64,000 nucleotides of DNA, taken from the NCBI GenBank assembly GCA_016703645.1, contig JADJBR010000007.1, positions 1,302,001 to 1,366,000 of the forward strand, in the 5' to 3' direction. The translations under genes and the position numbers were made by a program. Positions 1-64,000 of the stretch are shown here, in pieces. Origin of the DNA: Zoogloea sp. (GTDB lineage: Bacteria > Pseudomonadota > Gammaproteobacteria > Burkholderiales > Rhodocyclaceae). The notes under the pieces are model-generated. The model did not search any database. It saw only the letters and a list, made by a program, of their open reading frames with translations, and was not told the origin of the DNA. How positions within the stretch are numbered: position 1 is the first letter of the stretch; the number at the start of each line of letters is the position of its first letter.

Positions 1-1
1 G

Positions 2-464
2 GGCACATCGGGCGACCTGGGGCGCAGCGGGCTGACAGTTCCCAAGCCCTCCCCCGGCCTTGCCGCGGCCGGTGTCACCCCCAACCCCTGGGCGCCCGAC
101 GGCCCCGCCCCCGGCAGCAGCGCCGCCGGGTTGGCCGCCGCGGTGAGCAGCCAGCGGGCGGCCGGTGCCATCGCCCCCCTGCCCGCGCAGGGCGGTGGTG
201 CATCCGCCTCCGCCGGCAATGCCCCCCTGCCCGTGCGCGGCAGCCCACCCCTGGCCCTGCGGCGCAGCCCGCCGGCCGGCAGCCCCCTGTTTGCCACCCG
301 GGGCACCCCCATCGAGAGGGCCGCGGGCGAACGCCGCCCCCGCTGGGAGAGCCTGCCCGCCACCCCCCACCCCGGCGGCCGCGGCCCATGCCCACGCCGG
401 CCACGCCAATCACTCCACCTGCAGTTGCGGCGGCTGCGGCTGTCGGCGCTGCTGCGGAGGCTGA
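2..464 (+). CDS. C-terminal part of an eCIS-cluster protein, truncated by the window edge, frame uncertain
   Basis: An open frame enters from the left edge and encodes a Pro/Ala/Gly-rich, low-complexity segment. In that frame the codons keep the local G/C-rich third positions up to about position 370. From about 385 the plausible frame is shifted by one base and ends in a His- and Cys-rich tail (CSCGGCGCRRCC) with a TGA at 462-464, three bases before the next gene and overlapping its ribosome binding site. A run of six C at 363-368 lies where the frame appears to change. I do not recognise the family. From its place before the hub gene it is probably a structural or tip component, but this is inference. 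Confidence 0.35.
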
Positions 465-466
465 GC

Positions 467-661
467 ATGCCCGTCTCCATCGACAAAGTCTCCACCACCA
501 TCGAAACCCTGCCGGGGGGCAGCACGGCCGAAGCGGGCAGTGGCGCCACGGCCGACGACGCCCCCTTCGAAGTGCGCATGGAAGACCTCCGCGCCCTCGT
601 CCGCGCCCTGGTGGCCGAAGAGCTCGAACGCCAGCTGCGCCATCGGAGCGACTGTCCATGA
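467..661 (+). CDS. small eCIS-cluster protein (64 aa)
   Basis: This 64-residue ORF starts at ATG 467 behind a good GGAGG site (455-459). Its TGA overlaps the ATG of the hub gene (ATGA at 658-661), the coupling used throughout this operon. The C-terminal half looks like an amphipathic helix rich in Arg, Glu and Leu (MEDLRALVRALVAEELERQL). I see no recognisable domain. Its position directly before the gpD-like hub gene and its coupling suggest a small assembly factor or hub partner. The same frame is open upstream, but the strong ribosome binding site supports the start given here. Confidence 0.55.
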   Translation: MPVSIDKVSTTIETLPGGSTAEAGSGATADDAPFEVRMEDLRALVRALVAEELERQLRHRSDCP

Positions 662-1740
662 CTTCAAGCGCGCCTTTCCTCGCCAGCGGCCGCCCGCAGA
701 TCAAGGTGGACGGGCGGCGTGCCGAGCGCCTCGAGGCCGATCTGATCCGCCTCGAAGCCCGCGCCGATGCGGCCGGCGTCGCCTCCCTGGAAGCAATCTT
801 CCTCAACTGGGGCAGCCGCGAACCCGGCCAGCCGGTGGATTACGTGCATTTCGATACGGCCGACATCGACTTCGGCAAGCGCCTGGCCATCGCCTTCAGC
901 ACCACGGGCGACGAACTGACCGTCTTCGATGGCCTCATCACGGGCATCGGCGCCGCCTACCCGGAGCTGCGCCCACCGGAGCTGACCCTGCTGGCCGAAG
1001 ATGCCCTCGCCGGTCTGCGTTACCGCCGCCGCACCCGCCTCTCGGAAAACCAGAGCGACGGCGACATTGCCGGTCGCATCCTCTCCGACGCCGGCCTCAG
1101 CCCCGATGCCGGGCGCAGCGGCGCCAGCCACGTGGCCCTGCTGCAGGTGAACGAAGATGAACTCACGGCCCTGCGCAGCCGCAGCGGCGACGCCGTGATC
1201 GCCCTGCGTGACGGCACCGTGCATATTAACGAAGCCTCGGCCCTCACCGACACCCCGATCCGCCTGAGCCGCGAGAACGAGCTGATCCGCTTCACCGTGC
1301 TTGCCGACCTGGCCCACCAGCGCGGCGAGGTGCGCGTGCACGGCTACGACGTGGCGGCCAAGGAGGCCATCCACGAAAGCGCAGGCGCCGACGCCATCCG
1401 CCCCGAAGCCGGCCCCGGCCGCCTCGGCCCCGAGATCGTCACCCGGGTGTTCGCCAACGCCGCCGACGACCTTCACCTGGAAGCCCCCGCCACCGGCGCC
1501 GAAGCCCGCAGCCTGGCCGAAGCCGCCCTGCGCCGCCGCGCCCGACGCTTCCTGCGCGGGCTCGGCGTAACCCGCGGCACGCCGCAACTGCATGTGGGCT
1601 CGAAGGTGGAGCTGGTCGATCTGGGCCCCTGGTTTGCCGGCACCTACCTGGTCACCGCCGTCACCCACCGCTTCGATCAGGTGGAAGGCTACCGCACCGA
1701 ATTCGAGGCCCAGCGGCCCAACCTGGGAGAGTCCACATGA
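658..1740 (+). CDS. phage late control gene D-like hub protein of the contractile injection system
   Basis: The 360-residue product resembles the late-control D (gpD/gp27-like) family that forms the trimeric hub under the tube of contractile injection systems. It starts with a short leader and the IKVDGRRAER type of N-terminus. A mid-region follows with the DGLITGIG and LLAEDALAGLRYRRRTR segments. The C-terminal part runs through LHVGSKVELVDLGPWFAGTYLVT to THRFDQVEGYRTEFEAQR, typical of these hubs. The ATG overlaps the previous stop, and the TGA overlaps the next ATG at 1737. In many systems hub and spike are fused in one VgrG-like protein; here they are two coupled genes. Confidence 0.85.
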   Translation: MTSSAPFLASGRPQIKVDGRRAERLEADLIRLEARADAAGVASLEAIFLNWGSREPGQPVDYVHFDTADIDFGKRLAIAFSTTGDELTVFDGLITGIGAAYPELRPPELTLLAEDALAGLRYRRRTRLSENQSDGDIAGRILSDAGLSPDAGRSGASHVALLQVNEDELTALRSRSGDAVIALRDGTVHINEASALTDTPIRLSRENELIRFTVLADLAHQRGEVRVHGYDVAAKEAIHESAGADAIRPEAGPGRLGPEIVTRVFANAADDLHLEAPATGAEARSLAEAALRRRARRFLRGLGVTRGTPQLHVGSKVELVDLGPWFAGTYLVTAVTHRFDQVEGYRTEFEAQRPNLGEST

Positions 1741-2435
1741 TTCCCGGCGCCAGCTCCGCACCCGCCGGTGAGCGCCCGCGCCTTTACGGCGTCTACCCCG
1801 CCATCGTCACCGACGTGCAGGACCCGGACAGCCAGGGCCGCGTGCAGATCCGCCTGCCCTTCGTCGAGGAGAGCGACGGCGGCAGCGCCCTGGCCTGGGC
1901 CCGCCTGGCCACCCTGATGGCCGGCGCCGACCGGGGCACCTGGTTCATCCCCGAAGTGGACGACGAGGTGCTGGTGGCCTTCACCGCCGGCGACCCGCGC
2001 CGCCCGGTGGTCATCGGTGCCCTGTGGAACGGTGTCGATACGCCCCCCGAGAGCATGGACAGCGCCAACAACATCCGCTCCATCACCTCCCGCAGCGGCC
2101 ACACCCTCACCTTCGACGACACCGCCGGTGCCGAAAAGGTGGAGCTCAAGACCAAGGGCGGGCACACCTTCACCCTCGACGACGCGGCCGGCGGCACCGT
2201 CACGCTGACGCACTCCAACGGCGCTCAGGTGAAGATCGACGTGGTGGGCAACATCGAGATCACGGCCAATGTGCGGGTCACCGTGCAGGCCCCGGCAGGG
2301 CTTGAAGTCACGGCAGCCATGGTCACCGTCAATGCCGCCATGTCCACCTTCTCGGGGGTGGTGAAGGCCGACGCGGTGATCACCAACAGCGTGGTCTCCC
2401 CCAGCTACACCCCGGGCGTGGGGAACATATGGTGA
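1737..2435 (+). CDS. baseplate spike protein, gpV/Gp5-VgrG OB-fold
   Basis: This 232-residue protein has the baseplate assembly protein V / VgrG OB-fold pattern. An early YPAIVTDVQDPDSQGRVQIRLP strand region is followed by WARLATLMAG, GTWFIPEVDDEVLVAF and GDPRRPVVIGALWNG. A repetitive beta segment from about residue 115 (GHTLTFDD, GHTFTLDD, then alternating Val/Thr) is the expected trimeric beta-helix needle. It should sit under the tube and pierce the target envelope. The start overlaps the hub stop (ATGA), and the gene overlaps the next ORF by 7 bp. No PAAR tip gene was recognised nearby. Confidence 0.85.
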   Translation: MIPGASSAPAGERPRLYGVYPAIVTDVQDPDSQGRVQIRLPFVEESDGGSALAWARLATLMAGADRGTWFIPEVDDEVLVAFTAGDPRRPVVIGALWNGVDTPPESMDSANNIRSITSRSGHTLTFDDTAGAEKVELKTKGGHTFTLDDAAGGTVTLTHSNGAQVKIDVVGNIEITANVRVTVQAPAGLEVTAAMVTVNAAMSTFSGVVKADAVITNSVVSPSYTPGVGNIW

Positions 2436-4951
2436 GCCGGGCCGCGGGCAGGCGCCTCCTCGTTCCGGCCAACCGCGCCCCCTCGCGGGAGCGGCTGCTG
2501 GCCACCGAGCCCTTCTTCCTGCGCGACCTCGCCCAGGTGCCCATCGAAGCAGCACCGCGCGTCCTGTCCTTCGAGAGTGACAGCTTCATGGACGACTTCC
2601 TGGCGACGGCCGCCGGCAAGCGCCCGACCCTGCCCCGGCTGCTGCCCTGGCGCGACTGGTCCGAGCCGCCGGCCGGGCTGGTGGATGCCCATGGGCAGGC
2701 CCGCTACGCCACGGCCAGCCTGGCCCGGCGCGTGCCCGGCAGCACTGACATCGAAGCCTCCAGCGGCCCGGCCATGGACGCCGACGGCATCCCCCACGGC
2801 CTCGTGGCCGCCGAAAAGGCTGCCACGCCCCCCTGGCTGCGCAAGCTCTACCTGCCCCTGCACGAGCGCTTCAACCTCATCAGCTTCGACGTGGTCTGCG
2901 CCGCCGCCGGCTGGCCGCGGGTTGACCGCAAGCGCATCAAGGGCAGCGGCGCGGTGATCCGCCGCTTCATCCCCGGCACAGCCGGCACCCCGGAGCGCTG
3001 GGAAGACTGGATCGCCGTCGATGAACGGCACGGCGCCTGGCTGCCCCTGCTGCCCACCGACCTGCAGACCGGTGCCGCCGGTGCCGCGGTGGACCCGGCA
3101 AAGCTGCCCGCCCCCAGCGCCACGTTGGAGCTGCGCCTGCGCACCCTGCTCGACCTGGGCGCCGCAGACCCGCTGCCAGCCCTGGGCCTCCTCAGCGCGC
3201 CCCTTTCCCTGCTGCCCCCCGACGCCGGCAAAGCCGCCGAACACTGCACCCTGTACGGCTACCTGCCGGTGTTCAGCGCCGCCCGTGAGATCCCCACCGA
3301 GCAGCGGGCCGGCGACACGGCCGCGGCCGTGGCCACGGCGCTGAGCCAGCACACCCAGGCCCGCCTCGACATCCTTTTCCAGGGGGCCGTCGATCTGCGC
3401 AATGCCGCCCTGCCCCACCTGCGCAGCCTGCTCGACGCCACCGTGCTGCCGGCACGGCCTGCCCAGGCCGCCGCCACCGCCATCGCCGACAACCTGATCG
3501 CCACCGCCCCCGGCGGGCTTGGCCAGGTGGGCAACACCCTCGCCCACACCATCGACAAGGCCCTGCTGGAGGCCCTGGCCCGCCTGTGGCAGACCATCAC
3601 CGCGGCCGCCACCGACGACGCCGACATCGCCGGCAACGTGCGCAGCGGCACCGATCTGTGGGCCGCCAGCACGGCCGCGGACACGGCCAGCGCGCCCGGC
3701 CTGTTCAACAACCTGCCCGGCGTCAGCGCGGGCGCCCAGGCCACTGCAGCCGCCGTCTGGTTGAGCGGCGCCGGCAACAACGCCTGGGACACCCTGCTGC
3801 GCCAGCGCCTGCATCAGTTGATGGATGCCTGGCTCGCCGGCACCGCCCTGCCGCCTCCGGCCCAGGGCAACGCCGGCCTGGTGGGCACCGACCACTTGGC
3901 CGTGGTGGTGGTGATGGCCCTGCTGCGCCTGCGCGGCTGTCGCCTGTGCCTGGCCGCGCGCCTCAACCACGCGCTCTACAACGATACCCTGGCCGCCGAC
4001 CTGAAAGCCGTGGCCGCCGACGGAAAACGGCAGATGGGCCTCGCCGCCCTGGCCGAGCTGGCCGAAACCCTGCTCGCCCAGGAGGCCGCCCGGGGCGACA
4101 TCCAGGCCACCCCGCCGTGGCCGCCGGTGACCCTGCCGGCCCAGTGGATCCTCGATGCCCACGCCCACGGCGAGGCCATCGCAAAGATCTACGCCCGCTT
4201 CGACGACGGTTTGGCCGGCGCCGGCAATGGCGCGGTGGATCAGCTCAATGCCCGTATCGAGATCATCGAGACCGAGTTGGGCACCGCCGTGGCCGGCCTG
4301 CGCACCGGCCTGTCCCTTGGCGCGGCCCAGCTCGGCCTCAACGAGCAGCCCCCCTGCGGCCTGCTGGTGCTGCCCGGCATCCGGGTGGCGGGCACCGTGC
4401 TGGCCGCCTTCCGCACCGCTGCGGCCACCCGCTATACCGCCGAGCCTGAACGCCTTGCCCTGCCCGAAGCCCGCAGCAGCGATGCCCTGCCGCGCCTGCG
4501 CTTTGATGCCGAACACCTCTACGCCGCCTGGGCCTGGGTGCGCGTCGCCGGTCACACCCCCTGCGAGCCCGAACGCATTGTGTGGACCCGGCGCAGCGAG
4601 CCCTTCTCCATCGCCGACCCCACCGACCTCCTCGGCGCCCGCCCGGCCAGCATCCAGATGCCCGACATCCCCAAGCTGCTGCGCGACATCCCGCGCATCG
4701 CCCGGGCCCGGGCCAAGCCCTTTGCCGGCATGGCTGCGCCCCCCGGCTCCGGCGTCATCACCGGCGCCGACATGGCCGACACGCGCCGCGATTTCGGCAT
4801 CGGCATGATCTGCAACTTCGGCATCCCCGTGCTGACCATCTGCGCGCTGATCCTCTTCAAGATCATCTTCACCGTGCTGATCACGCTGCCCTCGTTCAGC
4901 TGGATGCTCTTCCTGAAGTTCTGCCTGCCATTTCCAAAGAGGGGACCATGA
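2429..4951 (+). CDS. large eCIS-cluster protein with C-terminal membrane segments
   Basis: The 840-residue product is Ala/Leu-rich and mostly helical, with no domain I can name. Its first part carries LLPWRDWSEPPAGLVDAHG and WLRKLYLPLHERFNL. The last 50 residues (about 790-840) are strongly hydrophobic and could form one or two membrane helices (MICNFGIPVLTICALILF, then IIFTVLITL), ending in a basic tail. It starts inside the spike gene and ends coupled to a 22-codon ORF. A membrane anchor is unusual for a baseplate-region protein. It could tie the particle to the inner membrane, as the unrelated membrane protein CisA does in the Streptomyces system. That role is inference; homology to CisA is not claimed. 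Confidence 0.6.
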   Translation: MVSRAAGRRLLVPANRAPSRERLLATEPFFLRDLAQVPIEAAPRVLSFESDSFMDDFLATAAGKRPTLPRLLPWRDWSEPPAGLVDAHGQARYATASLARRVPGSTDIEASSGPAMDADGIPHGLVAAEKAATPPWLRKLYLPLHERFNLISFDVVCAAAGWPRVDRKRIKGSGAVIRRFIPGTAGTPERWEDWIAVDERHGAWLPLLPTDLQTGAAGAAVDPAKLPAPSATLELRLRTLLDLGAADPLPALGLLSAPLSLLPPDAGKAAEHCTLYGYLPVFSAAREIPTEQRAGDTAAAVATALSQHTQARLDILFQGAVDLRNAALPHLRSLLDATVLPARPAQAAATAIADNLIATAPGGLGQVGNTLAHTIDKALLEALARLWQTITAAATDDADIAGNVRSGTDLWAASTAADTASAPGLFNNLPGVSAGAQATAAAVWLSGAGNNAWDTLLRQRLHQLMDAWLAGTALPPPAQGNAGLVGTDHLAVVVVMALLRLRGCRLCLAARLNHALYNDTLAADLKAVAADGKRQMGLAALAELAETLLAQEAARGDIQATPPWPPVTLPAQWILDAHAHGEAIAKIYARFDDGLAGAGNGAVDQLNARIEIIETELGTAVAGLRTGLSLGAAQLGLNEQPPCGLLVLPGIRVAGTVLAAFRTAAATRYTAEPERLALPEARSSDALPRLRFDAEHLYAAWAWVRVAGHTPCEPERIVWTRRSEPFSIADPTDLLGARPASIQMPDIPKLLRDIPRIARARAKPFAGMAAPPGSGVITGADMADTRRDFGIGMICNFGIPVLTICALILFKIIFTVLITLPSFSWMLFLKFCLPFPKRGP

Positions 4952-5016
4952 GCACATCACCGGGCCGCCCCCAGCAAGCTCGCACCACAGTGCGTAGCAC
5001 GGAGGTATTCCAATGA
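4948..5016 (+). CDS. possible 22-aa coupling ORF between the membrane protein and gp25
   Basis: A 22-codon ORF starts with ATG overlapping the stop of the 840-aa protein (ATGA). It ends with TGA overlapping the ATG of the gp25 gene (ATGA at 5013-5016). A GGAGG site for gp25 lies inside it. It may only carry ribosomes across the junction, and the peptide itself need not be functional. The sequence shows no known motif. Confidence 0.25.
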   Translation: MSTSPGRPQQARTTVRSTEVFQ

Positions 5017-5402
5017 GCACTCAAAAGCTCGGCACCGGCCTTCGTTTCCCGCTGGTCACCGGCGACGGCTTCGGCTGGATCTCCGGTGCGGCGGCGGTGG
5101 AACAGTCCATCCGCACCATCCTCCTCACCGAACCCGGCGAGCGCATTGCCCGCCCCAACTTCGGCGTGGGCCTGCGGCGCTTCCTGTTTGCCCCCAACAG
5201 CCTTGAACTGCGCACCCGCATCCGGGCCGCCGTCAGCGAGGCCCTGGCCCGGGACGAAGCCCGCATCCGCGTCGAGTCCGTTGCCGTGAATACCGACCCG
5301 CGGGAAGCCACCGTGCTGCGCATCGCCATCCGCTACGAAATCCTCGGCGAACCGGGCGCGCAGAACCTGGTGTTTCCCTTCTACCTGAACGGGGGTGCCT
5401 GA
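5013..5402 (+). CDS. gp25-like baseplate wedge protein
   Basis: This 129-residue protein is a clear gp25/lysozyme-family baseplate protein (Afp9-like), the adaptor that begins sheath polymerisation at the baseplate. Typical features are the N-terminal GTGLRFPLVTGDGFGW, the segment VEQSIRTILLTEPGERIARPNFG, and the central RRFLFAPNS. A GGAGG Shine-Dalgarno sequence precedes the ATG at 5013. The J-like gene begins two bases after its TGA. Length and motifs match the family. Confidence 0.9.
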   Translation: MSTQKLGTGLRFPLVTGDGFGWISGAAAVEQSIRTILLTEPGERIARPNFGVGLRRFLFAPNSLELRTRIRAAVSEALARDEARIRVESVAVNTDPREATVLRIAIRYEILGEPGAQNLVFPFYLNGGA

Positions 5403-5403
5403 C

Positions 5404-7704
5404 ATGGCCATCCAACCTCCCCGCCTCGACGACCGCGCCTTCGACGACCTGCGTGCCGAGCTGATCCGCCGCATCCCGACCCACGCGCCGGAATGGACCG
5501 ACCACAACGCCTCCGACCCGGGCATCGCCCTGGTGGAGCTGTTTGCCGCCCTCGGCGACAACGTCCTCTACCGCCTCAACCGTGTACCCGAGGTGGCGCG
5601 CCTGGAGTTCCTGCGCCTGCTGGCCATTCCGCCACGGCCGGCGCGGGCCGCCCAGGCCATGGTGCGCCTGGAAGCCCGCCGGGGCATTGCCCCGGTGCCG
5701 GTGGATTTTGCGGTCGGCAGCCCGACCCTCGAGTTCACCGCCGGCGACGTCCACTACCAGACCCTCGACGAGATCACCGTCCTGCCCCTGGAGCTCAGCG
5801 CCTGGGTCAAGCAGCCCTATTCCGGCCCGCTGCTCGCCGGTGGCATCGAGAACGTCAGCACCCTGCTCGTCGATCACATGGGCAGCGCACCGGCCCTGGC
5901 CCAGTACCGGCCCGTCCCGCTGGAGGCACCCAAGGGTGGCCGCCTGCCCGCGCCCATTTCCACCGGGGCCAGCCTGGACGGCCGCATCTGGCTGTGCCTG
6001 GCGGCCCCGGAGACCGCCATGGCCGACGCCCTCAAGGCCAACGGCAACGACGCCGCCGCTGCCCGCAAGGCCCTGCGTGCCCAGCTTGGCGGGCAGGTAC
6101 TCAACCTGGGCGTGCGCAGTGACGACGCCCTGTGCGGCAGCACCGACCACCACCGCTGCCCCGACGCCGGCACCGACCCCGAGCGCTGGCCCCTGCGCTG
6201 GGAGATCTCCACCGGCAGCTTCACGGGCAGCACCCAGCACGTGGACCGGGTGCGCTACCAGCGCCTCGCCGTGATCGCCGACAGTACCGACAGCCTGGGC
6301 CGCCGCGGCACCCTGCGCCTGCGCCTGCCCGATGCCACGGGCAGCGCCGAGCCCTTCGGCGACTGGACCGCCGCCAGCTTCACCCCGCCCGACCCCGACT
6401 TGCTGGGCATTGGCGAGCTGCCCCCACGCATCGACAACGCCAAGCTCGCCGAGCGGGTGCTGGGCTGGATCCGCGTCAGCCGTGCCGACCCCAGCCACCC
6501 GCCCGTCCGCCTGCGCTGGATCGACGCCAACGTGGTCCGCGTCGAGCAGGCCATCACCGGCGCCGCCGAGCTGCTGGGCTATGGCGACGGCCGCACCGGC
6601 CAACGCCACACCCTGTCGCGTACCCCGGTCATCCCCGGCAGCCCGCAGGTGCAGGTCTTCGGCCCCCTCGGCTGGGAGAACTGGCAGGTGGTGGAAGACC
6701 TGGCCCTGGCCGGTCCGGACGACCCCTTCTACACCCTCGACCCCGCCGATGGCAGCGTCACCTTTGGCGATGGCATCCACGGCCGCATCCCCCTGCCGGG
6801 CGAGGCCATCCGCTGCCTCACCTACAAATACGGTGGCGGCGTGCGCGGCAATGTGGGCGCCGAGCGCATCAACCGGGTGTTCCGCGCCGCCCCCGCCGCC
6901 GCCCTGGCCCTGAAGGCCGCCAACCCGCTGCCGGCCGAGTTCGGCGCCGACGCCGAGACCCTGCCCCAGGCCAGCGCGCGCATCCCCGAGGTGCTGCGCC
7001 ACAACGACCGGGCCGTGGCCAGCGACGACTTCACCAACCTCGCCCTGGAAACCCCCGGCGTGCAGGTGGGCCGCGCCCACGTGCTGCCCCGCCACAAGCC
7101 CCACGAGCGGGTGGATGGCGTGCCCGGCGTGGTGACCCTGATCGTGCTGCCCGCCTACGACCCCCTGCAGCCCGATCAGCCCACCCCCGACAAGGAGATG
7201 CTGCGCCGGGTGTGCGCCTGGATGGAGCCCCGCCGGCTGGTCACCACCGAGCTCTACATCACCCCGCCCCAGTACGTGCGCCTGTCCTGCTCGGTGGCCG
7301 TCGAGCCCAACCCCGGCGCCGGCGAGGAAACCCTGCGCCGCCACATCGAACTGGCCCTGCGCCAGCACCTCGCCCCGCTGCCGCCCTATGGCCCCGACGG
7401 CCAGGGCTGGCCCTTCGGCCGCGACGTGCGCGACCGGGACATCGAAGCCGCCACCCTGCGGGTGCAGGGCGTGCGGCTGGTCAATGAAGTACGGGTGGTG
7501 GGCGAGGAGATCAGCCGCACCGGCGTGCGCAGCCCGGTGGAGGAAAGCGTCACCCTGCTGCCCTGGCAGTTGCCGGTGCTGCTGGAGGTGAAGGTGAGCA
7601 TCGGCGCCGACGCCACCGCCGAAGAACTGCCGCCGCTGGATGAGGAAGCCGAAGCGCCTCCCCTCGCCGGCATGCCGGTGCCCGTGGGCAAGGAGGCCTG
7701 CTGA
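5404..7704 (+). CDS. baseplate J-like protein (Afp11-type)
   Basis: The 766-residue product matches the large baseplate J-like proteins of eCIS particles. Its beginning (PEWTDHNASDPGIALVELFA, then LGDNVLYRLNRVPE) is the hallmark of this family. FGDGIHGRIPLPGEAI and YKYGGGVRGNVGA lie in the middle, and VTLIVLPAYDP with the C-terminal wedge core follows. It forms the baseplate wedge with the next gene product. ATG 5404 is preferred over an in-frame GTG at 5395 because of spacing from the G-rich Shine-Dalgarno and because it does not overlap gp25. AGGAGG near its end serves the next gene. Confidence 0.88.
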   Translation: MAIQPPRLDDRAFDDLRAELIRRIPTHAPEWTDHNASDPGIALVELFAALGDNVLYRLNRVPEVARLEFLRLLAIPPRPARAAQAMVRLEARRGIAPVPVDFAVGSPTLEFTAGDVHYQTLDEITVLPLELSAWVKQPYSGPLLAGGIENVSTLLVDHMGSAPALAQYRPVPLEAPKGGRLPAPISTGASLDGRIWLCLAAPETAMADALKANGNDAAAARKALRAQLGGQVLNLGVRSDDALCGSTDHHRCPDAGTDPERWPLRWEISTGSFTGSTQHVDRVRYQRLAVIADSTDSLGRRGTLRLRLPDATGSAEPFGDWTAASFTPPDPDLLGIGELPPRIDNAKLAERVLGWIRVSRADPSHPPVRLRWIDANVVRVEQAITGAAELLGYGDGRTGQRHTLSRTPVIPGSPQVQVFGPLGWENWQVVEDLALAGPDDPFYTLDPADGSVTFGDGIHGRIPLPGEAIRCLTYKYGGGVRGNVGAERINRVFRAAPAAALALKAANPLPAEFGADAETLPQASARIPEVLRHNDRAVASDDFTNLALETPGVQVGRAHVLPRHKPHERVDGVPGVVTLIVLPAYDPLQPDQPTPDKEMLRRVCAWMEPRRLVTTELYITPPQYVRLSCSVAVEPNPGAGEETLRRHIELALRQHLAPLPPYGPDGQGWPFGRDVRDRDIEAATLRVQGVRLVNEVRVVGEEISRTGVRSPVEESVTLLPWQLPVLLEVKVSIGADATAEELPPLDEEAEAPPLAGMPVPVGKEAC

Positions 7705-10124
7705 TGAGCGGCCCGCGCTTCGCCCATCTGACCGGGCGCCCCATGTGGGAGCGCTGCGATCACGTCGGCACGCGCATCGAAGGCACCCCCGCCGCCGTGG
7801 TGCTGGCAACGGCCGCCACGGCCGGTGACGCCGCGCCCGCCGCCCCCATCAGCCCGGCCGACTACGCCGCCTGGCAGGCCCGCCTCGGCACGGCCGTGGT
7901 CCTGCCCTGCGCGCCGGACCAGTGCAGCGCGGCGCAGGTCATCCTCGCCGTGCCCGGCAAGCCTCTGAGCGTGCTCACCCCGGCCGGCTGGCTCCCCCTG
8001 CCGACGCCGGCCGCCGACACCCCGGCCCCAACGCCCGGCCTGGAGTTCGCCCCACTCACCCCGGCTCCGGCCCCCACCGCGCCCGACGCCATCGCCCTCG
8101 ACCCGGCCGGCCGTTGCTGGCTGCTCGACCGGGCCGGGCGGCGCCTGATCCTGCTGGCCCCGGACCTGCGCGTGCTCTCCGTCGTGCCCTTGCCGCCGGG
8201 CATCGACCCGGGCGCCTTTGCCTGCAGCGCCTTCGGCCTGGTGGTCGCCGACCGGGCCGAGCCACGGCTGCTGGTGCAGCCCTGGGGCGGCGCCTGGCAC
8301 GGCTACATGCCACCGGCCATCGCGGGCCGGCGCATCGTCGCCCTCACCGCCAACCCGGCCTGGCCCGAGGCCGTGGCCCTGGTCGAAGGCGGCCCCGACA
8401 AATGGCAGTTGTTCCGCGTCGGGCCGGGGGGTGCCGTGCTGCACACCCTGCCCATGGCCACGGCCCCGCTGCCCATGATCCTCACCGCCGCCGACCGGCT
8501 GCTGGTGGGGGAGCTCGCCCACCGCCCGGGCGACCCGCTGCCCACGCTCTTCCGCGAGTACACCCTGCGCTCCGACAGCGTGGAGGCCGAGCGCGGCTTC
8601 GCCGTGCGCAGCTTTGACGGCCGCGCCCTGTGGCTGGAGCAGGACACCCAGCAGGGCTGCGATGGCGTCCGGGTGATGGCCAGCACCGCCGCCGGTGCCC
8701 GCCCCCTCTACCCCCGGGAGGCCGACCTGGCCGGCAGCGGGGTGGTCGAAACCTGGGCGCTGGACTCCGGCATCTTCGGCTGCCAGTGGCACCGCCTCTT
8801 CGTGGATCTGTGCCTGCCGGCCGACTGCGCCGTGCACATCGAAGCCCGCAGCGCCGATGATCTGCCGCCCTTCGAGATCCGCCGCCGCGCCCGCCTCCCC
8901 GCCGACCGGGTGGGCGACACCCGCCCGGCCCCCATCGACGACCCCTGGCCGCCCCTGGGTTCGGTGGTGGATGACGAAGCCGAAGGCTGGGTGCCCCTCG
9001 GGGTGGCCGACCGACGCCCGGCCCAGGCCGACGTGGCCTTTGCCGGGAGCGTCGGCGAGCGCCCGTCCGAAGACCCCCTGGCCGCCGCCCGCCAGCCCGC
9101 AGCAGCGCTGCCGGCCGGCATGCGCACCCTCGAATACCTGCTCACCGCGCCCCCCGGCCGCTACCTGTGGCTGCGCGTGCGCCTTGCCGGCACCCGCCGC
9201 CAGGCGCCCAGCCTGTTTGCCCTGCGCGCCACCTTCCCGCGCCCGTCCCTGCTCGATTACCTGCCCGCCTACTGGCGTTCCGACCCGGCCGGCGCCGACG
9301 CCACCGAGCGCGCCCTGGCCCTCTTCGAAGGCTGGATGACAGAGATGGACCAGCGCATCGACGTGCTGCCCCAGCTCATCGACCCGCGCCGGGTGCCTGC
9401 CGAGGCCCTGCCCTGGCTGGGCAGCTTCCTGGCCCTGAGCTTCGATACGCGGGTGCGCGAAGGGGTGCGCCGCGAGCTGCTGCTGCACATGGCCGAGCTG
9501 TACCGGGCCCGCGGCACCGTGCCCGGCCTGGCGCGCCTGCTCTCCATCCTCGCCGAAGCCCCGGTGCAGATCATCGAGGGCTTCCGCCTGCGCCGGCCCA
9601 CCGCCGCCTTCCTGGGCAGCGCCCTGATCGGGCCGGCCCTCGAACTGGGCGGCAGCGAGAGCACCCTCAACGCCGCCGGCCTGGAGGACTGGGAACAGGA
9701 ACTGGCCGGCGCCCACGCCGCCCTGATGCTGCGTCGCGCCACCCAGGACAGCCCCTGCCCGACCCGCGACCCGGACGACCCCCTGCCCGACGACGCCCTG
9801 CTGGCCTTCTACCGCCGTCACGCCCACCGCTTCACGGTGATCGTGCCGCGGGCGCGCTGCAGCACCCTGGCCGCCGTGCTGGAGCTGGCCATCGAGACCA
9901 GCAAGCCGGCCCACACCCTGCACCGCCTGTGCTGGCTGGATGCCGGCTTCCGTGTCGGCAGCGCCAGCCTGGTGGGCGTGTCCCACCTGGGGCCGGTGGA
10001 CAAGGCCGAACCCGCCGTGCTTGGCAGCGCAGTGCTATCCACCTTCACCACCCTCCACCGTGGCCGTCGCGAAGACCGCTACCCGTATTTCAAACCCATG
10101 AACCCATGGGAGGCATCGCCATGA
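7704..10124 (+). CDS. eCIS tail protein with beta-propeller-like N-terminus and TIGR02242-like domain (Afp12-type)
   Basis: The 806-residue protein has two parts. Residues about 100-300 show repeating short beta blades (CWLLDRAGRRLILLAPDLRV, FGLVVADRAEPRLLVQPWGG), as in NHL/YWTD-like propellers. Residues about 515-680 carry the phage-tail P2-gpI/TIGR02242 module: LLDYLPAYWRSD, LPWLGSFLALSFD, and LYRARGTVPGLARLL. This module packs with the J-like protein in the baseplate wedge. The start is coupled by TGATG to the preceding stop and has AGGAGG upstream. The propeller might contact fibres or a surface; that is inference. Confidence 0.8.
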   Translation: MSGPRFAHLTGRPMWERCDHVGTRIEGTPAAVVLATAATAGDAAPAAPISPADYAAWQARLGTAVVLPCAPDQCSAAQVILAVPGKPLSVLTPAGWLPLPTPAADTPAPTPGLEFAPLTPAPAPTAPDAIALDPAGRCWLLDRAGRRLILLAPDLRVLSVVPLPPGIDPGAFACSAFGLVVADRAEPRLLVQPWGGAWHGYMPPAIAGRRIVALTANPAWPEAVALVEGGPDKWQLFRVGPGGAVLHTLPMATAPLPMILTAADRLLVGELAHRPGDPLPTLFREYTLRSDSVEAERGFAVRSFDGRALWLEQDTQQGCDGVRVMASTAAGARPLYPREADLAGSGVVETWALDSGIFGCQWHRLFVDLCLPADCAVHIEARSADDLPPFEIRRRARLPADRVGDTRPAPIDDPWPPLGSVVDDEAEGWVPLGVADRRPAQADVAFAGSVGERPSEDPLAAARQPAAALPAGMRTLEYLLTAPPGRYLWLRVRLAGTRRQAPSLFALRATFPRPSLLDYLPAYWRSDPAGADATERALALFEGWMTEMDQRIDVLPQLIDPRRVPAEALPWLGSFLALSFDTRVREGVRRELLLHMAELYRARGTVPGLARLLSILAEAPVQIIEGFRLRRPTAAFLGSALIGPALELGGSESTLNAAGLEDWEQELAGAHAALMLRRATQDSPCPTRDPDDPLPDDALLAFYRRHAHRFTVIVPRARCSTLAAVLELAIETSKPAHTLHRLCWLDAGFRVGSASLVGVSHLGPVDKAEPAVLGSAVLSTFTTLHRGRREDRYPYFKPMNPWEASP

Positions 10125-11359
10125 GCACCCCTACCGCCGCTGAAACCTTCATCCCCCTGGACGATCTCGATCCGGCCACCCCCGGTGACCCGTTCACCCG
10201 CCTGCGTTACAGCTACGGGCAGCTCCTGGGGGCCGAGGACTTCACCACCGAGCAGCGTTACTTCCTGCTGCGCAGCCGCCTGCACAATGCCGCCCTGCAT
10301 GGTTTCGGGACGGTGTGGGGGCTCAAGGTGGGCAGCCAGGAAAACGAGACCACCCTCACCCTGACCTGCGACACCGGCCTTGCCATCGACCCCCTGGGGC
10401 GCGAGGTGTACGTGCCCCAGAAGGTGTGCCTGGACATCACCGGGCTGGCCACCACACGCTTCTGGGCCGACCTGGCGGCGCCTCCGCCGGCTCCGGGCGT
10501 GGAGGTCACGGGGGACAATCCCCGCCGCCGGGTCTACGTGGTGCTGCGCTACCGGGCCTGCCTGACCGAGCAGGTGCCGGCCATCACCCAACCCTGCGCC
10601 GGCCAGGACGCCGGGCTGGCCCCGTCCCGGGTTCAGGACGGCTACCGTCTGTGCCTGGAGGCCGCGCCGCCCGACCTCACCGGCCTGCCGGTGCGCGACA
10701 TCACCACCCGGGTCAACCCGCCGGCGGATTTCCGCACCCGTCTGCTCGAGCACATCATCAACCCCGACACCCCGCCCCCCGCCCGGCTGTGGAGCGGCGC
10801 CGACGACGCGCCCCTGCTCCTCGCCGTGCTCGACCTGGAGCCGGTGGGCAACCCGGTGGAACGGGTGAAGCTCTTCGGCACCATCGACAACAGCGTGCGC
10901 GCCCTGCTGCCGGCGGTGCAGACGGTGGCCGATCTGGCCCTGGGCATCCGCCTCGAAGCCGCCGGCGCCCCGTCACCCTTCCAGGTCGGCAAGCTGCAGA
11001 GTCGGGCCGGCGAAGGCGCCGATGCGGCCCGCAGCTTCATCGACCTGATCACCACCCGCCCCCTGATGCCCGCCAGTCTGGGACCCGGATCGGTGCGCGT
11101 ACTGCGCTTCGACGAGGCCAACCAGAAGTGGCAGCCGGTGGCCATTGCCGGCCAGACCCCTTCCGCCACCGGCCTCGCCCTGGTGGTCGACGAAGTCCTG
11201 CAGGCAGGGGCACCCATCCAGGTGTGCCTGCTGGGCACGGGGGCAGAGGCCATCCTCGACATGGGCGGACAGCCCCTGGCGGGCGCCATCGGCGAGGTCG
11301 TGCCCCCCGGCACCGGCAGGGATGCCTGCCTCTTCGCCATTCACCCCACCACCGCCTGA
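10121..11359 (+). CDS. conserved eCIS-cluster protein (412 aa) with GQLLGAEDF module
   Basis: This 412-residue protein starts in the stop of the previous gene (ATGA). Its N-terminal 120 residues carry a module seen again in the next gene: an aromatic-glycine stretch (RYSYGQLLGAEDFTTEQRYF), a helix, then HNAALHGFGTVWGL, followed by a beta-rich section with IDPLGREVYVP. Proteins with this module occur in many eCIS clusters downstream of the baseplate genes, but their function is not established to my knowledge. Particle-exterior, fibre-like or cargo-adaptor roles are possible. The C-terminus contains LVVDEVLQAGAPIQVCLLG. Confidence 0.6.
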   Translation: MSTPTAAETFIPLDDLDPATPGDPFTRLRYSYGQLLGAEDFTTEQRYFLLRSRLHNAALHGFGTVWGLKVGSQENETTLTLTCDTGLAIDPLGREVYVPQKVCLDITGLATTRFWADLAAPPPAPGVEVTGDNPRRRVYVVLRYRACLTEQVPAITQPCAGQDAGLAPSRVQDGYRLCLEAAPPDLTGLPVRDITTRVNPPADFRTRLLEHIINPDTPPPARLWSGADDAPLLLAVLDLEPVGNPVERVKLFGTIDNSVRALLPAVQTVADLALGIRLEAAGAPSPFQVGKLQSRAGEGADAARSFIDLITTRPLMPASLGPGSVRVLRFDEANQKWQPVAIAGQTPSATGLALVVDEVLQAGAPIQVCLLGTGAEAILDMGGQPLAGAIGEVVPPGTGRDACLFAIHPTTA

Positions 11360-11372
11360 GCCGGAGGCCGAG

Positions 11373-14200
11373 ATGAGCACAAACATGTGGAAGAAGATGG
11401 ATGCCGGCCTGTTGACGATGATCGCCAAGGTCGCCCGCAACGAAGCCCTCAGCGCGGCGGATGAAGCCTCCATCGCCGATTTTCTGAAGGACTACGCGGG
11501 CACGTCGGGCGAATCCGGCTTTGCCGGCGGCCCGAGCGGTGACGTGCGCGGCAGCAACAACCTGCGCCGCACCAACTGGTTCAACGGCCGCTACCTCACC
11601 GCCGAGGCCCTGTCGCGCCAGGACGTGTATTTCGACACCCGCGCACGCCTCGCCGCCCATGCGCAGATGCCCGGCATCGCCTGGGGCCTGGGTCTGTCCG
11701 CCGACGGCCTCAACAGCACCCCCATCGACAGCGAGGGGCGCTTCGGCGGCCTGCCCGCCAACCGCAACATCACCCTGCGCCGGGGGCTCGCCTTCGACCA
11801 CATCGGGCGCCCCATCCTCGTCTCCACCCCTTCACCTTCAGCATCGACCAGCTCATCGGCGCCTATCGCAAGACGCCCCAGAAGGTGGTGGGCGGCGGCG
11901 TGGATTTCATGCCCTGCGTGTGCCTGGTGAACGACCCGGCCGGCCCCACCGGCGGCGGCGCGGCCCTGCCCTCCGGCCCCTTCCTGCTGGTCATCCAGCC
12001 CGGCGAGACCGAAGAGGGCGGCGCCAAGGTGATGGGTGAGATCTGCGGTGGCGCGGCCTCGGCCAACTGCCGCGCCGACACCTGGCGGGGTGGTTTCGGC
12101 CTGTCCCTGGTGCGCTTCCCGGTGGAACTGCCCTTCCGCCAGGATCTGCAGTCGGCCTGGGATCTGCGCGGCACCCTGTCGGCCTACTTCTTCGACGTCT
12201 TCGAGCACGCCCTGTGGAAGCGCTGGGATCCGGACTTTGCCACCCACGGCCCCTTCTGCGCCGACACCGGGCCGGGCCGCCACGACGCCGCTGCCATCGC
12301 CCTGGCCATGGTCTATCTGGGTGAGGACGGCAGCGCCCTGTTCATGGACCAGTGGATTCCCCGCCGCACCATCTGCGGCACCCCGGCCGAAGACTGGCAC
12401 CGCACCCGCTTCGGTGCCCCGCCCCGGGCCGCCGCCTGGGCGCGCATCCACCAGTTCCAGTGCATGCTGGCCGAAAGCCTGGTCATGCGCCCCTCCAATG
12501 CGGACAACACCAACCTGTTCGCCCGTGGCTTCCGGCACATACCGCCCATCGGCTTCCTGCCCGTCAAGCCCGGCCCGGCCGACGAAAAGCGCCCCATGGG
12601 CATCCCCCTCTTCGACAAGTTGCTGGGCAACACCCAGGGCGCCCAGTGGCTGGTCTCGCCCCTGGTGCGCAATGCCCTCGGGCAGGCGGAGGACTACTTC
12701 CAGGGCACCCGGGTGATCACCTACGGGGTGGTGGCCCTGCACGACGACGACATCCTTGAGGATCTCAACAACGTTTTCGACAAGGACCCGATCCAGCTCA
12801 GCCTGCGCCCGCCCCGCAGCAACCCGGACCCGGCCACGGCAGTCGCCGGAGCCCCGGCACCCGGCCACTACAAGGCATCGCTGTATCAGGCAGGCACGGT
12901 GCAGACCTCCAACGCGGTGGCCCTGCCCGGCTTCCTGGGGGTGCTGGCCAACCTGTTCGATGTGCTGGGCATGGACGAGCTGGTCAATCGGCGCACCGAG
13001 ATCGTCAAGCTGGTGGTGCCCCTGCAGGGGCTCACCCGGGAACACCCCCTGGTCGGCCGCCTGCAGGAGGATGCCCTCAACCAGGCCCAGTCCTGGGGTG
13101 TGAACCCCTTGCTCACCGCAGCCAACCCCCTCGGCCAGTTGGGCACCGTCAACGACACCGCCGAAGCCCTGGCCGGCCTGGTGGCACGCCTCGGGCTGGA
13201 CATGCTGCCGCGCCATTTCGTGGTGTACGTCAAGCAGCGCCTGGTGCTGCTCGACCTGCTGTTCTACCTGCTCGAAATCCTCCAGTTCCTGCTCAACTTC
13301 ATGCGCGAGATCCAGAGCCTCGGCAAGACCGGCAGCACGGGCAACGCCCAGAGCAGCGTGTCCTCCGAGCAAGTGCGCATCCAGTACCTGCGCCAGCCCG
13401 CCGAAAAGCGCGCCATGGTAGAGGCCATCCTGGCCGAGCCCGATGTACAGGCCAGCATCGTCCGGGCAGCGGATCTGAGCGGCTCCGGCATCGCCGTGAC
13501 CACCCGCAATCAGGCCTTCCTGGACAAGGTGCAGAGCACCGAATCCTCCCTCGCCAATACCATCACCGACCCGGCCGAACGCAAGCGGGTCGCCCTCGGC
13601 CAGGTGGCCGACAGCTACGCCGCCGAGTACCCGGACTACCAGCTCGTCCAGGTGCTGGCGGCCGTGCAGCCCCAGCACACCCTGACCGTGGTCAACAAAC
13701 TGTCGGTAACCCGCAGCACGGAGCCCACCCGCAGCCTCGGCGACGATCTGGTCAAGGACGGCCCCGCCGTGTTCGAGGCCGACGAGGCCCGGACCCTCTA
13801 TGTGGACCTCAAGTCCGGACTGGAGAGCCGCAAGGTGGCCGACTATGTGAAAGGCAGCGACAGCCAGTTGACAGTGAAGGAGGTGCTGGCAAGCACGCCG
13901 GACGAAGCCGAGAAGCTGCTCGGCGCCGAGCGCTATGCCGAGTTCCGCAAGAACTACCAGGCCGACCGGGCCGCCGCCATCACCGGGGCCGAAGCCCTCG
14001 CCAAGGGCGTGCCGAGCGAACTGGCGGTGAAAGTGGAGGCTGGCATCCAGGCCGGCACACCCGCTGAAACAGTAGTGGAGAAGCTGAAGACCGACACTGC
14101 GACCAACAGCGCCACCCGCCCGGCCCTCGACCAGACTGCCACCCTCCTGCGCATCACCGGCGGGCAGGCTGGCTTCCTCAAGCTGGTGAAGCGCACCTGA
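11373..14200 (+). pseudogene. eCIS-cluster protein (~942 aa) split by a one-base frameshift
   Basis: ATG 11373 follows a GGAGG site. The first frame encodes NLRRTNWFNGRYLTAEALSR and MPGIAWGLGLSADGLN, the same module as the previous gene, then GRPILVST. At a run of four C (11827-11830) the sensible reading moves to another frame: FTFSIDQLIGAYRKTPQKVV continues to the TGA at 14200. One extra C would restore GRPILVSTPFTFSIDQLIG. The distal part contains FFDVFEHALWKRWDPDFATHG, a very hydrophobic helix (LVLLDLLFYLLEILQFLLNF) and a long helical C-terminus. The remainder shows no decay, so a sequencing error is as likely as a true mutation. I cannot name the family. Confidence 0.6.
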
Positions 14201-14209
14201 CGCCCGTCC

Positions 14210-15742
14210 ATGAACGACTTCGTCGACATCGCCCGCTTGTCCACCCGCATCCGCAGCACCGAGGCGGACCACGCCGGGATGCTTGCGGGGCAGGTGCGCC
14301 AACTGGCCGACCGTCAGCTCGCCCGGGCCCTGGAGGGCGCCGGGGATCGGGCCCTGGCCCGTGCCCGGCTGCCGGCAGGCGCGGTTGTCGCGGTACAACG
14401 CCTTGAGCTGCACCTCAAGGTCGCAGTGGATGTGCCGGGCGATGAACTGGCCGCCGGCTGGGCCGCCGCCTTCGAGGCCGGCCTGGCCCGCCTGCTGGCC
14501 ACCGTCGCCCCGGGTGACGTGGACGACGACGCACCCGCGGCGTGGTTCGCCGACGCCTGGGCCGCCGAACGTCGCCACCTGGAACGCCGCAGCCAGGGTG
14601 CCGCCGATGCCTGGTGGGCGGCCGATCTCGCCGGTGATGACGACAGCGCCGCCCCCCTTGCACCCATCACCCTCCTGCGGCGCTGGCTGCGGCGCGACCC
14701 CGCCCGCGCCCTCTGCACCCTGGCGGAGCTGGCCCGCGGCGATGCCCATGTGACGGCGCTGCTGTCGCCGGCCGAGGCCACCGCCCTCACCCGTGAACTG
14801 CTACAGCGGTTTGCCCGCCCCGACACCCCCTTCGGCCCCGCCGTCCACCCCGTGTCCGGCCCCGCCCCCGAGGCGCTTCCGGCGGCACCCGGCACGACGC
14901 CCGGTGCGCCCCGGGAGGCCCGTTCCGCCCTGCTCCATTCCGCCTTGGCGCGCCTTGCCGGGTCTCACGCTCGCCTGCTCGCCGCGGCGGGCAACACCGA
15001 GCAGGCCGCGCCCTGGCTCGCCGCCCTGCTGCTGGCCGAGGCGCCTTCCGCCACCGGCCTGCCGGCTGCACACCTGGCACGCGCACTGGCCGAGGCTGGC
15101 GCAGCGGGCCAATCCCGCGCCGATCCGCCCGAGCCCACCCCGCCTGCCGCCTCGCCGGACGATTCCGAAACCGCCAAGCTCGCCCCCCACCCGGTGAATG
15201 CCGGTGGCCTGCTCCTGCTTCTGCGCCCCTTGCTCCGCCTGGATCTGCTGCCTGCACCCGAGCAGCTTGGCACCGACCTGGGCGATCTGGCCCTGGCGGC
15301 CCTGCGCCGTGTGCTGGCGCCCCTTCCCCCGGGCGAAAGGGCGGTGGCCGAAGAGCGGGAGCGCCCCCTGCTCGCCGTCTTTGCGCCGGAATGCGACTGG
15401 CGCGAACGCATCGCGCTGATCCCGATACACGACCCGGCCACCGCCAACGCCCGCCTCGACGCCCTGGTGGCCGCGATCCCCGCCGACATCGCCGCCGCCC
15501 CGGGCGCCCTGCGCCAGGTCTTCGGGCTGCAGCCGGCCAGCTTTGGCACCCAAGCGGACACCCGACTGGCCCGTCTGCTGCTGCGCCCCGGCGCGCTCCG
15601 CGCCACCCCCTGGGAGGCCGAGCTGAGCTGGCCCCTCGCCGCCATCGATCTGGCCCTGCGCCGTGCCGGCTGGGACCAGGACCCGGGCTGGCTACCCTGG
15701 CTGGGGCGGACAATCCGCTTCCGTTTCGGAGACCCGTCGTGA
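14210..15742 (+). CDS. contractile injection system tape-measure-like protein
   Basis: The 510-residue product begins with a helix and a short conserved pattern (VAVQRLELHLKVAVDVPG) like the CIS tape-measure family found just upstream of the AAA+ ATPase in eCIS operons. The rest is Ala/Leu-rich and helical, with repeated LLRRWLRR and LARLLLRPG elements. Tape-measure proteins set tube length and lie inside the tube. Order supports the call: the gene is immediately followed by, and overlaps by GTGA, the Afp15-like ATPase. The protein is shorter than many tape measures, so the assignment is moderate. Confidence 0.6.
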   Translation: MNDFVDIARLSTRIRSTEADHAGMLAGQVRQLADRQLARALEGAGDRALARARLPAGAVVAVQRLELHLKVAVDVPGDELAAGWAAAFEAGLARLLATVAPGDVDDDAPAAWFADAWAAERRHLERRSQGAADAWWAADLAGDDDSAAPLAPITLLRRWLRRDPARALCTLAELARGDAHVTALLSPAEATALTRELLQRFARPDTPFGPAVHPVSGPAPEALPAAPGTTPGAPREARSALLHSALARLAGSHARLLAAAGNTEQAAPWLAALLLAEAPSATGLPAAHLARALAEAGAAGQSRADPPEPTPPAASPDDSETAKLAPHPVNAGGLLLLLRPLLRLDLLPAPEQLGTDLGDLALAALRRVLAPLPPGERAVAEERERPLLAVFAPECDWRERIALIPIHDPATANARLDALVAAIPADIAAAPGALRQVFGLQPASFGTQADTRLARLLLRPGALRATPWEAELSWPLAAIDLALRRAGWDQDPGWLPWLGRTIRFRFGDPS

Positions 15743-17649
15743 CCGGCCGCCGCGGCAGCCCCCTGCTGGACCTGTGGCTCGCCCTTGCCGCCGGCCGCCT
15801 GCTGCTGCGTCGGCCCGATGACCCGGGCCTGCTGCGCCTCGCCGCCCGCCACCTGCCCACCGGCACACCCCAGCAACTGGCCGAAGGGATTGCCAGCAGC
15901 GCCGACAGTCTGTTCTCCGCCCTCGAAGCCCTGCCCGACGCCGAGCCCCTCGCCCGCATCGCCGGCGGCTGCCAGCTGTCGGGCTTTGATCTGGATCTGC
16001 TGGGCCTCGCCGTGTTGCCCTGCTTCGACGAGGATGCCGCCGGCACCATTGCCGCCCTTACCGGCGGGCCGCGGCGCGTCACCGTCGGTCTGGCCCTCAA
16101 ACTGCTGTTCGGCGATCTGGCCGAACCACAGGCCGTGCGCAGCGCCCTGCGCGCCTCGCCCCTGTGGCACACCGGCCTGATCCGCCCCGACGAAGGCCGG
16201 CGGCCCTTGCTGGAGCGCCGGCTCGACCCCACCGAGACGCTGCTGGCCGGCCTCGACGGGCTCGCGCCGGCGGAAGCCGGCACCGGGTGGCAGGTCCGCC
16301 GCCTGGCGCCGCCCGCCCGCCCCGCGGCCAGCATCCGCCGCGCCGCCGGCATGATCATGGACATACCGGGGGTGTGCCTGCACCTTTCGGGCAATGCGGA
16401 GCGCGCCGAAGAAGTGCTGGCTGTCGCGGCGGACCCGGCCCCCGCCCTGGTCCTGGATGCCCCCGACGACACCACCCCGGCCCCCTGGGCGGAGGCCCAC
16501 CTGCTGCGCCTCGCCACCGGTGCCCGGGTGGCCCTGCGCACGGACGCCGGGCAGCTCGCCGTATCCGGCGCCGTGCCACCGGCGATGGTGATCGCCCCCC
16601 CCAGCTTCTCCCTGCACGGCCCCGGCGCCCACCTGCGGCGGCTTGAAGTGGGGAGCAGCGACCCCATCGAACTGGCCGATGCCTGGCGCCAGATCCTCGG
16701 CTGCAGCCAGGCCGACGCCGACGAGCTGGCCGGACGCAACTGGATCGACGACGACACGCCCGCCCTCGTTGCCGCCGCCCTGCCCTCCGCCGCCGACATG
16801 CCGGCGATCCTGGACGAACTGTCGCGCCTGACCCCGCCCCGGGCCCTGCGCCTGGCCACCCGGTCGACCCCGGCGGTGCCCTGGGACAAGCTGGTATTGC
16901 CGCCCCAGACCCGCGTCCGCCTGGAAGACCTGATCCGGCGGGTGCGGCGGCGCGTGAGCGTGCAATTGCGCTGGGGCATGGACTCGGGCGGGCGCGGCCG
17001 TTCGGTGATCGGCCTGCTGTACGGTGAGTCCGGCACCGGCAAGACCCTTGCCGCCGAAGCCATGGCCACGCGCCTGCACCTGCCCATGCTGTCGGTGGAC
17101 CTATCCCTGGTGGTGTCCAAGTACATCGGTGAAACCGAGAAGAACCTCTCCGAACTTTTCGCCGCCGCCGAGGGCTACGCCGCCCTCCTGTTCTTCGACG
17201 AGGCCGACGCCCTGTTCGGCAAGCGCACCAACGTGCAGGACGCCCACGACCGCTACGCCAACATCGAGGTGAATTACCTGCTTCAGCGCCTGGAATCCTT
17301 CGAGGGCTGCGCCCTGCTGGCCACCAACCTGATGCAGGGGGTGGACGACGCCTTCATGCGCCGCTTTGACCAGGTGGTGCACTTCCCACGCCCGGGCGTG
17401 GCCGAACGGGTCGCCATCTGGCACGGACAACTCCCCGCGCAGCACCTGTCAGCACAGATTTCGATCGAGCAACTGGCCGAGCGTTTCGACCTCACCGGCG
17501 GCGAGATCCGCAATGCTGCCCTGTCGGCAGCCTACATGGCCGCCGATGGCGGCACCGTGGTCACGGAAGGCATGATCGATGCCGCCGTGGCCGAAGAGTT
17601 CAGCAAACTGGGCCGGCCATTCCCACGCCGGCAGGGAGCCTATCCATGA
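15739..17649 (+). CDS. AAA+ ATPase of the contractile injection system (Afp15-like)
   Basis: The 636-residue protein carries a single C-terminal AAA+ module. Walker A is GESGTGKT near residue 430, Walker B is LLFFDEADALFGKR near 487, and an RRFDQVVHFPRPG arginine-finger/sensor region follows. The N-terminal 380 residues are a family-specific extension. Afp15-type ATPases are present in nearly all eCIS operons and are needed for correct particle assembly or cargo loading. A GTG start at 15739 overlaps the preceding stop (GTGA), and the stop overlaps the next ATG. The call is confident for the family; the exact ATP-driven step is not known from sequence. Confidence 0.9.
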   Translation: MTGRRGSPLLDLWLALAAGRLLLRRPDDPGLLRLAARHLPTGTPQQLAEGIASSADSLFSALEALPDAEPLARIAGGCQLSGFDLDLLGLAVLPCFDEDAAGTIAALTGGPRRVTVGLALKLLFGDLAEPQAVRSALRASPLWHTGLIRPDEGRRPLLERRLDPTETLLAGLDGLAPAEAGTGWQVRRLAPPARPAASIRRAAGMIMDIPGVCLHLSGNAERAEEVLAVAADPAPALVLDAPDDTTPAPWAEAHLLRLATGARVALRTDAGQLAVSGAVPPAMVIAPPSFSLHGPGAHLRRLEVGSSDPIELADAWRQILGCSQADADELAGRNWIDDDTPALVAAALPSAADMPAILDELSRLTPPRALRLATRSTPAVPWDKLVLPPQTRVRLEDLIRRVRRRVSVQLRWGMDSGGRGRSVIGLLYGESGTGKTLAAEAMATRLHLPMLSVDLSLVVSKYIGETEKNLSELFAAAEGYAALLFFDEADALFGKRTNVQDAHDRYANIEVNYLLQRLESFEGCALLATNLMQGVDDAFMRRFDQVVHFPRPGVAERVAIWHGQLPAQHLSAQISIEQLAERFDLTGGEIRNAALSAAYMAADGGTVVTEGMIDAAVAEEFSKLGRPFPRRQGAYP

Positions 17650-18542
17650 CCGACATCGCCACCACCCTGAGCCAGGCCAGAGCCAAGCTCACCACCTGGC
17701 AGGCCGAAGCCGCCAGCGCCGCCGCCAACGGCGCATCCCAGACCCAGTCTGCCGATGCGGCGTGGGATGCGGTGGCTGCCATCGAGGCCGCCACCAACCA
17801 CGCCGAGGGGCTGCGCACCCAGGTCCTGGCCCGCAACGACACCCTGGCGGCGGCCCTCGCCGCCCGCACCGCGGCCCTCGCCGATGCCGAGCGGGCCCGC
17901 ACTGACGGCACCAGCCCACCCCTGGCCGATACCACCGCCACGGCCCTGCGCGCCACCGTGGCCACCGCCGCCGGCGTCACTCCGGCCAGCAAGCTCGACG
18001 GCGCCGACTACAAGACCGCCGTCGGCACCGTGGATACCGCCATCGCGGCCCTCGACGACACGGCCATCAGCGACCTCGCCGCCGCCCTGGTCGCATTGGA
18101 AAGCAAACTCCAGGCCTACGAAGACAAGGAGGCCCTGGCCGAGGCCGCCCTCACCGCCGCGGAAGCGGCCGCGGCCATCATCGCCAACGACCTGGAGAAG
18201 GCACAGATCCAACGCGAGGCCGCAGCCACCCTGGCCGCCGCCGGCAACAAGCCCGGCGCCGTGCTTGCCTACGTGGACTATCAGGCCGCCCGCGCCCGCC
18301 TCACCGCCGCCTCGGCCGCCGCTGCCGCCACCAAGCTGCAGACCGACTGGAACACCGCCCGCGACGAACAGCTCTCTGCCGCCGCCGACCTCCTCGCCGC
18401 CCAGGTGGCCGTCATCCAGGGGCAACTCGCCCTGGCGCGCAAGCGCGCTGAAATGATGGCAAAGCTCGTCACCCGGGATGCCGTCGCCACGGCGGCCGTG
18501 GACGCCGTGATCAACCCGCCGCCGGCCCCGCCGGGGCCGTAG
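17646..18542 (+). CDS. alanine-rich helical eCIS-cluster protein
   Basis: This 298-residue protein is about one-third alanine, with long heptad-like helical stretches (LAAALAARTAALADAERART) and no cysteine. It is coupled by ATGA to the ATPase gene and ends in a Pro-rich tail before the first cargo gene. Composition and predicted coiled coil are visible; function is not. From its place between the ATPase and the toxins it could be a cargo chaperone or an internal scaffold. That is inference. Confidence 0.55.
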   Translation: MTDIATTLSQARAKLTTWQAEAASAAANGASQTQSADAAWDAVAAIEAATNHAEGLRTQVLARNDTLAAALAARTAALADAERARTDGTSPPLADTTATALRATVATAAGVTPASKLDGADYKTAVGTVDTAIAALDDTAISDLAAALVALESKLQAYEDKEALAEAALTAAEAAAAIIANDLEKAQIQREAAATLAAAGNKPGAVLAYVDYQAARARLTAASAAAAATKLQTDWNTARDEQLSAAADLLAAQVAVIQGQLALARKRAEMMAKLVTRDAVATAAVDAVINPPPAPPGP

Positions 18543-18824
18543 TCCGCGGGCCCGTCCGCCAGGCCCCGGTGGCCCCACCATGAGCCGCAGCACGCCTCTT
18601 GCCGAGTCCAGGCCGGCCCGCTCGGCCGGCCCGTCGCCCGTGGCCGAATCGGCCCATCGGCCCACTCGGCCAAGTCGCCTGCCGCCGCGGAGCCCGCCAG
18701 GGCATCCGCGGGCTCGGGTGCGGGCCCGACCCCCGCCAGCGGTGCCGCGGCACCGCCTCCCCAAGCACCACGGGGGGGAGACCAGACCGACTACCTGCAG
18801 CGCCGGCTCGGGGCAGCTCCCCGC

Positions 18825-21800
18825 TTGAACCAGACGGACAGGGGCCAGGCGCTCCCCCAGCGCTCTGCCCTTGAACGACTGTTTGGCGAACCCCTCACCG
18901 GCCTCGACCTGGCCTTTGGCGTCCCCGCCCCGGGCGGACGGCGCGACGCCCACGCGGCGGCCCGGGGAAACCGCGTGGAGTTCGCCGACCGGGCGCCCCC
19001 CCTCGATCTGCTGGCCCACGAGCTGGCCCACACCGTGCAGGCCCGACGGGGCGCCGAAGGCCCCGGCGACAGCCGCGACAGCCTGGAAGCGGAGGCCCGC
19101 CGGGCCGCCCGCAGCGCATCCGGCGGCACGCCACTGCAACTCAAGGGCCGCGCACCGGATGCCTGGCTTTACGACGCACCCACCTCTCCCCGGGGGGCCG
19201 AGGCCCTGCGCACGGCGATCAGAACACCCGCCACGGATGGCCCCCCCAGCGTCCGCGTGCTGGCCATTCTCCGGGAGAACGCCGCCCCGGCCGACATGGC
19301 CCGCCTGCGTGCAGAGTACGGCGCCAACTTCTTTGGCGATCTGAAGAAGTGCCTCGACGACACCACCTGGGGCGAAGCCCGCGCCTACCTGGGCGCCCAG
19401 CTCACCCTGGCCGAGAACATCCAGACCCGCACCGGTATCCTGATCGACGATCAGGCCGGGGTCTTCGAAACCCTGGAGCGCTGGCCGGAAGACGACGCAT
19501 TGCGCATGATCGAGGACGCCCAGGGCGTCGCCGCCCCGGCCCCTGCCCCCGGCGTGGCACCCGGTGCAGCGGGGCCGGCGCCCTCCGCCCGTGCCAGTTG
19601 GGCCGAGGTGCAGGATGCCCTGAGCCACGCGCTCGACGCCGACGGCCAATACCGGGCCACCCAGATTCTCCTGGGCAAGGCAGAACGCGCCCGCGCCAGC
19701 AGGCCCCCACCGCCACCGGGCAGCCCCGCGCGGGAAGACGCCGTATCGAAGCAGCGGGTGGCCTATGCCCATACCCGCATCGTCGCCGCCGAAGGCGCGG
19801 GGCGCGCCCGGGATGCCTTCCTCGCCATTGCCGATCTGAACGCCGCCCAACGGGCCGCACTGCGCCCGCGCCTGGACGGCGGTAGCTGGCCGCGGCTGGG
19901 CGCGGCCATTGGCCGGGTCCGGGCCATCGCCAGCGAACCCGACGATGCCGCCGCCCTGGCACAAGCCCTGCGCGCCGCAGGCGAAGGCAGCGGAGACATC
20001 TCCCCGGCAATGCTCCAGCATGCTGCCGGGCGGGCCGGCGACATGATTGCAACAGCCCGTGCCCGCCTTGCCGCCCTGCCGCCCACGTCCAGCGAAGAGC
20101 GCAACCGCCTCACCGCCGAGCTGGAGAGCCTTGAACGGCGCTTCCACGAAGGCACCCTGGTCCAGTCCCTCTACTTCGCCTCCCATCAGACGGGGGGCGA
20201 AACCCTCAAGGCTCTCGGCGCACCCGAAGAGCTGGCGGCCCAGTTCACCATCAACAAGGTGGGCAACTTCGACGAGCTTCTGGCCTTCATCCGCAAGGTG
20301 CCGGCCGCGCGCCGCCTCGCCATCACCCAGTCGCCCTGGTATCAACCCAAGCTGACCCAGGTGATGGGCATCAACCCGGACACGGCGCGCATGAACCTGC
20401 TGCTGGCCGCCCTTTACGAGGGCAACCCGCAGCTCGCCAATACCGACTTCCTGCGCCGGCAGCAGGCCATGCTGGACGCCTACGATGTTGAACGGGCGTG
20501 GGATCCGGACGATCCGGTCAAGGCGTGGATCATCCTGTCCCGCAAGACCCCCGCTCGCTGCCAGGCCCTGGTGGAACTGATGAAGTTTCAGCCCGACCCG
20601 GAGCAAAAGGCGGCGAAGCCGCCCCCACCGCTGTATGCCCTGCTCCAGCGCCTGGAAGCCGGCCTCGCGCGGGAGCGCGTCCTGGCCCTGCGGCTACGGC
20701 AGGGGCTCGCCGGCGATGGCGCAAGGCTGCTCCGGGAAGACGCCATCAAGGTCCGCGGCAGCGCAAACACAGCGCTGATCGACAACCCCCGGGCCTACAT
20801 CGAGAGCGTCATCAACACGCCGGCAGCCCAGGCCGAGCTTCGCCGTGGCATGGTGATCCGGCGCCGGCTGACGGAGAACCCGAGCCTGCCGGTCTCGGCC
20901 GAGGATCGCGCCCTTGCCGCCAAGTACGATGGCGCGCGCCAGGCCGCCGAGCAGATCGGCGACAAGGACCCGGCACTGCGTGAAGCCTTCGAGAACGTGG
21001 CCTTCGGCGAACCGGACCTGCAGGGCGCCCAGCCCGGCCAGGACCCGGCGGTCGAGGCCGACTTCATGCACTACCGGCTGGAGGCCCGCCTCGCGGCCGT
21101 GCGCACCCAGGGCTCCAAGGCCACCACCGACGTTGTGAGCTGGGCCGGCCCGACGGTGGACGAGAACGCCGCCCGTTTCCGCGTCTACTACGACCAGGTG
21201 CGCCTGCGCGGCATCGGCCGCCCCGAACTGGCCCAGCTCGCGGACTACTACTACCGGACGATGGCGGCGCTGGATGCCTTTGCGCCGGCCAACCGGGCGT
21301 TTGCTTCCACGGCCGCGCAACTGGTGGCGGCGGTGGCCGCCACCGTGGTGGTCTCCGCCGCCAGCGGTGGCAGCCTCGGGCCGGTGGCCGTGGGCGCCCT
21401 CGCGGCCTTTGTCGGCGGGGCCACGGCGGGGCTCACCGGTGCCGCCATCCGCGGCAATTCCACCTCCGGTGAAGTGCTGACCGACGTGGCGACCGGGGCG
21501 GTGGAAGGGGCTGTTTCGGTGGTGGGCTCGGCGTTGGCGGCAAAGGCCGTGCATGGCGCCACCGCCGGCCGCGCGGCGGGGCAGGCAGCACGCATGGCCG
21601 GCGGCCAGGCCGTGCGCACCGCCACGGGCGGCGCCGGGGCCGCCGTGGCGGAGGCCGTCATCGACGGGGCCATTGGTGGCGCGGCGGGCGAGCTCTTCCA
21701 GACGGCCATCGACGAAGCCACCTGGGACCGGGGCGTCGCCTCCGCCCTGGCCGCCCTGCTCGCCGCTTTGGCCAGGGGTGCGGCGATGGGTGCCGGTGCC

Positions 21801-23543
21801 GGTCTGGTCGGCGGCCTGGCCACGACGGGCCTGGGCGCGGCCTGGCGGCGCGTGGCCGGCAGCCATGGCCCGCAGGCGGTGAGCGAAGTCCTGAGCGCCT
21901 TCGACCACATCTCGATCGGCAAGGCCGACCACCTCGCCGGCCTGTCCGAGCCCCAGCTAGAAGCCCTCTTCCGCGCCCGCCGTCTGGCCCTGGCCGGTGA
22001 CGACGAGTCGGCCGTGGCCCTGCTCCGGCAGATGAACGTGGTGCCCGAGGGCAAGGCCGGCGAACTGCTCGATGCCTTCCGGGCGCGGCGCAAGCTGGTG
22101 GAAAAGGCCGCCGCCGAAATGGGCATCGCCATCGACGACCCGGCCCTGGCCGAACGGCTGCGCGTCGGCAACGTGATGGTGACGCCGGATCTGCCCGCGG
22201 GCGCCGCCCAGGTGCGCTACGCCGTGGGCCTGGACGGCGTGAAAAAGCTGGAGCTGTGGGTGGGCCGCGGCACCCGGCTAGGCGACGTCACCATCCACCA
22301 GGCCACGGCCGACGCCCTGCGCCGCTGGGGCGAAGACACCGCCAACCTGCGCGGCATGCTCGAAAGGGTGCGGGCCTGGGCGCGGGGCGGCACGCTTTCC
22401 AACGAAGAGGAAGTCATCCTCGAACTGCAGAAGCACGCACACATGATCGAGGCGCGGGAGCAGGCCCTGTCGGGTCTGACCCCCGGCAGCGACACCGCCC
22501 ACCGCCTCGACGGGGAGATCGCCACCCTGCGCAGCGATGCGGAAGCACTGCAAGGCCGTCTGGGCGGCTTTGGCGTTCCGGAGGGGGTCATTGCCGGGTA
22601 TGGCGGACGCAACTCGGGCGACACCTCCCTCCGCCCACCGGTGCGGGTGACATCCGAACCCCCCATCACGTTCAGGAGGCGACGCTTCAATGACATCTCG
22701 CAGCTACCCCGCAACGCGGATGGTTCCATCGCGCCCATCCCCGACGGCGTGGTGTATGAATTCCCCGGCGGGAACCGGGTCTGGCGGGAGGGTGACATCT
22801 ATCGCCACGACACGGTGCTGGGGCCGTCCACGGGCAGGCGTCAGACCGAGCTTGAGATGCCCAGCGCCTCCGAGCACGGACGCCCCGAGGTGGCCGGCAT
22901 GGAGCGCGCCCACACTCTGGGCCAGGGCACCGGCTTCGAGAGCCCCTTTGCCATCTTCTACGCGCCCCGGGAGGTCAATCAGATCATCCAGAACAACGGC
23001 GTCGAAGAGATGCTGCGGGGCCTGCACAACAGCGCACGCCCCGGCGAGAGCTTCCACGTGTCCACCCTGACCAAGCCCCACCCGGGCACCCAGCGGCTGG
23101 CCGAGATCCGCTACCGGGTGGAGGTCAAGCGCGGCGACGGCAGCCCGGAGTTTCTGTTCGAATACCAGATCACCGTGGGCCGTGAAGCGCCCTTCCAGGT
23201 CAACCATGGCCTCGCCAACATCACCGAAGATCCGGACCTGGCCCAGTTCGCAGACCTGGTGGATGTTCCCCAGCGCCTGCGCTCGCGCTTTGCGATGCAC
23301 TCGGGCGGCGCCGGCAGCGCCCCGGTTGTCGAGGCCCGCAACTGGCCCAGCGTCCAGCATCTCATTGATCAGCCCGTCGCCACCGCGGCCCTGCCCGCCG
23401 ACTACATCCGCCAGCGCAGCGCAGACGGCACCTCATGGATCATCCGCCGCCGGGATGCCAATGACGCGGAGTTCCAGCGCCTGACGGTCAGAACCCGCGC
23501 CGATGGCGTCCCGGTCATCGCCGTCTGGCGCGCTTTCGAATAG
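18825..23543 (+). CDS. eCIS cargo: DUF4157 protein with a polymorphic-toxin type 4-like C-terminus
   Basis: From TTG 18825 the frame encodes 1572 residues. DUF4157 lies near the start with the HExxH motif in LLAHELAHTVQ (about residue 64); this domain marks eCIS cargo. A long helical middle follows, then a Gly/Ala hydrophobic stretch (about 825-912) like those of membrane-crossing toxins. The C-terminal 215 residues contain MERAHTLGQGTGFESPF, APREVNQIIQNNGVEE and RLAEIRYRVEV, resembling polymorphic-toxin type 4. The frame is open back to 18543 without an ATG and is protein-like from about 18660. An ATG at 18580 lies in another frame, so a one-base loss near 18655 may hide the true N-terminus. 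No immunity gene follows. Confidence 0.75.
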   Translation: MNQTDRGQALPQRSALERLFGEPLTGLDLAFGVPAPGGRRDAHAAARGNRVEFADRAPPLDLLAHELAHTVQARRGAEGPGDSRDSLEAEARRAARSASGGTPLQLKGRAPDAWLYDAPTSPRGAEALRTAIRTPATDGPPSVRVLAILRENAAPADMARLRAEYGANFFGDLKKCLDDTTWGEARAYLGAQLTLAENIQTRTGILIDDQAGVFETLERWPEDDALRMIEDAQGVAAPAPAPGVAPGAAGPAPSARASWAEVQDALSHALDADGQYRATQILLGKAERARASRPPPPPGSPAREDAVSKQRVAYAHTRIVAAEGAGRARDAFLAIADLNAAQRAALRPRLDGGSWPRLGAAIGRVRAIASEPDDAAALAQALRAAGEGSGDISPAMLQHAAGRAGDMIATARARLAALPPTSSEERNRLTAELESLERRFHEGTLVQSLYFASHQTGGETLKALGAPEELAAQFTINKVGNFDELLAFIRKVPAARRLAITQSPWYQPKLTQVMGINPDTARMNLLLAALYEGNPQLANTDFLRRQQAMLDAYDVERAWDPDDPVKAWIILSRKTPARCQALVELMKFQPDPEQKAAKPPPPLYALLQRLEAGLARERVLALRLRQGLAGDGARLLREDAIKVRGSANTALIDNPRAYIESVINTPAAQAELRRGMVIRRRLTENPSLPVSAEDRALAAKYDGARQAAEQIGDKDPALREAFENVAFGEPDLQGAQPGQDPAVEADFMHYRLEARLAAVRTQGSKATTDVVSWAGPTVDENAARFRVYYDQVRLRGIGRPELAQLADYYYRTMAALDAFAPANRAFASTAAQLVAAVAATVVVSAASGGSLGPVAVGALAAFVGGATAGLTGAAIRGNSTSGEVLTDVATGAVEGAVSVVGSALAAKAVHGATAGRAAGQAARMAGGQAVRTATGGAGAAVAEAVIDGAIGGAAGELFQTAIDEATWDRGVASALAALLAALARGAAMGAGAGLVGGLATTGLGAAWRRVAGSHGPQAVSEVLSAFDHISIGKADHLAGLSEPQLEALFRARRLALAGDDESAVALLRQMNVVPEGKAGELLDAFRARRKLVEKAAAEMGIAIDDPALAERLRVGNVMVTPDLPAGAAQVRYAVGLDGVKKLELWVGRGTRLGDVTIHQATADALRRWGEDTANLRGMLERVRAWARGGTLSNEEEVILELQKHAHMIEAREQALSGLTPGSDTAHRLDGEIATLRSDAEALQGRLGGFGVPEGVIAGYGGRNSGDTSLRPPVRVTSEPPITFRRRRFNDISQLPRNADGSIAPIPDGVVYEFPGGNRVWREGDIYRHDTVLGPSTGRRQTELEMPSASEHGRPEVAGMERAHTLGQGTGFESPFAIFYAPREVNQIIQNNGVEEMLRGLHNSARPGESFHVSTLTKPHPGTQRLAEIRYRVEVKRGDGSPEFLFEYQITVGREAPFQVNHGLANITEDPDLAQFADLVDVPQRLRSRFAMHSGGAGSAPVVEARNWPSVQHLIDQPVATAALPADYIRQRSADGTSWIIRRRDANDAEFQRLTVRTRADGVPVIAVWRAFE

Positions 23544-23588
23544 GCCCTGCGATGACCGCCCCCAATCAACCCGCCTGGTGAAATCATC

Positions 23589-24725
23589 ATGGCCCGCACA
23601 CCGATCCGCCATCCCCCCGTCACCCGCGACCGCCCCGCCGAACAGCGGGCCGACCGGGTTGCCCGGGGCGAGCGCCCGGCCCGCAGCAGCCGCGTGGCCC
23701 GGGATGCCGCCCCATCCGCCCTGGGCCTGGGCACCGGCCAGCCCCTGCCCGCCACCGAGCGCCGCTATTTCGAGAGCCGCCTCGGCACCGATCTCACCGG
23801 GGTACGCATCCATCCGGACACCGAGACCGCAACCAGCCTGCGTGCCAACGCCTTTGCCGCCGGCCGCGACATCGCCTTTGCTCCGGGTCGCTGGCAGCCG
23901 GGCACGACAGAAGGCCGGCGCCTGCTGGGCCACGAGCTGGCCCATGTACTCGAACAGGGCCGCAGCCGGCAGCCGGCCGTGCAACTGGAAGAGGCCACCA
24001 AGCCCGAGGACGCCGACAAGGCCGCCGACGCCCTGAGCGAGGGCGTGAAGACCGTCGTGGAACAGGCCAAGGAGAACGAAGGGGTGAAGAGCGCCCTGCT
24101 CGACCCGGCCAAGAACTACGCCCTGCGCCAGTGGAACCCCCTGAGCACCGCCGAGAAGGTGGGGGTGGCCGGCTTCGGAGCCGGCACCTACGGACTGGCC
24201 CTGGGCGCCGGCCTGGCCGACCCCGCCGGACGCAAACTGCTGTCGGACGTGAACCTGGTGGCGCCCCTGGGGCTGATCCCCTATTCCACGCTCACCGGCT
24301 TCAGCTATGTGCTGCCCGCCACCCCGGGCAGCCCCACCCTGTTCAAGGCCAGCTTCTCGGGGGACGATCTGCTGGGTCTGGCCCATCAGAAGGTCTCATG
24401 GATGCCCCCCATGACCCTCAGCCTGGACCTGGGCTGGAGCGTCGATCCCTCCGGCGCGGTGAGCCTGAGCACGGCCAGCGCCGTGTGGGGGGTGATGCCC
24501 GGCGTGTCGCTGAAACTGGGCAGCGGCGCAGCGCCCGAATGGAAGCCGCTGGTCAGCGGCCCCGATGGCCAGACGGCGACCGTCATGAAGTCGGTGCCGG
24601 CCCCGGCGGGCAGCACCGCACCGCCGGCCGGCACCGGCGTGTTCGTCACCGTGGACCTGCTCAAGGCGCCCTTTATCCCCGCACCGATCCGCTCGGCGCT
24701 GGGGGGAGACACGAAGGGGAAGTGA
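23589..24725 (+). CDS. eCIS cargo: DUF4157 protein with uncharacterised beta-rich C-terminus
   Basis: The 378-residue protein starts with a basic Arg-rich leader, then the complete DUF4157 pattern: ATERRYFESRLGTDLTGVRIH, GRDIAFAPGRW and LLGHELAHVLEQ (HExxH near residue 114). The C-terminal 220 residues are new to me. There is a Gly-rich hydrophobic turn (GFGAGTYGLALGAGLADPAG), then alternating beta strands (MTLSLDLGWSVDPSGAVSLS), possibly a small beta-barrel or pore-like fold. It lies between two larger cargo genes and has no obvious immunity partner. The domain call is firm; effector activity is unknown. Confidence 0.75.
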   Translation: MARTPIRHPPVTRDRPAEQRADRVARGERPARSSRVARDAAPSALGLGTGQPLPATERRYFESRLGTDLTGVRIHPDTETATSLRANAFAAGRDIAFAPGRWQPGTTEGRRLLGHELAHVLEQGRSRQPAVQLEEATKPEDADKAADALSEGVKTVVEQAKENEGVKSALLDPAKNYALRQWNPLSTAEKVGVAGFGAGTYGLALGAGLADPAGRKLLSDVNLVAPLGLIPYSTLTGFSYVLPATPGSPTLFKASFSGDDLLGLAHQKVSWMPPMTLSLDLGWSVDPSGAVSLSTASAVWGVMPGVSLKLGSGAAPEWKPLVSGPDGQTATVMKSVPAPAGSTAPPAGTGVFVTVDLLKAPFIPAPIRSALGGDTKGK

Positions 24726-24782
24726 GGCCATGGACACCCGCAGCCCTCCCACCCCCACCCTGGTCGCGCGTCAACGCCCGCC

Positions 24783-27700
24783 ATGCCCGTCAAAGCCGAC
24801 CTCACCCACGCCGACAAGCCGGTAAAGGTCGGTGCCACCCACGACCCGGCGGAGGCCGAGGCCGACCATCTGGCCGAGTTTCTGATCGCCACGCCGGGCG
24901 CCCAGCCCCTCGCCTGCGGTGCCTGCGCCGCCGGTGACGCCCCCTGCCCGGCCTGCGCCACCGGTGCCGCCACCCTGCGCCGCAAGGCGCTCGGCGGAGA
25001 ACCCGCCGGCAGCGCCATGTCGCCAGCGGTCGGCCAGGCCCTCTCGGCACCCGCCACACCACTCCCGGATGCCGCCCGGCGACGCTTCGAACACCGCCTC
25101 GGTACCGACCTGGCGGCACTGCGGGTGCACACGGGCACCGCCGCCGCCCGCGCGGCGCACAGCATGGGCGCCCGTGCCTTTGCCCTGGGTCACGACATCG
25201 TCTTCGGTGCTGGCGAGTACCGCCCCGACACCCGGGACGGTCAGCGTCTGCTCGCCCACGAGGTGGCCCACGTGGTGCAGGACGGCCCGGGCGGCACCCT
25301 GCGCCGCAAACCGAGCACCCCGCCCGACCCGGTGCAGGACGCCAGCGACGACGAGCGGCAGCTCGAGAAGATGCAGATCTTGCCGGAGAGCAACTTCATC
25401 AATGGCGCCGCCAGCGTTGGCGGGCTGAAGGCCTGGCAGGCCCGCTACCCCCTGTCCTACGAAGAGATGAAGAAGCGGGCCGTCGCCCTTTACGGCGAGG
25501 CCGGCTACGAACGCCTCCTGGCCGCCGACGGCCAGGTGCTGCCGCTGGTGCAGAAATCCGAAATGCTGATGACGCGGCTGACGGCGCTGCGTGACCGCTA
25601 CGACGCTGAAGACGAAGCGGCCCACACGGTCATCGACGCCTACGGTGGCACCAATTTTCTGATCGGCGACAACGTCCGCGGCTGGTTCGACCTGAACTAC
25701 GACTGGCTGGGCCAGCAGTACTCCAAGTACGACAATTTCGACCTCGGGCTCTTCCAGGCGCTGCTGTCGGAGGATGTGGACACCCTGATCGAGCGGGTGG
25801 CCGAGAACGCCGACGCCGCCAAGCTGGAGGCCGACGAAGAAAAGGAGCGCAAGGAAGGCTGGATTGAGGACGGGGCCGGCGTGCTGGGCAGCGTGGTGGC
25901 CAGGCGGGACGACGTGTTCTTCGATGACGAGATCGCCCTGGAGAGCGTGCTCGACCCGCCGGAAGGCAGCGACAAGGCCGACGAAATGCTGGCCATGGCC
26001 CGCTACGCCGGCCGCATGTCGGCAGTGGTGAAGGTGAAGGAGCGCTATTACGCCTACAGCCTGTCGGAAGATTTCGACCAGTCGAACGTGTTCTGGGGCA
26101 AGGAGCTGGATGCTTACTCCCGCGTGGTGCCGGCCGGGCCCCTGGGCGGGGCGGTGGTGGCCCTCACCACCACCAGCGGCCTGCCCCTGAAGGGCGAGGA
26201 TGGGGGGCGCTTCAAGGGTGGCGACCAGCTCAACAACCCGGAAACCTATCTCGACACCGACACCGAGATGCTGGCCTCGGGGAAGGCTGACGCCCTGGGG
26301 CTGAGCCCTTCGGTGATGTTCCGCAGCATGGTGCGCAACCTGGCCCTGGTGAACCTGAAGCAGGCCGAAGCCAACCTGCAGGGCATCGAGAATCAGATGA
26401 TGCCCGACTTCGGCATCGATCCGGCGGCCGGCGCCGCGTTGCAGAAGGACACCGCCCGCCTGCGGGAGCTGACCGTTCAGGTGGCAGGGCTGGCCGTGGA
26501 GATCGGCGACAGCGAGGCCAGCGAAGAACAGATAGACCGCCGCGATGCGCTGCTCTCGGAAATCGGCACCATCAACGAGCGCAGCCCGGCCGCCGCGCTG
26601 ATGGTCAAGAGCAGCCGCAAACCGGACGACCAGGACCCGGTCGAGGAAGACCAGATCGAGGACACGCTGGCCGACAAGCGGAGTGGCGATGCAGCCATGA
26701 CCGCGGTCAATGAAGCCCGTGACCGCAAGGCCAACATCAACAAGGTTCGCCTCGCCCTCTTTGATGACCCGGATTTCGTGCTCGGCCTCGACGTGCTCCA
26801 CGACGCAGTGCTGGCCCACTTCTCCGAAACGGACCGCCTGCGCATCAAGGCCGAGCTGGTCTTCAACACCATTGCCTCGGTGGCCGGCACCATCGGCCTG
26901 CTCGGGCTCGACCTGGCCCTGCTGGTGGCGGGCTTCTTCACCGGCGGCCTCACCTGGCCCGGCCTGATGCTCCACGGCGCCGGCACTGCCCTCGGGCTGG
27001 CCCAGGCCGGCCAGCAGATCAAGCACGCCCAGATGGTGTCGGCCATGTCCGAGCTGGACCTGGAAGGCGGTTTCCAGCTCGCCGGCAAGGACCAGGCCAA
27101 GAGCGCCCGCAACTGGGCACTGGTGGGTTCGGCCCTGAGCTTCCTGTCGGTGATCGGGCTGGCCCGCACCGGCGCCAAGCTCCTGGCCGCCACCGAGCGC
27201 GAAGCCAACCTGGTGGGACGCATCGCGCGCCAGGCCGGCGTGACGGAAGAGGTGATGGAAGGCGCCCTGCGCACAAACTGGCGCGGCATGCCCAACCCCG
27301 ACAAAGGCGCCCTGCGCAGCCTGGTGCTGGCCAAACTGCCGGAACCCCTGGCCAAGCGCTACGGCAACCTCGCCATTGAAGTGCTCAGCGAGGAGGACTG
27401 GGCCCGCCTGTACGGGCCGAAATCACCCTCCCAAGCGGCTACCGAGTTCACCCGCAACGCCGCCGGCCAGCTGGTGCCCACCCGCATCCTGTTCCGCCGC
27501 AATGGCAACATCTTCGCCCTCCATGAAGAAGCCATGCACATCGCCCAGGCGGCGGAAAGCCCCGAGATGGCCAAGCGCATCGAGGCAGTGTCGGGGCTCA
27601 CCAAGGGCATTTGGGCCAGCAAGAGCCTCCCGGAAAAGCTGCAAGCCGTGCGCGGCGTGCTGGAAGTGGAGCTGGACGCCCAGGAGCGCATCCTGGCCCG

Positions 27701-28301
27701 CGCCCAGCAGGTGGGCGACACCGAGACCATGGACGACGCCTTTGCGCAAATGGAGAACCTCTCCATCAAGCTCGCCGAACTGGACCAATCGGTGGCCAAC
27801 CCGGCGTCGCGCCTGCCTGCGTGGTTCGACGCCGCCGAGGTGCCGTCGATCTTCGCCAGCCCGCGCTTGCCCCGCAGCCGGGGCAGCTGGAGCGGCGCCC
27901 CGGGCAACTCCATCTGGAAATCCACCAACCCCAAGGTCAAGGCCATCGTCGGCAACAAGGGGGTGCGCTTCAGCAATGGCTACCCGGATTTCCGGGAGTA
28001 CTCCATCGGCCAGGTGAACATCGGCCAGACGGGCCATGCCGGCGACTTCGCCGAAGCCGACATCAAGTTTGCCGAGGGCATCGCCAACGGCACCCGCAAG
28101 CCCCCGGCGGGCTACACCAAGGCCGACTTCATGACGAACGGGCAGCCCGTTGCCGCTGCCACCGAACGCTTCCGCCGTGCAGAAGGCTTCACGTGGCATC
28201 ATCACCAGGGCGGCAACCAGATGATGCTCGTGCCCACCAAACTGCACGCCAACGTGCCCCACACAGGCGGCGCCTCGGCCGCCCGGGCCGGTGGCCCCTG
28301 A
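24783..28301 (+). CDS. eCIS cargo: DUF4157 protein with C-terminal WHH-type HNH nuclease
   Basis: The 1172-residue protein opens with the DPAEAEADHLAEF helix and a Cys-rich patch (LACGACAAGDAPCPACATG, a possible zinc knuckle). DUF4157 follows, with RLGTDLAALRVHTGTAAARA and LLAHEVAHVVQD (HExxH near residue 158). A long helical body includes a hydrophobic segment (LLGLDLALLVAGFFTGGLTW, about 715-735). The last 40 residues hold FTWHHHQGGNQMMLVP and HANVPHTGG, the signature of the HNH/ENDO VII superfamily with conserved WHH, a DNase toxin fold. The neighbouring SMI1/KNR4 gene fits as immunity. ATG 24783 is preferred; no close Shine-Dalgarno was seen. Confidence 0.85.
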   Translation: MPVKADLTHADKPVKVGATHDPAEAEADHLAEFLIATPGAQPLACGACAAGDAPCPACATGAATLRRKALGGEPAGSAMSPAVGQALSAPATPLPDAARRRFEHRLGTDLAALRVHTGTAAARAAHSMGARAFALGHDIVFGAGEYRPDTRDGQRLLAHEVAHVVQDGPGGTLRRKPSTPPDPVQDASDDERQLEKMQILPESNFINGAASVGGLKAWQARYPLSYEEMKKRAVALYGEAGYERLLAADGQVLPLVQKSEMLMTRLTALRDRYDAEDEAAHTVIDAYGGTNFLIGDNVRGWFDLNYDWLGQQYSKYDNFDLGLFQALLSEDVDTLIERVAENADAAKLEADEEKERKEGWIEDGAGVLGSVVARRDDVFFDDEIALESVLDPPEGSDKADEMLAMARYAGRMSAVVKVKERYYAYSLSEDFDQSNVFWGKELDAYSRVVPAGPLGGAVVALTTTSGLPLKGEDGGRFKGGDQLNNPETYLDTDTEMLASGKADALGLSPSVMFRSMVRNLALVNLKQAEANLQGIENQMMPDFGIDPAAGAALQKDTARLRELTVQVAGLAVEIGDSEASEEQIDRRDALLSEIGTINERSPAAALMVKSSRKPDDQDPVEEDQIEDTLADKRSGDAAMTAVNEARDRKANINKVRLALFDDPDFVLGLDVLHDAVLAHFSETDRLRIKAELVFNTIASVAGTIGLLGLDLALLVAGFFTGGLTWPGLMLHGAGTALGLAQAGQQIKHAQMVSAMSELDLEGGFQLAGKDQAKSARNWALVGSALSFLSVIGLARTGAKLLAATEREANLVGRIARQAGVTEEVMEGALRTNWRGMPNPDKGALRSLVLAKLPEPLAKRYGNLAIEVLSEEDWARLYGPKSPSQAATEFTRNAAGQLVPTRILFRRNGNIFALHEEAMHIAQAAESPEMAKRIEAVSGLTKGIWASKSLPEKLQAVRGVLEVELDAQERILARAQQVGDTETMDDAFAQMENLSIKLAELDQSVANPASRLPAWFDAAEVPSIFASPRLPRSRGSWSGAPGNSIWKSTNPKVKAIVGNKGVRFSNGYPDFREYSIGQVNIGQTGHAGDFAEADIKFAEGIANGTRKPPAGYTKADFMTNGQPVAAATERFRRAEGFTWHHHQGGNQMMLVPTKLHANVPHTGGASAARAGGP

Positions 28302-28314
28302 CAGGAGACAGTCC

Positions 28315-28932
28315 ATGCCCGGCAACACCGCCGTCGAAGCTGCCATCACCCGTTTCGGCTTCTATCCCCTCGCCCCCCGCGCACCGCGCCCGACACCGGA
28401 CGCCCTGCGCCAGCAGGCCGCCCAGGCCGGAATTGCCTTGCCCGAAGCCTTCATCGCGTTTTCGAGCGAGCACGGTGCGGGCGCCTTCGAGCAGCGGGTG
28501 GGCGTGGCCCTGCCTGCCGGCTGCCCCCTGGGGCCGTTCTTCATCGTGGACATCCTCTACGCGGCCGGCGCCCCAGAAGACTGGGACGCCCTGGCCCTTC
28601 GCGACGACACCTACGACGGCCGCCTGCCCCTCGCCGCCCTCCCCATCGCCACCGACCCCGGCGGCAACCTGCTCCTGCTGACGCCGGAGAGCGGCGCCAT
28701 CTACGCCTGGGACCACGAACACCTGGAACTCGATGACGCCGCCCTCGACCACAGGGTGGCCGACCTGGCCGCCGACGGTGTGCCGGTGGACGAGCACGAC
28801 ATCGACCAGCTAGTGCTCATGTGGGAAGAGCGCCACCCCGGACAGGTGGCCAACCCGACCGGGCATGGCAACCTGTACCCGGTGGCGGAATCGTATGAGG
28901 GGTTGTTGGGGGGGATGCGGGTGGCGGGGTAG
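28315..28932 (+). CDS. SMI1/KNR4-family immunity protein
   Basis: The 205-residue protein starts 13 bp after the WHH nuclease gene, behind an AGGAGA site. It shows the SMI1/KNR4 pattern: LPEAFIAFSSEHGAGAF (the usual LP..y..f....nG), then GPFFIVDILY, LPIATDPGGNLLLL and GAIYAWDHE. SMI1/KNR4 proteins are common immunity partners of HNH and other nuclease toxins. Placement next to a WHH nuclease cargo suggests it protects the producer. An in-frame GTG at 28291 overlaps the toxin gene; the ATG is preferred for its ribosome binding site. It is the last plus-strand gene before the convergent DGR island. Confidence 0.82.
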   Translation: MPGNTAVEAAITRFGFYPLAPRAPRPTPDALRQQAAQAGIALPEAFIAFSSEHGAGAFEQRVGVALPAGCPLGPFFIVDILYAAGAPEDWDALALRDDTYDGRLPLAALPIATDPGGNLLLLTPESGAIYAWDHEHLELDDAALDHRVADLAADGVPVDEHDIDQLVLMWEERHPGQVANPTGHGNLYPVAESYEGLLGGMRVAG

Positions 28933-28977
28933 CGGTGTGGGATGCGAGAACCCCTAAGCTTTTTTCGACTTCCCCAC

Positions 28978-29871
28978 TCACCCGCCGGCGTCGCTGCCCG
29001 CAGCCTGGCCGGCGCGCTCCGCTTGCGCCTGCCCGTCCGCGCGCCGCGCCGCCTCCTGCCCTGCCGGGCCTGGCCTTTGACCTGGGGCAAGGCGGAAGCC
29101 AAGAATGATGCTGCGCACGTCCGGCTCGAGCCTGCGCCGGTAGGCAGCGCGGCAGTAGCGGCCGTCGTCGTCCCACGACCCGCCGCGCAGCACGCGGTAG
29201 ACGCCCTGCGGCGGGCCGGGCGGGTCGATCTGCGGGCCTTCGGGATAGTCGCCGTACCAGTCGGCGCACCATTCGTAGACGTTGCCGTGCATCTCGTACA
29301 GCCCCCACGGGTTGGGCGGCAGGGATTTGACCGGGACGGTATGCTCCCGATACAGGCCTTTCTTTCCGTCGGCGTAGGGGTACTCACCGTTGTAGTTGAC
29401 CTGATCCGGGGTGATGTTCTTGCCGAAGGAGAACGGGGTGGTCGTGCCCGCGCGGCAGGCGTTTTCCCACTGGGCTTCGCTGGGCAGGCCCGCGGCCAGG
29501 CCGGGCACCAATTCGTTGAGGCGATAGAGGAAGGTCTGGACGTCGTCCCAACTCACATGTTCAACCGGGTTGGCCGGGTCGTCCTTGAAGCGGCTCGGGT
29601 TGTCGCCCATCACCGCCTGCCACAGGGCCTGGGTGCAGGCGGTATCCGCCAGCCAGTAGCCGCGGCTCAGGGTGACTTCGTGCTGGGTTTCGTTGCCGAA
29701 ACGATCCACCTCGCCCTCCGGCGACCCCATCAGGAAAGTCCCCGGTTGAATCCAGCGGAAGGTCTGCTTCACGCCGTTCAGGTTCAGCGTCGCCGCCAGC
29801 CCCCACTCGGCGTCTTCTTCCCACTCGCTCGCCCAGGGCGGCGGAAAGGGATCGGGCAGCACAAAGCTCAT
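28978..29871 (-). CDS. DGR target protein 1: FGE-sulfatase/C-type-lectin-fold protein with variable repeat
   Basis: The 297-residue protein is almost wholly an FGE-sulfatase domain (formylglycine-generating-enzyme fold, a C-type-lectin variant): [78 protein letters not shown] and LGFRLAP. The variable repeat covers residues about 222-263. FGE enzymes use a Cys pair five residues apart in this region; only one is present, so it should bind ligand rather than oxidise sulfatases. The tail ([18 protein letters not shown]) is nearly identical to that of target 2. ATG 29871 gives MSFVLPDPF; an upstream in-frame ATG at 29922 is less likely. No signal peptide is visible. Confidence 0.88.
29082..29206 (-). 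repeat. DGR variable repeat VR1
   Basis: This 125-bp segment aligns without gaps to the template repeat at 30026-30150. I count 14 mismatches, all at positions where the template coding strand has A. None of the C, G or T template positions differ. In protein terms the Asn-rich template string [17 protein letters not shown] becomes [17 protein letters not shown] here. The downstream border (CTTGCCCCAG, then GTCAAAGG against CTCAAAAG in the template) is the expected IMH/IMH* type boundary. Confidence 0.93.
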
Positions 29872-30025
29872 GCCACCTCCCGATAGCGCCGGCCCGGCGG
29901 GCTTTCGGCCGTGCTGCTGCACGACCTACTCACGCGCCGGGTGGCCTTGGGTTTTTGCCACGGCCCGTGGGGGCGCCGCAGACTGGATGATCGTCTGGTC
30001 AAAGGCGGAGTCTCCTGCTTTTGAG

Positions 30026-30150
30026 CTGGGGCAAGGCGGAAGCCAAGATTGTTGTTGCGCTCGTCCGGCTCGTTCCTGTTCCGGTTGGCAGCGCGGCAGT
30101 TGCGGCCGTTGTTGTTCCACGACCCGCCGCGCAGCACGCGGTTGACGCCC
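30026..30150 (-). repeat. DGR template repeat (TR)
   Basis: The 125-bp template lies directly downstream of the reverse transcriptase stop (30158) on the same strand. Translated, it gives [20 protein letters not shown], then [18 protein letters not shown], full of AAC (Asn) codons, the classic DGR design that lets adenine mutagenesis reach many residues. It has 27 adenines on the coding strand; 20 of them differ in at least one of the two variable repeats. It is probably transcribed as RNA and copied by the RT. The 154 bp between TR and target gene 1 hold no other gene that I can support. Confidence 0.93.
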
Positions 30151-30157
30151 ATGACGA

Positions 30158-31177
30158 TCACCCGCGCCCATCGTCGTACAGGCAGGGGTGACGGCGCAAG
30201 TCTTCCCGGCGCCACGCGGCGGCATCGGCGGGCAGCATGGGTGCCAGCACCGCGGCGTAGCCCTGCTGGAGCTGCAGGGCGTCGACCTGCCCGCTTGCCC
30301 AGGCAGTCTCCCACCCAGCCCGCAGGACGCGGTAGCGGCGCTGCTTGCGTCGGGTGAGGCGCAAGGTGCCCGGCAGAATGCGGTAGCCACAGAAGGTGAT
30401 GCCCAAGCCGCTGCGCTGGACACGCACATCCGGCTTGAGGGCCAGCCCCCGCTCGGCGGCCAGCCAGGCAGCCAGATCGCCGCGCACGGCCCGCACCGCG
30501 GCCCGGCTGTCGCACCACCACACGATGTCGTCCATGTAGCGCACGCAGGCCCGAACGGCGGGGTTGGCGAGCAGACGCCGGTCGGCGCCATCCAGATAAA
30601 AATTGGCAAAGTGCTGGGAGGTGAGCGCACCAATCGGCAGCCCGCAGCCAGGGCTGGCGGCATAGGCGTCGATGATCCGATCGAGCAGCGCGAGAAAGCC
30701 CGCCCCCTTGAAGCGCCGCGCCAGCAACGCCTTGAGCACGTCGTGACGGATCGACGGAAAGTACGCCGCCACATCCACCTGCCCGTACCACGGGTAGCGG
30801 CGCAGGCACTGCTGCACCCGCCGCACCGCCGCGTGGCTGCCGCGCCCGGGTCGGCAGGCAAAGCTGCTGTCGGCAAGGCTACGCTCGAACACGGCTTCGA
30901 CACGGTTGAGGATGGCGTGGTGAAGCACCCGGTCTTCAAAGCAGGCGGCATGGATGCGCCTGAGCTTGGGGTCGTGGATGAGGAATTCCCGAAACGCCCC
31001 CTTGGGCACCGTGCCGGCCAGAATGCCCGCTGAAAGGCGGGCCAGGCTGCCGTCCAGATCGGCGAGAAAGGCCTGCACCTCGGGCCGCGTGCGCTTGCCC
31101 CGTGCGGCCTTCCAGGTGGCGAGCACGAGATTGTCGCGGGCGGCGATCTCGTCAAGGCTGACCGGGGTGCGCTTCAT
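30158..31177 (-). CDS. DGR reverse transcriptase
   Basis: The 339-residue RT has the palm motifs in order: [16 protein letters not shown] (motif A region), [19 protein letters not shown] (about residues 183-201) and [10 protein letters not shown] with catalytic YMDD near 214. The Ser-Gln in motif 4 (GxxxSQ) separates DGR RTs from group II intron and retron enzymes, which usually have SP there. There is no maturase or endonuclease domain, and the length suits a DGR RT. The start overlaps the HRDC gene by 26 bp and the stop is 7 bp from the TR. It makes mutagenised cDNA from TR RNA for transfer into VR1 and VR2. Confidence 0.95.
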
Positions 31178-31655
31178 GATCCACCGCGGCAGGCTGCCCC
31201 GCCCCCGGCGTCAGCCGGGCCAGGGCGGCGAGGAAGACCTCGCCAAATTTATCCACCCGCGCCTCGCCCACGCCCTCGATGGCGCCCAGCCCCTGGGCCG
31301 TGGCCACCCGGCGCTGCACCATCGCGGCCAGTTGCTCGTTGGTGAAAATGGCGTAGGCGGGCACGCCCTCGCGGTCCGCCAGCTGCTTGCGCAGGCGGCG
31401 CAGCTCGGAATACACGGCAAAGTCGGCTTCGCCGAGCACCTCGCGGTAGTCCACCCGCTCCCGCTTGCCCTGCCCCGGGAAAGCCGGCGCCGCGCCCTCC
31501 ACCCAGGTCACGCACACCGCCCAGAAGCTGTCGACGCCCCGATCCACGAAATGCCGATCCGAGGCCACGATGCGGTGCTGGGCGCAGAAGGCGTTGAGGG
31601 CGTCCTGGGCGGCGTCGGGGTCGAAGGCGGGGATGGTGAGAAAGTGGAATCTCAT
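31152..31655 (-). CDS. HRDC-domain DGR accessory protein
   Basis: This 167-residue protein has an N-terminal domain (FHFLTIPAFDPDAAQDALNA, then SFWAVCVTWVEG) and a C-terminal HRDC domain (YSELRRLRKQLADREGVPAY, AIFTNEQLAAM, LGAIEGVGEARVDKFGEVFL). HRDC domains bind nucleic acid in RecQ and RNase D. In DGRs an HRDC protein can occupy the place of the usual Avd accessory, and no Avd-like gene is seen here. The ATG overlaps the stop of target gene 2 (ATGA), and the end overlaps the RT start. Co-translation with the RT is therefore likely. Confidence 0.85.
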   Translation of the reverse strand: MRFHFLTIPAFDPDAAQDALNAFCAQHRIVASDRHFVDRGVDSFWAVCVTWVEGAAPAFPGQGKRERVDYREVLGEADFAVYSELRRLRKQLADREGVPAYAIFTNEQLAAMVQRRVATAQGLGAIEGVGEARVDKFGEVFLAALARLTPGAGQPAAVDHEAHPGQP

Positions 31656-34600
31656 GGCTTGTTGCTCCTTTTTTTGCTGCCACGTTTCGTGCCCCGCCCG
31701 CCGGCGTCGCTGCCCGCAGCCTGGCCGGCGCGCTCCGCTTGCGCCTGCCCGTCCGCGCGCCGCGCCGCCTCCTGCCCTTCCGGGCCTGGCCTTTGACCTG
31801 GGGCAAGGCGGAAGCCAAGATTGTTGCCGCGCTCGCCCGGCCCGTACCTGCCCCGGAGGGCAGCGCGGCAGTAGCGGCCGAAGTTGAACCACGACCCGCC
31901 GCGCAGCACGCGGTCGACGCCCTCCGGAGGGCCGGACGGGTCGGTCTGCGGGCCTTCGGGATAGTCGCCGTACCAGTCGGCGCACCATTCGTGGACGTTG
32001 CCGTGCATTTCGTACAGCCCCCACGGGTTGGGCGGGAGAGATTTGACCGGGACGGTGCGCTTCCGGTACTCGCCCTTTTCTCCACCGGCGTAGGGGTAGT
32101 CGCCGGTGTAGTTGACCTGCGCCGGGGTGATGTTCTTGCCGAAGGAGAACGGCGTGGCCGTCCCCGCCCGGCAGGCGTTTTCCCACTGGGCTTCGCTGGG
32201 CAGGCCCGCGGCCAGGCCAGGCACCAGATCGTTGAGGCGATCGAGGAAGGTCTGAACGTCGTCCCAGCTCACCTGCTCCACCGGGTTGGCCGGGTCGTAC
32301 TTAAAGCTGCTTGGGTTGTCGCCCATCACCGCCTGCCACAGGGCCTGGGTGCACGCGGTATCCGCCAGCCAGTAGCCGCGGGTGAGGGTGACTTCGTGCT
32401 GGGTTTCGTTGTCGGATCGATCCACCTCGCCTTCCGGCGAGCCCATCTGGAAGGTGCCGGGGGCAATCCAGCGGCAGCGCTGCGTGACGGTGGAGGATTG
32501 CCCTTGCACATCGAATTCGGCCCAAAACCCCAGAGCATCCGAGCCATAGCGCACCGCCCATGGAGGAACGGGTACTGCCAAGCTCGCCAGCCCCGTATGC
32601 GGCAAATCCTGAAGATCCCACCACGCACCATGGGGAAGCATCCAACCCGGTGAGGCCTCCCCGTAAGCGCGAATCGCTCCCAATGCCCCAGGTACCGACT
32701 CGCTTTCATCTACCGGCCGATTGAGTCGTGCTTTGATTTCCGATTCGTCCGGAGCCATGCTGCCTTTTTGCACCTTGCGCAAACTGACGAGCCGGGGGTA
32801 AATCCATCGCAACCTCCGCCCATCAGGGCAGACAACTTCGAAATCCCCATCGGCAAACCTAACTGAACGCGCCCACGCCGGCCGCTCGAACGGCTCAATC
32901 ACCACCTCCCGACGTCGCGTAATAATCCTGTAGGCCCGCGCGCCGGAAAGAGACAAGACCCTGCCCGGCATCAGCAACTGCCCGCTGTCCACGTCGCGAG
33001 CGTCAAGGGGTGCAATGCGCATGGGCAACTCATCCTCCAGGTTGCGGATGAGCGCCGAAGGCACCAGGGATGAAAGCGGAGCCTGCACCAGCTCCAGGCG
33101 CAACTCCGTGCCACCACCCTTGGTTGGCTTGGATGCTGCAAGGAGGTGCAGGGCAAGGGAGTGGGTCTGATGGGGCTGGATCAACCACGCCAGCCGGTCC
33201 AACCGCAAGCCATCAGGCAAGCCGACCCGCCCTTCGCGAATATCGTCGGCGCGGGCCATCACCCAGGCGGTCTGCAATGCATCGTCGCCCCGCCCCACTG
33301 CGCCGGGCGCCCGCAGACTGAGACCACCGACGAAATCGCCCAGTGCTGACGACAGTTCCCTCGCCTTGACGCCATCCGGATTAGCGTAGAGGCAGCGGGC
33401 GAGATCGCTGAGCAGGGCACCGGCGGTCTGGCGATGGGCTTGCAGCTTAGCATCGTCGCCGATGAACTCCGGGCGGCACACTTCGCTGGCGAAAATGGCG
33501 TGGACCAGGGGCGAGCCTTGCGTCAGCTCCGCAAGATGATGGGCAACAAGCTTTGAAACAAGCGGAGGCTGAGCTGCCGCCAGTTGCAGCAGCTGGGCGC
33601 GGGCGGGTTCAACCGCATCCAGCGCCAGCGCACAACCCGTGCTTACGGCGCAGACACCGCCGTCCTGCCATAGCTCGACTTCAGTACCGATATCGAGGGC
33701 GGAGTCATCAATGGACGCAGCTTGCAGGGCAAAGCGCAGTTGGCGCACCAGTCGCCACGACACATGGCTATTACCGAACAATGCGGCGCGTAGCTGCACC
33801 AGCCCGTTTTGGCTGCGGGTTTGGGCCTGGTCGTTTCGGTTGCTTCGGATGTCGCCACCCAACAGGCTCAAACCGGAGCCTTCGCCCAGCAACGCGACAT
33901 CGAAGACATCCCGCAGTACGTCCGGCAGCAGCCGCACTGGCACCGGCGCCAACAACAGCGGACGAAGCCCGACGGCACCGAGCTGCCGTGCCACGGCGGC
34001 CCAGCGCCGGGGGAGCCCGGAGCTTGGTCGATAGCATCCCGCATCACTCAACACCACCACCGGGCTGCCATCGAAACGCAGGCTGGCGACCAATCCGGGG
34101 GCTTGAAGCCACTCGCCGGGCTCCCCGCCTCGCGTAACCAGCACCTCAATGCGTCGGTCCAGCAGGCGGCGGAGCTGTGCCAGCAGCGAAAGCAGATCGT
34201 CGTAAAAGGGGGCGAGCACCCCGCTCCAATCGAGCACCACCTGCACGCATCCGGGCCATTTGCGCCGATCAAGCCGCGGCAAAGGCTGCAGGCTGCGCCC
34301 GGTGGCGATGCGATCAACCGCACGGAGCAGGTCGGGGGCCAGCCCCGCCTGATAGGGGCGCAGATAGGCGCTGATAAAGCTCGTGAAACGCTCTGGGCTG
34401 ACGAGGGGGGCGTGGGGCAGCGGGATGGCTCCGCGCCCCGAGGACACGTAGCGCTGCGGGTCGAAGCTTGCTGGCTGGGCGGTAAGCCACTCGGGCGCCA
34501 CGTGCTGCCGGGGTTCCGGCGGCTTGGGGCGGTCTTCTGCCACCCCCCAGAAGATGGGGCCGAATCCGGTCGCGGGGTCTGTCGGGGCATCTGGCGGGGG

Positions 34601-34777
34601 CGCCTCGTCGCCCTTGGTGGGCGGCTGTAGCGGGTGATCGCCCCTGGCAGACTGGACTTTGGCGGTCTGCGGCTCCCGACCGAAACCCGCCACACGGCAG
34701 GCGGCCGGATGCTCCGACGCGGGCAAGGCATCCAGAATGCGGAGGATATCGGCAGCAAAGACGCGGGACTTGCTCAT
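31652..34777 (-). CDS. DGR target protein 2: vWA-like protein fused to an FGE-sulfatase-fold variable domain
   Basis: The 1041-residue protein has a variable N-terminus and a vWA-like domain at about 170-310 (VQVVLDWSGVLAPFYDDLL, then RRIEVLVTRGGEPGEW and SPVVVLSDAGCY). A long unassigned middle (about 310-760) follows, then a C-terminal FGE-sulfatase domain ([45 protein letters not shown]) that includes VR2 and ends in a basic tail. The FGE part is a close paralogue of target 1. The gene starts 2 bp after the MoxR-type ATPase stop and overlaps the HRDC gene. vWA proteins usually partner MoxR ATPases. I infer a signalling protein whose diversified FGE head senses a ligand. Confidence 0.82.
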   Translation of the reverse strand: MSKSRVFAADILRILDALPASEHPAACRVAGFGREPQTAKVQSARGDHPLQPPTKGDEAPPPDAPTDPATGFGPIFWGVAEDRPKPPEPRQHVAPEWLTAQPASFDPQRYVSSGRGAIPLPHAPLVSPERFTSFISAYLRPYQAGLAPDLLRAVDRIATGRSLQPLPRLDRRKWPGCVQVVLDWSGVLAPFYDDLLSLLAQLRRLLDRRIEVLVTRGGEPGEWLQAPGLVASLRFDGSPVVVLSDAGCYRPSSGLPRRWAAVARQLGAVGLRPLLLAPVPVRLLPDVLRDVFDVALLGEGSGLSLLGGDIRSNRNDQAQTRSQNGLVQLRAALFGNSHVSWRLVRQLRFALQAASIDDSALDIGTEVELWQDGGVCAVSTGCALALDAVEPARAQLLQLAAAQPPLVSKLVAHHLAELTQGSPLVHAIFASEVCRPEFIGDDAKLQAHRQTAGALLSDLARCLYANPDGVKARELSSALGDFVGGLSLRAPGAVGRGDDALQTAWVMARADDIREGRVGLPDGLRLDRLAWLIQPHQTHSLALHLLAASKPTKGGGTELRLELVQAPLSSLVPSALIRNLEDELPMRIAPLDARDVDSGQLLMPGRVLSLSGARAYRIITRRREVVIEPFERPAWARSVRFADGDFEVVCPDGRRLRWIYPRLVSLRKVQKGSMAPDESEIKARLNRPVDESESVPGALGAIRAYGEASPGWMLPHGAWWDLQDLPHTGLASLAVPVPPWAVRYGSDALGFWAEFDVQGQSSTVTQRCRWIAPGTFQMGSPEGEVDRSDNETQHEVTLTRGYWLADTACTQALWQAVMGDNPSSFKYDPANPVEQVSWDDVQTFLDRLNDLVPGLAAGLPSEAQWENACRAGTATPFSFGKNITPAQVNYTGDYPYAGGEKGEYRKRTVPVKSLPPNPWGLYEMHGNVHEWCADWYGDYPEGPQTDPSGPPEGVDRVLRGGSWFNFGRYCRAALRGRYGPGERGNNLGFRLAPGQRPGPEGQEAARRADGQAQAERAGQAAGSDAGGRGTKRGSKKRSNKP
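31798..31922 (-). repeat. DGR variable repeat VR2
   Basis: This 125-bp segment aligns without gaps to the template repeat. I count 15 mismatches, again all at template adenines. It encodes [20 protein letters not shown], then [18 protein letters not shown], differing from both the template and VR1. It lies at residues about 952-993 of the vWA-like/FGE protein. The border downstream (CCCCAGGTCAAAGG) is shared with VR1 but not with the template. Confidence 0.93.
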
Positions 34778-34779
34778 AC

Positions 34780-35796
34780 TCAGCGATGCCGTCCGCCGCC
34801 CTTGTTCAGCGCCAGTTGCTTGAGTTGCTTCAGCCGTTCCTTGAGCTTGCTAGATGGCGTAGCGGCAAGCACTTTGATCATGTCGAGGAATTCGGAGGTG
34901 CCAGGCAGGTAGCGCCCCGTGTCAGCCAGACGTTCGCGGGCGTCGGCCACATAGTCGGCAGCCTGTTTCATGACGTCCTCCGAGCAGCGCCCCTGCCACT
35001 CGGGGGCCGCCTGATGGCGGACGCCAACCTTAACAAGCCATCTGATCAGATCTTCCCGTTCATCGGGCAGCTCCAGCCGATGAACCAGACAGCGCCGCAG
35101 AAAAGCGTGGGGCAACTCCCGTTCTTCGTTGGTCGTGATGATCACCAGCGGCCGGGTCGCTTCCGAACAGGAAATCTCGGTACCCCCATAGGGTTCGCGA
35201 AACCCCAGGTTGGCAAGCACTTCCAACATGGCGTTGGGGAGGTCGGGATCGGCCTTGTCGATCTCGTCGATCAACAACACGACCCGGCCGGATTCGGGGT
35301 TCCATTTTTCAGGCGGGGTTCCAGGCCCGACCAGCTTGTGTTTGCGCTCTTGATTAACCTCCTCGAGCCGGGTCTGGGCGCTTCTCCAGGCGTAGGCCCA
35401 CCACAAAGGCCCCGGCAGCAGGTAAGCACGTTCTTCCAGAAGGGCGCGATCCTCCTTGGTCACCTGCGCGTCCGCCAGGCGCGCCACCGCGTCGAAACGC
35501 CATTTAAGATCGGTGGGCTCGGTACGACCGTCGATCACCACCGACACAAAGGGCCGCCCGGCCGCAGCGGCAGCCGCCCGAGCCGTCTCGCTCTTGCCCG
35601 TGCCCGGGTCGCCGCGGAGCAGCAAAGGCCGGCCGGTGATCTCGGCGGCGTGCAGGGCGGCGATGGTGTCGGCGTCGAAGACATGCACCGAACTGGGCCA
35701 GGTGCCCTCTTTGGGGATAAGGATGAAATCGTCGAGCGAGTAATCGGGAAGTAACGCACTGATTTTGTCTGGGCTGGAACTCCATTTATCGTTCAT
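34780..35796 (-). CDS. MoxR-type AAA+ ATPase
   Basis: The 338-residue protein shows Walker A (LLRGDPGTGKSETARA, near residue 57), Walker B (VVLLIDEIDKADPDLPNAML, near 174), sensor 1 (VIITTNEERELP) and an arginine-finger region (AFLRRCLVHRLELP). This arrangement is typical of MoxR ATPases, which remodel partners carrying vWA domains. Its gene overlaps the TIR gene by 11 bp and is followed at 2 bp by the vWA-like DGR target, so the three form one operon. Likely role: ATP-dependent switch between sensor and effector. Family call firm, role inferred. Confidence 0.88.
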   Translation of the reverse strand: MNDKWSSSPDKISALLPDYSLDDFILIPKEGTWPSSVHVFDADTIAALHAAEITGRPLLLRGDPGTGKSETARAAAAAAGRPFVSVVIDGRTEPTDLKWRFDAVARLADAQVTKEDRALLEERAYLLPGPLWWAYAWRSAQTRLEEVNQERKHKLVGPGTPPEKWNPESGRVVLLIDEIDKADPDLPNAMLEVLANLGFREPYGGTEISCSEATRPLVIITTNEERELPHAFLRRCLVHRLELPDEREDLIRWLVKVGVRHQAAPEWQGRCSEDVMKQAADYVADARERLADTGRYLPGTSEFLDMIKVLAATPSSKLKERLKQLKQLALNKGGGRHR

Positions 35797-37045
35797 TGAC
35801 CTTCCTTCCGCTATTCAGTCTCTCAATTTGTTTTAAGCACGCCCAGGCTGCACTCAGTAGCTCCCGCTCCTGCCCCTCGATTTGGTTAGCGCCATGGCCA
35901 GAGCGCACGAGAACATCTACATCGAAGTCCAAGCTCACTAACCAGACGCGTAAATCGTGAGCACTATTTCCATCTTTGGCTTGAAACGCAATCATGACTC
36001 GGGTTGAAGTGGCATCGCGTGCCATCGCGTTCAATCTAATTGACAGCGAGCGAATATTGTTCTCATCAAAAACGGGATATGCCGAACTGGCCCTGCTTGA
36101 GCTTGGCTCATGGAACTCGGGAACCGTCGCCCATAGCTGCTTTAACATACTCCACTTTTGATCCTGATTGATACCGGGGACCACCGTTCCCTGATCCAGG
36201 ACATTCTTCACGGAAAAACGCTCTGGTATATTGAACCCGCCATTTATGGAATCAATCTGTGCTCGCCGTTTTTCCTGACAGTAAGAGACTGCGAAGGCCT
36301 GTGTTTCAGCACCTCGAAGTAGAGCTGGCCTTCCATAGTTCCCCAAGGTATGCAATGTATAGCCAAGCCGAGAGACGAGATCACATGCCCCAAGACGAAA
36401 GAGCTCGGATACGATATCTACACAATCTTTCCTAAGAATTTCGACTTGGGCCAACTTAAAGCCAGAACGACTTAGCTCTTTATCCTCGTTTAATCTCGTA
36501 ATGCAAGAACGAAATTCTTCAAGTCGATCTGTCGCAATAACGCCTCGCGAATCCAAAAAGCTCACTTCCCATTTCAAACCCAGGGACTCGAGGCATTTGA
36601 GTTTGAAAAGACTCTTCAATTTCTCCAAAACATTAGCGCGACACTCGGTCGTAAGGCACTCGATACTCTTTCGACGGAGTCTTTCTGTCTGCTGAGGCAC
36701 GCGTGCTTTAATTTGATTCAGGAGTGAAGAACCTGTCTTCAGACTATCTGTCCACTCGTCCTCCGAAAATTGGAAGGAATTTACCTTCGCCAACTCTCGG
36801 ATTAACTCAGGCAATTCGCTCTCCTTGGGCATATTCGCCCCGGAAAGCAAAAGCACGTGTAATTCCGGCAGTGCTCCCCTGCGATACCGCTTAAGTGCGA
36901 GCGCTGTCTCGTTCAGCACCCAATCTTCATCGGGAAGCTTGGCCCGCTCTTCGACGCATTCCAACCACCCCGGCTCAATCAAGATCAGGATCAGATGTGC
37001 GCGCTTCAGCGCACTTTTGATTTCGGCGGTGAACTTTGTGCCTAG

Positions 37046-38432
37046 CAGGGTGTTGAAAATCTCCGCCTCACCTTCGGTCTTCCAGCGGCCTGGAAAAAAT
37101 TACGCTGGAGCAAACCCGAGTAGATCCGTCTCAATGACGATTCGGACCGTGTTTCCCGCCGATGGTGCAAGGGTAATTGAGCGGCGCGGGCGTCGCAGCA
37201 AGTACCACCTATTCAATAACGACTTCCGCAATGCCCGTGCAGCAATGGCACCTCTCAATCACGATGCCAGCAAATTGCCCAGCCGCGTCAGGTTGTAGGC
37301 GGCGAAATTCAGCAGGGCGTGAGCGCGAATCGTCTCCAGGCCGCGTGCCATCAAACGACGCAATGTACCGATGTCCTTCGCCCAGCCAAACGCCTCTTCG
37401 ATCATCTTGCGACGACGCAGGCTGACTGCATACGCTTCGGTGACCTTTATCTCCGAAGGCACGGCACTGCCCTTGGTCTTGGCAGCCACATGCGGCAGCA
37501 CCCCAATCGCCCGAGCGCAGCGATGAAATCAGCCGTGTCGTAACCCCGGTCGGCCGCCAGTGTCGGCTGGCGCGTCGCATCGGCCGGCTTGACGGTGCGT
37601 TTGACCATCACCAGCGCGGCCTCGCGCTCGGCGGTGCCGGTGGCCTGCGTGGTATGCACATCGACGATCAGACCGTGCCGGTTCTCCGCCAGAGCATGGG
37701 TCGTGAAGCTCAGATAGGCGCCTGCGCCGCCTTTGCTGGCAAGCAAGGCTTCCGGGTCGGTGCGTGAGACGTGCGTTGCGTTCGAGCGCTTCTGGCCCCG
37801 GAAGTCCACCTCGGCGTTACGGCCTTGATCCGGCCCGGGCGGCTCATCCGAGCCGTCGCGTGCAGCCAGACTCTTGTGTGAAGCCCAAGCCCGCAGCAGC
37901 GAACCGTCAACGCTGAAATGTTCGTCCGAGACCAGCTCGGCCCACTGCCCGATCGCCACCACGCCCGTGAAGAACTCGCGCATCACGCTTTCCTTGAGCA
38001 GTCGCTCCCGATTAGCTGAGAAGCTTGAGTGGTCCCACACCGCCTCGTCCAGCGTCAGGCCCACGAACCAGCGATACATCATGTTGAAATCGATATGCTC
38101 GACCAACGCCCGCTCTGAACGAATCGAGAATAGACATTGCAACAACGAGGCGCGCAGAAGACGCTCCGGCGCAATCGACGGACGGCCACCTTCGGCATAC
38201 AGAGAGTCGAAAGTCGGCGACATCGAACGGAGTACCAAATCGGCCAGCACTTTCACCCGACGCAGCGGATGCTCGGTCGGAATGCGCTCCTCAATATTGA
38301 CGTAGCTAAACAAGGCGTTCTGTTTGTGGTCGGGGCCGCGCATCGGAGTATTACTGGTTCGCTAATTTGAATGGAATTATAACAAGACCGAAACCCTTGC
38401 GGTCCTTGGCTCTGGGGTAAATCAACACCCTG
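37046..38432 (-). mobile_element. IS5-superfamily insertion sequence with CTAG target duplication
   Basis: The 1387-bp element has 11-bp perfect terminal inverted repeats (CAGGGTGTTGA at 37046 and its complement ending at 38432). It is flanked on both sides by CTAG (37042-37045 and 38433-38436), consistent with a 4-bp target duplication. It carries one transposase gene on the minus strand. Removing the element and one CTAG rejoins the TIR domain in frame at that junction, which proves the boundaries. IS5 superfamily is assigned from the transposase type and the CTAG target. Confidence 0.9.
37259..38343 (-). pseudogene. IS5-superfamily DDE transposase, frameshifted
   Basis: The first frame starts at ATG 38343 with MRGPDHKQNALFSYVNIEER and contains GRPSIAPERLLRASLLQCLF, YRWFVGLTLDEAVWDHSSFS, and the DDE-region signature DEHFSVDGSLLRAWASHKS. 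At a C4 run (37501-37504) the reading must shift by one base to continue into VLPHVAAKTKGSAVPSEIKV and RRRKMIEEAFGWAKDIGTLR (the catalytic Glu region), ending at 37259. A single lost base explains the break. Such transposases are normally one uninterrupted ORF of about 360 residues. The element is therefore either dead or misread at this homopolymer. Confidence 0.85.
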
Positions 38433-38739
38433 CTAGGGGGATGGAAGTCTCCTTGATATCCAGGAAGACCCGCTCTGGCCCCAGTTCTCGCGCCAACGCA
38501 TCGTGCAAGCGAGTGGCATTGCCTGCCGAGTGAGATCTGCGATAGCTGATAAACGCCCCACCGTGGAACTTGCTCAACTGCCCCATCAGCCCCCCTTAGT
38601 GTACGAGATCCGACATCGCGCCGTGTTGACGAGAGAATATGGCAGGCGGGTGGCAGGTGTCCAACGGGTTTGCAGGCTCCGTGCCCGGTTATTGAGGCGA
38701 GGCGTCTGACGTAGTTGTGTCCGCGATGAATGGCGTTGC

Positions 38740-38773
38740 GGTGGCCGCGCATCAGCGGGGATGCGTGGCCACC
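38740..38773 (-). terminator. hairpin downstream of the membrane protein gene
   Basis: GGTGGCCGCGCAT (38740-38752) pairs with ATGCGTGGCCACC (38761-38773) with one mismatch and an 8-base loop. It lies 36 bp past the stop of the minus-strand membrane protein gene and upstream of the TIR operon. There is no clear T-tract, so it is only a probable terminator or 3-prime stabiliser. Confidence 0.4.
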
Positions 38774-38808
38774 GGAGAGAGATAGAGAGAAGAGCGATCG
38801 GCTCAGGC

Positions 38809-40245
38809 TTATTTCTGCTTTCCGGAGCCCGCGGCCGCAGGGGGCTTCAAACCCACGCTGCGCAGATTGACCAGCTTGCCAAGCAGGTCAAACCAGAAAG
38901 GCGCGCCAAAGCCAGCCATCAAGGCCGTCGCAAGCCAACCGAACAGGGCGGGGAAAAAGTCGATCTGGCGGGCGACGTCGCGGATCCAGCCCACCTTGGG
39001 AAGGAGCGAACGCACCTTGATCAGCGCGGCGTCGAGCTCATGCGCATAGTCCCGCTGCTGCTTGAGGTGGGCTTGCAAGGCATCCAGGGGCGCTTTGGAG
39101 TCGGGCGCGCGGATGGCGGCGGCGAGGAGACGGCCGAGCTGGGGTGACAGGGTGCGCCCCTGGATGCCAGAAGGCACGCCACTGTCGATGAACTTGAGGA
39201 TGGTCACGTCGCGTTCGGCACCCTGCGCCCCATCGATGCGGCGCAGCCAGTCGCACAGGGCTTCGTCGGCCCTGGTTGCCGGCACGGGCGCAGAGGTGGG
39301 GGTCGGGCAATCGGTTCGGTCAGACGGTGTAAACAGCTCGGCAAAGACGGTTGCGCGCTTGGCGACATCGGCTTCGGTGAGGAGTTGGTAATCGAGCCGG
39401 GCTTGGTTCAGATCGTAGTAGTTGTCGGCTTGGAGCCGCTTCAAGGCCGCCCGGCTGGCGCCGCGTGCAGCGTCGTCCTTGGCCGGCTCCAGGGCGATCA
39501 CGGCTTCGACGTTCTTGTCGAGGATCGCTGCACGAACGCGGAGTGCCGAGGTGAACTCATCGAGGGTACGGCTTCCGTCGCCTGGGTTGACGCGCTGAGC
39601 GACGCCGACGACCTCGTTGCGCAAGGCCTCGTCCTGAAGGAGTCGCTGGGCGATGTAGAAGGTATCAAGGTTGAAACACACGGCCAGCACGAGGGCCACG
39701 ACGATCAGGATGCTTTGGGTGGCGCGCTTGTACCAGCCAGAGGCGCGTTCCATCGCGGCGTCGAACTGGGCGGCCAGTTCCTTCTCCAGGGCCTCGACCG
39801 AGGCGACACCCTTGCTGAAGGCGCCGCTGAGGGCTTCGGAAAGCCCTTTGGGAAGGGTGGCAGCCATGGCCTCGAACTGGGCGCGCAAGGCGGTGACATC
39901 GAGCGTCTGGCCGTCGGCTTGCTTCAGTTCTTTGCGTATCAGGTCGAGCAATACCGACGCGTAGGTCTTGGACGGAATGTAGCTTGGGGCGCTCACGCCG
40001 TCGCCAAGCAACACCCTCGGCGTATGCAAAGCCTGGATGAGCCCGTGGTTGTAGAGCCGAGTGGTCCAGTTGCTGTCTTCGCTTGGGGCGTCGGATCTAT
40101 GCAGCAGGCGGGTAATGGCGTGCTTCAAACCGTACGCGCGCAGCTTCATCCAGCTCGCGCCAAACTCAACGATGAACGAGGCCGCCACGGCGGTGAGCAG
40201 GTAGAGCAGCGCAAGGCCGATGAGCAGATCGAGCAGGTTTTCCAT
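38809..40245 (-). CDS. uncharacterised multi-pass membrane protein
   Basis: The 478-residue protein has a hydrophobic N-terminal helix (LLDLLIGLALLYLLTAVAAS), a central one (SILIVVALVLAVCFNLDTF, about 178-197) and a C-terminal one (FGWLATALMAGFGAPFWFD). A charged region of some 220 residues lies between the last two. The end is Ala/Lys-rich. I do not recognise a family with assigned function. It sits alone between the DGR/TIR island and a divergent LuxR-type gene, with its own hairpin downstream. Whether it belongs to the island or to the core chromosome cannot be told from sequence. Confidence 0.65.
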   Translation of the reverse strand: MENLLDLLIGLALLYLLTAVAASFIVEFGASWMKLRAYGLKHAITRLLHRSDAPSEDSNWTTRLYNHGLIQALHTPRVLLGDGVSAPSYIPSKTYASVLLDLIRKELKQADGQTLDVTALRAQFEAMAATLPKGLSEALSGAFSKGVASVEALEKELAAQFDAAMERASGWYKRATQSILIVVALVLAVCFNLDTFYIAQRLLQDEALRNEVVGVAQRVNPGDGSRTLDEFTSALRVRAAILDKNVEAVIALEPAKDDAARGASRAALKRLQADNYYDLNQARLDYQLLTEADVAKRATVFAELFTPSDRTDCPTPTSAPVPATRADEALCDWLRRIDGAQGAERDVTILKFIDSGVPSGIQGRTLSPQLGRLLAAAIRAPDSKAPLDALQAHLKQQRDYAHELDAALIKVRSLLPKVGWIRDVARQIDFFPALFGWLATALMAGFGAPFWFDLLGKLVNLRSVGLKPPAAAGSGKQK

Positions 40246-40380
40246 GGTGGTCTCCCGGATTGAGGTGGGATGACATTACGCCGCACGCCACTCAACTGGC
40301 ATCGCCCGAACGGGTGATATGTTCGATCAATACTTCTATAGTTCCCGGGTGACGACCAGCTTGCTTACAGGAGATTGGCC

Positions 40381-41511
40381 ATGAACGCGCCTGACATGTT
40401 CCAGATTGACCCGGTGATTTCCGCCCTGTACGAGGCCACGCTGGAACCGGAACGCTGGCGCGATGCGCTGCAAGCCATGGCCCGCCTCAGCGGCGCCCAG
40501 GCCGCGGTCTTCGTGGACATGGATTACGCCCTGTCGGTGCTGTGGCGCCATGTGCTGCACAACGTGGACGAGGAGGCGCATCTCACCTACCTGCAGCGCT
40601 ACGCCCAGATCGACCCGCGGCTGCCGGTGATGATGAAGGCCCCCGAACTGCGCTGGGTGTCGGACCTGGAAGCGCTGCCCGATGCCATCCGCCTGGAGAG
40701 CCCGGTATACCGCGATTACCTGCGCCCCGCCGGCTTGCGGGAATGCCTGATGGCGAAGACGGCGGTGGAAGGCGCCCGTCACGGCAACCTCGTCCTGTTG
40801 AGGATGGGCGTGGAAGACGTGTTCAGCGCGGAGCAGCGGCAGCTCCTCGACCTGCTGCTGCCCCACGTGGACAGGGCAATCCGCATCTCGCGCCGACTGG
40901 CGGCCTTTGCCCGGGCGCTGGCGTTTGGCGGCCGCGGGGTGGAGGAGTATGCCGACCCGGTGGCCACCCTCACGGAGCGCGGCGACATCAGCGAGGCCAA
41001 CCCCGCCTTCGAGGCGCTTCTGAAGTGTCAGTCGCTTTTTCGTACCGACGGGAACAAGCGTCTGGTGTGCATCTCGAGCGATGCACAAAGGCGCTTTCAT
41101 CAGGCGTTCTCCGATGCGCTGGAGCTGTCCAAGGGCAATACCCGCCATGGCTGGCGGAGCATGCCGGTGCTCACCGTGGAGCGGGCGGACGGCCCACCCT
41201 TTCTGGTGACGGTCGCCCCGCTGATGCAGTTGCAGGGCCATCCCTGGTTCGAACGCACCGGCGTGCTGGTGAAGGTGTCGGACCCCTTGCGCCCACCCAG
41301 TGGGAGCGTGTTGCAGGAGGGCTTCGGGCTTACACCGGCCGAAGCGCGTCTGGCCTGCGCGCTCCTGGCCGGTGGCACCCTGAAGGACGCCGCCACGAGA
41401 ATCGGGATTTCGCCCAACACGGCCAAGACCCAACTGCAGGTGGTATTCCAGAAGACCCGGACGGGACGTCAGCAGGAGCTGGTCTCGTTGCTGAGATCGA
41501 TTCCGCACTGA
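40381..41511 (+). CDS. LuxR-type helix-turn-helix transcriptional regulator
   Basis: The 376-residue protein has a C-terminal LuxR/FixJ-type [21 protein letters not shown], then [20 protein letters not shown] and the recognition-helix end. The N-terminal 300 residues resemble orphan LuxR regulators with a PAS/GAF-like sensor. They start [18 protein letters not shown] and contain [16 protein letters not shown] just before a second sensing segment. GGAGA at 40370 supports ATG 40381. It is transcribed divergently from the membrane protein gene and ends before a strong bidirectional terminator. Target genes and ligand are unknown. Confidence 0.82.
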
Positions 41512-41643
41512 ATCGGCGCGGCTGGCGAATGCACGACTATCCGCAAGCCCCACGAGATTGCGCTTCCGGCCTGCCCGGATCTGCCAAGCGCACTTTACCC
41601 TGGCAAGTGTCGGAACCTCGCTTGCCCTGTGCTGGACGTACAA

Positions 41644-41681
41644 AAACAACAAAGCCACTCTTGCGAGTGGCTTTGTTGTTT
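41644..41681. terminator. bidirectional intrinsic terminator
   Basis: A 17-bp perfect stem (left arm AAACAACAAAGCCACTC, loop TTGC) is flanked by A-rich sequence on the left and T-rich sequence on the right. It can terminate both the plus-strand regulator gene and the minus-strand tRNA-Pro transcript, whose 3-prime end is only 6 bp away. Confidence 0.85.
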
Positions 41682-41686
41682 ATTGG

Positions 41687-41763
41687 TGGTCGGGGAAAGA
41701 GGATTCGAACCTCCGGCCCCTGCGTCCCGAACGCAGTGCTCTACCAGGCTGAGCTATTCCCCG
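41687..41763 (-). tRNA. tRNA-Pro (anticodon CGG)
   Basis: Read on the minus strand, the 77-nt gene has a 7-bp acceptor stem (CGGGGAA with TTCCCCG), a D arm (TAGCTCAGCCTGGTAGAGCA), an anticodon stem CTGCG/CGCAG with loop TTCGGGA (anticodon CGG) and a T arm with GGTTCGAATCC. It ends in discriminator A plus an encoded CCA. All arms are canonical. It is followed directly by the bidirectional terminator. Confidence 0.95.
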
Positions 41764-41873
41764 ACGCTTTCAGTGCAGAGCCAGCGATGCTTTGCCAACT
41801 CTCAAAATCAAACAGCCGCACATCATATTGCAAATCCGACGTTTTGTGAAGCTTTTTTGAAGCATGTCGGACT

Positions 41874-42842
41874 TCAATACTTCCGTGCGACTGCGAACTT
41901 TGACAATTCTATCAAGGATTCCTTGAAAACGGAAGCCGGCAGCGCTTCCAGGGCTTCCAGCGCAAGCTGGGCCTCGGCTTCGGCGACCTTTCGGGTGGCT
42001 TCGATGGCGCCGGTGGCGCGAATGGCCTCCAGAACCGCCGGAAAATCGTCGCGACCGCCGTTTTCGATGGCGGTTCGCACGCAGGCGGCGTGTTCGGGGC
42101 TGCCGTGCTTCATGGCATGGATCAGCGGCAGGGTCGGCTTGCCTTCGGCCAGATCGTCGCCGATGTGCTTGCCGGTATCAGCCTCGTCGCCCGAGTAGTC
42201 GAGGACGTCATCGATCAGCTGGAAGGCGGTGCCGATGTGCATGCCGAAGGCCGCCATGCGGCTTTCGAGCGCGTCGTCCACGCCGCCCAGGATGCCACCG
42301 AGCCGGGCCGCCGCTTCGAAGAGCTTGGCGGTCTTGTAGCGGATCACGCGGAGGTAGTCGTCCACCTCGACGTCGGCATTGTGGCAGTTGAGCAGTTGCA
42401 GGACTTCGCCTTCGGCGATCACGTTGGTGGCATCGGCGAGGACACGCATGATCTTCATGTTGTCGGCCCCGACCATCATCTGGAAGGCCCGCGAATACAG
42501 GAAGTCACCCACCAGCACCGAGGCGGCGTTGCCGAACATGGCATTGGCTGTCTTGTTGCCACGCCGTAGCTCGGACTCGTCCACCACGTCGTCGTGAAGC
42601 AGGGTGGCGGTATGGATGAACTCCACCACCGCCGCCATCTCACGATGGTAGCTGCCGGTGTAGCCGGCTGCGCCCGCGGTGAACAGCACCATGGCAGGCC
42701 GCAGGCGCTTGCCGCCACTGCCGATGATGTACTCGGCCACTTGGCGGATGAGAACCACGTCGGAGTAGAGACGATCCCGGATGACGCTGTCGAGCGCCTT
42801 CATGTCGTCGGCGATCGGCGCGTAGAGCTGCGAGAGAGACAA
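41874..42842 (-). CDS. ispB: octaprenyl diphosphate synthase
   Basis: The 322-residue trans-polyprenyl diphosphate synthase has both Asp-rich motifs: LLHDDVVDESELRRG (first DDxxD) and FQLIDDVLDYSGDE (second). GSGGKRLRPAMVL near the N-terminus is the isoprenyl diphosphate binding site. It elongates farnesyl diphosphate with isopentenyl diphosphate to make the ubiquinone side chain. Length and the small residues before the first motif suit an octaprenyl product, though chain length cannot be proved by sequence alone. It lies alone between tRNA-Pro and the phosphodiesterase gene, all on the minus strand. Confidence 0.92.
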   Translation of the reverse strand: MSLSQLYAPIADDMKALDSVIRDRLYSDVVLIRQVAEYIIGSGGKRLRPAMVLFTAGAAGYTGSYHREMAAVVEFIHTATLLHDDVVDESELRRGNKTANAMFGNAASVLVGDFLYSRAFQMMVGADNMKIMRVLADATNVIAEGEVLQLLNCHNADVEVDDYLRVIRYKTAKLFEAAARLGGILGGVDDALESRMAAFGMHIGTAFQLIDDVLDYSGDEADTGKHIGDDLAEGKPTLPLIHAMKHGSPEHAACVRTAIENGGRDDFPAVLEAIRATGAIEATRKVAEAEAQLALEALEALPASVFKESLIELSKFAVARKY

Positions 42843-42933
42843 GGCAATGCCCAGACTAGAAAAAACGCGATGGTAGGGGCCGACCGCGATCCCGTCAAGC
42901 CGCCGGGATCAAGGAAATCCGGCACGGAAAGGT

Positions 42934-43674
42934 TCAGGCCGGGTGCACCTGCAGCAAATCGGGCCGGTCGGTGAACACCCCGCCGACACCCCAAGACGCA
43001 AGCTGCGCGGCAACCTCCCGGGTGTTGACGGTATACACCATCATCCGCAGCCCGGCTGAATGGATGGCCTGGACATGGGCGGCTTCAAGGCCTTTCAAAC
43101 CCACATTGAGCGACTCGCAACCAAGCTGCTGGGCCTCCACGAGGCTTGCGGGAGTGAAGGTGTCCACCAGCAAGGCTCTGGGCAGATCGGGCACGCACAA
43201 GGCGGCGGTACCCAGAGCTTCGATCGAGAAGGACGACAGCAGGACGTCCGGACACCTGCCTGCGGGCAGGGCGTGGAGCAGCTCGCCCACCACGCGGCCG
43301 GTTTCGGCCTCGGTGCCGGCCGCCGGCTTGATCTCAAGATTGGCCGCCAGCCCGAGCTGGCCGCAAACAGCAAGGGCGGCACTCAGGCTGGGAATCGTCT
43401 CGCCCGCAAAAGCGGGATGGAAGTGTCGCCCGACATCCGTCGCCAGCAGTTGCTCGGCGCTGAGCTCGGGCACGGCACCGACAATACCGGCGGTGCGCAT
43501 CAGGGTTTCGTCGTGGATCAGGACCGGAACCCTGTCGCGGGACAGCATCACGTCAAACTCGACCGCCCGACAACCCAGCCGGGCTGCAATACGGAGCCCG
43601 GCCAGGGTGTTCTCGGGGGCCAGGGCACCACCACAGCGATGCACCAGCAGTGGGGGCCAGGGCCACCGGGACAT
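42934..43674 (-). CDS. ugpQ: glycerophosphodiester phosphodiesterase
   Basis: The 246-residue TIM-barrel enzyme has the GDPD signature: LLVHRCGGALAPENTLAGL (catalytic His and Glu), AVEFDVMLSRD (metal-binding Glu and Asp), VPVLIHDETLMRT (second His), and a C-terminal YTVNTREVAAQLASWGVGGV. There is no signal peptide, so it is the cytoplasmic UgpQ type. It releases sn-glycerol-3-phosphate from glycerophosphodiesters. It starts 8 bp after ugpB, supporting a shared transcript and pathway. Confidence 0.88.
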   Translation of the reverse strand: MSRWPWPPLLVHRCGGALAPENTLAGLRIAARLGCRAVEFDVMLSRDRVPVLIHDETLMRTAGIVGAVPELSAEQLLATDVGRHFHPAFAGETIPSLSAALAVCGQLGLAANLEIKPAAGTEAETGRVVGELLHALPAGRCPDVLLSSFSIEALGTAALCVPDLPRALLVDTFTPASLVEAQQLGCESLNVGLKGLEAAHVQAIHSAGLRMMVYTVNTREVAAQLASWGVGGVFTDRPDLLQVHPA

Positions 43675-43682
43675 GGGTGCGA

Positions 43683-44975
43683 TCAGTCCAGCTGGCGGGA
43701 ACGCGCCACGGCCGTGTCGAGCGCGAGCTTGGAGGGCTTGCGGTCTTCCCAGACCGATTCCAGCTCTTCCTCGATGATCTTGCGCACGGCGGCACGCTGG
43801 GGATAGGTGCTGGCCTTGCTGATGGACGTGACCTTCTTGTGGGTCAGTTGCTGGACACCCACATGGATGTTGAGAAGATCGGCTGCGAGCAGACGGCTCT
43901 CGGACGCCAGCAGGCCCGCCTGGTTGAGGGGCAGATAGCCGGCATTGCGCTGCCATTCCACCTGGCTCTCGGCGGTCAGCCAGAAGCTGACGAAGCGCGC
44001 CACGGCCTTGTATTCGGCGGCGCTCTTGCCGGCGCCGATCCACAGGGCGGGACCATCGGCGAGGGTGTTCTGGGGCGCGCCGTAGTAGTCCTCGTGGTAA
44101 GGCAGGGTTGCCACGCCGACGTCGAACGCAGCCTGGCGCTTGAGGGTCGGCCAGGCGCCGGAGGGTGCGGTCAGCACGGCGCATTCGCCCTTGGCGAAAT
44201 GTTCGGTGGCTTCGTCTTCCCGACCGAAGAGGTGCAGATAGCGGGCCTTGACCCAGGAGGACAGCATGGCCACATGCTTGACTTCAAGCATGCCGTTGAT
44301 GGCCAGGGAGGCCTTCTTGCCTTCGGTGACCACCGGCTCGTTGTGCCAGGCGCTCATGTTCTCGACGAGGATCCAGGCCGGCTGGGCGGTGGTGTAGGGG
44401 CAGGCCTGACCGGAAGCCACCAGCTTGCCGAGGGCGCCCTGGAGTGCCTGCCAGGTCTTGGGAGCGGCTTCGGGGTCAAGACCTGCCTCGCGGAAGGCCT
44501 GCTTGTTGTAGAACATCACGGGGGTGGAGAGGGCCACCGGCAAGGCGATGAGGCGATTGGCGCTGTCGATGGGGGTCGGCGTCATCATGGCCGGGGCGCG
44601 CAGGGTTTCAAAGCGCTCGCCGGACTCCTTCATGACCTGGTACAGGGGGCGGTAGCGCTGGGGCCCAGCGAGGAAGCCCGGCAGATCGCGCTCACCGAGG
44701 ATCATCAGGTGCGGGAGCGTCCCTTCGTTCCAGGTGCGCTCATGGAGCACCACCTTGGCGTGGGGATGGGCTGCGTTGTACCGGTCAACGAGCTTCTGCA
44801 ACTGGGCGCCCTTGTCGGCGCCGAGGGTGTGCACCAGCTCGATATCCTTCACGGCAACCGGCGCGGCCGCGGGGGCGGCAGGCTTGGGCGCCGGCTTTTT
44901 GGGCGCCGCAAGGGCCTGGGCGGAAAACAGGGTGGCGAAGGCGACGCACAGGGCGCCACGATTGAGCATGTTCAT
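43683..44975 (-). CDS. ugpB: sn-glycerol-3-phosphate ABC transporter substrate-binding protein
   Basis: The 430-residue protein begins with a Sec signal (MNMLNRGALCVAFATLFSAQ, then ALA cleavage) and a Pro/Ala/Lys linker. The family-1 extracellular binding domain follows, with the UgpB pattern: IELVHTLGADKGAQLQKLVD, ALPVALSTPVMFYNKQAFRE, PYTTAQPAWILVENMSAWH and YLPLNQAG. It captures glycerol-3-phosphate or its diesters in the periplasm. ATG 44975 is preferred over an upstream GTG. In most operons ugpA, ugpE and ugpC lie between ugpB and ugpQ; here they are absent, so the permease must be encoded elsewhere or lost. Confidence 0.88.
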   Translation of the reverse strand: MNMLNRGALCVAFATLFSAQALAAPKKPAPKPAAPAAAPVAVKDIELVHTLGADKGAQLQKLVDRYNAAHPHAKVVLHERTWNEGTLPHLMILGERDLPGFLAGPQRYRPLYQVMKESGERFETLRAPAMMTPTPIDSANRLIALPVALSTPVMFYNKQAFREAGLDPEAAPKTWQALQGALGKLVASGQACPYTTAQPAWILVENMSAWHNEPVVTEGKKASLAINGMLEVKHVAMLSSWVKARYLHLFGREDEATEHFAKGECAVLTAPSGAWPTLKRQAAFDVGVATLPYHEDYYGAPQNTLADGPALWIGAGKSAAEYKAVARFVSFWLTAESQVEWQRNAGYLPLNQAGLLASESRLLAADLLNIHVGVQQLTHKKVTSISKASTYPQRAAVRKIIEEELESVWEDRKPSKLALDTAVARSRQLD

Positions 44976-45169
44976 GAGGATCCTGTCCACAGACGGAAAT
45001 AAGGGGAGTCAGCGCCGGTGAAGGAAGCACGCAGTCGATTCATTCACCGGCTCACGGCCCGTGATTATAAGGAGATCAATGCTGCAGAAGCTGGGCTGAT
45101 TCGTCTGCGACGATTCAAGTCGTTGGCGGCAGGGCCGTAGACCCTTCAAAGCAACAGCTTCCATTCGCC

Positions 45170-45634
45170 ATGAAAAATCCGTCGTTCCGCTTCGTGCTGG
45201 TCATGACCGCCGCGGCCGCCCTGGCCGCCGGCTGCGAGCAGCTGGGCATTCCCGACCCGGCCAAGGCCAATGCCCAGGCCGAAGCGGATGGCAAAGCCAT
45301 CGGGAGTGCCTGTCGCCATGCCGGGCGGGCCATCGAAGACTGCTTCACCCTCAACACCGCGGCGTCGAAGTCGGCGGTGTTTGCGGGCTGGAAGGAAATG
45401 AACGATTACATGGTGGAGAACAAGATCGCCGAAGTGGTTCCGCAGCTGCCGCCCCCCGCCCCGCCCATCCCGGCTTCCAGCAAGAAGAAGAAGGCTGCCG
45501 ACCACGGCAGCGAAGAGGCCCCCAAGGACAAACCGTCGGATGCCGGCGCCGATGCACACGGTGCCGACGCCAAGGGCGAGGCCGAAGCGGGGCAGGAGCC
45601 CGAGGTGCGCAAGCGACGCCGGCCACGGGACTGA
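45170..45634 (+). CDS. small lipoprotein with charged C-terminus
   Basis: The 154-residue product has a signal peptide with lipobox (VMTAAAALAAGCEQ) and is predicted to be lipidated on Cys-22. The mature part contains a short conserved-looking segment (GKAIGSACRHAGRAIEDCF) with two Cys and a helical GWKEMNDYMVENKIAEVVPQ. After a Pro-rich stretch it turns into a Lys/Glu/Asp low-complexity tail ending RKRRRPRD. The function is unknown. It is divergent from ugpB, with about 190 bp between the two starts. Confidence 0.75.
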   Translation: MKNPSFRFVLVMTAAAALAAGCEQLGIPDPAKANAQAEADGKAIGSACRHAGRAIEDCFTLNTAASKSAVFAGWKEMNDYMVENKIAEVVPQLPPPAPPIPASSKKKKAADHGSEEAPKDKPSDAGADAHGADAKGEAEAGQEPEVRKRRRPRD

Positions 45635-45773
45635 AAGGCCCGAGCCACAAGGCCGTTTCAGGACTTGTGAGGGCATGGTGGCGGGCTGGCGCCGGAGGGC
45701 GCCGCCGTAAAAGGGGTACGGTGAGTCAGACAGGGGCGAAATCAGGCCGCACAGCGGATGGATTCGCCGGCCC

Positions 45774-47582
45774 TCAGGGCGCAGGGGCACTCAGCAGCAC
45801 GTCCTGGCGCGAAACCCACCAGACGATGAACTGCTCGACGGACATGGCCGGCGCGTAGAGATAGCCCTGGGCGCGGTCGCAACCCATTTCCCTCAATACC
45901 GTCTCCGTTGCCACGTCCTCAACCCCTTCGGCCACCACTTCCAGGCCGAAGGTATGGGCGATGCGCACCATCAATTCGACGATGGAACGATCATTCTCGG
46001 TGAGAGTGATTCGCTCGACGAAGGACTTGTCGAGCTTGAGTTCATCCACGGGCAGACGGCGCAGGTAGTCCATGGATGAATATCCCGTGCCGAAATCATC
46101 CAGCGCCAGGCGCCCGCCACCGACCCGCAGGGCCTCCAGGTTGCTCACCGACATGCCATCCCGCGATACCAGACCGCCCTCGGTAAGTTCGAAACACATC
46201 CGGGATACCGGCACGCGCCAGGTTTCGCAGGTTTGACGGATGAACAGGGGCAGTTCCGGATCCTTCAGGTCGTCGGCGACGAGATTCACCGATATCGGCA
46301 CCTCGCAGCCCGCATCCGCCAGCGTGGCAAGTACCTGGGCCGCCTGCTGGATCACCCAGCGCGACAACTCCCCCATGAGGCCGATGCGTTCGAGCACCTG
46401 CAGAATGTCAGGGGGAGATGCACTCTTCTTGCCATCCCTGTTCCAGCGCAGCAAGGCCTCAGCCCCGACCAGCCGGCGGGAAGGCAATTCCACCTGGGGC
46501 TGGAGGAAGAGCTGGAACTGGCGGGCTTCCAGGGCGCGGGCCACTTCCGATTCGAATCCCGCATCGCCGTGGCCGCATGCCGCGGAATCGGCGCTGTAGT
46601 GATCAAAGGCTTTGCCGGAGGTTTTGGCCGCAATCAGGGCCGAACGGGCCGCCTGAATCAGGCCGAGCGGGTCGTTCGCGTGTTCGCGCGCCCACGCGCC
46701 ACCCGCATGGAAGCGCCCGCGCTGCCCGGGGAAGTTGTTGCTCCGCAGCACCTCGCAGGCGTCAACCAGCTTGCTCCCGGCCAGGGAGACCTGCGCCGAA
46801 TGCAGAAGCTCGGGCAGGATGACCGCCCATTGATCTTCGCCAAGGGCGCACAGGATGTCATTGGGCCGCAGCACCGCCCGCATGGCGTCGGAGAGCGCCA
46901 GCCGCAGGTGGTCACGTTCGTCCATGCCCAGAACATCTACGGAGCGCCCCCATTCGATGTCGAGCACCAGAAGCCCCAGGAGCTGCCCTTCGGCAAGACC
47001 GGACAAGCGCTCCGCCAGCAAGCTCAGAAAGCGCCGCCGGTTGGGAATGCCGAGAACCGCATCCCCGTCCTCGGCGTCCAGGCGGAAGGCATGTTCGTGA
47101 TCGATGGAGACGTCCGACAACAGGCCGCCCAGGCACCAGCCCAGGCGCACCAGGGCGGTCAGGATGTCGAGCTCAAGGCGATGGACCATCGCCCGATCGC
47201 TGAACAGGTGCTGCTGGCAGGATGCCAGCAAGGCCTCGATGGCGACGAACGGAAACTCCGCCACGGCTCCGCCCAGATAACACTCGGACCACAACTCGAC
47301 GATCCGGGCCGGCCAGGGCGGGGTGAAATCCCATTCGGTGATCCGTGCCAGCTCGACGCAGAATGCGCGCAGGGACGGCTCCACGCCCGATCTGGCCTCG
47401 CCGAGGTCGAAGCGCGACACCAGCGCGTCGGCCAGCTCGGCAGCACTGATGATGCGGCCAAAGGCACGCACCGCCGCCTGTTCGCCCTGCCCGATGCCAT
47501 AGCGCAACAGAAGACGCGCAAGGGCATCCTCGTCAATGACCGGACAGGGTGAACGCACCAGATGAGGTGCCGGCGTATTCAT
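45774..47582 (-). CDS. GGDEF-EAL protein with degenerate GGDEF, probable c-di-GMP phosphodiesterase
   Basis: The 602-residue protein has about 180 N-terminal residues of unknown fold, a GGDEF-like domain (LGIPNRRRFLSLLAERLSGL) whose signature reads GEDQW, so no cyclase activity is expected, and a complete EAL domain. Its motifs are GAEALLRW (near 377), ISVNLVADDL, MCFELTEGG, LALDDFGTGYSSMDYL, DELKLDKSFV and VVAEGVED. The metal and catalytic residues of EAL look intact, so it should hydrolyse c-di-GMP to pGpG. It overlaps the upstream HD-GYP gene by ATGA, forming a two-gene c-di-GMP unit. No membrane segment is visible. Confidence 0.85.
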   Translation of the reverse strand: MNTPAPHLVRSPCPVIDEDALARLLLRYGIGQGEQAAVRAFGRIISAAELADALVSRFDLGEARSGVEPSLRAFCVELARITEWDFTPPWPARIVELWSECYLGGAVAEFPFVAIEALLASCQQHLFSDRAMVHRLELDILTALVRLGWCLGGLLSDVSIDHEHAFRLDAEDGDAVLGIPNRRRFLSLLAERLSGLAEGQLLGLLVLDIEWGRSVDVLGMDERDHLRLALSDAMRAVLRPNDILCALGEDQWAVILPELLHSAQVSLAGSKLVDACEVLRSNNFPGQRGRFHAGGAWAREHANDPLGLIQAARSALIAAKTSGKAFDHYSADSAACGHGDAGFESEVARALEARQFQLFLQPQVELPSRRLVGAEALLRWNRDGKKSASPPDILQVLERIGLMGELSRWVIQQAAQVLATLADAGCEVPISVNLVADDLKDPELPLFIRQTCETWRVPVSRMCFELTEGGLVSRDGMSVSNLEALRVGGGRLALDDFGTGYSSMDYLRRLPVDELKLDKSFVERITLTENDRSIVELMVRIAHTFGLEVVAEGVEDVATETVLREMGCDRAQGYLYAPAMSVEQFIVWWVSRQDVLLSAPAP

Positions 47583-49117
47583 GCGAGGTAGTAGGCCGAC
47601 GGCTCCACCCCGAAGGCGCCGGGTGGCAGGGCGCGGGTGATTTCGTAGGGCTCTCCGGTGGCACAGGACGGATCGTAGAGAAGATCCAATGTCTGGGGGT
47701 AGGCATTGGGCTTCTTGTCCGGCCCAAGCAGGATCATGACGCGGGGCTTGAGGCGGCGGATACGGTTCTGGGACACCACCACAGCCACTTCACCGGAATT
47801 GAGTTCGACCAGGGTACCGACGGGATAGAGCCCGATGCACTGTACGAACTGATCGACGATGCTGACCGAAAAACGCTTGCCCCGGAGGCCTCTGACGGCG
47901 TCCAGGGCGTCCTGGGAACTCACCGCCGCCCCATAAGGGCGCTCGCGGGTCATGGCGCAATACACATCGCAGACCCCGGCAATCTCGGCCATCAAACCCA
48001 CATCGTCCCCCTTCAGCCCGGCCGGGTAGCCACTGCCATCACAGCGCTCATGATGGCGCTCGATGATCTCCAGCATCTGGGGCGTAGCATGGGGGCACGC
48101 CGCGAGGATGTGCAGGGAGAAATCCACATGGGTCTTGAAAATCTCGTACTCCCGGGGCGAAAGGGCCCCGATCTTGTGGAGCAGGCGGGCCGGGAGACGC
48201 AGCTTGCCGATGTCCTGCAGCAGCCCGGCCATTCCCAGGCTGGTGATCGAATCCTCTCCGAGCCCCAGGGCCCGGCCGAAGATCATCACGTGGGCGGCCA
48301 CATCGAGGGAATGGTCGTAACTGTATTGATCCGTCCTCTTGAGGCGCAGCAGCCACAGGAGCGCGTCCGGATTGCGGATGACGCTCAGCACCATCTCCGA
48401 CACCACACCGCGCAGCCGTTCCAGGTCCGGGTTGAGGTTGTTCTGCACATCCTCGGCAATCTCAGCAAGCAGTGCCTGGGCGCGCGTGACCACGGGCAAG
48501 GCTGCAACGATCTCTTCCTCCAGGGAGGCCGTCGGCTCCACGAACTGCATCCCGGAGGGCGTGCCCGACGAAGCCGTGCCGGCTTCCTCGCCCGAGCGCC
48601 GACCCGATGCCCGGACAGGACGCTCCGCGTAGGTCGTCACATGGGGATGCAGGGCAGACGGGGTGACACGCCCTTCTCCGGGAGACGGCTCACCCGCATT
48701 CAGGGTCCGCGGAGCTGCCCCTTGCGGGTAGATCCGGAACCAGGGCTCGGTGCCCGCGTCCCCATCCCGGACGCGCTCCGACACCTCCCCCTTCAGCCCC
48801 CGCAGCAGCTTGAGCAAGGCGAAGAAGTCCGGGGGCTGACGGCGCTGCTCCGGCTTGATCAGGAAGCTGGCCAGATCGGCAGGCGCGCGGGTGGGGGGCG
48901 CACCCTCCTGTGCCGCAGACGCGGCCCGCCAGGCATCACCGACCGAGCGGGCGCGGTCCACGTAGACAAAGCGGCACAACTGCCTGACCTGCGTCAGGGT
49001 CGCCTCATCCTCGATGAGAAAACCCTGGAGCATGAAAGGTGACTCGAGCCACGGGCGATCAAGCTCAGAAATGAACATGCCTCCGCGCAGATCCTGCACC
49101 GCGACAATTTCCTTCAA
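47579..49117 (-). CDS. DUF3391/HD-GYP protein with an altered HD motif
   Basis: The 512-residue protein has an N-terminal DUF3391 (VQDLRGGMFISELDRPWLES), a variable linker and a C-terminal HD-GYP domain (YDHSLDVAAHVMIFGRALGL, then HHERCDGSGYPAGLKGDDVG). The usual HDxGK reads LLQDIGKLRLP near residue 300: the metal-binding His is Gln. HHE and GYP are kept. Catalysis may be lost or weakened, leaving a binding role. The start is TTG 49117 with GGAGG just upstream; no better start exists. It is translationally coupled to the EAL gene. Confidence 0.85.
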   Translation of the reverse strand: MKEIVAVQDLRGGMFISELDRPWLESPFMLQGFLIEDEATLTQVRQLCRFVYVDRARSVGDAWRAASAAQEGAPPTRAPADLASFLIKPEQRRQPPDFFALLKLLRGLKGEVSERVRDGDAGTEPWFRIYPQGAAPRTLNAGEPSPGEGRVTPSALHPHVTTYAERPVRASGRRSGEEAGTASSGTPSGMQFVEPTASLEEEIVAALPVVTRAQALLAEIAEDVQNNLNPDLERLRGVVSEMVLSVIRNPDALLWLLRLKRTDQYSYDHSLDVAAHVMIFGRALGLGEDSITSLGMAGLLQDIGKLRLPARLLHKIGALSPREYEIFKTHVDFSLHILAACPHATPQMLEIIERHHERCDGSGYPAGLKGDDVGLMAEIAGVCDVYCAMTRERPYGAAVSSQDALDAVRGLRGKRFSVSIVDQFVQCIGLYPVGTLVELNSGEVAVVVSQNRIRRLKPRVMILLGPDKKPNAYPQTLDLLYDPSCATGEPYEITRALPPGAFGVEPSAYYLA

Positions 49118-49174
49118 AACACCCTCCGTGCAACCATTTCCGCTTCACAACACTTATTCGTAGTCGGCATCAGT

Positions 49175-50212
49175 TTACGGCGCCGGACTGGAAAACTGGA
49201 GATGAATCGCATCGATCTCCCGCATGACCTGTGCATCAAGCAGAAGATCGCATGCATCGAGATTGGCTTCAAGCTGCGCCACGGAGGTGGCGCCGAGGAT
49301 CACGCTGCCGACAAAAGGCTGGGCTGCCACAAAGGCGATGGCCATTTCCGCCGGCGCCATTCCGTAGCGCCGGGCCAGCGCCGCGTAGGCCGCAACCGCC
49401 GGCCTCACGCCGGGCTTGTCGTAGCGTTGTCCAAACGCCGGAAACAGGGAGATGCGCCCCGGCGCGCCCGGATCATCAAGGTACTTGCCACTGAGGTGCC
49501 CGAAACCCAGCACCGAATAGGGCAGCAGACTGACCCGTGCACGGAAGCACACTTCGGCCAGCGACTGTTCGAATACCCGGTTGAGCAGGTTGAAGGCGTT
49601 CTGCACCGACACGACGCGCGGAAGGCCCAGCTCGTCCGCCGCCCGCAAAAACGACATCAGGCCCCAGGGATGCTCGTTGGACAGGCCCACGTAGCGGATC
49701 TTCCCTTCGGCCACCAGTTCGGCGAGCGCCACCAATTGCTCCTCAATGGGCGTCGCCGGGCCCTCGTGCCCCGGCTCGAAACGCCACTGCCCGAACATGG
49801 GCTGATTGCGCGCCGGCCAGTGAAGCTGGTAAAGGTCGATGTAATCGGTGCCCAAGCGGGTCAGACTCGCCTCGACCGCCTCGCGGATATTGCTGCGGTC
49901 GAGGGACAAGGGACCACCCCGGATCCACGCCATGTTGCGCCCCGGCCCCGCAACCTTGGTTGCCAGGACCACGCTATCCCGTGGCCGACCCCGCAGCCAC
50001 GATCCGACAATGGACTCCGTGCGCCCATAGGTCTCGGCGCGGGCGGGCACCGGGTACATCTCGGCGGCATCGATGAAATTCACGCCCCGCGCAAACGCTG
50101 CATCAAGCTGCGCATGCGCTTCGGATTCCGAGTTCTGCTGACCAAACGTCATCGTACCCAGACAGACGGACGACACCTTCAGGTCGCTGGCGCCGAGTTT
50201 GCGAAAGTCCAT
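49175..50212 (-). CDS. tas: aldo/keto reductase, Tas family
   Basis: The 345-residue enzyme is an NAD(P)H-dependent aldo/keto reductase of the Tas subgroup: SSVCLGTMTFGQQNSESEAH, FIDAAEMYPVPARAETYGRT (catalytic Asp and Tyr), VVLATKVAGPGRNMAW (Lys), YIDLYQLHWPAR (His) and LLPYSVLGFGHLSGKYL. The C-terminal GSVILGATSVAQLEANLDA is the cofactor-binding region. Tas-type proteins have unclear natural substrates. The gene stands alone, with the tandem repeat array upstream of its start. Confidence 0.85.
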   Translation of the reverse strand: MDFRKLGASDLKVSSVCLGTMTFGQQNSESEAHAQLDAAFARGVNFIDAAEMYPVPARAETYGRTESIVGSWLRGRPRDSVVLATKVAGPGRNMAWIRGGPLSLDRSNIREAVEASLTRLGTDYIDLYQLHWPARNQPMFGQWRFEPGHEGPATPIEEQLVALAELVAEGKIRYVGLSNEHPWGLMSFLRAADELGLPRVVSVQNAFNLLNRVFEQSLAEVCFRARVSLLPYSVLGFGHLSGKYLDDPGAPGRISLFPAFGQRYDKPGVRPAVAAYAALARRYGMAPAEMAIAFVAAQPFVGSVILGATSVAQLEANLDACDLLLDAQVMREIDAIHLQFSSPAP

Positions 50213-50258
50213 GTGCGGCCTCCGGATCGATGGAAACTAGACAACCCACGCCGCGCGG

Positions 50259-50560
50259 CTGGCGACCCCCGAGGGGGGCGCCTTTACCTTGGGACGGCCC
50301 TGCGGCGAAGAAGGCCCCCACGCTACACCGCTTCGCGGCTCGCTGCCCCCCGAGGGGGAACGCCTTTACCTTGGGGGCGGCCCTGCGGTAAAGAAGGCCC
50401 CCACGCTACACCGCTTCGCGGCTCGCTGCCCCCCGAGGGGGAACGCCTTTACCTTGGGGGCGGCCCTGCGGTAAAGAAGGCCCCCACGCTACACCGCTTC
50501 GCGGCTCGCTGCCCCCCGAGGGGGAACGCCTTTACCTTGGGGGCGGCCCTGCGGTAAAGG
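50259..50560. repeat. 83-bp tandem repeat array, about 3.6 copies
   Basis: The unit start GCTGCCCCCCGAG recurs at 50342, 50425 and 50508, giving an exact 83-bp period. A diverged copy begins near 50259. Each unit contains small palindromes (CCCCCGAGGGGG; CGCTTCGCGG) and reads through CCTTTACCTTGGGGGC, GGTAAAGAAGG and CACGCTACACCGC. Copies 2-4 are essentially identical. It fills the space between the tas-like gene and rlmM; no gene is supported from 50213 to 50680. It resembles REP-like intergenic repeats common in betaproteobacteria, here locally expanded. Confidence 0.9.
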
Positions 50561-50680
50561 CCGCTGGCCGCGATCGGGTATCATGCCGGCCACGCAGGCG
50601 CTGCACCGCGCATCGGTATTGGCGAGAGGGTGCGTTGCCGAGATTCTACACACCCACCACGCCCTTCCGCTCCTCCGCCC

Positions 50681-51769
50681 ATGCAGCCCGCCCCTACACC
50701 CTGCCTTTCCACTGGCATTCTCGTCCAGTGCCGTCCCGGGTTCGAGCCCGACGCGAGCCTTGAGCTGCAGGCCGCCGCCCGCGCCGCGCGTGTCGAAGGC
50801 AGCATCACGGAAGTGATCAACAGCGGTTTCGCCCTGTTTCAATTGAGCGTGCCAGCCCCGCGCGATGAGCTGCGGCGGCGCCTGGATCTATCGAGGCTGG
50901 TCTTCTCACGCCAGGGCTTCCAAATGGTTGGCAGCCTGGAAGATCTTCCCGAGAAGGATCGCCTGAGCCCGCTGATGAGCGCCATCACGGCACTGGGGGA
51001 GCGCTTTTCCGCCCTCCTGCTTGAAACCCCCGACACCAACGACGGCAAGCAGCAATCCGGCTTTCTGCGGCGTTTCGGCCCCCTGCTTGAAGAGGCCTTG
51101 GGCAAGGCCGGCCTGCTACGCAGCGATTCGCCCCACCTGCCCCGCCTGCATGTCTTCCTGGCCGATTCTAGACGCGCCCTCCTCGGTCTGAGCCTGGCCA
51201 GCGAGGGCTCGGCCTGGCCCATGGGCATCCCGCGGCTACGCATGCCCAAGGAAGCACCCAGCCGCTCCACCCTGAAGCTCGCCGAAGCCATCATGGGCCT
51301 GCTGACGGCCGACGAGCAGAAAGCCACCCTCCGCCCCGGCCTGCTGGCGGTGGACCTGGGAGCCTCACCGGGCGGCTGGACCTGGCAGCTGGTGAGCAGA
51401 GGGCTGCGCGTCACGGCCATCGACAACGGCCCCATGGCGCCCTCGGTGGCCGCCACCGGCCTGCTGGAGCACCTGAGGGTGGACGGCTTCGCCTGGAAGC
51501 CCCGCAAGCCCGTGGAATGGATGGTGTGCGACATGGTGGAGCAGCCCTCCCGCATCGCACCGCTGATGGCCGAGTGGGTAGCCAGCGGGCGTTGCCGCCG
51601 CAGCATCTTCAACCTCAAGCTGCCCATGAAGCGCCGCTATGACGAGATCGAACGCTGCCGCGCCCTGATTGACCAGCGCATGCGCGCCGGAAACATCAAA
51701 TACATATTGAGAATCAAGCACCTTTACCACGATCGGGAAGAGGTCACGTGCTATCTCACGCGGCGCTGA
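50681..51769 (+). CDS. rlmM: 23S rRNA (cytidine-2498-2'-O)-methyltransferase
   Basis: The 362-residue protein fits RlmM: an N-terminal THUMP-like part (GILVQCRPGFEPDASLELQA, AARVEGSI, LSRLVFSRQGF) and a Rossmann methyltransferase domain. The latter has SAM motif I LLAVDLGASPGGWTWQLVSR, then VTAIDNGPM, WMVCDMVEQP and SIFNLKLPMKRRYDE with the catalytic Lys. It methylates C2498 in the peptidyl transferase region. ATG 50681 is chosen because the sequence after it matches the family; a longer frame upstream enters the repeat-flanking sequence. Confidence 0.9.
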   Translation: MQPAPTPCLSTGILVQCRPGFEPDASLELQAAARAARVEGSITEVINSGFALFQLSVPAPRDELRRRLDLSRLVFSRQGFQMVGSLEDLPEKDRLSPLMSAITALGERFSALLLETPDTNDGKQQSGFLRRFGPLLEEALGKAGLLRSDSPHLPRLHVFLADSRRALLGLSLASEGSAWPMGIPRLRMPKEAPSRSTLKLAEAIMGLLTADEQKATLRPGLLAVDLGASPGGWTWQLVSRGLRVTAIDNGPMAPSVAATGLLEHLRVDGFAWKPRKPVEWMVCDMVEQPSRIAPLMAEWVASGRCRRSIFNLKLPMKRRYDEIERCRALIDQRMRAGNIKYILRIKHLYHDREEVTCYLTRR

Positions 51770-51782
51770 CGGCGCCGCGATG

Positions 51783-51788
51783 TATAAT
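51783..51788 (+). promoter_or_regulatory. candidate -10 box of the rhlE promoter
   Basis: A perfect TATAAT lies 14 bp after the rlmM stop and about 60 bp before the rhlE start, in an otherwise GC-rich stretch. No good -35 is seen at normal spacing. A small GC hairpin (GGCGCTGACGGCGCC) lies just upstream. Confidence 0.45.
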
Positions 51789-51849
51789 GCTGGACTATTT
51801 AAATGGTGCAGTGCACTAAATCTGCCGCACCCAGATCGTGATCACATCC

Positions 51850-53331
51850 ATGTCGTTCTCCGAACTCGGACTCATTCCTGAAATCCTGCGGGCCGTCACC
51901 GAAGCCGGTTACACCGAACCCACACCCATCCAGCGTCAAGCCATTCCGGTCGTTCTCGCCGGGCATGACGTGATGGGCGGTGCCCAGACGGGCACGGGCA
52001 AGACCGCCGGCTTCACCCTGCCGCTGCTCAACCGTCTGGCACGTCATGCCAGCAGTTCGACCAGCCCCGCCCGCCACCCGGTGCGTGCGCTGATCCTGGC
52101 GCCGACGCGGGAGCTGGCCATGCAGGTGTATGAGTCCGTCAAGATGTACTCGAAGCACCTGCCCCTGCGCAGCACCTGTATTTATGGCGGGGTCGACATG
52201 AACCCGCAGATCCAGGAACTGCGCCGCGGCATCGAAATCGTCGTCGCCACGCCGGGCCGTCTGCTCGACCACGTCCAGCAGAAGACCATCGCCCTCGGCC
52301 AGGTTGAATTCCTGATCCTCGACGAAGCCGACCGCATGCTCGACATGGGCTTCATCCCGGACATCCGCCGCATCCTCGCCCTGCTGCCGGCCAACCGCCA
52401 GAGCCTGCTGTTCTCTGCCACCTTCTCGGACGAGATCAAGAAGCTCGCCGACCAGATGCTGAAGAACCCGCAACTGATCGAGGTGGCCCGCCGCAACATG
52501 GTCAGCGAGACCATCACCCACATCGTCCACCCGGTTTCCAGCGGGCTCAAGCGCAACCTGCTGGCCCACATCGTGCGACACGAGGACGAGGCCAACCAGG
52601 TGCTGGTCTTCGTGGACACCAAGTTCGCCTGCAGCCGCCTGGCCCACTTCCTTGAGCGCCATGGCATCTCCGCTGACGCCATCCACGGCGACAAGACCCA
52701 GCAGGCGCGTACCGAAACACTCGAGAACTTCAAGTCCGGCAAGGTCCGCGTGCTGGTGGCCACCGACGTGGCCGCCCGCGGCCTCGACATCGAAGATCTG
52801 CCCTCGGTGATCAATTTCGAACTGCCCCACACCGCCGAAGACTACGTCCATCGCATCGGCCGCACCGGCCGTGCGGGCAAATCGGGCAAGGCCGTTTCCC
52901 TGGTCAGCTCGGAAGAGCGCCATCGCCTCGCCGACATCCAGAAGCTCATCAAGCTCGAGATCAAGCAGGAGATCGTCCCCGGCTACGATCCGGAGCCCGA
53001 TTTCTTCGATGCGGACGGCAGCCGTCGCCGACGCAGTGCCCCGGCATCCCGGCCCACCGACAGCGCCGCCGCGGCCGCACCCGCTGGCGAACGCCGCAAG
53101 CGTAGTGAGCGCCCCGAACGCAGCGAACGGCCGGAACGCTCCGAGCGCCCTCAGCGCAGCCGTCAGCCCGCTCATATTGCGGCAGATGGTTTTGACTTCA
53201 GCAAGCCCTACGAGCAGAAGGGCGACATCACCTCGGCCAGCGGCGAAGGCAGTGGCGGCGACTCCCCGGTACCCGAGAAGGGCCAGCGCCCGATCGCCTT
53301 CCTGCTGGGCGGGCTCGGTCGCAAGCACTGA
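51850..53331 (+). CDS. rhlE: DEAD-box ATP-dependent RNA helicase RhlE
   Basis: The 493-residue helicase has all core motifs in order: [11 protein letters not shown] (Q motif), AQTGTGKT (I), [12 protein letters not shown] (Ia), TPGRLLDH (Ib), [14 protein letters not shown] (II), [10 protein letters not shown] (III), VLVFVDTK (IV), [15 protein letters not shown] (V) and [14 protein letters not shown] (VI). The C-terminal extension is Arg/Ser/Glu-rich with a SER-PE-R repeat, as in RhlE proteins that bind RNA through basic tails. It acts in ribosome assembly or RNA turnover. ATG 51850 gives the usual MSFSELGL start; a GTG at 51838 is in frame but less typical. Confidence 0.92.
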
Positions 53332-53371
53332 ATACCCGGGCACAATTCAGTGTATTAACGAATTCTGATAG

Positions 53372-53408
53372 GCTTCTCTCCGCATTACACAACAAGGAGG
53401 AGAGAAGC
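53372..53408 (+). promoter_or_regulatory. hairpin covering the ribosome binding site of the diheme cytochrome gene
   Basis: A perfect 10-bp inverted repeat, GCTTCTCTCC (53372-53381) and GGAGAGAAGC (53399-53408), ends immediately before the ATG at 53409. The Shine-Dalgarno AAGGAGG (53394-53400) lies partly in the stem. It could restrict translation or be an operator; no T-tract supports a terminator. Confidence 0.5.
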
Positions 53409-54011
53409 ATGAAGGGAAAACTTGTTTCGGCGGGACTGTCACTGCTGATGGCCCTGCCTGTTGCGACGCAGGCAGCAGACCTGAAGCGTGCGGAGGAGAT
53501 CGTTGGCGGGCGCTGCTTCCTGTGCCACGGTATGGAGGGTGAAGCCGCTTCGGCCCTGTATCCGCGACTGGCGGGGCAGCACGCCGAGTACATTGCCAAG
53601 CAGCTAGCCGATTTCAAGTCCGGCAAGCGCAAGAGCGACACCATGTCCGGCATGGTCACCGATCTGACCGCAGAAGAGATGAAGGCCCTCGGCGCCTTCT
53701 TCGAACAGAAGAAGCCCAGCCACAGCGGCCGCACGGATGCCGATCTTGCTGCGGTGGGGCGTTACATCTTCACCAAGGGCAACCAGTATTCCGGCGTCGC
53801 ATCGTGCACCTCCTGCCACGGCCCGAAAGGCTACGGAACACCGCAACTGCCGCGCCTGGCCGGGCAACAGCCCCTCTATCTCGAGAACCAGCTGAAGCAG
53901 TTCAACACCCGGGAACGCAACAACGACAACGCGGTGATGCACTCCATCGCATCCAAGCTCACCGAACTCGAAGTGAAAGCTGTTTCCAGCTACATCTCGA
54001 CGCTTGAATGA
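53409..54011 (+). CDS. diheme c-type cytochrome, c4-like
   Basis: The 200-residue exported protein has a Sec signal (LVSAGLSLLMALPVATQAA) and two heme sites, GGRCFLCHGMEG and VASCTSCHGPKG. Each is followed by a PRLAGQ(H/Q) segment and distal Met candidates, giving two similar halves as in cytochrome c4. It should carry electrons in the periplasm to a terminal oxidase or nitrogen-oxide reductase. It opens the sulfur-oxidation block of this window. Its Shine-Dalgarno is held in a hairpin. Confidence 0.88.
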   Translation: MKGKLVSAGLSLLMALPVATQAADLKRAEEIVGGRCFLCHGMEGEAASALYPRLAGQHAEYIAKQLADFKSGKRKSDTMSGMVTDLTAEEMKALGAFFEQKKPSHSGRTDADLAAVGRYIFTKGNQYSGVASCTSCHGPKGYGTPQLPRLAGQQPLYLENQLKQFNTRERNNDNAVMHSIASKLTELEVKAVSSYISTLE

Positions 54012-54214
54012 GCCTGCCCGGCGGGGTCGGCATGCATCGTGGGCCGCCCTCGCTTACGTCTTGACGGACATTTGATTGACCTGCATCAGGACTTCTCCGA
54101 TTCGCCCCACCCAGCGCCCGCTGTCGCGCGAAAATTAGCATGCTCTGATGTAAGCGGCCGGCCGGGGGCCGACTTTCCAGCCCGGCGCAGTGAGCTTTTC
54201 GACCGGAGACCTCC

Positions 54215-55336
54215 ATGAAGTTCCACCGCATGCTGGCCCTTGCCAGCGCACTGGCCATGTTTGGCCTGCCCGCGCCCCACCCCGCCCAAGCCGCTGAACC
54301 CTCCACGGCAATTGCACCAAAGGAGGGCTGGTACCACCAACTCGTGAACGCCAGCTTTGTAGCCGGCTACGCCATCCTCCCGAAGCCCGACGGGGTGATG
54401 ATCATCGACTCCCGTCCCACCGCGCGCAAATACGACCTGGGGCACATTCCGACCGCCATCAACATCCCGGACAGCCAGTTCGAGAAGCTCCTCGACAAAC
54501 TCCCTGCCGACAAGGACACCCTGCTGATCTTCTACTGCGACGGCCCCGAATGCCTGCTCAGCCACAACTCGGCCTTCAAGGCGGAGAAGCTTGGCTATAC
54601 CCGTGTCCATGTCTATGCCGCCGGCTATCCGGACTGGCTCAAGCAGGGCCACATCGGCGCGGTCTCGGTTCCGTACATCAAGAAACTGCAGGATGAAGGG
54701 GCACCCATGACGCTGATCGACTCCCGCCCCAAGGAACGTAAATATGACAAGGGACACATCCCCGGGGCCATCAGCATTCCGGACCTGCAGTTCGACAAGC
54801 TCGTGGATCGCCTCCCCGCCGACAAGGCAAGCCCGCTCTACTTCTACTGTGAAGGTCTCACCTGCACGCTCAGCTCCGACTCCGCCGCACGGGCCGTGAA
54901 ACTGGGCTATACGCGGGTGAAGGTGGTGCCCGAAGGCTACCCTGAATGGGTTCGTCGCTACGGCCCCGGCCCCACCACCGAGGCGCCTGCCAAGCCGGCA
55001 ATCCAGGTCGGACGCGACACCAGCACCATCACCGTGGCCTCCTTCGAGCGAATCTACCGCCAGGCGCCCGACACCATCCACCTGGTCGACGTGCGCGATC
55101 CCGCGGAATTCGCGAAGGGCAGTTTCAAGGGGGCGCTGAATTTTCCCGTCAAGACCCTCGAGAGCCGCATCGCCGAGCTGCCGTCCGACAAGCCCATCGT
55201 GTTTTTCTGCGGGGCGGGCGGGCGTAGCGGGGATGCCCATGACCTGGCCAAGCAGTTGCGGCCCCAGCTCGTAACCTACTTCATCGACGCCGAGATCAAA
55301 TGGGCCGCCGACGGCGGCTACACCATCACAGAGTGA
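54215..55336 (+). CDS. periplasmic triple-rhodanese protein
   Basis: The 373-residue protein has a signal peptide (MLALASALAMFGLPAPHPAQ, then AA) and three rhodanese domains in tandem. Domains 1 and 2 are near copies: VMIIDSRPTARKYDLGHIPT and LIDSRPKERKYDKGHIPGAI, with active-site loops FYCDGPECLLS and FYCEGLTCTLS. Domain 3 has the classic VDVRDPAEFAKGSFKGALNF and FFCGAGGRSGDA (CxxGxRS). Rhodaneses carry persulfide sulfur on the loop Cys. With fccAB and sox next door, a role in periplasmic sulfane-sulfur transfer is likely but inferred. It is followed by a terminator-like hairpin. Confidence 0.88.
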   Translation: MKFHRMLALASALAMFGLPAPHPAQAAEPSTAIAPKEGWYHQLVNASFVAGYAILPKPDGVMIIDSRPTARKYDLGHIPTAINIPDSQFEKLLDKLPADKDTLLIFYCDGPECLLSHNSAFKAEKLGYTRVHVYAAGYPDWLKQGHIGAVSVPYIKKLQDEGAPMTLIDSRPKERKYDKGHIPGAISIPDLQFDKLVDRLPADKASPLYFYCEGLTCTLSSDSAARAVKLGYTRVKVVPEGYPEWVRRYGPGPTTEAPAKPAIQVGRDTSTITVASFERIYRQAPDTIHLVDVRDPAEFAKGSFKGALNFPVKTLESRIAELPSDKPIVFFCGAGGRSGDAHDLAKQLRPQLVTYFIDAEIKWAADGGYTITE

Positions 55337-55344
55337 TGCCGGCA

Positions 55345-55373
55345 ACGGTCGCCTGCCAAGGGCGGGCGACCGT
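55345..55373. terminator. hairpin between convergent rhodanese and fccB genes
   Basis: ACGGTCGCC (55345-55353) pairs with GGCGACCGT (55365-55373), with partial pairing continuing into the loop. It sits 9 bp after the rhodanese stop and 44 bp from the fccB stop. There is no long T-tract, so it may act as a bidirectional terminator or an RNA end stabiliser. Confidence 0.55.
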
Positions 55374-55417
55374 CCATCCTTGCCGCGACTGGCGTCGTCG
55401 GCACCTACGGATGAGGC

Positions 55418-56695
55418 TCAGACCAACATGTCGGCCCAGATGTTGCGGGCCCAGGACAGCGCATACTTGCCCTCCAGCTCATTGGCCGCCGCCGACACGC
55501 CACCCGCACCCTGCACCGGCATCACCGTCTTCTTCGCCGCATCGTAGAGATGAACCGAAGAAACGTGGATCACGTTCTTTGAATCCACGAAGCTGTAGCA
55601 GGTGTTCATCACCAGGGGCGTCGAACTGGGCGCCTCGCCCGCCAGCAGATTGATGATGGCTGCTGCTGTCACCTTGGCGTGCTGGTTGGCCATGTGGCCC
55701 GACTTGGGCATGGTGGGTGCCGGGAAGATGGCATCGCCGATCACATGCACACCCGGGGTATTCACCGACTCGAAGCTCAGCCAGTCGATATCCACCCAGC
55801 GGTTGTTGATCAGCTTGATGCCCGACTTCGCGGCGATGTCGCCGGCACGCTGGGGCGGCACCACGTTGAGCACATCCGCCTTGACCTTGTCGAACTCCAG
55901 CACCGCCGTCCGGCTGGCTGCATCCACTTCACGCAGCTCGCTGTTCGGGCGATATTCGAGAATGCCCTTGTACTTCTCGAAGGCCTTGGTGAACAGCCCC
56001 TTCTTCGAGGTGATTTCCTCGTTGGCATCCAGCACCAGCACCTTGGACTTCGGCTTGGTCTTCTGCAGGTAGTTGGCCACCAGGCAGGCCCGCTCATAGG
56101 GCCCCGGCGGGCAACGGTAGGGCGCCTTGGGAATGCTCAGGGCATAGACCCCGCCATCCTTCATGTCCTCCAGTTGCTTGCGCAGGGCCACAGTCTGGGC
56201 ACCCGCCTTCCAGGCGTGCAACACGGTGTCGCGGGCTGCCTCGGTCTCCAGCCCCGGCACCTGGTCATACATGAACTCGATACCCGGAGAGAGCACGAGC
56301 CGGTCATAGGAAAGCACGCCCCCCGACGCCAGGGTGAGCTTGCGGGCACCGGCATCCACCGCCGTCACGGTGTCCTGCAGCACCTTCACGCCCCAGGTGT
56401 TGCGCAGGCCGTCATAGCTCATGGTGATGTCGGCCATCTGCTTGTCGCCGCCGATCACCAGATTGGAAATGGGGCAGGAGATGAACTGGGGACTGCGCTC
56501 GACGAGGGTCACATCCACCCCCATCTGGCTCCACATCCGCAGGTATTTGGCGACGGTGGCACCGCCAAAGCCGCCCCCCACCACGACCACATGGCCACGG
56601 GCCTTGGATCCCATCGCGCAACCGGACAGACCCGGCAAGGCCACCACGCCACCGGCCAATGCGGCGCCCTTCAGAAACTCACGTCGATTCCACAT
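55418..56695 (-). CDS. fccB: flavocytochrome c sulfide dehydrogenase flavoprotein subunit
   Basis: The 425-residue protein has a Tat signal (RREFLKGAALAGGVVALPGL), the FAD-binding GHVVVVGGGFGGATVAKYLR and the FccB/SQR-type redox Cys pair in SPQFISCPISNLVIGG and APYRCPPGPYERACL. GVHVIGDAIFPAPTMPKSGH and the C-terminal CYSFVDSKNVIHV are family typical. It oxidises sulfide in the periplasm and passes electrons to the FccA heme. It lies 11 bp after fccA on the minus strand, divergent from the sox operon. Confidence 0.92.
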   Translation of the reverse strand: MWNRREFLKGAALAGGVVALPGLSGCAMGSKARGHVVVVGGGFGGATVAKYLRMWSQMGVDVTLVERSPQFISCPISNLVIGGDKQMADITMSYDGLRNTWGVKVLQDTVTAVDAGARKLTLASGGVLSYDRLVLSPGIEFMYDQVPGLETEAARDTVLHAWKAGAQTVALRKQLEDMKDGGVYALSIPKAPYRCPPGPYERACLVANYLQKTKPKSKVLVLDANEEITSKKGLFTKAFEKYKGILEYRPNSELREVDAASRTAVLEFDKVKADVLNVVPPQRAGDIAAKSGIKLINNRWVDIDWLSFESVNTPGVHVIGDAIFPAPTMPKSGHMANQHAKVTAAAIINLLAGEAPSSTPLVMNTCYSFVDSKNVIHVSSVHLYDAAKKTVMPVQGAGGVSAAANELEGKYALSWARNIWADMLV

Positions 56696-56706
56696 GCTGC
56701 GCCCCT

Positions 56707-57021
56707 TCACTTGCGGGCGGCGAAGTAAGCCGCCACCAGCTCGAGTTGTGCCTCGGTATAGCCCTTGGAAATCTGGTGCATGATCGTCGCCGGCTTGGCG
56801 CCCGAACGGAAATCCATCAGTTTCTGCATGAGCTTGGCCTTGTCGGTACCGGCCAGGGCCTCTGCCCCGGAGCCCGCCACTGCCTTGCCGTCGGTGCCAT
56901 GGCAGTTGGCACAGGTGGCGGCCAGATTGCGGGCCAGGTTGGGGTCGGCTTTTTCTTCGGCGTGCACGGCACCCATCGCACCGATCAGCCCCACGGCCAA
57001 AGTCCATCGAAGCAGCTTCAT
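56707..57021 (-). CDS. fccA: flavocytochrome c sulfide dehydrogenase cytochrome subunit (monoheme)
   Basis: The 104-residue cytochrome has a signal peptide (LLRWTLAVGLIGAMGAVHA), one heme site (LAATCANCHGTDGKAV) and a distal Met candidate in PATIMHQISKGY, as in small class-I cytochromes of Fcc or SoxE type. It is the electron acceptor of FccB. ATG 57021, with a GGAGGAGAGACA region upstream, is chosen over an earlier in-frame start that would disturb the signal peptide. The adjacent fccB gene fixes the identity. Confidence 0.88.
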   Translation of the reverse strand: MKLLRWTLAVGLIGAMGAVHAEEKADPNLARNLAATCANCHGTDGKAVAGSGAEALAGTDKAKLMQKLMDFRSGAKPATIMHQISKGYTEAQLELVAAYFAARK

Positions 57022-57171
57022 TGTCTCTCCTCCTTGATTCCGCCGAAGCGGTAAGCGATCAGTTTGCACTGCGTATTGTTCTCCGCAGCAACCTGCCGCA
57101 GCAAGCCGCCATGGCCGTCGAAACGCGGCCTATTTGATCCATGTCGTATTGCATCGCAACAATATTAGCAA

Positions 57172-57198
57172 TTGACGATATTAGTGTATGGTTATAAA
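57172..57198 (+). promoter_or_regulatory. candidate sox operon promoter
   Basis: TTGACG (57172-57177) and TATAAA (57193-57198) are spaced by 15 bp (16 if ATAAAT is used), in a strikingly AT-rich island within the 272-bp fccA-soxC divergent region. An imperfect palindromic run (ATATTAG...GATATTAG) overlaps the -35 and could be an ArsR/SoxR-type operator. The regulator is not encoded in this window. Confidence 0.5.
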
Positions 57199-57293
57199 TT
57201 GTTTTAGATCAAGGGGGGCGAGACCGGTCGACGGCACGCACAGACGATTCCTCCCGCGATTCCAACATCTGGAGACTGAGGGAGAGACAATTC

Positions 57294-58640
57294 ATGGCCG
57301 ACCAGCCAACCCAGAGGGGCCGGGTACGTCCCGCGCCCGAGAACTTTCTGACCGAGACGGACATCATCGCGGTCAAGGAAGGCCGACGCGACTTTCTGCG
57401 CAACGCCCTGCTCACCGCCTCCGCCACCCTTGCCGGTGGCGCCACGGCCCGGGCGGCCGACGGGGATCCCAACATCCTCACTCTGCCCGCCTGGACCACC
57501 AGCCTCGGCCAGCCGGTCGCGGCACGCCCCTATGGTCTGCCCTCCCAATACGAGAAGGGCCTGCAGCGCCGGGAGTCCCCGGGGTTGACCCGGATGCCAC
57601 AGGTATCCGTGTCCTTCGCGCCGCTGCAAGGGCTGTTCGGCATCATCACGCCGTCCGGCCTGCATTTCGAGCGCCATCACCAGGGCTGGGTAGACATCGA
57701 TCCTTCCAAGCACCGCCTGATGGTGCATGGCACCGAAGACGGCTTTGTACGGCAACCCAAGGTCTATACCGTCGACGACATCCTGCGCCTGCCCCCTGTG
57801 TCACGCATGCACTTCATCGAGTGCGGCGCCAACACCGGTATGGAGTGGGGCAACGTGGCCGTGCCGACCGTGCAGTACAGCCACGGCATGCTGTCCTGCT
57901 CTGAGTTCACCGGCGTTCCCCTGCGGCTGATCCTCGAAGACTGCGGTATCGACTGGAAGAAGGCGAAGTACGTCCTTGCCGAAGGCGCCGACGGTTCATC
58001 CATGACCCGCACCATCCCCATCGAACTGGTCCAGTCCGACGAAGTCCTCGTCGCCTACGGCCAGAACGGCGAAATGCTGCGCCCCGAAAACGGCTACCCC
58101 CTGCGCCTCGTCGTACCCGGCGTCCAGGGTGTCAGCTGGGTCAAGTGGCTGCGCCGCATTGAGGTGGGCGACAAGCCCTGGGCCACCAAGGACGAGGCCA
58201 TCCACTACATCGACCTCATGCCCGACGGCCAGCACCGGCAATACACCTCGGTGCAGGAGTGCAAGTCGGTGATCACCACCCCGTCGGGTGGCCAGATCCT
58301 CCTCGACAAAGGCTTCTACAACATCTCCGGGCTGGCCTGGTCCGGGCGCGGCAAGATCAAGCGCGTGGATGTCTCCACCGATGGCGGCATCAACTGGCGC
58401 CCGGCCCGCATTGAAGGCCCGGTCAACTCCAAATGCCTGACCCGCTTCAACATCGACTGGGTGTGGGACGGCAAGCCCGCCATCCTCCAGTCCCGGGCCA
58501 TGGACGAAACCGGCTACGTGCAACCGGGCTACGGCCAGCTACGGGCGGTGCGCGGCAGCAAATCGATCTATCACAACAACGCCATCCAGTCGTGGAAGGT
58601 GACCGAAGGCGGGGAGGTGAGCAATGTCCAGGTTCTTTAA
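57294..58640 (+). CDS. soxC: sulfite dehydrogenase molybdopterin subunit SoxC
   Basis: The 448-residue SoxC has a Tat signal (RRDFLRNALLTASATLAGG) and a sulfite-oxidase-type Mo domain: FERHHQGWVDIDPSKHRLMV, MHFIECGANTGMEWGN with the Mo-ligating Cys, PLRLVVPGVQGVSWVKWLRR and the C-terminal dimerisation part (KRVDVSTDGGINWRPARIEG). With SoxD it forms Sox(CD)2, oxidising the sulfane sulfur on SoxY and yielding six electrons. GGGAGAGA precedes ATG 57294. It is the first gene of soxCDYZAXB and overlaps soxD by 17 bp. Confidence 0.95.
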   Translation: MADQPTQRGRVRPAPENFLTETDIIAVKEGRRDFLRNALLTASATLAGGATARAADGDPNILTLPAWTTSLGQPVAARPYGLPSQYEKGLQRRESPGLTRMPQVSVSFAPLQGLFGIITPSGLHFERHHQGWVDIDPSKHRLMVHGTEDGFVRQPKVYTVDDILRLPPVSRMHFIECGANTGMEWGNVAVPTVQYSHGMLSCSEFTGVPLRLILEDCGIDWKKAKYVLAEGADGSSMTRTIPIELVQSDEVLVAYGQNGEMLRPENGYPLRLVVPGVQGVSWVKWLRRIEVGDKPWATKDEAIHYIDLMPDGQHRQYTSVQECKSVITTPSGGQILLDKGFYNISGLAWSGRGKIKRVDVSTDGGINWRPARIEGPVNSKCLTRFNIDWVWDGKPAILQSRAMDETGYVQPGYGQLRAVRGSKSIYHNNAIQSWKVTEGGEVSNVQVL

Positions 58641-59709
58641 GGCCTCTCTGAGCGGTGCCCTGGTGCTGGCCTTCGCCACCCTCGCAGGTGGTACTGCCTG
58701 GGCCGACGGAAAGTACAGCGGTGTCGGGCGTCCGGCCACCCGGGCCGAAATCCACGCCTGGGATATTGATGTACGCCCCGACTTCAAGGGCCTGCGCCCG
58801 GGCAGCGGCAGCGTGGACCAGGGCCAGGAAGTATGGGAAGCCAAATGTGCCTCCTGCCATGGCAGCTTCGGCGAGTCCAACGAGGTGCACACGCCGCTGA
58901 TCGGTGGCACCACCAAGGACGACATCAAGACGGGTCACGTGCTGTCCCTGGTCAAGGGCGATGCCCCCCAGCGCAGCGCCATCATGAAGGTCGCCACGGT
59001 ATCCACCCTGTTCGACTACATCAACCGGGCCATGCCCCTCACCTCGCCCAAGTCCCTGAGCAACGACGAGGTTTACGGGCTGGTGGCCTATCTGCTCAAT
59101 CTGGCGGAAATCGTGCCCGCCGACTTTGTTCTGACCGACAAGAACATCGCCGAGGCCCAGGCGCGCATGCCCAACCGCAATGGCATGAGCACCGACCACG
59201 GCATGTGGCCAGGCGCCCCGGCATCAAAGGGCGGCATCGGCAACGGCGGCAAGCCTGATGTAAAGAACACGGCCTGCATGAGCAACTGCAAGACGGAGGT
59301 GAAGGTCGCCTCCTTGCTGCCGGTCTATGCCGAAACCGCCCACGGCAACCTGGCCGAACAGAACCGTGCGGTGGGTCCGGTGCGGGGCAAGGACACCAGT
59401 GGCAAGGCAGCAGCAGTTGCTGCGGCCCCCGCCCCCCTGAGTGAGAACGCCGCAGCGGCCAAGCTTGCCAACGACAACGGCTGCATGGCCTGTCACGGCG
59501 TCGCCAACAAGATCGTCGGCCCCGGCTACAACGAGGTCGTGGCCAAGTACAAGGGGCAGGCCGATGCCGAGGCGAAGCTTGTCGCCAAGGTCAAGGCCGG
59601 CGGTCAGGGCGTGTGGGGTGCAGTCCCCATGCCCCCCCAGGGCCACCTCAAGGACGGGGACATCCGCAGCCTCGTCAAATGGATTCTGTCGGGCGCCAAG
59701 GCCCAGTAA
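58624..59709 (+). CDS. soxD: SoxD diheme cytochrome c subunit of sulfur dehydrogenase
   Basis: The 361-residue exported cytochrome (signal ASLSGALVLAFATLAGGTAW) has a first heme site WEAKCASCHGSFGE and a second NDNGCMACHGVANKIVGPGY, joined by an Ala/Pro linker. Sequences such as AWDIDVRPDFKGLRPGSGSV are characteristic of SoxD. It accepts electrons from SoxC. The start lies inside the end of soxC. A second-domain core (CMACHG to LVKWILSGAK) matches class-I cytochromes, as in SoxD proteins that retain two hemes. Confidence 0.93.
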   Translation: MSRFFKASLSGALVLAFATLAGGTAWADGKYSGVGRPATRAEIHAWDIDVRPDFKGLRPGSGSVDQGQEVWEAKCASCHGSFGESNEVHTPLIGGTTKDDIKTGHVLSLVKGDAPQRSAIMKVATVSTLFDYINRAMPLTSPKSLSNDEVYGLVAYLLNLAEIVPADFVLTDKNIAEAQARMPNRNGMSTDHGMWPGAPASKGGIGNGGKPDVKNTACMSNCKTEVKVASLLPVYAETAHGNLAEQNRAVGPVRGKDTSGKAAAVAAAPAPLSENAAAAKLANDNGCMACHGVANKIVGPGYNEVVAKYKGQADAEAKLVAKVKAGGQGVWGAVPMPPQGHLKDGDIRSLVKWILSGAKAQ

Positions 59710-59736
59710 ATGCCGATCAACCTAGGAGAGAGACAC

Positions 59737-60204
59737 ATGAACATGCAACGCCGTGAAGCACTCAAGGCGGGTGGCGGGCTGGGCCTGTTCGGCCTGCTGG
59801 CCGCCGCCGGCCTGATCACCCCGAGCCAGGCCCGCGCTGAATGGAACAAGTCGGCCTTCGACGCCAAGACCATTGAGGAAACCCTGAAAGCTCTGGGTGC
59901 CACCGGAGCCCAGAGCTCCACGGACATCCAGATCACCGCCCCGGACATTGCCGAGAACGGCGCCGTGGTTCCGGTGGGGGTGGTTTCGGCCCTGGCCGGG
60001 GTCGAGGTCATCGCCCTCCTCATCGAGAAGAACCCCAACCCGCTGGCGGCCAGCTTCACCCTGCCGGCCGGCACGGAAGCCTCGGTGCAGACCCGGGTCA
60101 AGATGGGCCAGACCTCCGACGTCATCGCCGTCGTCAAGGTCGGCGGGAAGTTCATCATGACCAAGAAGGAAATCAAGGTCACCCTCGGTGGCTGCGGCGG
60201 CTGA
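59737..60204 (+). CDS. soxY: thiosulfate-carrier protein SoxY
   Basis: The 155-residue protein has a Tat signal (RREALKAGGGLGLFGLLAAA) and ends in KVTLGGCGG, the swinging-arm C-terminus whose Cys carries the sulfur substrate through the Sox cycle. The domain DIQITAPDIAENGAVVPVG matches SoxY. AGGAGAGA upstream supports ATG 59737; an earlier in-frame ATG at 59710 would add nine residues before the twin arginines. It pairs with SoxZ, encoded 37 bp downstream. Confidence 0.95.
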   Translation: MNMQRREALKAGGGLGLFGLLAAAGLITPSQARAEWNKSAFDAKTIEETLKALGATGAQSSTDIQITAPDIAENGAVVPVGVVSALAGVEVIALLIEKNPNPLAASFTLPAGTEASVQTRVKMGQTSDVIAVVKVGGKFIMTKKEIKVTLGGCGG

Positions 60205-60241
60205 ACCCCGGCACGAACCCGATTCGGAAAAGGAATAGAAA

Positions 60242-60553
60242 ATGGCAGATCCCATGAAGATTCGCGCTAGCGCGAAGGACGGCATCACCGAAGTAAAGGT
60301 GCTGATGAGCCACGAGATGGAAACCGGGCAACGCAAGGACTCCTCCGGCAACCTGGTCCCGGCCCATTTCATCACCGAGCTGTCGGCCGAGCACAACGGC
60401 AAGCAGGTGCTGGCAGCACAGTTCGGCACCGCCGTGTCCAAGAACCCCTACCTGGCCTTCAAGTTCAAGGGCGGCGCCAAGGGTGACAAGCTGGCCGTGA
60501 GCTGGATGGACAACAAGGGCGAGAAGCGCACCGACGAGGTCGCCATCAACTGA
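60242..60553 (+). CDS. soxZ: sulfur-compound chelating protein SoxZ
   Basis: The 103-residue protein without signal peptide is typical SoxZ: MKIRASAKDGITEVKVLMSH, ETGQRKDSSGNLVPAHFI and KGDKLAVSWMDNKGEKRTDE. It is an immunoglobulin-like partner of SoxY and is exported with it by the Tat route. AAAAGGAATAG lies upstream of the ATG. A strong GC hairpin follows the gene. Confidence 0.95.
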   Translation: MADPMKIRASAKDGITEVKVLMSHEMETGQRKDSSGNLVPAHFITELSAEHNGKQVLAAQFGTAVSKNPYLAFKFKGGAKGDKLAVSWMDNKGEKRTDEVAIN

Positions 60554-60563
60554 TCAGCAATTT

Positions 60564-60596
60564 CCGTCGCCACGGCCGATCCTGCCGTGGCGACGG
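60564..60596 (+). terminator. strong hairpin between soxZ and soxA
   Basis: CCGTCGCCACGG (60564-60575) and CCGTGGCGACGG (60585-60596) form a perfect 12-bp GC stem. No T-tract follows, and the operon continues in the same orientation after 76 bp. It probably stabilises the upstream mRNA or partly terminates, raising soxYZ over soxAXB. Confidence 0.55.
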
Positions 60597-60672
60597 TGGC
60601 GCATCGCAGATGCAGCCCCATCATCAGACCGCCCCGAGGCGGCATTTCATACCCCACGAAGGAGGAAGATCG

Positions 60673-61479
60673 ATGCGCGCAAGACTGCAGGCCGTCCTTG
60701 CGACGGCCGCACTGGTTCTGGCCGGCTCGGCACTGGCCCAGGACTCGACCATGGACGAGATCGCCAAGTACCGGGAGATGCTGGCAGACGGCAACCCCGC
60801 CGAGCTGTTCGAACTGAAGGGCGAGGCCCTGTGGAAGAAAGCCCGTGGCCCCAAGAACGCCAGCCTTGAGCAATGCGACATGGGTCTGGGACCGGGCAAG
60901 CTTGACGGGGCCTACGCCCAACTGCCCCGCTATTTCCCCGACACCCGGAAGGTGATGGACGTGGAGTCCCGCCTCGTCCATTGCATGGTCAGCCTCCAGG
61001 GCTTCAAGGAAGAGGACGTCACCCGACAGTGGTTCTCCCGCCCGGGCAAGGAGTCCGACATCGAAGCGCTGGTCACCTACATCGGCGCCAAGTCCAACGG
61101 AATGAAGATCGATGTGCCGGCGCGCCACCCCGAAGAAGCCCGCATGGCCAAGGTGGGCGAGTACATCTTCTACCGTCGCAGCGGCCCGCAGGATTTCTCC
61201 TGTTCCATCTGTCACGGCCAGAACGACAAGCGCATCCGCCTTCAGGATCTGGGCAATCTCACCACCCAGGCCGGCGCGGGCGTCGCCATGTCCACCTGGC
61301 CCTCCTACCGGGTCTCCCAGGGTGCCATGTGGACCATGCAGCGGCGCCTGATCGACTGCATGCGCCAGGCCCGCTGGCCCGAGCCCAAATACCTGTCCGA
61401 CTCGGTGATCGCCCTGCAGGTGTATCTGCAGAAGAATGCCAGCGGCACCGTCATGCAGACCCCCGGCATCAAGCGCTGA
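60673..61479 (+). CDS. soxA: SoxA cytochrome c subunit of the SoxAX thiosulfate-binding enzyme
   Basis: The 268-residue exported SoxA (signal RLQAVLATAALVLAGSALAQ) has one heme site, DFSCSICHGQNDKRI, and the active-site Cys ligand in RRLIDCMRQARWPEP. The N-terminal half keeps Cys in LEQCDMGLG and RLVHCMVSLQG but lacks a second CxxCH, so it is the monoheme type. SoxAX couples thiosulfate to SoxY. A very good GGAGGAAG precedes ATG 60673. Confidence 0.95.
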   Translation: MRARLQAVLATAALVLAGSALAQDSTMDEIAKYREMLADGNPAELFELKGEALWKKARGPKNASLEQCDMGLGPGKLDGAYAQLPRYFPDTRKVMDVESRLVHCMVSLQGFKEEDVTRQWFSRPGKESDIEALVTYIGAKSNGMKIDVPARHPEEARMAKVGEYIFYRRSGPQDFSCSICHGQNDKRIRLQDLGNLTTQAGAGVAMSTWPSYRVSQGAMWTMQRRLIDCMRQARWPEPKYLSDSVIALQVYLQKNASGTVMQTPGIKR

Positions 61480-61491
61480 GAGGACACCACC

Positions 61492-62148
61492 ATGCACAAG
61501 ACCCTCATCGCCGCCACCCTTGCCCTGCTCGCCAGCCTGCCCGCCCATGCCCAGGAACGGACCCCTTCCGGCGCCGCCAGCGTAAAGAACGACGTGTCAA
61601 AGCAGGCCGAACAGATCTTCCGCAGCTCCTTCCGCGGCGACAACCCCAAGTTCTGGATGGACCGCCTCGAGCAGGATGACGCCATGCGCCTGTGCAGCCA
61701 GTACCGGGACAATCCGCCCGCCAAGCTGCGCCAGAAGATCGAACTGGCCCAAAAGGCCACGATCCGTTACCCCGTGGATGGCAAGCTCATCGGCGACTGG
61801 AAGGAAGGCGAAAAGCTCGCCTCCAGCGGCCGCGGCGGACACATCGGCTTCATCCAGCCCGACGCCCCGATGACCCCCCGCGGCGGCAACTGCTATGCCT
61901 GCCACCAGCTGGCCAAGAAGGAAGTGGCTTACGGCACCATCGGCCCCACCCTGCACCACTTCGGCAAGCTGCGCGGCGCCAGCGACGACATCATCAAGTA
62001 CGCCTACGACAAGATCTACAACTCCAACGCCTTCACCGCCTGCACCAACATGCCGCGTTTCGGGCTGCACAACTGGCTGACCCCGGAGCAGATCACCCAC
62101 ATCGTCGCCTTCCTGGTCGATCCCGAATCGCCCGTGAACAAAGACTGA
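61492..62148 (+). CDS. soxX: SoxX cytochrome c subunit
   Basis: The 218-residue protein has a signal peptide (KTLIAATLALLASLPAHAQE), the heme site GGNCYACHQLAKKEV and a distal Met in TACTNMPRFGLHNWLTPEQI, the SoxX hallmark. It is longer than minimal SoxX because of an N-terminal helical extension (KQAEQIFRSSFRGDNPKFW). It forms the heterodimer with SoxA, encoded 12 bp upstream. Confidence 0.94.
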   Translation: MHKTLIAATLALLASLPAHAQERTPSGAASVKNDVSKQAEQIFRSSFRGDNPKFWMDRLEQDDAMRLCSQYRDNPPAKLRQKIELAQKATIRYPVDGKLIGDWKEGEKLASSGRGGHIGFIQPDAPMTPRGGNCYACHQLAKKEVAYGTIGPTLHHFGKLRGASDDIIKYAYDKIYNSNAFTACTNMPRFGLHNWLTPEQITHIVAFLVDPESPVNKD

Positions 62149-62164
62149 CAATGGAGCCCACCGC

Positions 62165-63889
62165 ATGTCCATGAACCGCCGGGATTTCCTCCAGGTGCTG
62201 GCCGTCGCCGCGGCCGGCGGCCTCAGCCTGCACAGCAACCCCTCCGAGGCGGCCAAGGCCGCCACCCGGATGTACGACCTGCCCCGTTTTGGCAACGTCA
62301 GCCTGCTGCACATGACCGACTGTCACGCCCAGCTACTGCCCATCCACTTCCGCGAGCCGGACGTGAATCTGGGCATCGGCCCCATGGCCGGCCAGGTGCC
62401 GCACCTGGTGGGCGACAAGCTGCTGCGCCACTTCGGTATCCGCCCCGGTACGCCGGAAGCCCACGCCTTCACCTACCTGGATTTCGTCAAGGCTGCCAAG
62501 ACCTACGGCAAGGTCGGCGGCTTCGCCCACCTGGCCACCCTGGTCAAGCAGCTCAAGGCCAGCCGCCCCGGCGCCCTGCTTCTTGACGGCGGCGACACCT
62601 GGCAGGGCTCCGGCCTGGCCCTGTGGACCAACGCCCAGGACATGGTGGACGCCTGCAAGGCCCTCACCGTGGACGTCATGACCCTGCACTGGGAAGCCAC
62701 CTATGGGGAGGCCCGGGTCAAGGAGATCGAGGAGAAGGACTTCAAGGGCACCGTTGACATCGTCGCCCAGAACATCAAGACCGCCGACTTCGGCGACCCG
62801 GTGTTCAAGCCCTACGTGATCCGCAACATCAACGGCGTGGCCGTGGCCATCATCGGCCAGGCCTTCCCCTACACCCCCATTGCCAACCCCCGCTGGCAGG
62901 TGCCCAACTGGAGCTACGGCATCCAGGACGACAACCTGCAGAAGGTGGTGGACGAAGCCCGCGCCGCCGGCGCCCAGGCGGTGGTGGTGCTGTCCCACAA
63001 CGGCATGGACGTGGACCTGAAGATGGCCAGCCGCGTGCGCGGTGTGGACGCCATCCTGGGCGGGCACACCCACGACGGCGTACCCGCGCCCGTCATCGTG
63101 AAGAACGCCGGTGGCCAGACCCTGGTCACCAATGCCGGCTCCAACGGCAAGTACCTGGGCGTGCTCGACCTGGAGGTGAAGGGTGGCAAGGTCACCGACT
63201 TCCGTTACAAGCTGCTGCCGGTGTTCGCCAACCTGATTCCCGCCGACCCGGCCATGGACGCGCTGATCAAGAAAATGCGCGCCCCCTACGAGGGCAAGCT
63301 GGCCGAGAAGCTCGCCGTCAGCGAAGGCCTGCTGTACCGCCGCGGCAACTTCAACGGCTCCTGGGACCAGCTCATCCTCGACGCCCTGCTGGCCGAGAAG
63401 AACGCCGAGATCGCCTTCTCCCCCGGCTTCCGCTGGGGCACCAGCCTGCTGCCCGGCGACACCATCCGCATGGAGCATCTGCTCGACCAGACCGCCATCA
63501 CCTACCCATGGACCACGGTGACGATGATGACCGGCGAGCAGATCAAGACCGTGCTCGAGGACGTCTGCGACAACCTGTTCAACCCCGACCCCTACTACCA
63601 GCAGGGCGGCGACATGGTGCGGGTCGGCGGGCTTGAGTACACCTGCGACCCGATGGGCCGCATGGGCGGCCGCATCTCCGACATGCGCCTGGGCGGCAAG
63701 CTGCTGGAAGCCGGCAAGACCTACAAGGTCGCCGGCTGGGCGCCGGTGTCGGAAGATGCCGCCAAGGCCGGCGGCGAAGCCGTGTGGGATCTGGTGGCCC
63801 GCTACCTCAAGGGGCAGAAGGTGATCCGTTCCCGCCCCCTCAACCTGCCCGCCCTGAAGGGGATGGCAGGCAACCCCGGCATGGCTTGA
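62165..63889 (+). CDS. soxB: thiosulfohydrolase SoxB
   Basis: The 574-residue protein has a Tat signal (MNRRDFLQVLAVAAAGGLSL). Its 5-nucleotidase-like dimanganese domain shows SLLHMTDCHAQLLPIHFREP, LLLDGGDTWQGSGLALWTN, VVVLSHNGMDVD and AILGGHTHDGVPAPV. It releases sulfate hydrolytically from SoxY-bound substrates. GGAG upstream supports ATG 62165; ATG 62171 is an alternative two codons later. Length and motifs match SoxB fully. Confidence 0.96.
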   Translation: MSMNRRDFLQVLAVAAAGGLSLHSNPSEAAKAATRMYDLPRFGNVSLLHMTDCHAQLLPIHFREPDVNLGIGPMAGQVPHLVGDKLLRHFGIRPGTPEAHAFTYLDFVKAAKTYGKVGGFAHLATLVKQLKASRPGALLLDGGDTWQGSGLALWTNAQDMVDACKALTVDVMTLHWEATYGEARVKEIEEKDFKGTVDIVAQNIKTADFGDPVFKPYVIRNINGVAVAIIGQAFPYTPIANPRWQVPNWSYGIQDDNLQKVVDEARAAGAQAVVVLSHNGMDVDLKMASRVRGVDAILGGHTHDGVPAPVIVKNAGGQTLVTNAGSNGKYLGVLDLEVKGGKVTDFRYKLLPVFANLIPADPAMDALIKKMRAPYEGKLAEKLAVSEGLLYRRGNFNGSWDQLILDALLAEKNAEIAFSPGFRWGTSLLPGDTIRMEHLLDQTAITYPWTTVTMMTGEQIKTVLEDVCDNLFNPDPYYQQGGDMVRVGGLEYTCDPMGRMGGRISDMRLGGKLLEAGKTYKVAGWAPVSEDAAKAGGEAVWDLVARYLKGQKVIRSRPLNLPALKGMAGNPGMA

Positions 63890-63900
63890 GGAGAACGACG

Positions 63901-64000
63901 ATGGCCCGCAGCAGACCCTCCCTCCCCGCCCGGCTGCACGCCATCGTCGCCCTCGCCGCCACCCTGCTGCTTTCGCTGGCTCAGGCGGGCGATGCACCTG
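63901..64000 (+). CDS. start of an exported protein, truncated by the window edge
   Basis: GAGGAGAA precedes ATG 63901, 11 bp after soxB. The 33 visible residues are a clear Sec signal peptide (HAIVALAATLLLSLAQAG) with the first mature residues. Genes here in sox operons often encode a thioredoxin-like SoxW or another cytochrome, but nothing visible allows a choice. Confidence 0.6.
   Translation, partial: MARSRPSLPARLHAIVALAATLLLSLAQAGDAP

What the first reader, a model, noticed from the sequence alone, without database searches (positions are those of the whole stretch)
28978..31922. Diversity-generating retroelement with strict adenine-only variation at two target genes
A 125-bp template repeat (30026-30150) next to a DGR-type RT aligns gap-free to two variable repeats. 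I count 14 mismatches in VR1 and 15 in VR2, all at template adenines; 20 of the 27 template adenines vary and no other base does. This is the diagnostic trace of mutagenic retrohoming, and the two VRs differ from each other, so both have been rewritten.
Basis: partly seen in the sequence, partly recalled or inferred. Interest (0 to 1): 0.92.

Follow-up and report, generated by a model that had tools for sequence, protein, structure and literature searches.

The report
Two-target diversity-generating retroelement, MoxR type
This is a bacterial cassette that copies a fixed RNA template into two sensor-like genes while scrambling only the template's adenines; the type is known, but its RNA spacer matches the genes it rewrites better than its own template, which could help explain why copying runs one way.

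Summary
Confirmed. TR 30026-30150 (minus strand) aligns without gaps to VR1 and VR2; 29 of 29 mismatches fall on template adenines. RT, HRDC accessory protein, TR, two C-type-lectin (FGE-fold) targets and a MoxR-like ATPase form a compact array. This matches the layout published for DGRs of RT clade 5A in multicellular bacteria (Dore et al. 2024, passages read): a new member of a known kind.

Additions. (1) The genome has five TRs with adenine-only partners and a sixth putative one; two have a target 19 or 78 kb away. (2) The putative TIR effector gene in front of MoxR is split by an IS. (3) In 23 of 23 cassettes tested (window plus 22 relatives) the RNA spacer behind the TR is complementary to the VR 3' border, while the TR mismatches it at one constant base (0 of 23 pair); it co-varies between species (0 of 5000 permutations). 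Bordetella phage BPP-1 shows a 9-nt match of the same kind. A spacer-primed cDNA would be a seamless antisense copy of the VR border: a candidate basis for one-way transfer. No significant match in eight more distant phage DGRs. The core mechanistic papers were not held, so novelty of (3) is uncertain.

The parts
30026..30150 (-). template repeat (TR), 125 nt, 27 coding-strand A; begins 7 nt after the RT stop
29082..29206 (-). variable repeat 1 (VR1), C-terminal part of target 1; 14 mismatches to TR, all at template A
31798..31922 (-). variable repeat 2 (VR2), C-terminal part of target 2; 15 mismatches to TR, all at template A
28978..29922 (-). target 1, short CLec/FGE-fold protein (ORF 314 aa; likelier start at the ATG near 29871, by comparison with the paralogue in L011)
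31652..34777 (-). [not shown]
30158..31177 (-). reverse transcriptase, 339 aa, uninterrupted, YMDD present; best match by sequence among solved structures is the Bordetella phage DGR RT (8ub7, E 2e-40)
31152..31655 (-). HRDC-domain accessory protein, 167 aa; overlaps target 2 by 4 nt and the RT by 26 nt; model has an N-terminal beta-alpha-beta-beta part plus HRDC
29997..30006 (-). spacer element GCCTTTGACC: exact reverse complement of the VR border GGTCAAAGGC; the TR's own border differs at its first base (C in TR, G in VR)
29985..29996 (-). 3' arm of a stem that would enclose the TR in the RNA
30153..30163 (-). 5' arm of the same stem (overlaps the RT 3' end)
34780..35796 (-). MoxR-like AAA ATPase (AAA_5; bpMoxR below its cut-off), 2 nt upstream of target 2
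35786..37039 (-). larger piece of the gene in front of MoxR; its start matches the second half of a TIR protein's N-terminal region
38440..38586 (-). first piece of what is probably the same gene (TIR N-terminal part), separated from the rest by the IS
37041..38437 (-). insertion sequence, 16-bp perfect terminal inverted repeats, DUF772/DDE transposase in two frames; four other near-identical full copies and one partial copy in the genome

Best explanation
A cellular DGR that diversifies two C-type-lectin sensor domains of a MoxR-ATPase conflict (defence) system. Steps: the TR RNA is reverse-transcribed by the RT with help of the HRDC protein, with random bases opposite adenines, and the cDNA replaces the VR at the 3' end of each target (imprint shown here; chemistry known from Bordetella). 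The rewritten lectin surface senses a ligand; the MoxR ATPase relays the signal to an effector encoded in front of it (inferred; proposed for relatives by Dore et al.). In this strain the putative TIR effector gene is split by an IS, so the diversifying half looks intact while the effector half looks disarmed. My estimates: DGR 0.97; conflict-system sensors 0.6; effector gene disrupted 0.85.
Against: No read data, so present activity is unproven. No ligand, effector activity or anti-phage phenotype was found or tested. The TIR pieces have no Pfam match on their own. PADLOC found nothing in target 2 or the larger effector piece. RT placement in clade 5A was not tested on a tree with the published sequences.
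Confidence: 0.88

Rival explanations
1. A dead DGR: RT no longer expressed or active (the IS sits at the front of the apparent operon), and the A-only differences are an old imprint.
For: IS inside the first gene of the apparent operon; a same-genus genome keeps only an RT remnant next to target-1 tail sequence; other loci of this genome have no RT or an RT in two frames.
Against: RT, HRDC and both targets are uninterrupted ORFs; 0 of 98 non-A positions have drifted although the upstream flanks differ by 10.8%; the IS copies are 99-100% identical, so the insertion is probably recent.
Confidence: 0.2
2. The diversified lectins are surface adhesins or ligand binders unrelated to defence.
For: CLec/FGE domains serve many roles; no defence test exists here. 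Localisation was not examined.
Against: Tight MoxR linkage and TIR, trypsin-like or CHAT-like genes in the same slot in relatives; published association with conflict systems.
Confidence: 0.25
3. VR1 and VR2 are ordinary paralogous repeats diverging by point mutation.
For: The two targets are 90% identical over 793 nt.
Against: All 29 mismatches lie on one base type of the TR (p about 3e-23).
Confidence: 0.005

Closest known systems
DGR loci of RT clade 5A, e.g. Thiohalocapsa PB-PSB1 DGR 8 (Dore et al. 2024, PMC10907252; outline and passages read)
   Same: MoxR-like ATPase directly upstream of a long target whose N-terminal extension has no predicted domain; a second, short CLec-only target; effector/adapter genes nearby; several DGRs per genome, some degenerate.
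   Different: Host here is probably of the genus of a record titled Zoogloea sp. MAG.512; effector gene split by an IS; HRDC accessory (the accessory type of DGR 8 was not seen in the passages read).
Treponema denticola DGR with TvpA (PMC4891356; passages on HRDC read)
   Same: HRDC accessory gene overlapping the RT gene; TvpA is the closest solved variable domain.
   Different: There the accessory gene lies between TR and RT, here TR follows the RT; targets reported as lipoproteins; MoxR not mentioned in the passages seen.
Bordetella phage BPP-1 DGR (AY029185.2, L060)
   Same: Adenine-specific TR-to-VR imprint; RT relative; spacer complementary to the VR border rather than the TR border.
   Different: Another accessory protein (Avd, recalled; annotated there as bbp7) instead of HRDC; TR before the RT; phage tail-protein target; spacer element 9 nt long at spacer nt 48-56.
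VMAP ternary conflict systems (Kaur et al. 2020, PMC7159879; passages read)
   Same: MoxR ATPase coupled to DGR-diversified FGS/CLec proteins.
   Different: No vWA domain recognised by Pfam in target 2 or its 17 relatives; no VMAP domain recognised in the window proteins scanned.

Membership tests
Diversity-generating retroelement | gap-free TR/VR pair with mismatches confined to template adenines | tested here: met
   29 of 29 mismatches, 0 of 98 non-A sites in each VR
Diversity-generating retroelement | adjacent intact RT related to DGR RTs | tested here: met
   RVT_1; best PDB match by sequence is the Bordetella DGR RT, E 2e-40, YMDD aligned
Diversity-generating retroelement | accessory protein gene | tested here: met
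   HRDC domain, E 2e-18; model matches HRDC structures
Diversity-generating retroelement | VR in the C-terminal part of a C-type-lectin-fold target | tested here: met
   [not shown]
Diversity-generating retroelement | hairpin/cruciform just downstream of the VR | not tested
   no dedicated test of the VR downstream region was run
Diversity-generating retroelement | mutagenic retrohoming in living cells | not testable with these tools
   no reads or cultures
Clade 5A DGR / MoxR conflict system (Dore et al.) | MoxR-like ATPase immediately upstream of the long target | tested here: met
   34780-35796, 2 nt before target 2; AAA_5 E 7.5e-15, bpMoxR 21.7 bits, below its cut-off of 27
Clade 5A DGR / MoxR conflict system (Dore et al.) | one short CLec-only target plus one long target with an unrecognised N-terminal extension | tested here: met
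Clade 5A DGR / MoxR conflict system (Dore et al.) | effector or adapter gene at the locus | tested here: inconclusive
   two pieces of a TIR-like gene on either side of an IS; no Pfam match for the pieces alone
Clade 5A DGR / MoxR conflict system (Dore et al.) | RT branches inside clade 5A | not tested
   published clade sequences were not fetched; own tree only shows T1 and T2 as sisters within the HRDC-type group
VMAP ternary system | vWA domain | tested here: inconclusive
   no Pfam vWA in 18 members; hhalign against two vWA sequences no better than shuffled controls; N-terminal domain not folded alone

The most novel reading that the evidence does not exclude
The spacer RNA of the DGR is a target guide as well as a primer. 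It is written to match the variable gene's border, not the template's: the spacer-primed cDNA, RNA part included, is a seamless antisense copy across the VR 3' border, while one conserved template base (C opposite spacer C or A) spoils the match to the TR. This would help make homing one-way (VR rewritten, TR spared), let one TR find targets tens of kilobases away, and leave an RNA-primed DNA on the target strand that looks like an Okazaki fragment to the host's repair enzymes (this last step is pure inference, prompted by the lagging-strand preference reported in PMC12875486).
Probability: 0.45. Interest if true: 0.8.

Novelty: new member of a known kind. Interest (0 to 1): 0.5.

Why it matters
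DGRs of this type may be a bacterial counterpart of variable immune receptors, and this genome carries several templates feeding lectin domains fused to or encoded beside TIR, STAND NTPase and MoxR proteins. More generally, how the cDNA homes into the VR is called incompletely understood (PMC12875486 passage), and the border stretch with five TR/VR mismatches is reported to set the direction of transfer in BPP-1 (PMC3240598 passage) without a stated reason in the passages seen. A spacer that matches the VR version of that border and not the TR version offers a reason and a one-base-swap test.

Tried and rejected
Hidden vWA in the target 2 extension: the strands and the conserved Asp positions (LDWS..., LSDLG) look to me like a worn vWA, but Pfam found none in 18 members and hhalign gave no signal above shuffled controls. 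The structural second look was filled by the CLec domain, so the extension remains untested by fold.

Generality of the spacer/VR match. Viral set: 67 loci of a bRT scan plus 3 phage records = 70; 12 gave no A-only pair and 8 were duplicates, leaving 50. VR beats TR in 33, TR beats VR in 5, 12 ties (means 5.56 and 2.96 nt); but permuting partners gives 5.57, because motif and border are both conserved there, so this set shows no co-variation. In several of the 50 the A-only run stopped before the likely border; they were kept. Eight further phage DGRs (L135-L142): none above shuffled spacers; L061 and L062 neither; in some of these too the run may stop early. Other DGRs of the same genome: T3 shows 5 nt (local VR) and 7 nt (remote VR) in the narrow search, 7 and 9 nt in the wide one, against 0 (narrow) and 6 (wide) for its TR; no null was run; T4, T5 and two same-order genomes show no clear advantage of VR over TR. 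T6 was not tested because it has no matching VR in the stretches searched.

Rows left out of the 23-locus test (one VR per locus): L025 (TR runs to the contig end, no spacer), L030 and L044 (A-only run stops before the border), L034, L042, L043, L045, L048 (no pair found), L049 and L050 (tested). Looked at afterwards with the border set by hand (post hoc), L030 (both VRs) gives 5 nt for VR and 0 for TR, and L044 7 nt for VR and 3 for TR (first VR; the second was not in register). Both also have C in TR and G in VR.

A test of an empty insertion site by the right-hand neighbour gene went nowhere: it is in only 3 of 23 genomes of the genus, the window's own included. Rfam had no match at gathering scores in 28900-38900. 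The TR RNA alone folds only slightly better than shuffles (z -1.6). The window RT has no relative among viral contigs by its six peptide patterns. In one search the comparison upstream of the VRs at the second locus (T2) was out of register and is not used. A profile comparison of the ORF in front of MoxR with the relatives' slot proteins gave only 4.8% probability.

Papers: Handa 2025 (PMC11995886), Handa 2018 (PMC6182149) and Naorem 2017 (PMC5703328) are not held; I saw nothing of them beyond citations, and their content here is recalled. Searches for a published spacer/VR match; the listings and the passages seen do not state it, which is not proof that it is unpublished.
Full report
OBSERVATION. 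Chance is about 3e-23. Of the 16 A-containing codons in frame none can become a stop by A changes, and the repeat can encode about 10^16 DNA or 10^15 protein variants. The two targets differ at 61 of 567 sites just upstream of the VRs, yet no non-A site inside either VR has left the template; drift alone gives about 1.4e-5. The 101 nt downstream differ at one site only, so a conversion tract or coding constraint there is possible.

RELATIVES. One scan of genome contigs gave 27 loci, by title from Gamma-, Beta- and Alphaproteobacteria, Magnetococcales and Desulfobulbaceae/Desulfocapsa. An A-only pair was found in 26 of 31 RT loci scanned; 21 of the 26 have a VR on both sides of the RT/TR, 5 on one side only. 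Over 43 pairs from 24 loci, 677 of 686 mismatches are at template A (A>G 327, A>T 256, A>C 94); the pairs had been picked by A-only runs, so this is not an unbiased estimate. Of 60 related genomes searched, the window's own included, 5 have an RT match at 1e-20, i.e. 4 of 59 others: the cassette is patchy. A same-genus genome (G014) is identical over 2222 nt to a record titled Zoogloea sp. MAG.512 and shows only an RT remnant with target-tail sequence behind it; the window's genus is therefore probably that of Zoogloea, floc-forming bacteria (habit recalled).

SEVERAL TEMPLATES IN ONE GENOME. Searching the genome with the TR, RT and FGE profile and comparing stretches shows five TRs with A-only partners and a sixth putative TR: T1 (window); T2, a sister cassette (RT 71% identical; RT tree support 99/96) with two VRs and 0 of 96 non-A mismatches in both; T3 with a local VR (1 of 104 non-A mismatches), a further partial match on the opposite strand, and a VR 19 kb away (3 of 104); T4 with two VRs (0 and 4 of 95) but no RT found in its 16-kb stretch; T5 with a local VR (7 of 99) and a VR 78 kb away (5 of 99); T6, TR-like and next to an RT, but with no matching VR in the stretches searched (best 26 of 102). 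The T3 RT lies in two frames, and the remote T3 target is split between frames. L018 has MoxR and two targets but no RT match nearby and no TR match longer than 19 nt. T5 has a bAvd-type accessory, so HRDC and Avd systems coexist. Other targets are fused to TIR, nSTAND1, NACHT or AAA_35/LRR domains.

EFFECTOR SLOT. In relatives the gene before MoxR is TIR (7 of 10 scanned, one below cut-off), trypsin-like (2 of 10, one below cut-off) or unmatched (1 of 10) (14 loci with MoxR were listed, 10 proteins were scanned); the T2 paralogue has a CHAT match just below cut-off. In the window an IS (37041-38437, perfect 16-bp ends; four other full copies at 99-100% identity and one partial) lies between two ORF pieces. 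Searched apart, the pieces match consecutive stretches (15-52 and 61-153) of one TIR protein of the same genome (E 0.003 and 1.7e-5 among 3446 ORFs), so they are most likely one TIR gene split by the IS. Pfam finds nothing in the pieces.

SPACER MATCHES TARGET BETTER THAN TEMPLATE. At the 3' border the TR reads ...AG|CTCA and the VR ...AG|GTCA in the window. In 41 TR/VR pairs of 24 loci the first TR base is C in 41; the first VR base is G in 36 and T in 5 (two of the five are L030, whose border was misplaced). Behind the TR the spacer contains the exact reverse complement of the VR border in 39 of 41 pairs, 5-10 nt (window: 10 nt); the other two are L030, which fits once its border is set by hand (post hoc). 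In the 23-locus test (one VR per locus) mean exact complementarity is 6.70 nt for VR and 2.30 for TR; 0 of 5000 permutations of partners reach it (mean 4.59, maximum 5.65); shuffled spacers give 2.48. Watson-Crick pairing at the first five columns is 23 of 23 each for VR; for TR it is 23, 0, 22, 23 and 17, so the template is spoilt chiefly at one base. Two loci change together there (VR T, spacer A). The columns are anchored at the own best VR match, which favours VR; the permutation is the fairer test, although it does not remove relatedness between loci. The VR border is also coding sequence, which may account for its conservation but not for the co-variation of the spacer.

A stem enclosing the TR also co-varies (mean -27.6 kcal/mol against -23.3 for permuted partners, 0 of 5000). 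In BPP-1 the spacer has AGGTGGTCA, complement of VR TGACCACCT across three of the five border mismatches; the TR tail has no complement of 6 nt or more. It ends at spacer nt 56, which I recall as the mapped priming adenosine. The five-mismatch stretch is reported to determine the direction of transfer (PMC3240598 passage). So a cDNA primed there is continuous with the VR antisense strand; in the window spacer ...CCTTTGACC plus cDNA TGGGGC... equals the plus strand next to VR1 and VR2. A held paper states that a spacer adenine primes cDNA in IMH* and that homing is not fully understood (PMC12875486, passages). Results against generality are in Tried and rejected: no significance in eight distant phage DGRs, no co-variation in the viral set, no clear sign in T4 and T5.

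COMPARISON. Dore et al. 2024 (outline and passages) describe clade 5A loci with a MoxR ATPase directly upstream of a long target without a recognised vWA, plus a short CLec-only target, and propose antigen sensing. The window has that layout. It is therefore a new member of a known kind; the IS-split effector and the spacer/VR match are the additions.

Noticed in passing
window 388-28932, plus strand: Contractile-injection-type baseplate genes (Phage_base_V, gp25, Baseplate_J, Tail_P2_I) followed by three eCIS_core proteins, one with an Ntox4 match, one with a WHH/colicin-DNase-like end, and a SUKH-family gene after the latter; directly next to the DGR but on the opposite strand.
   Followed up: partly
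window 35786-38595: IS with near-identical copies elsewhere in the genome sits between two pieces of a TIR-like gene in front of MoxR.
   Followed up: yes
L013 (G000:C4:241314-242398): TR with two VRs that differ chiefly at template A, one in a TIR-FGE protein, but no RT found nearby: possibly served in trans.
   Followed up: partly
L014 and L017 (G000:C10:531146 and 609526): TR with a VR partner 78 kb away, in a stretch that also holds a MoxR-like gene.
   Followed up: partly
L012 and L016 (G000:C7:1521708-1520786 and 1503245-1503903): RT gene and remote target gene each lie in two frames, i.e. look broken, though the TR/VR match is still nearly perfect at non-A sites.
   Followed up: no
L018 (G000:C9:137998-142674): MoxR plus long and short FGE targets without an RT match nearby: looks like a stripped copy of the cassette.
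   Followed up: no
window 36001-37000: G+C falls to 0.49 against 0.68 for the window: the effector slot looks foreign to its surroundings.
   Followed up: no
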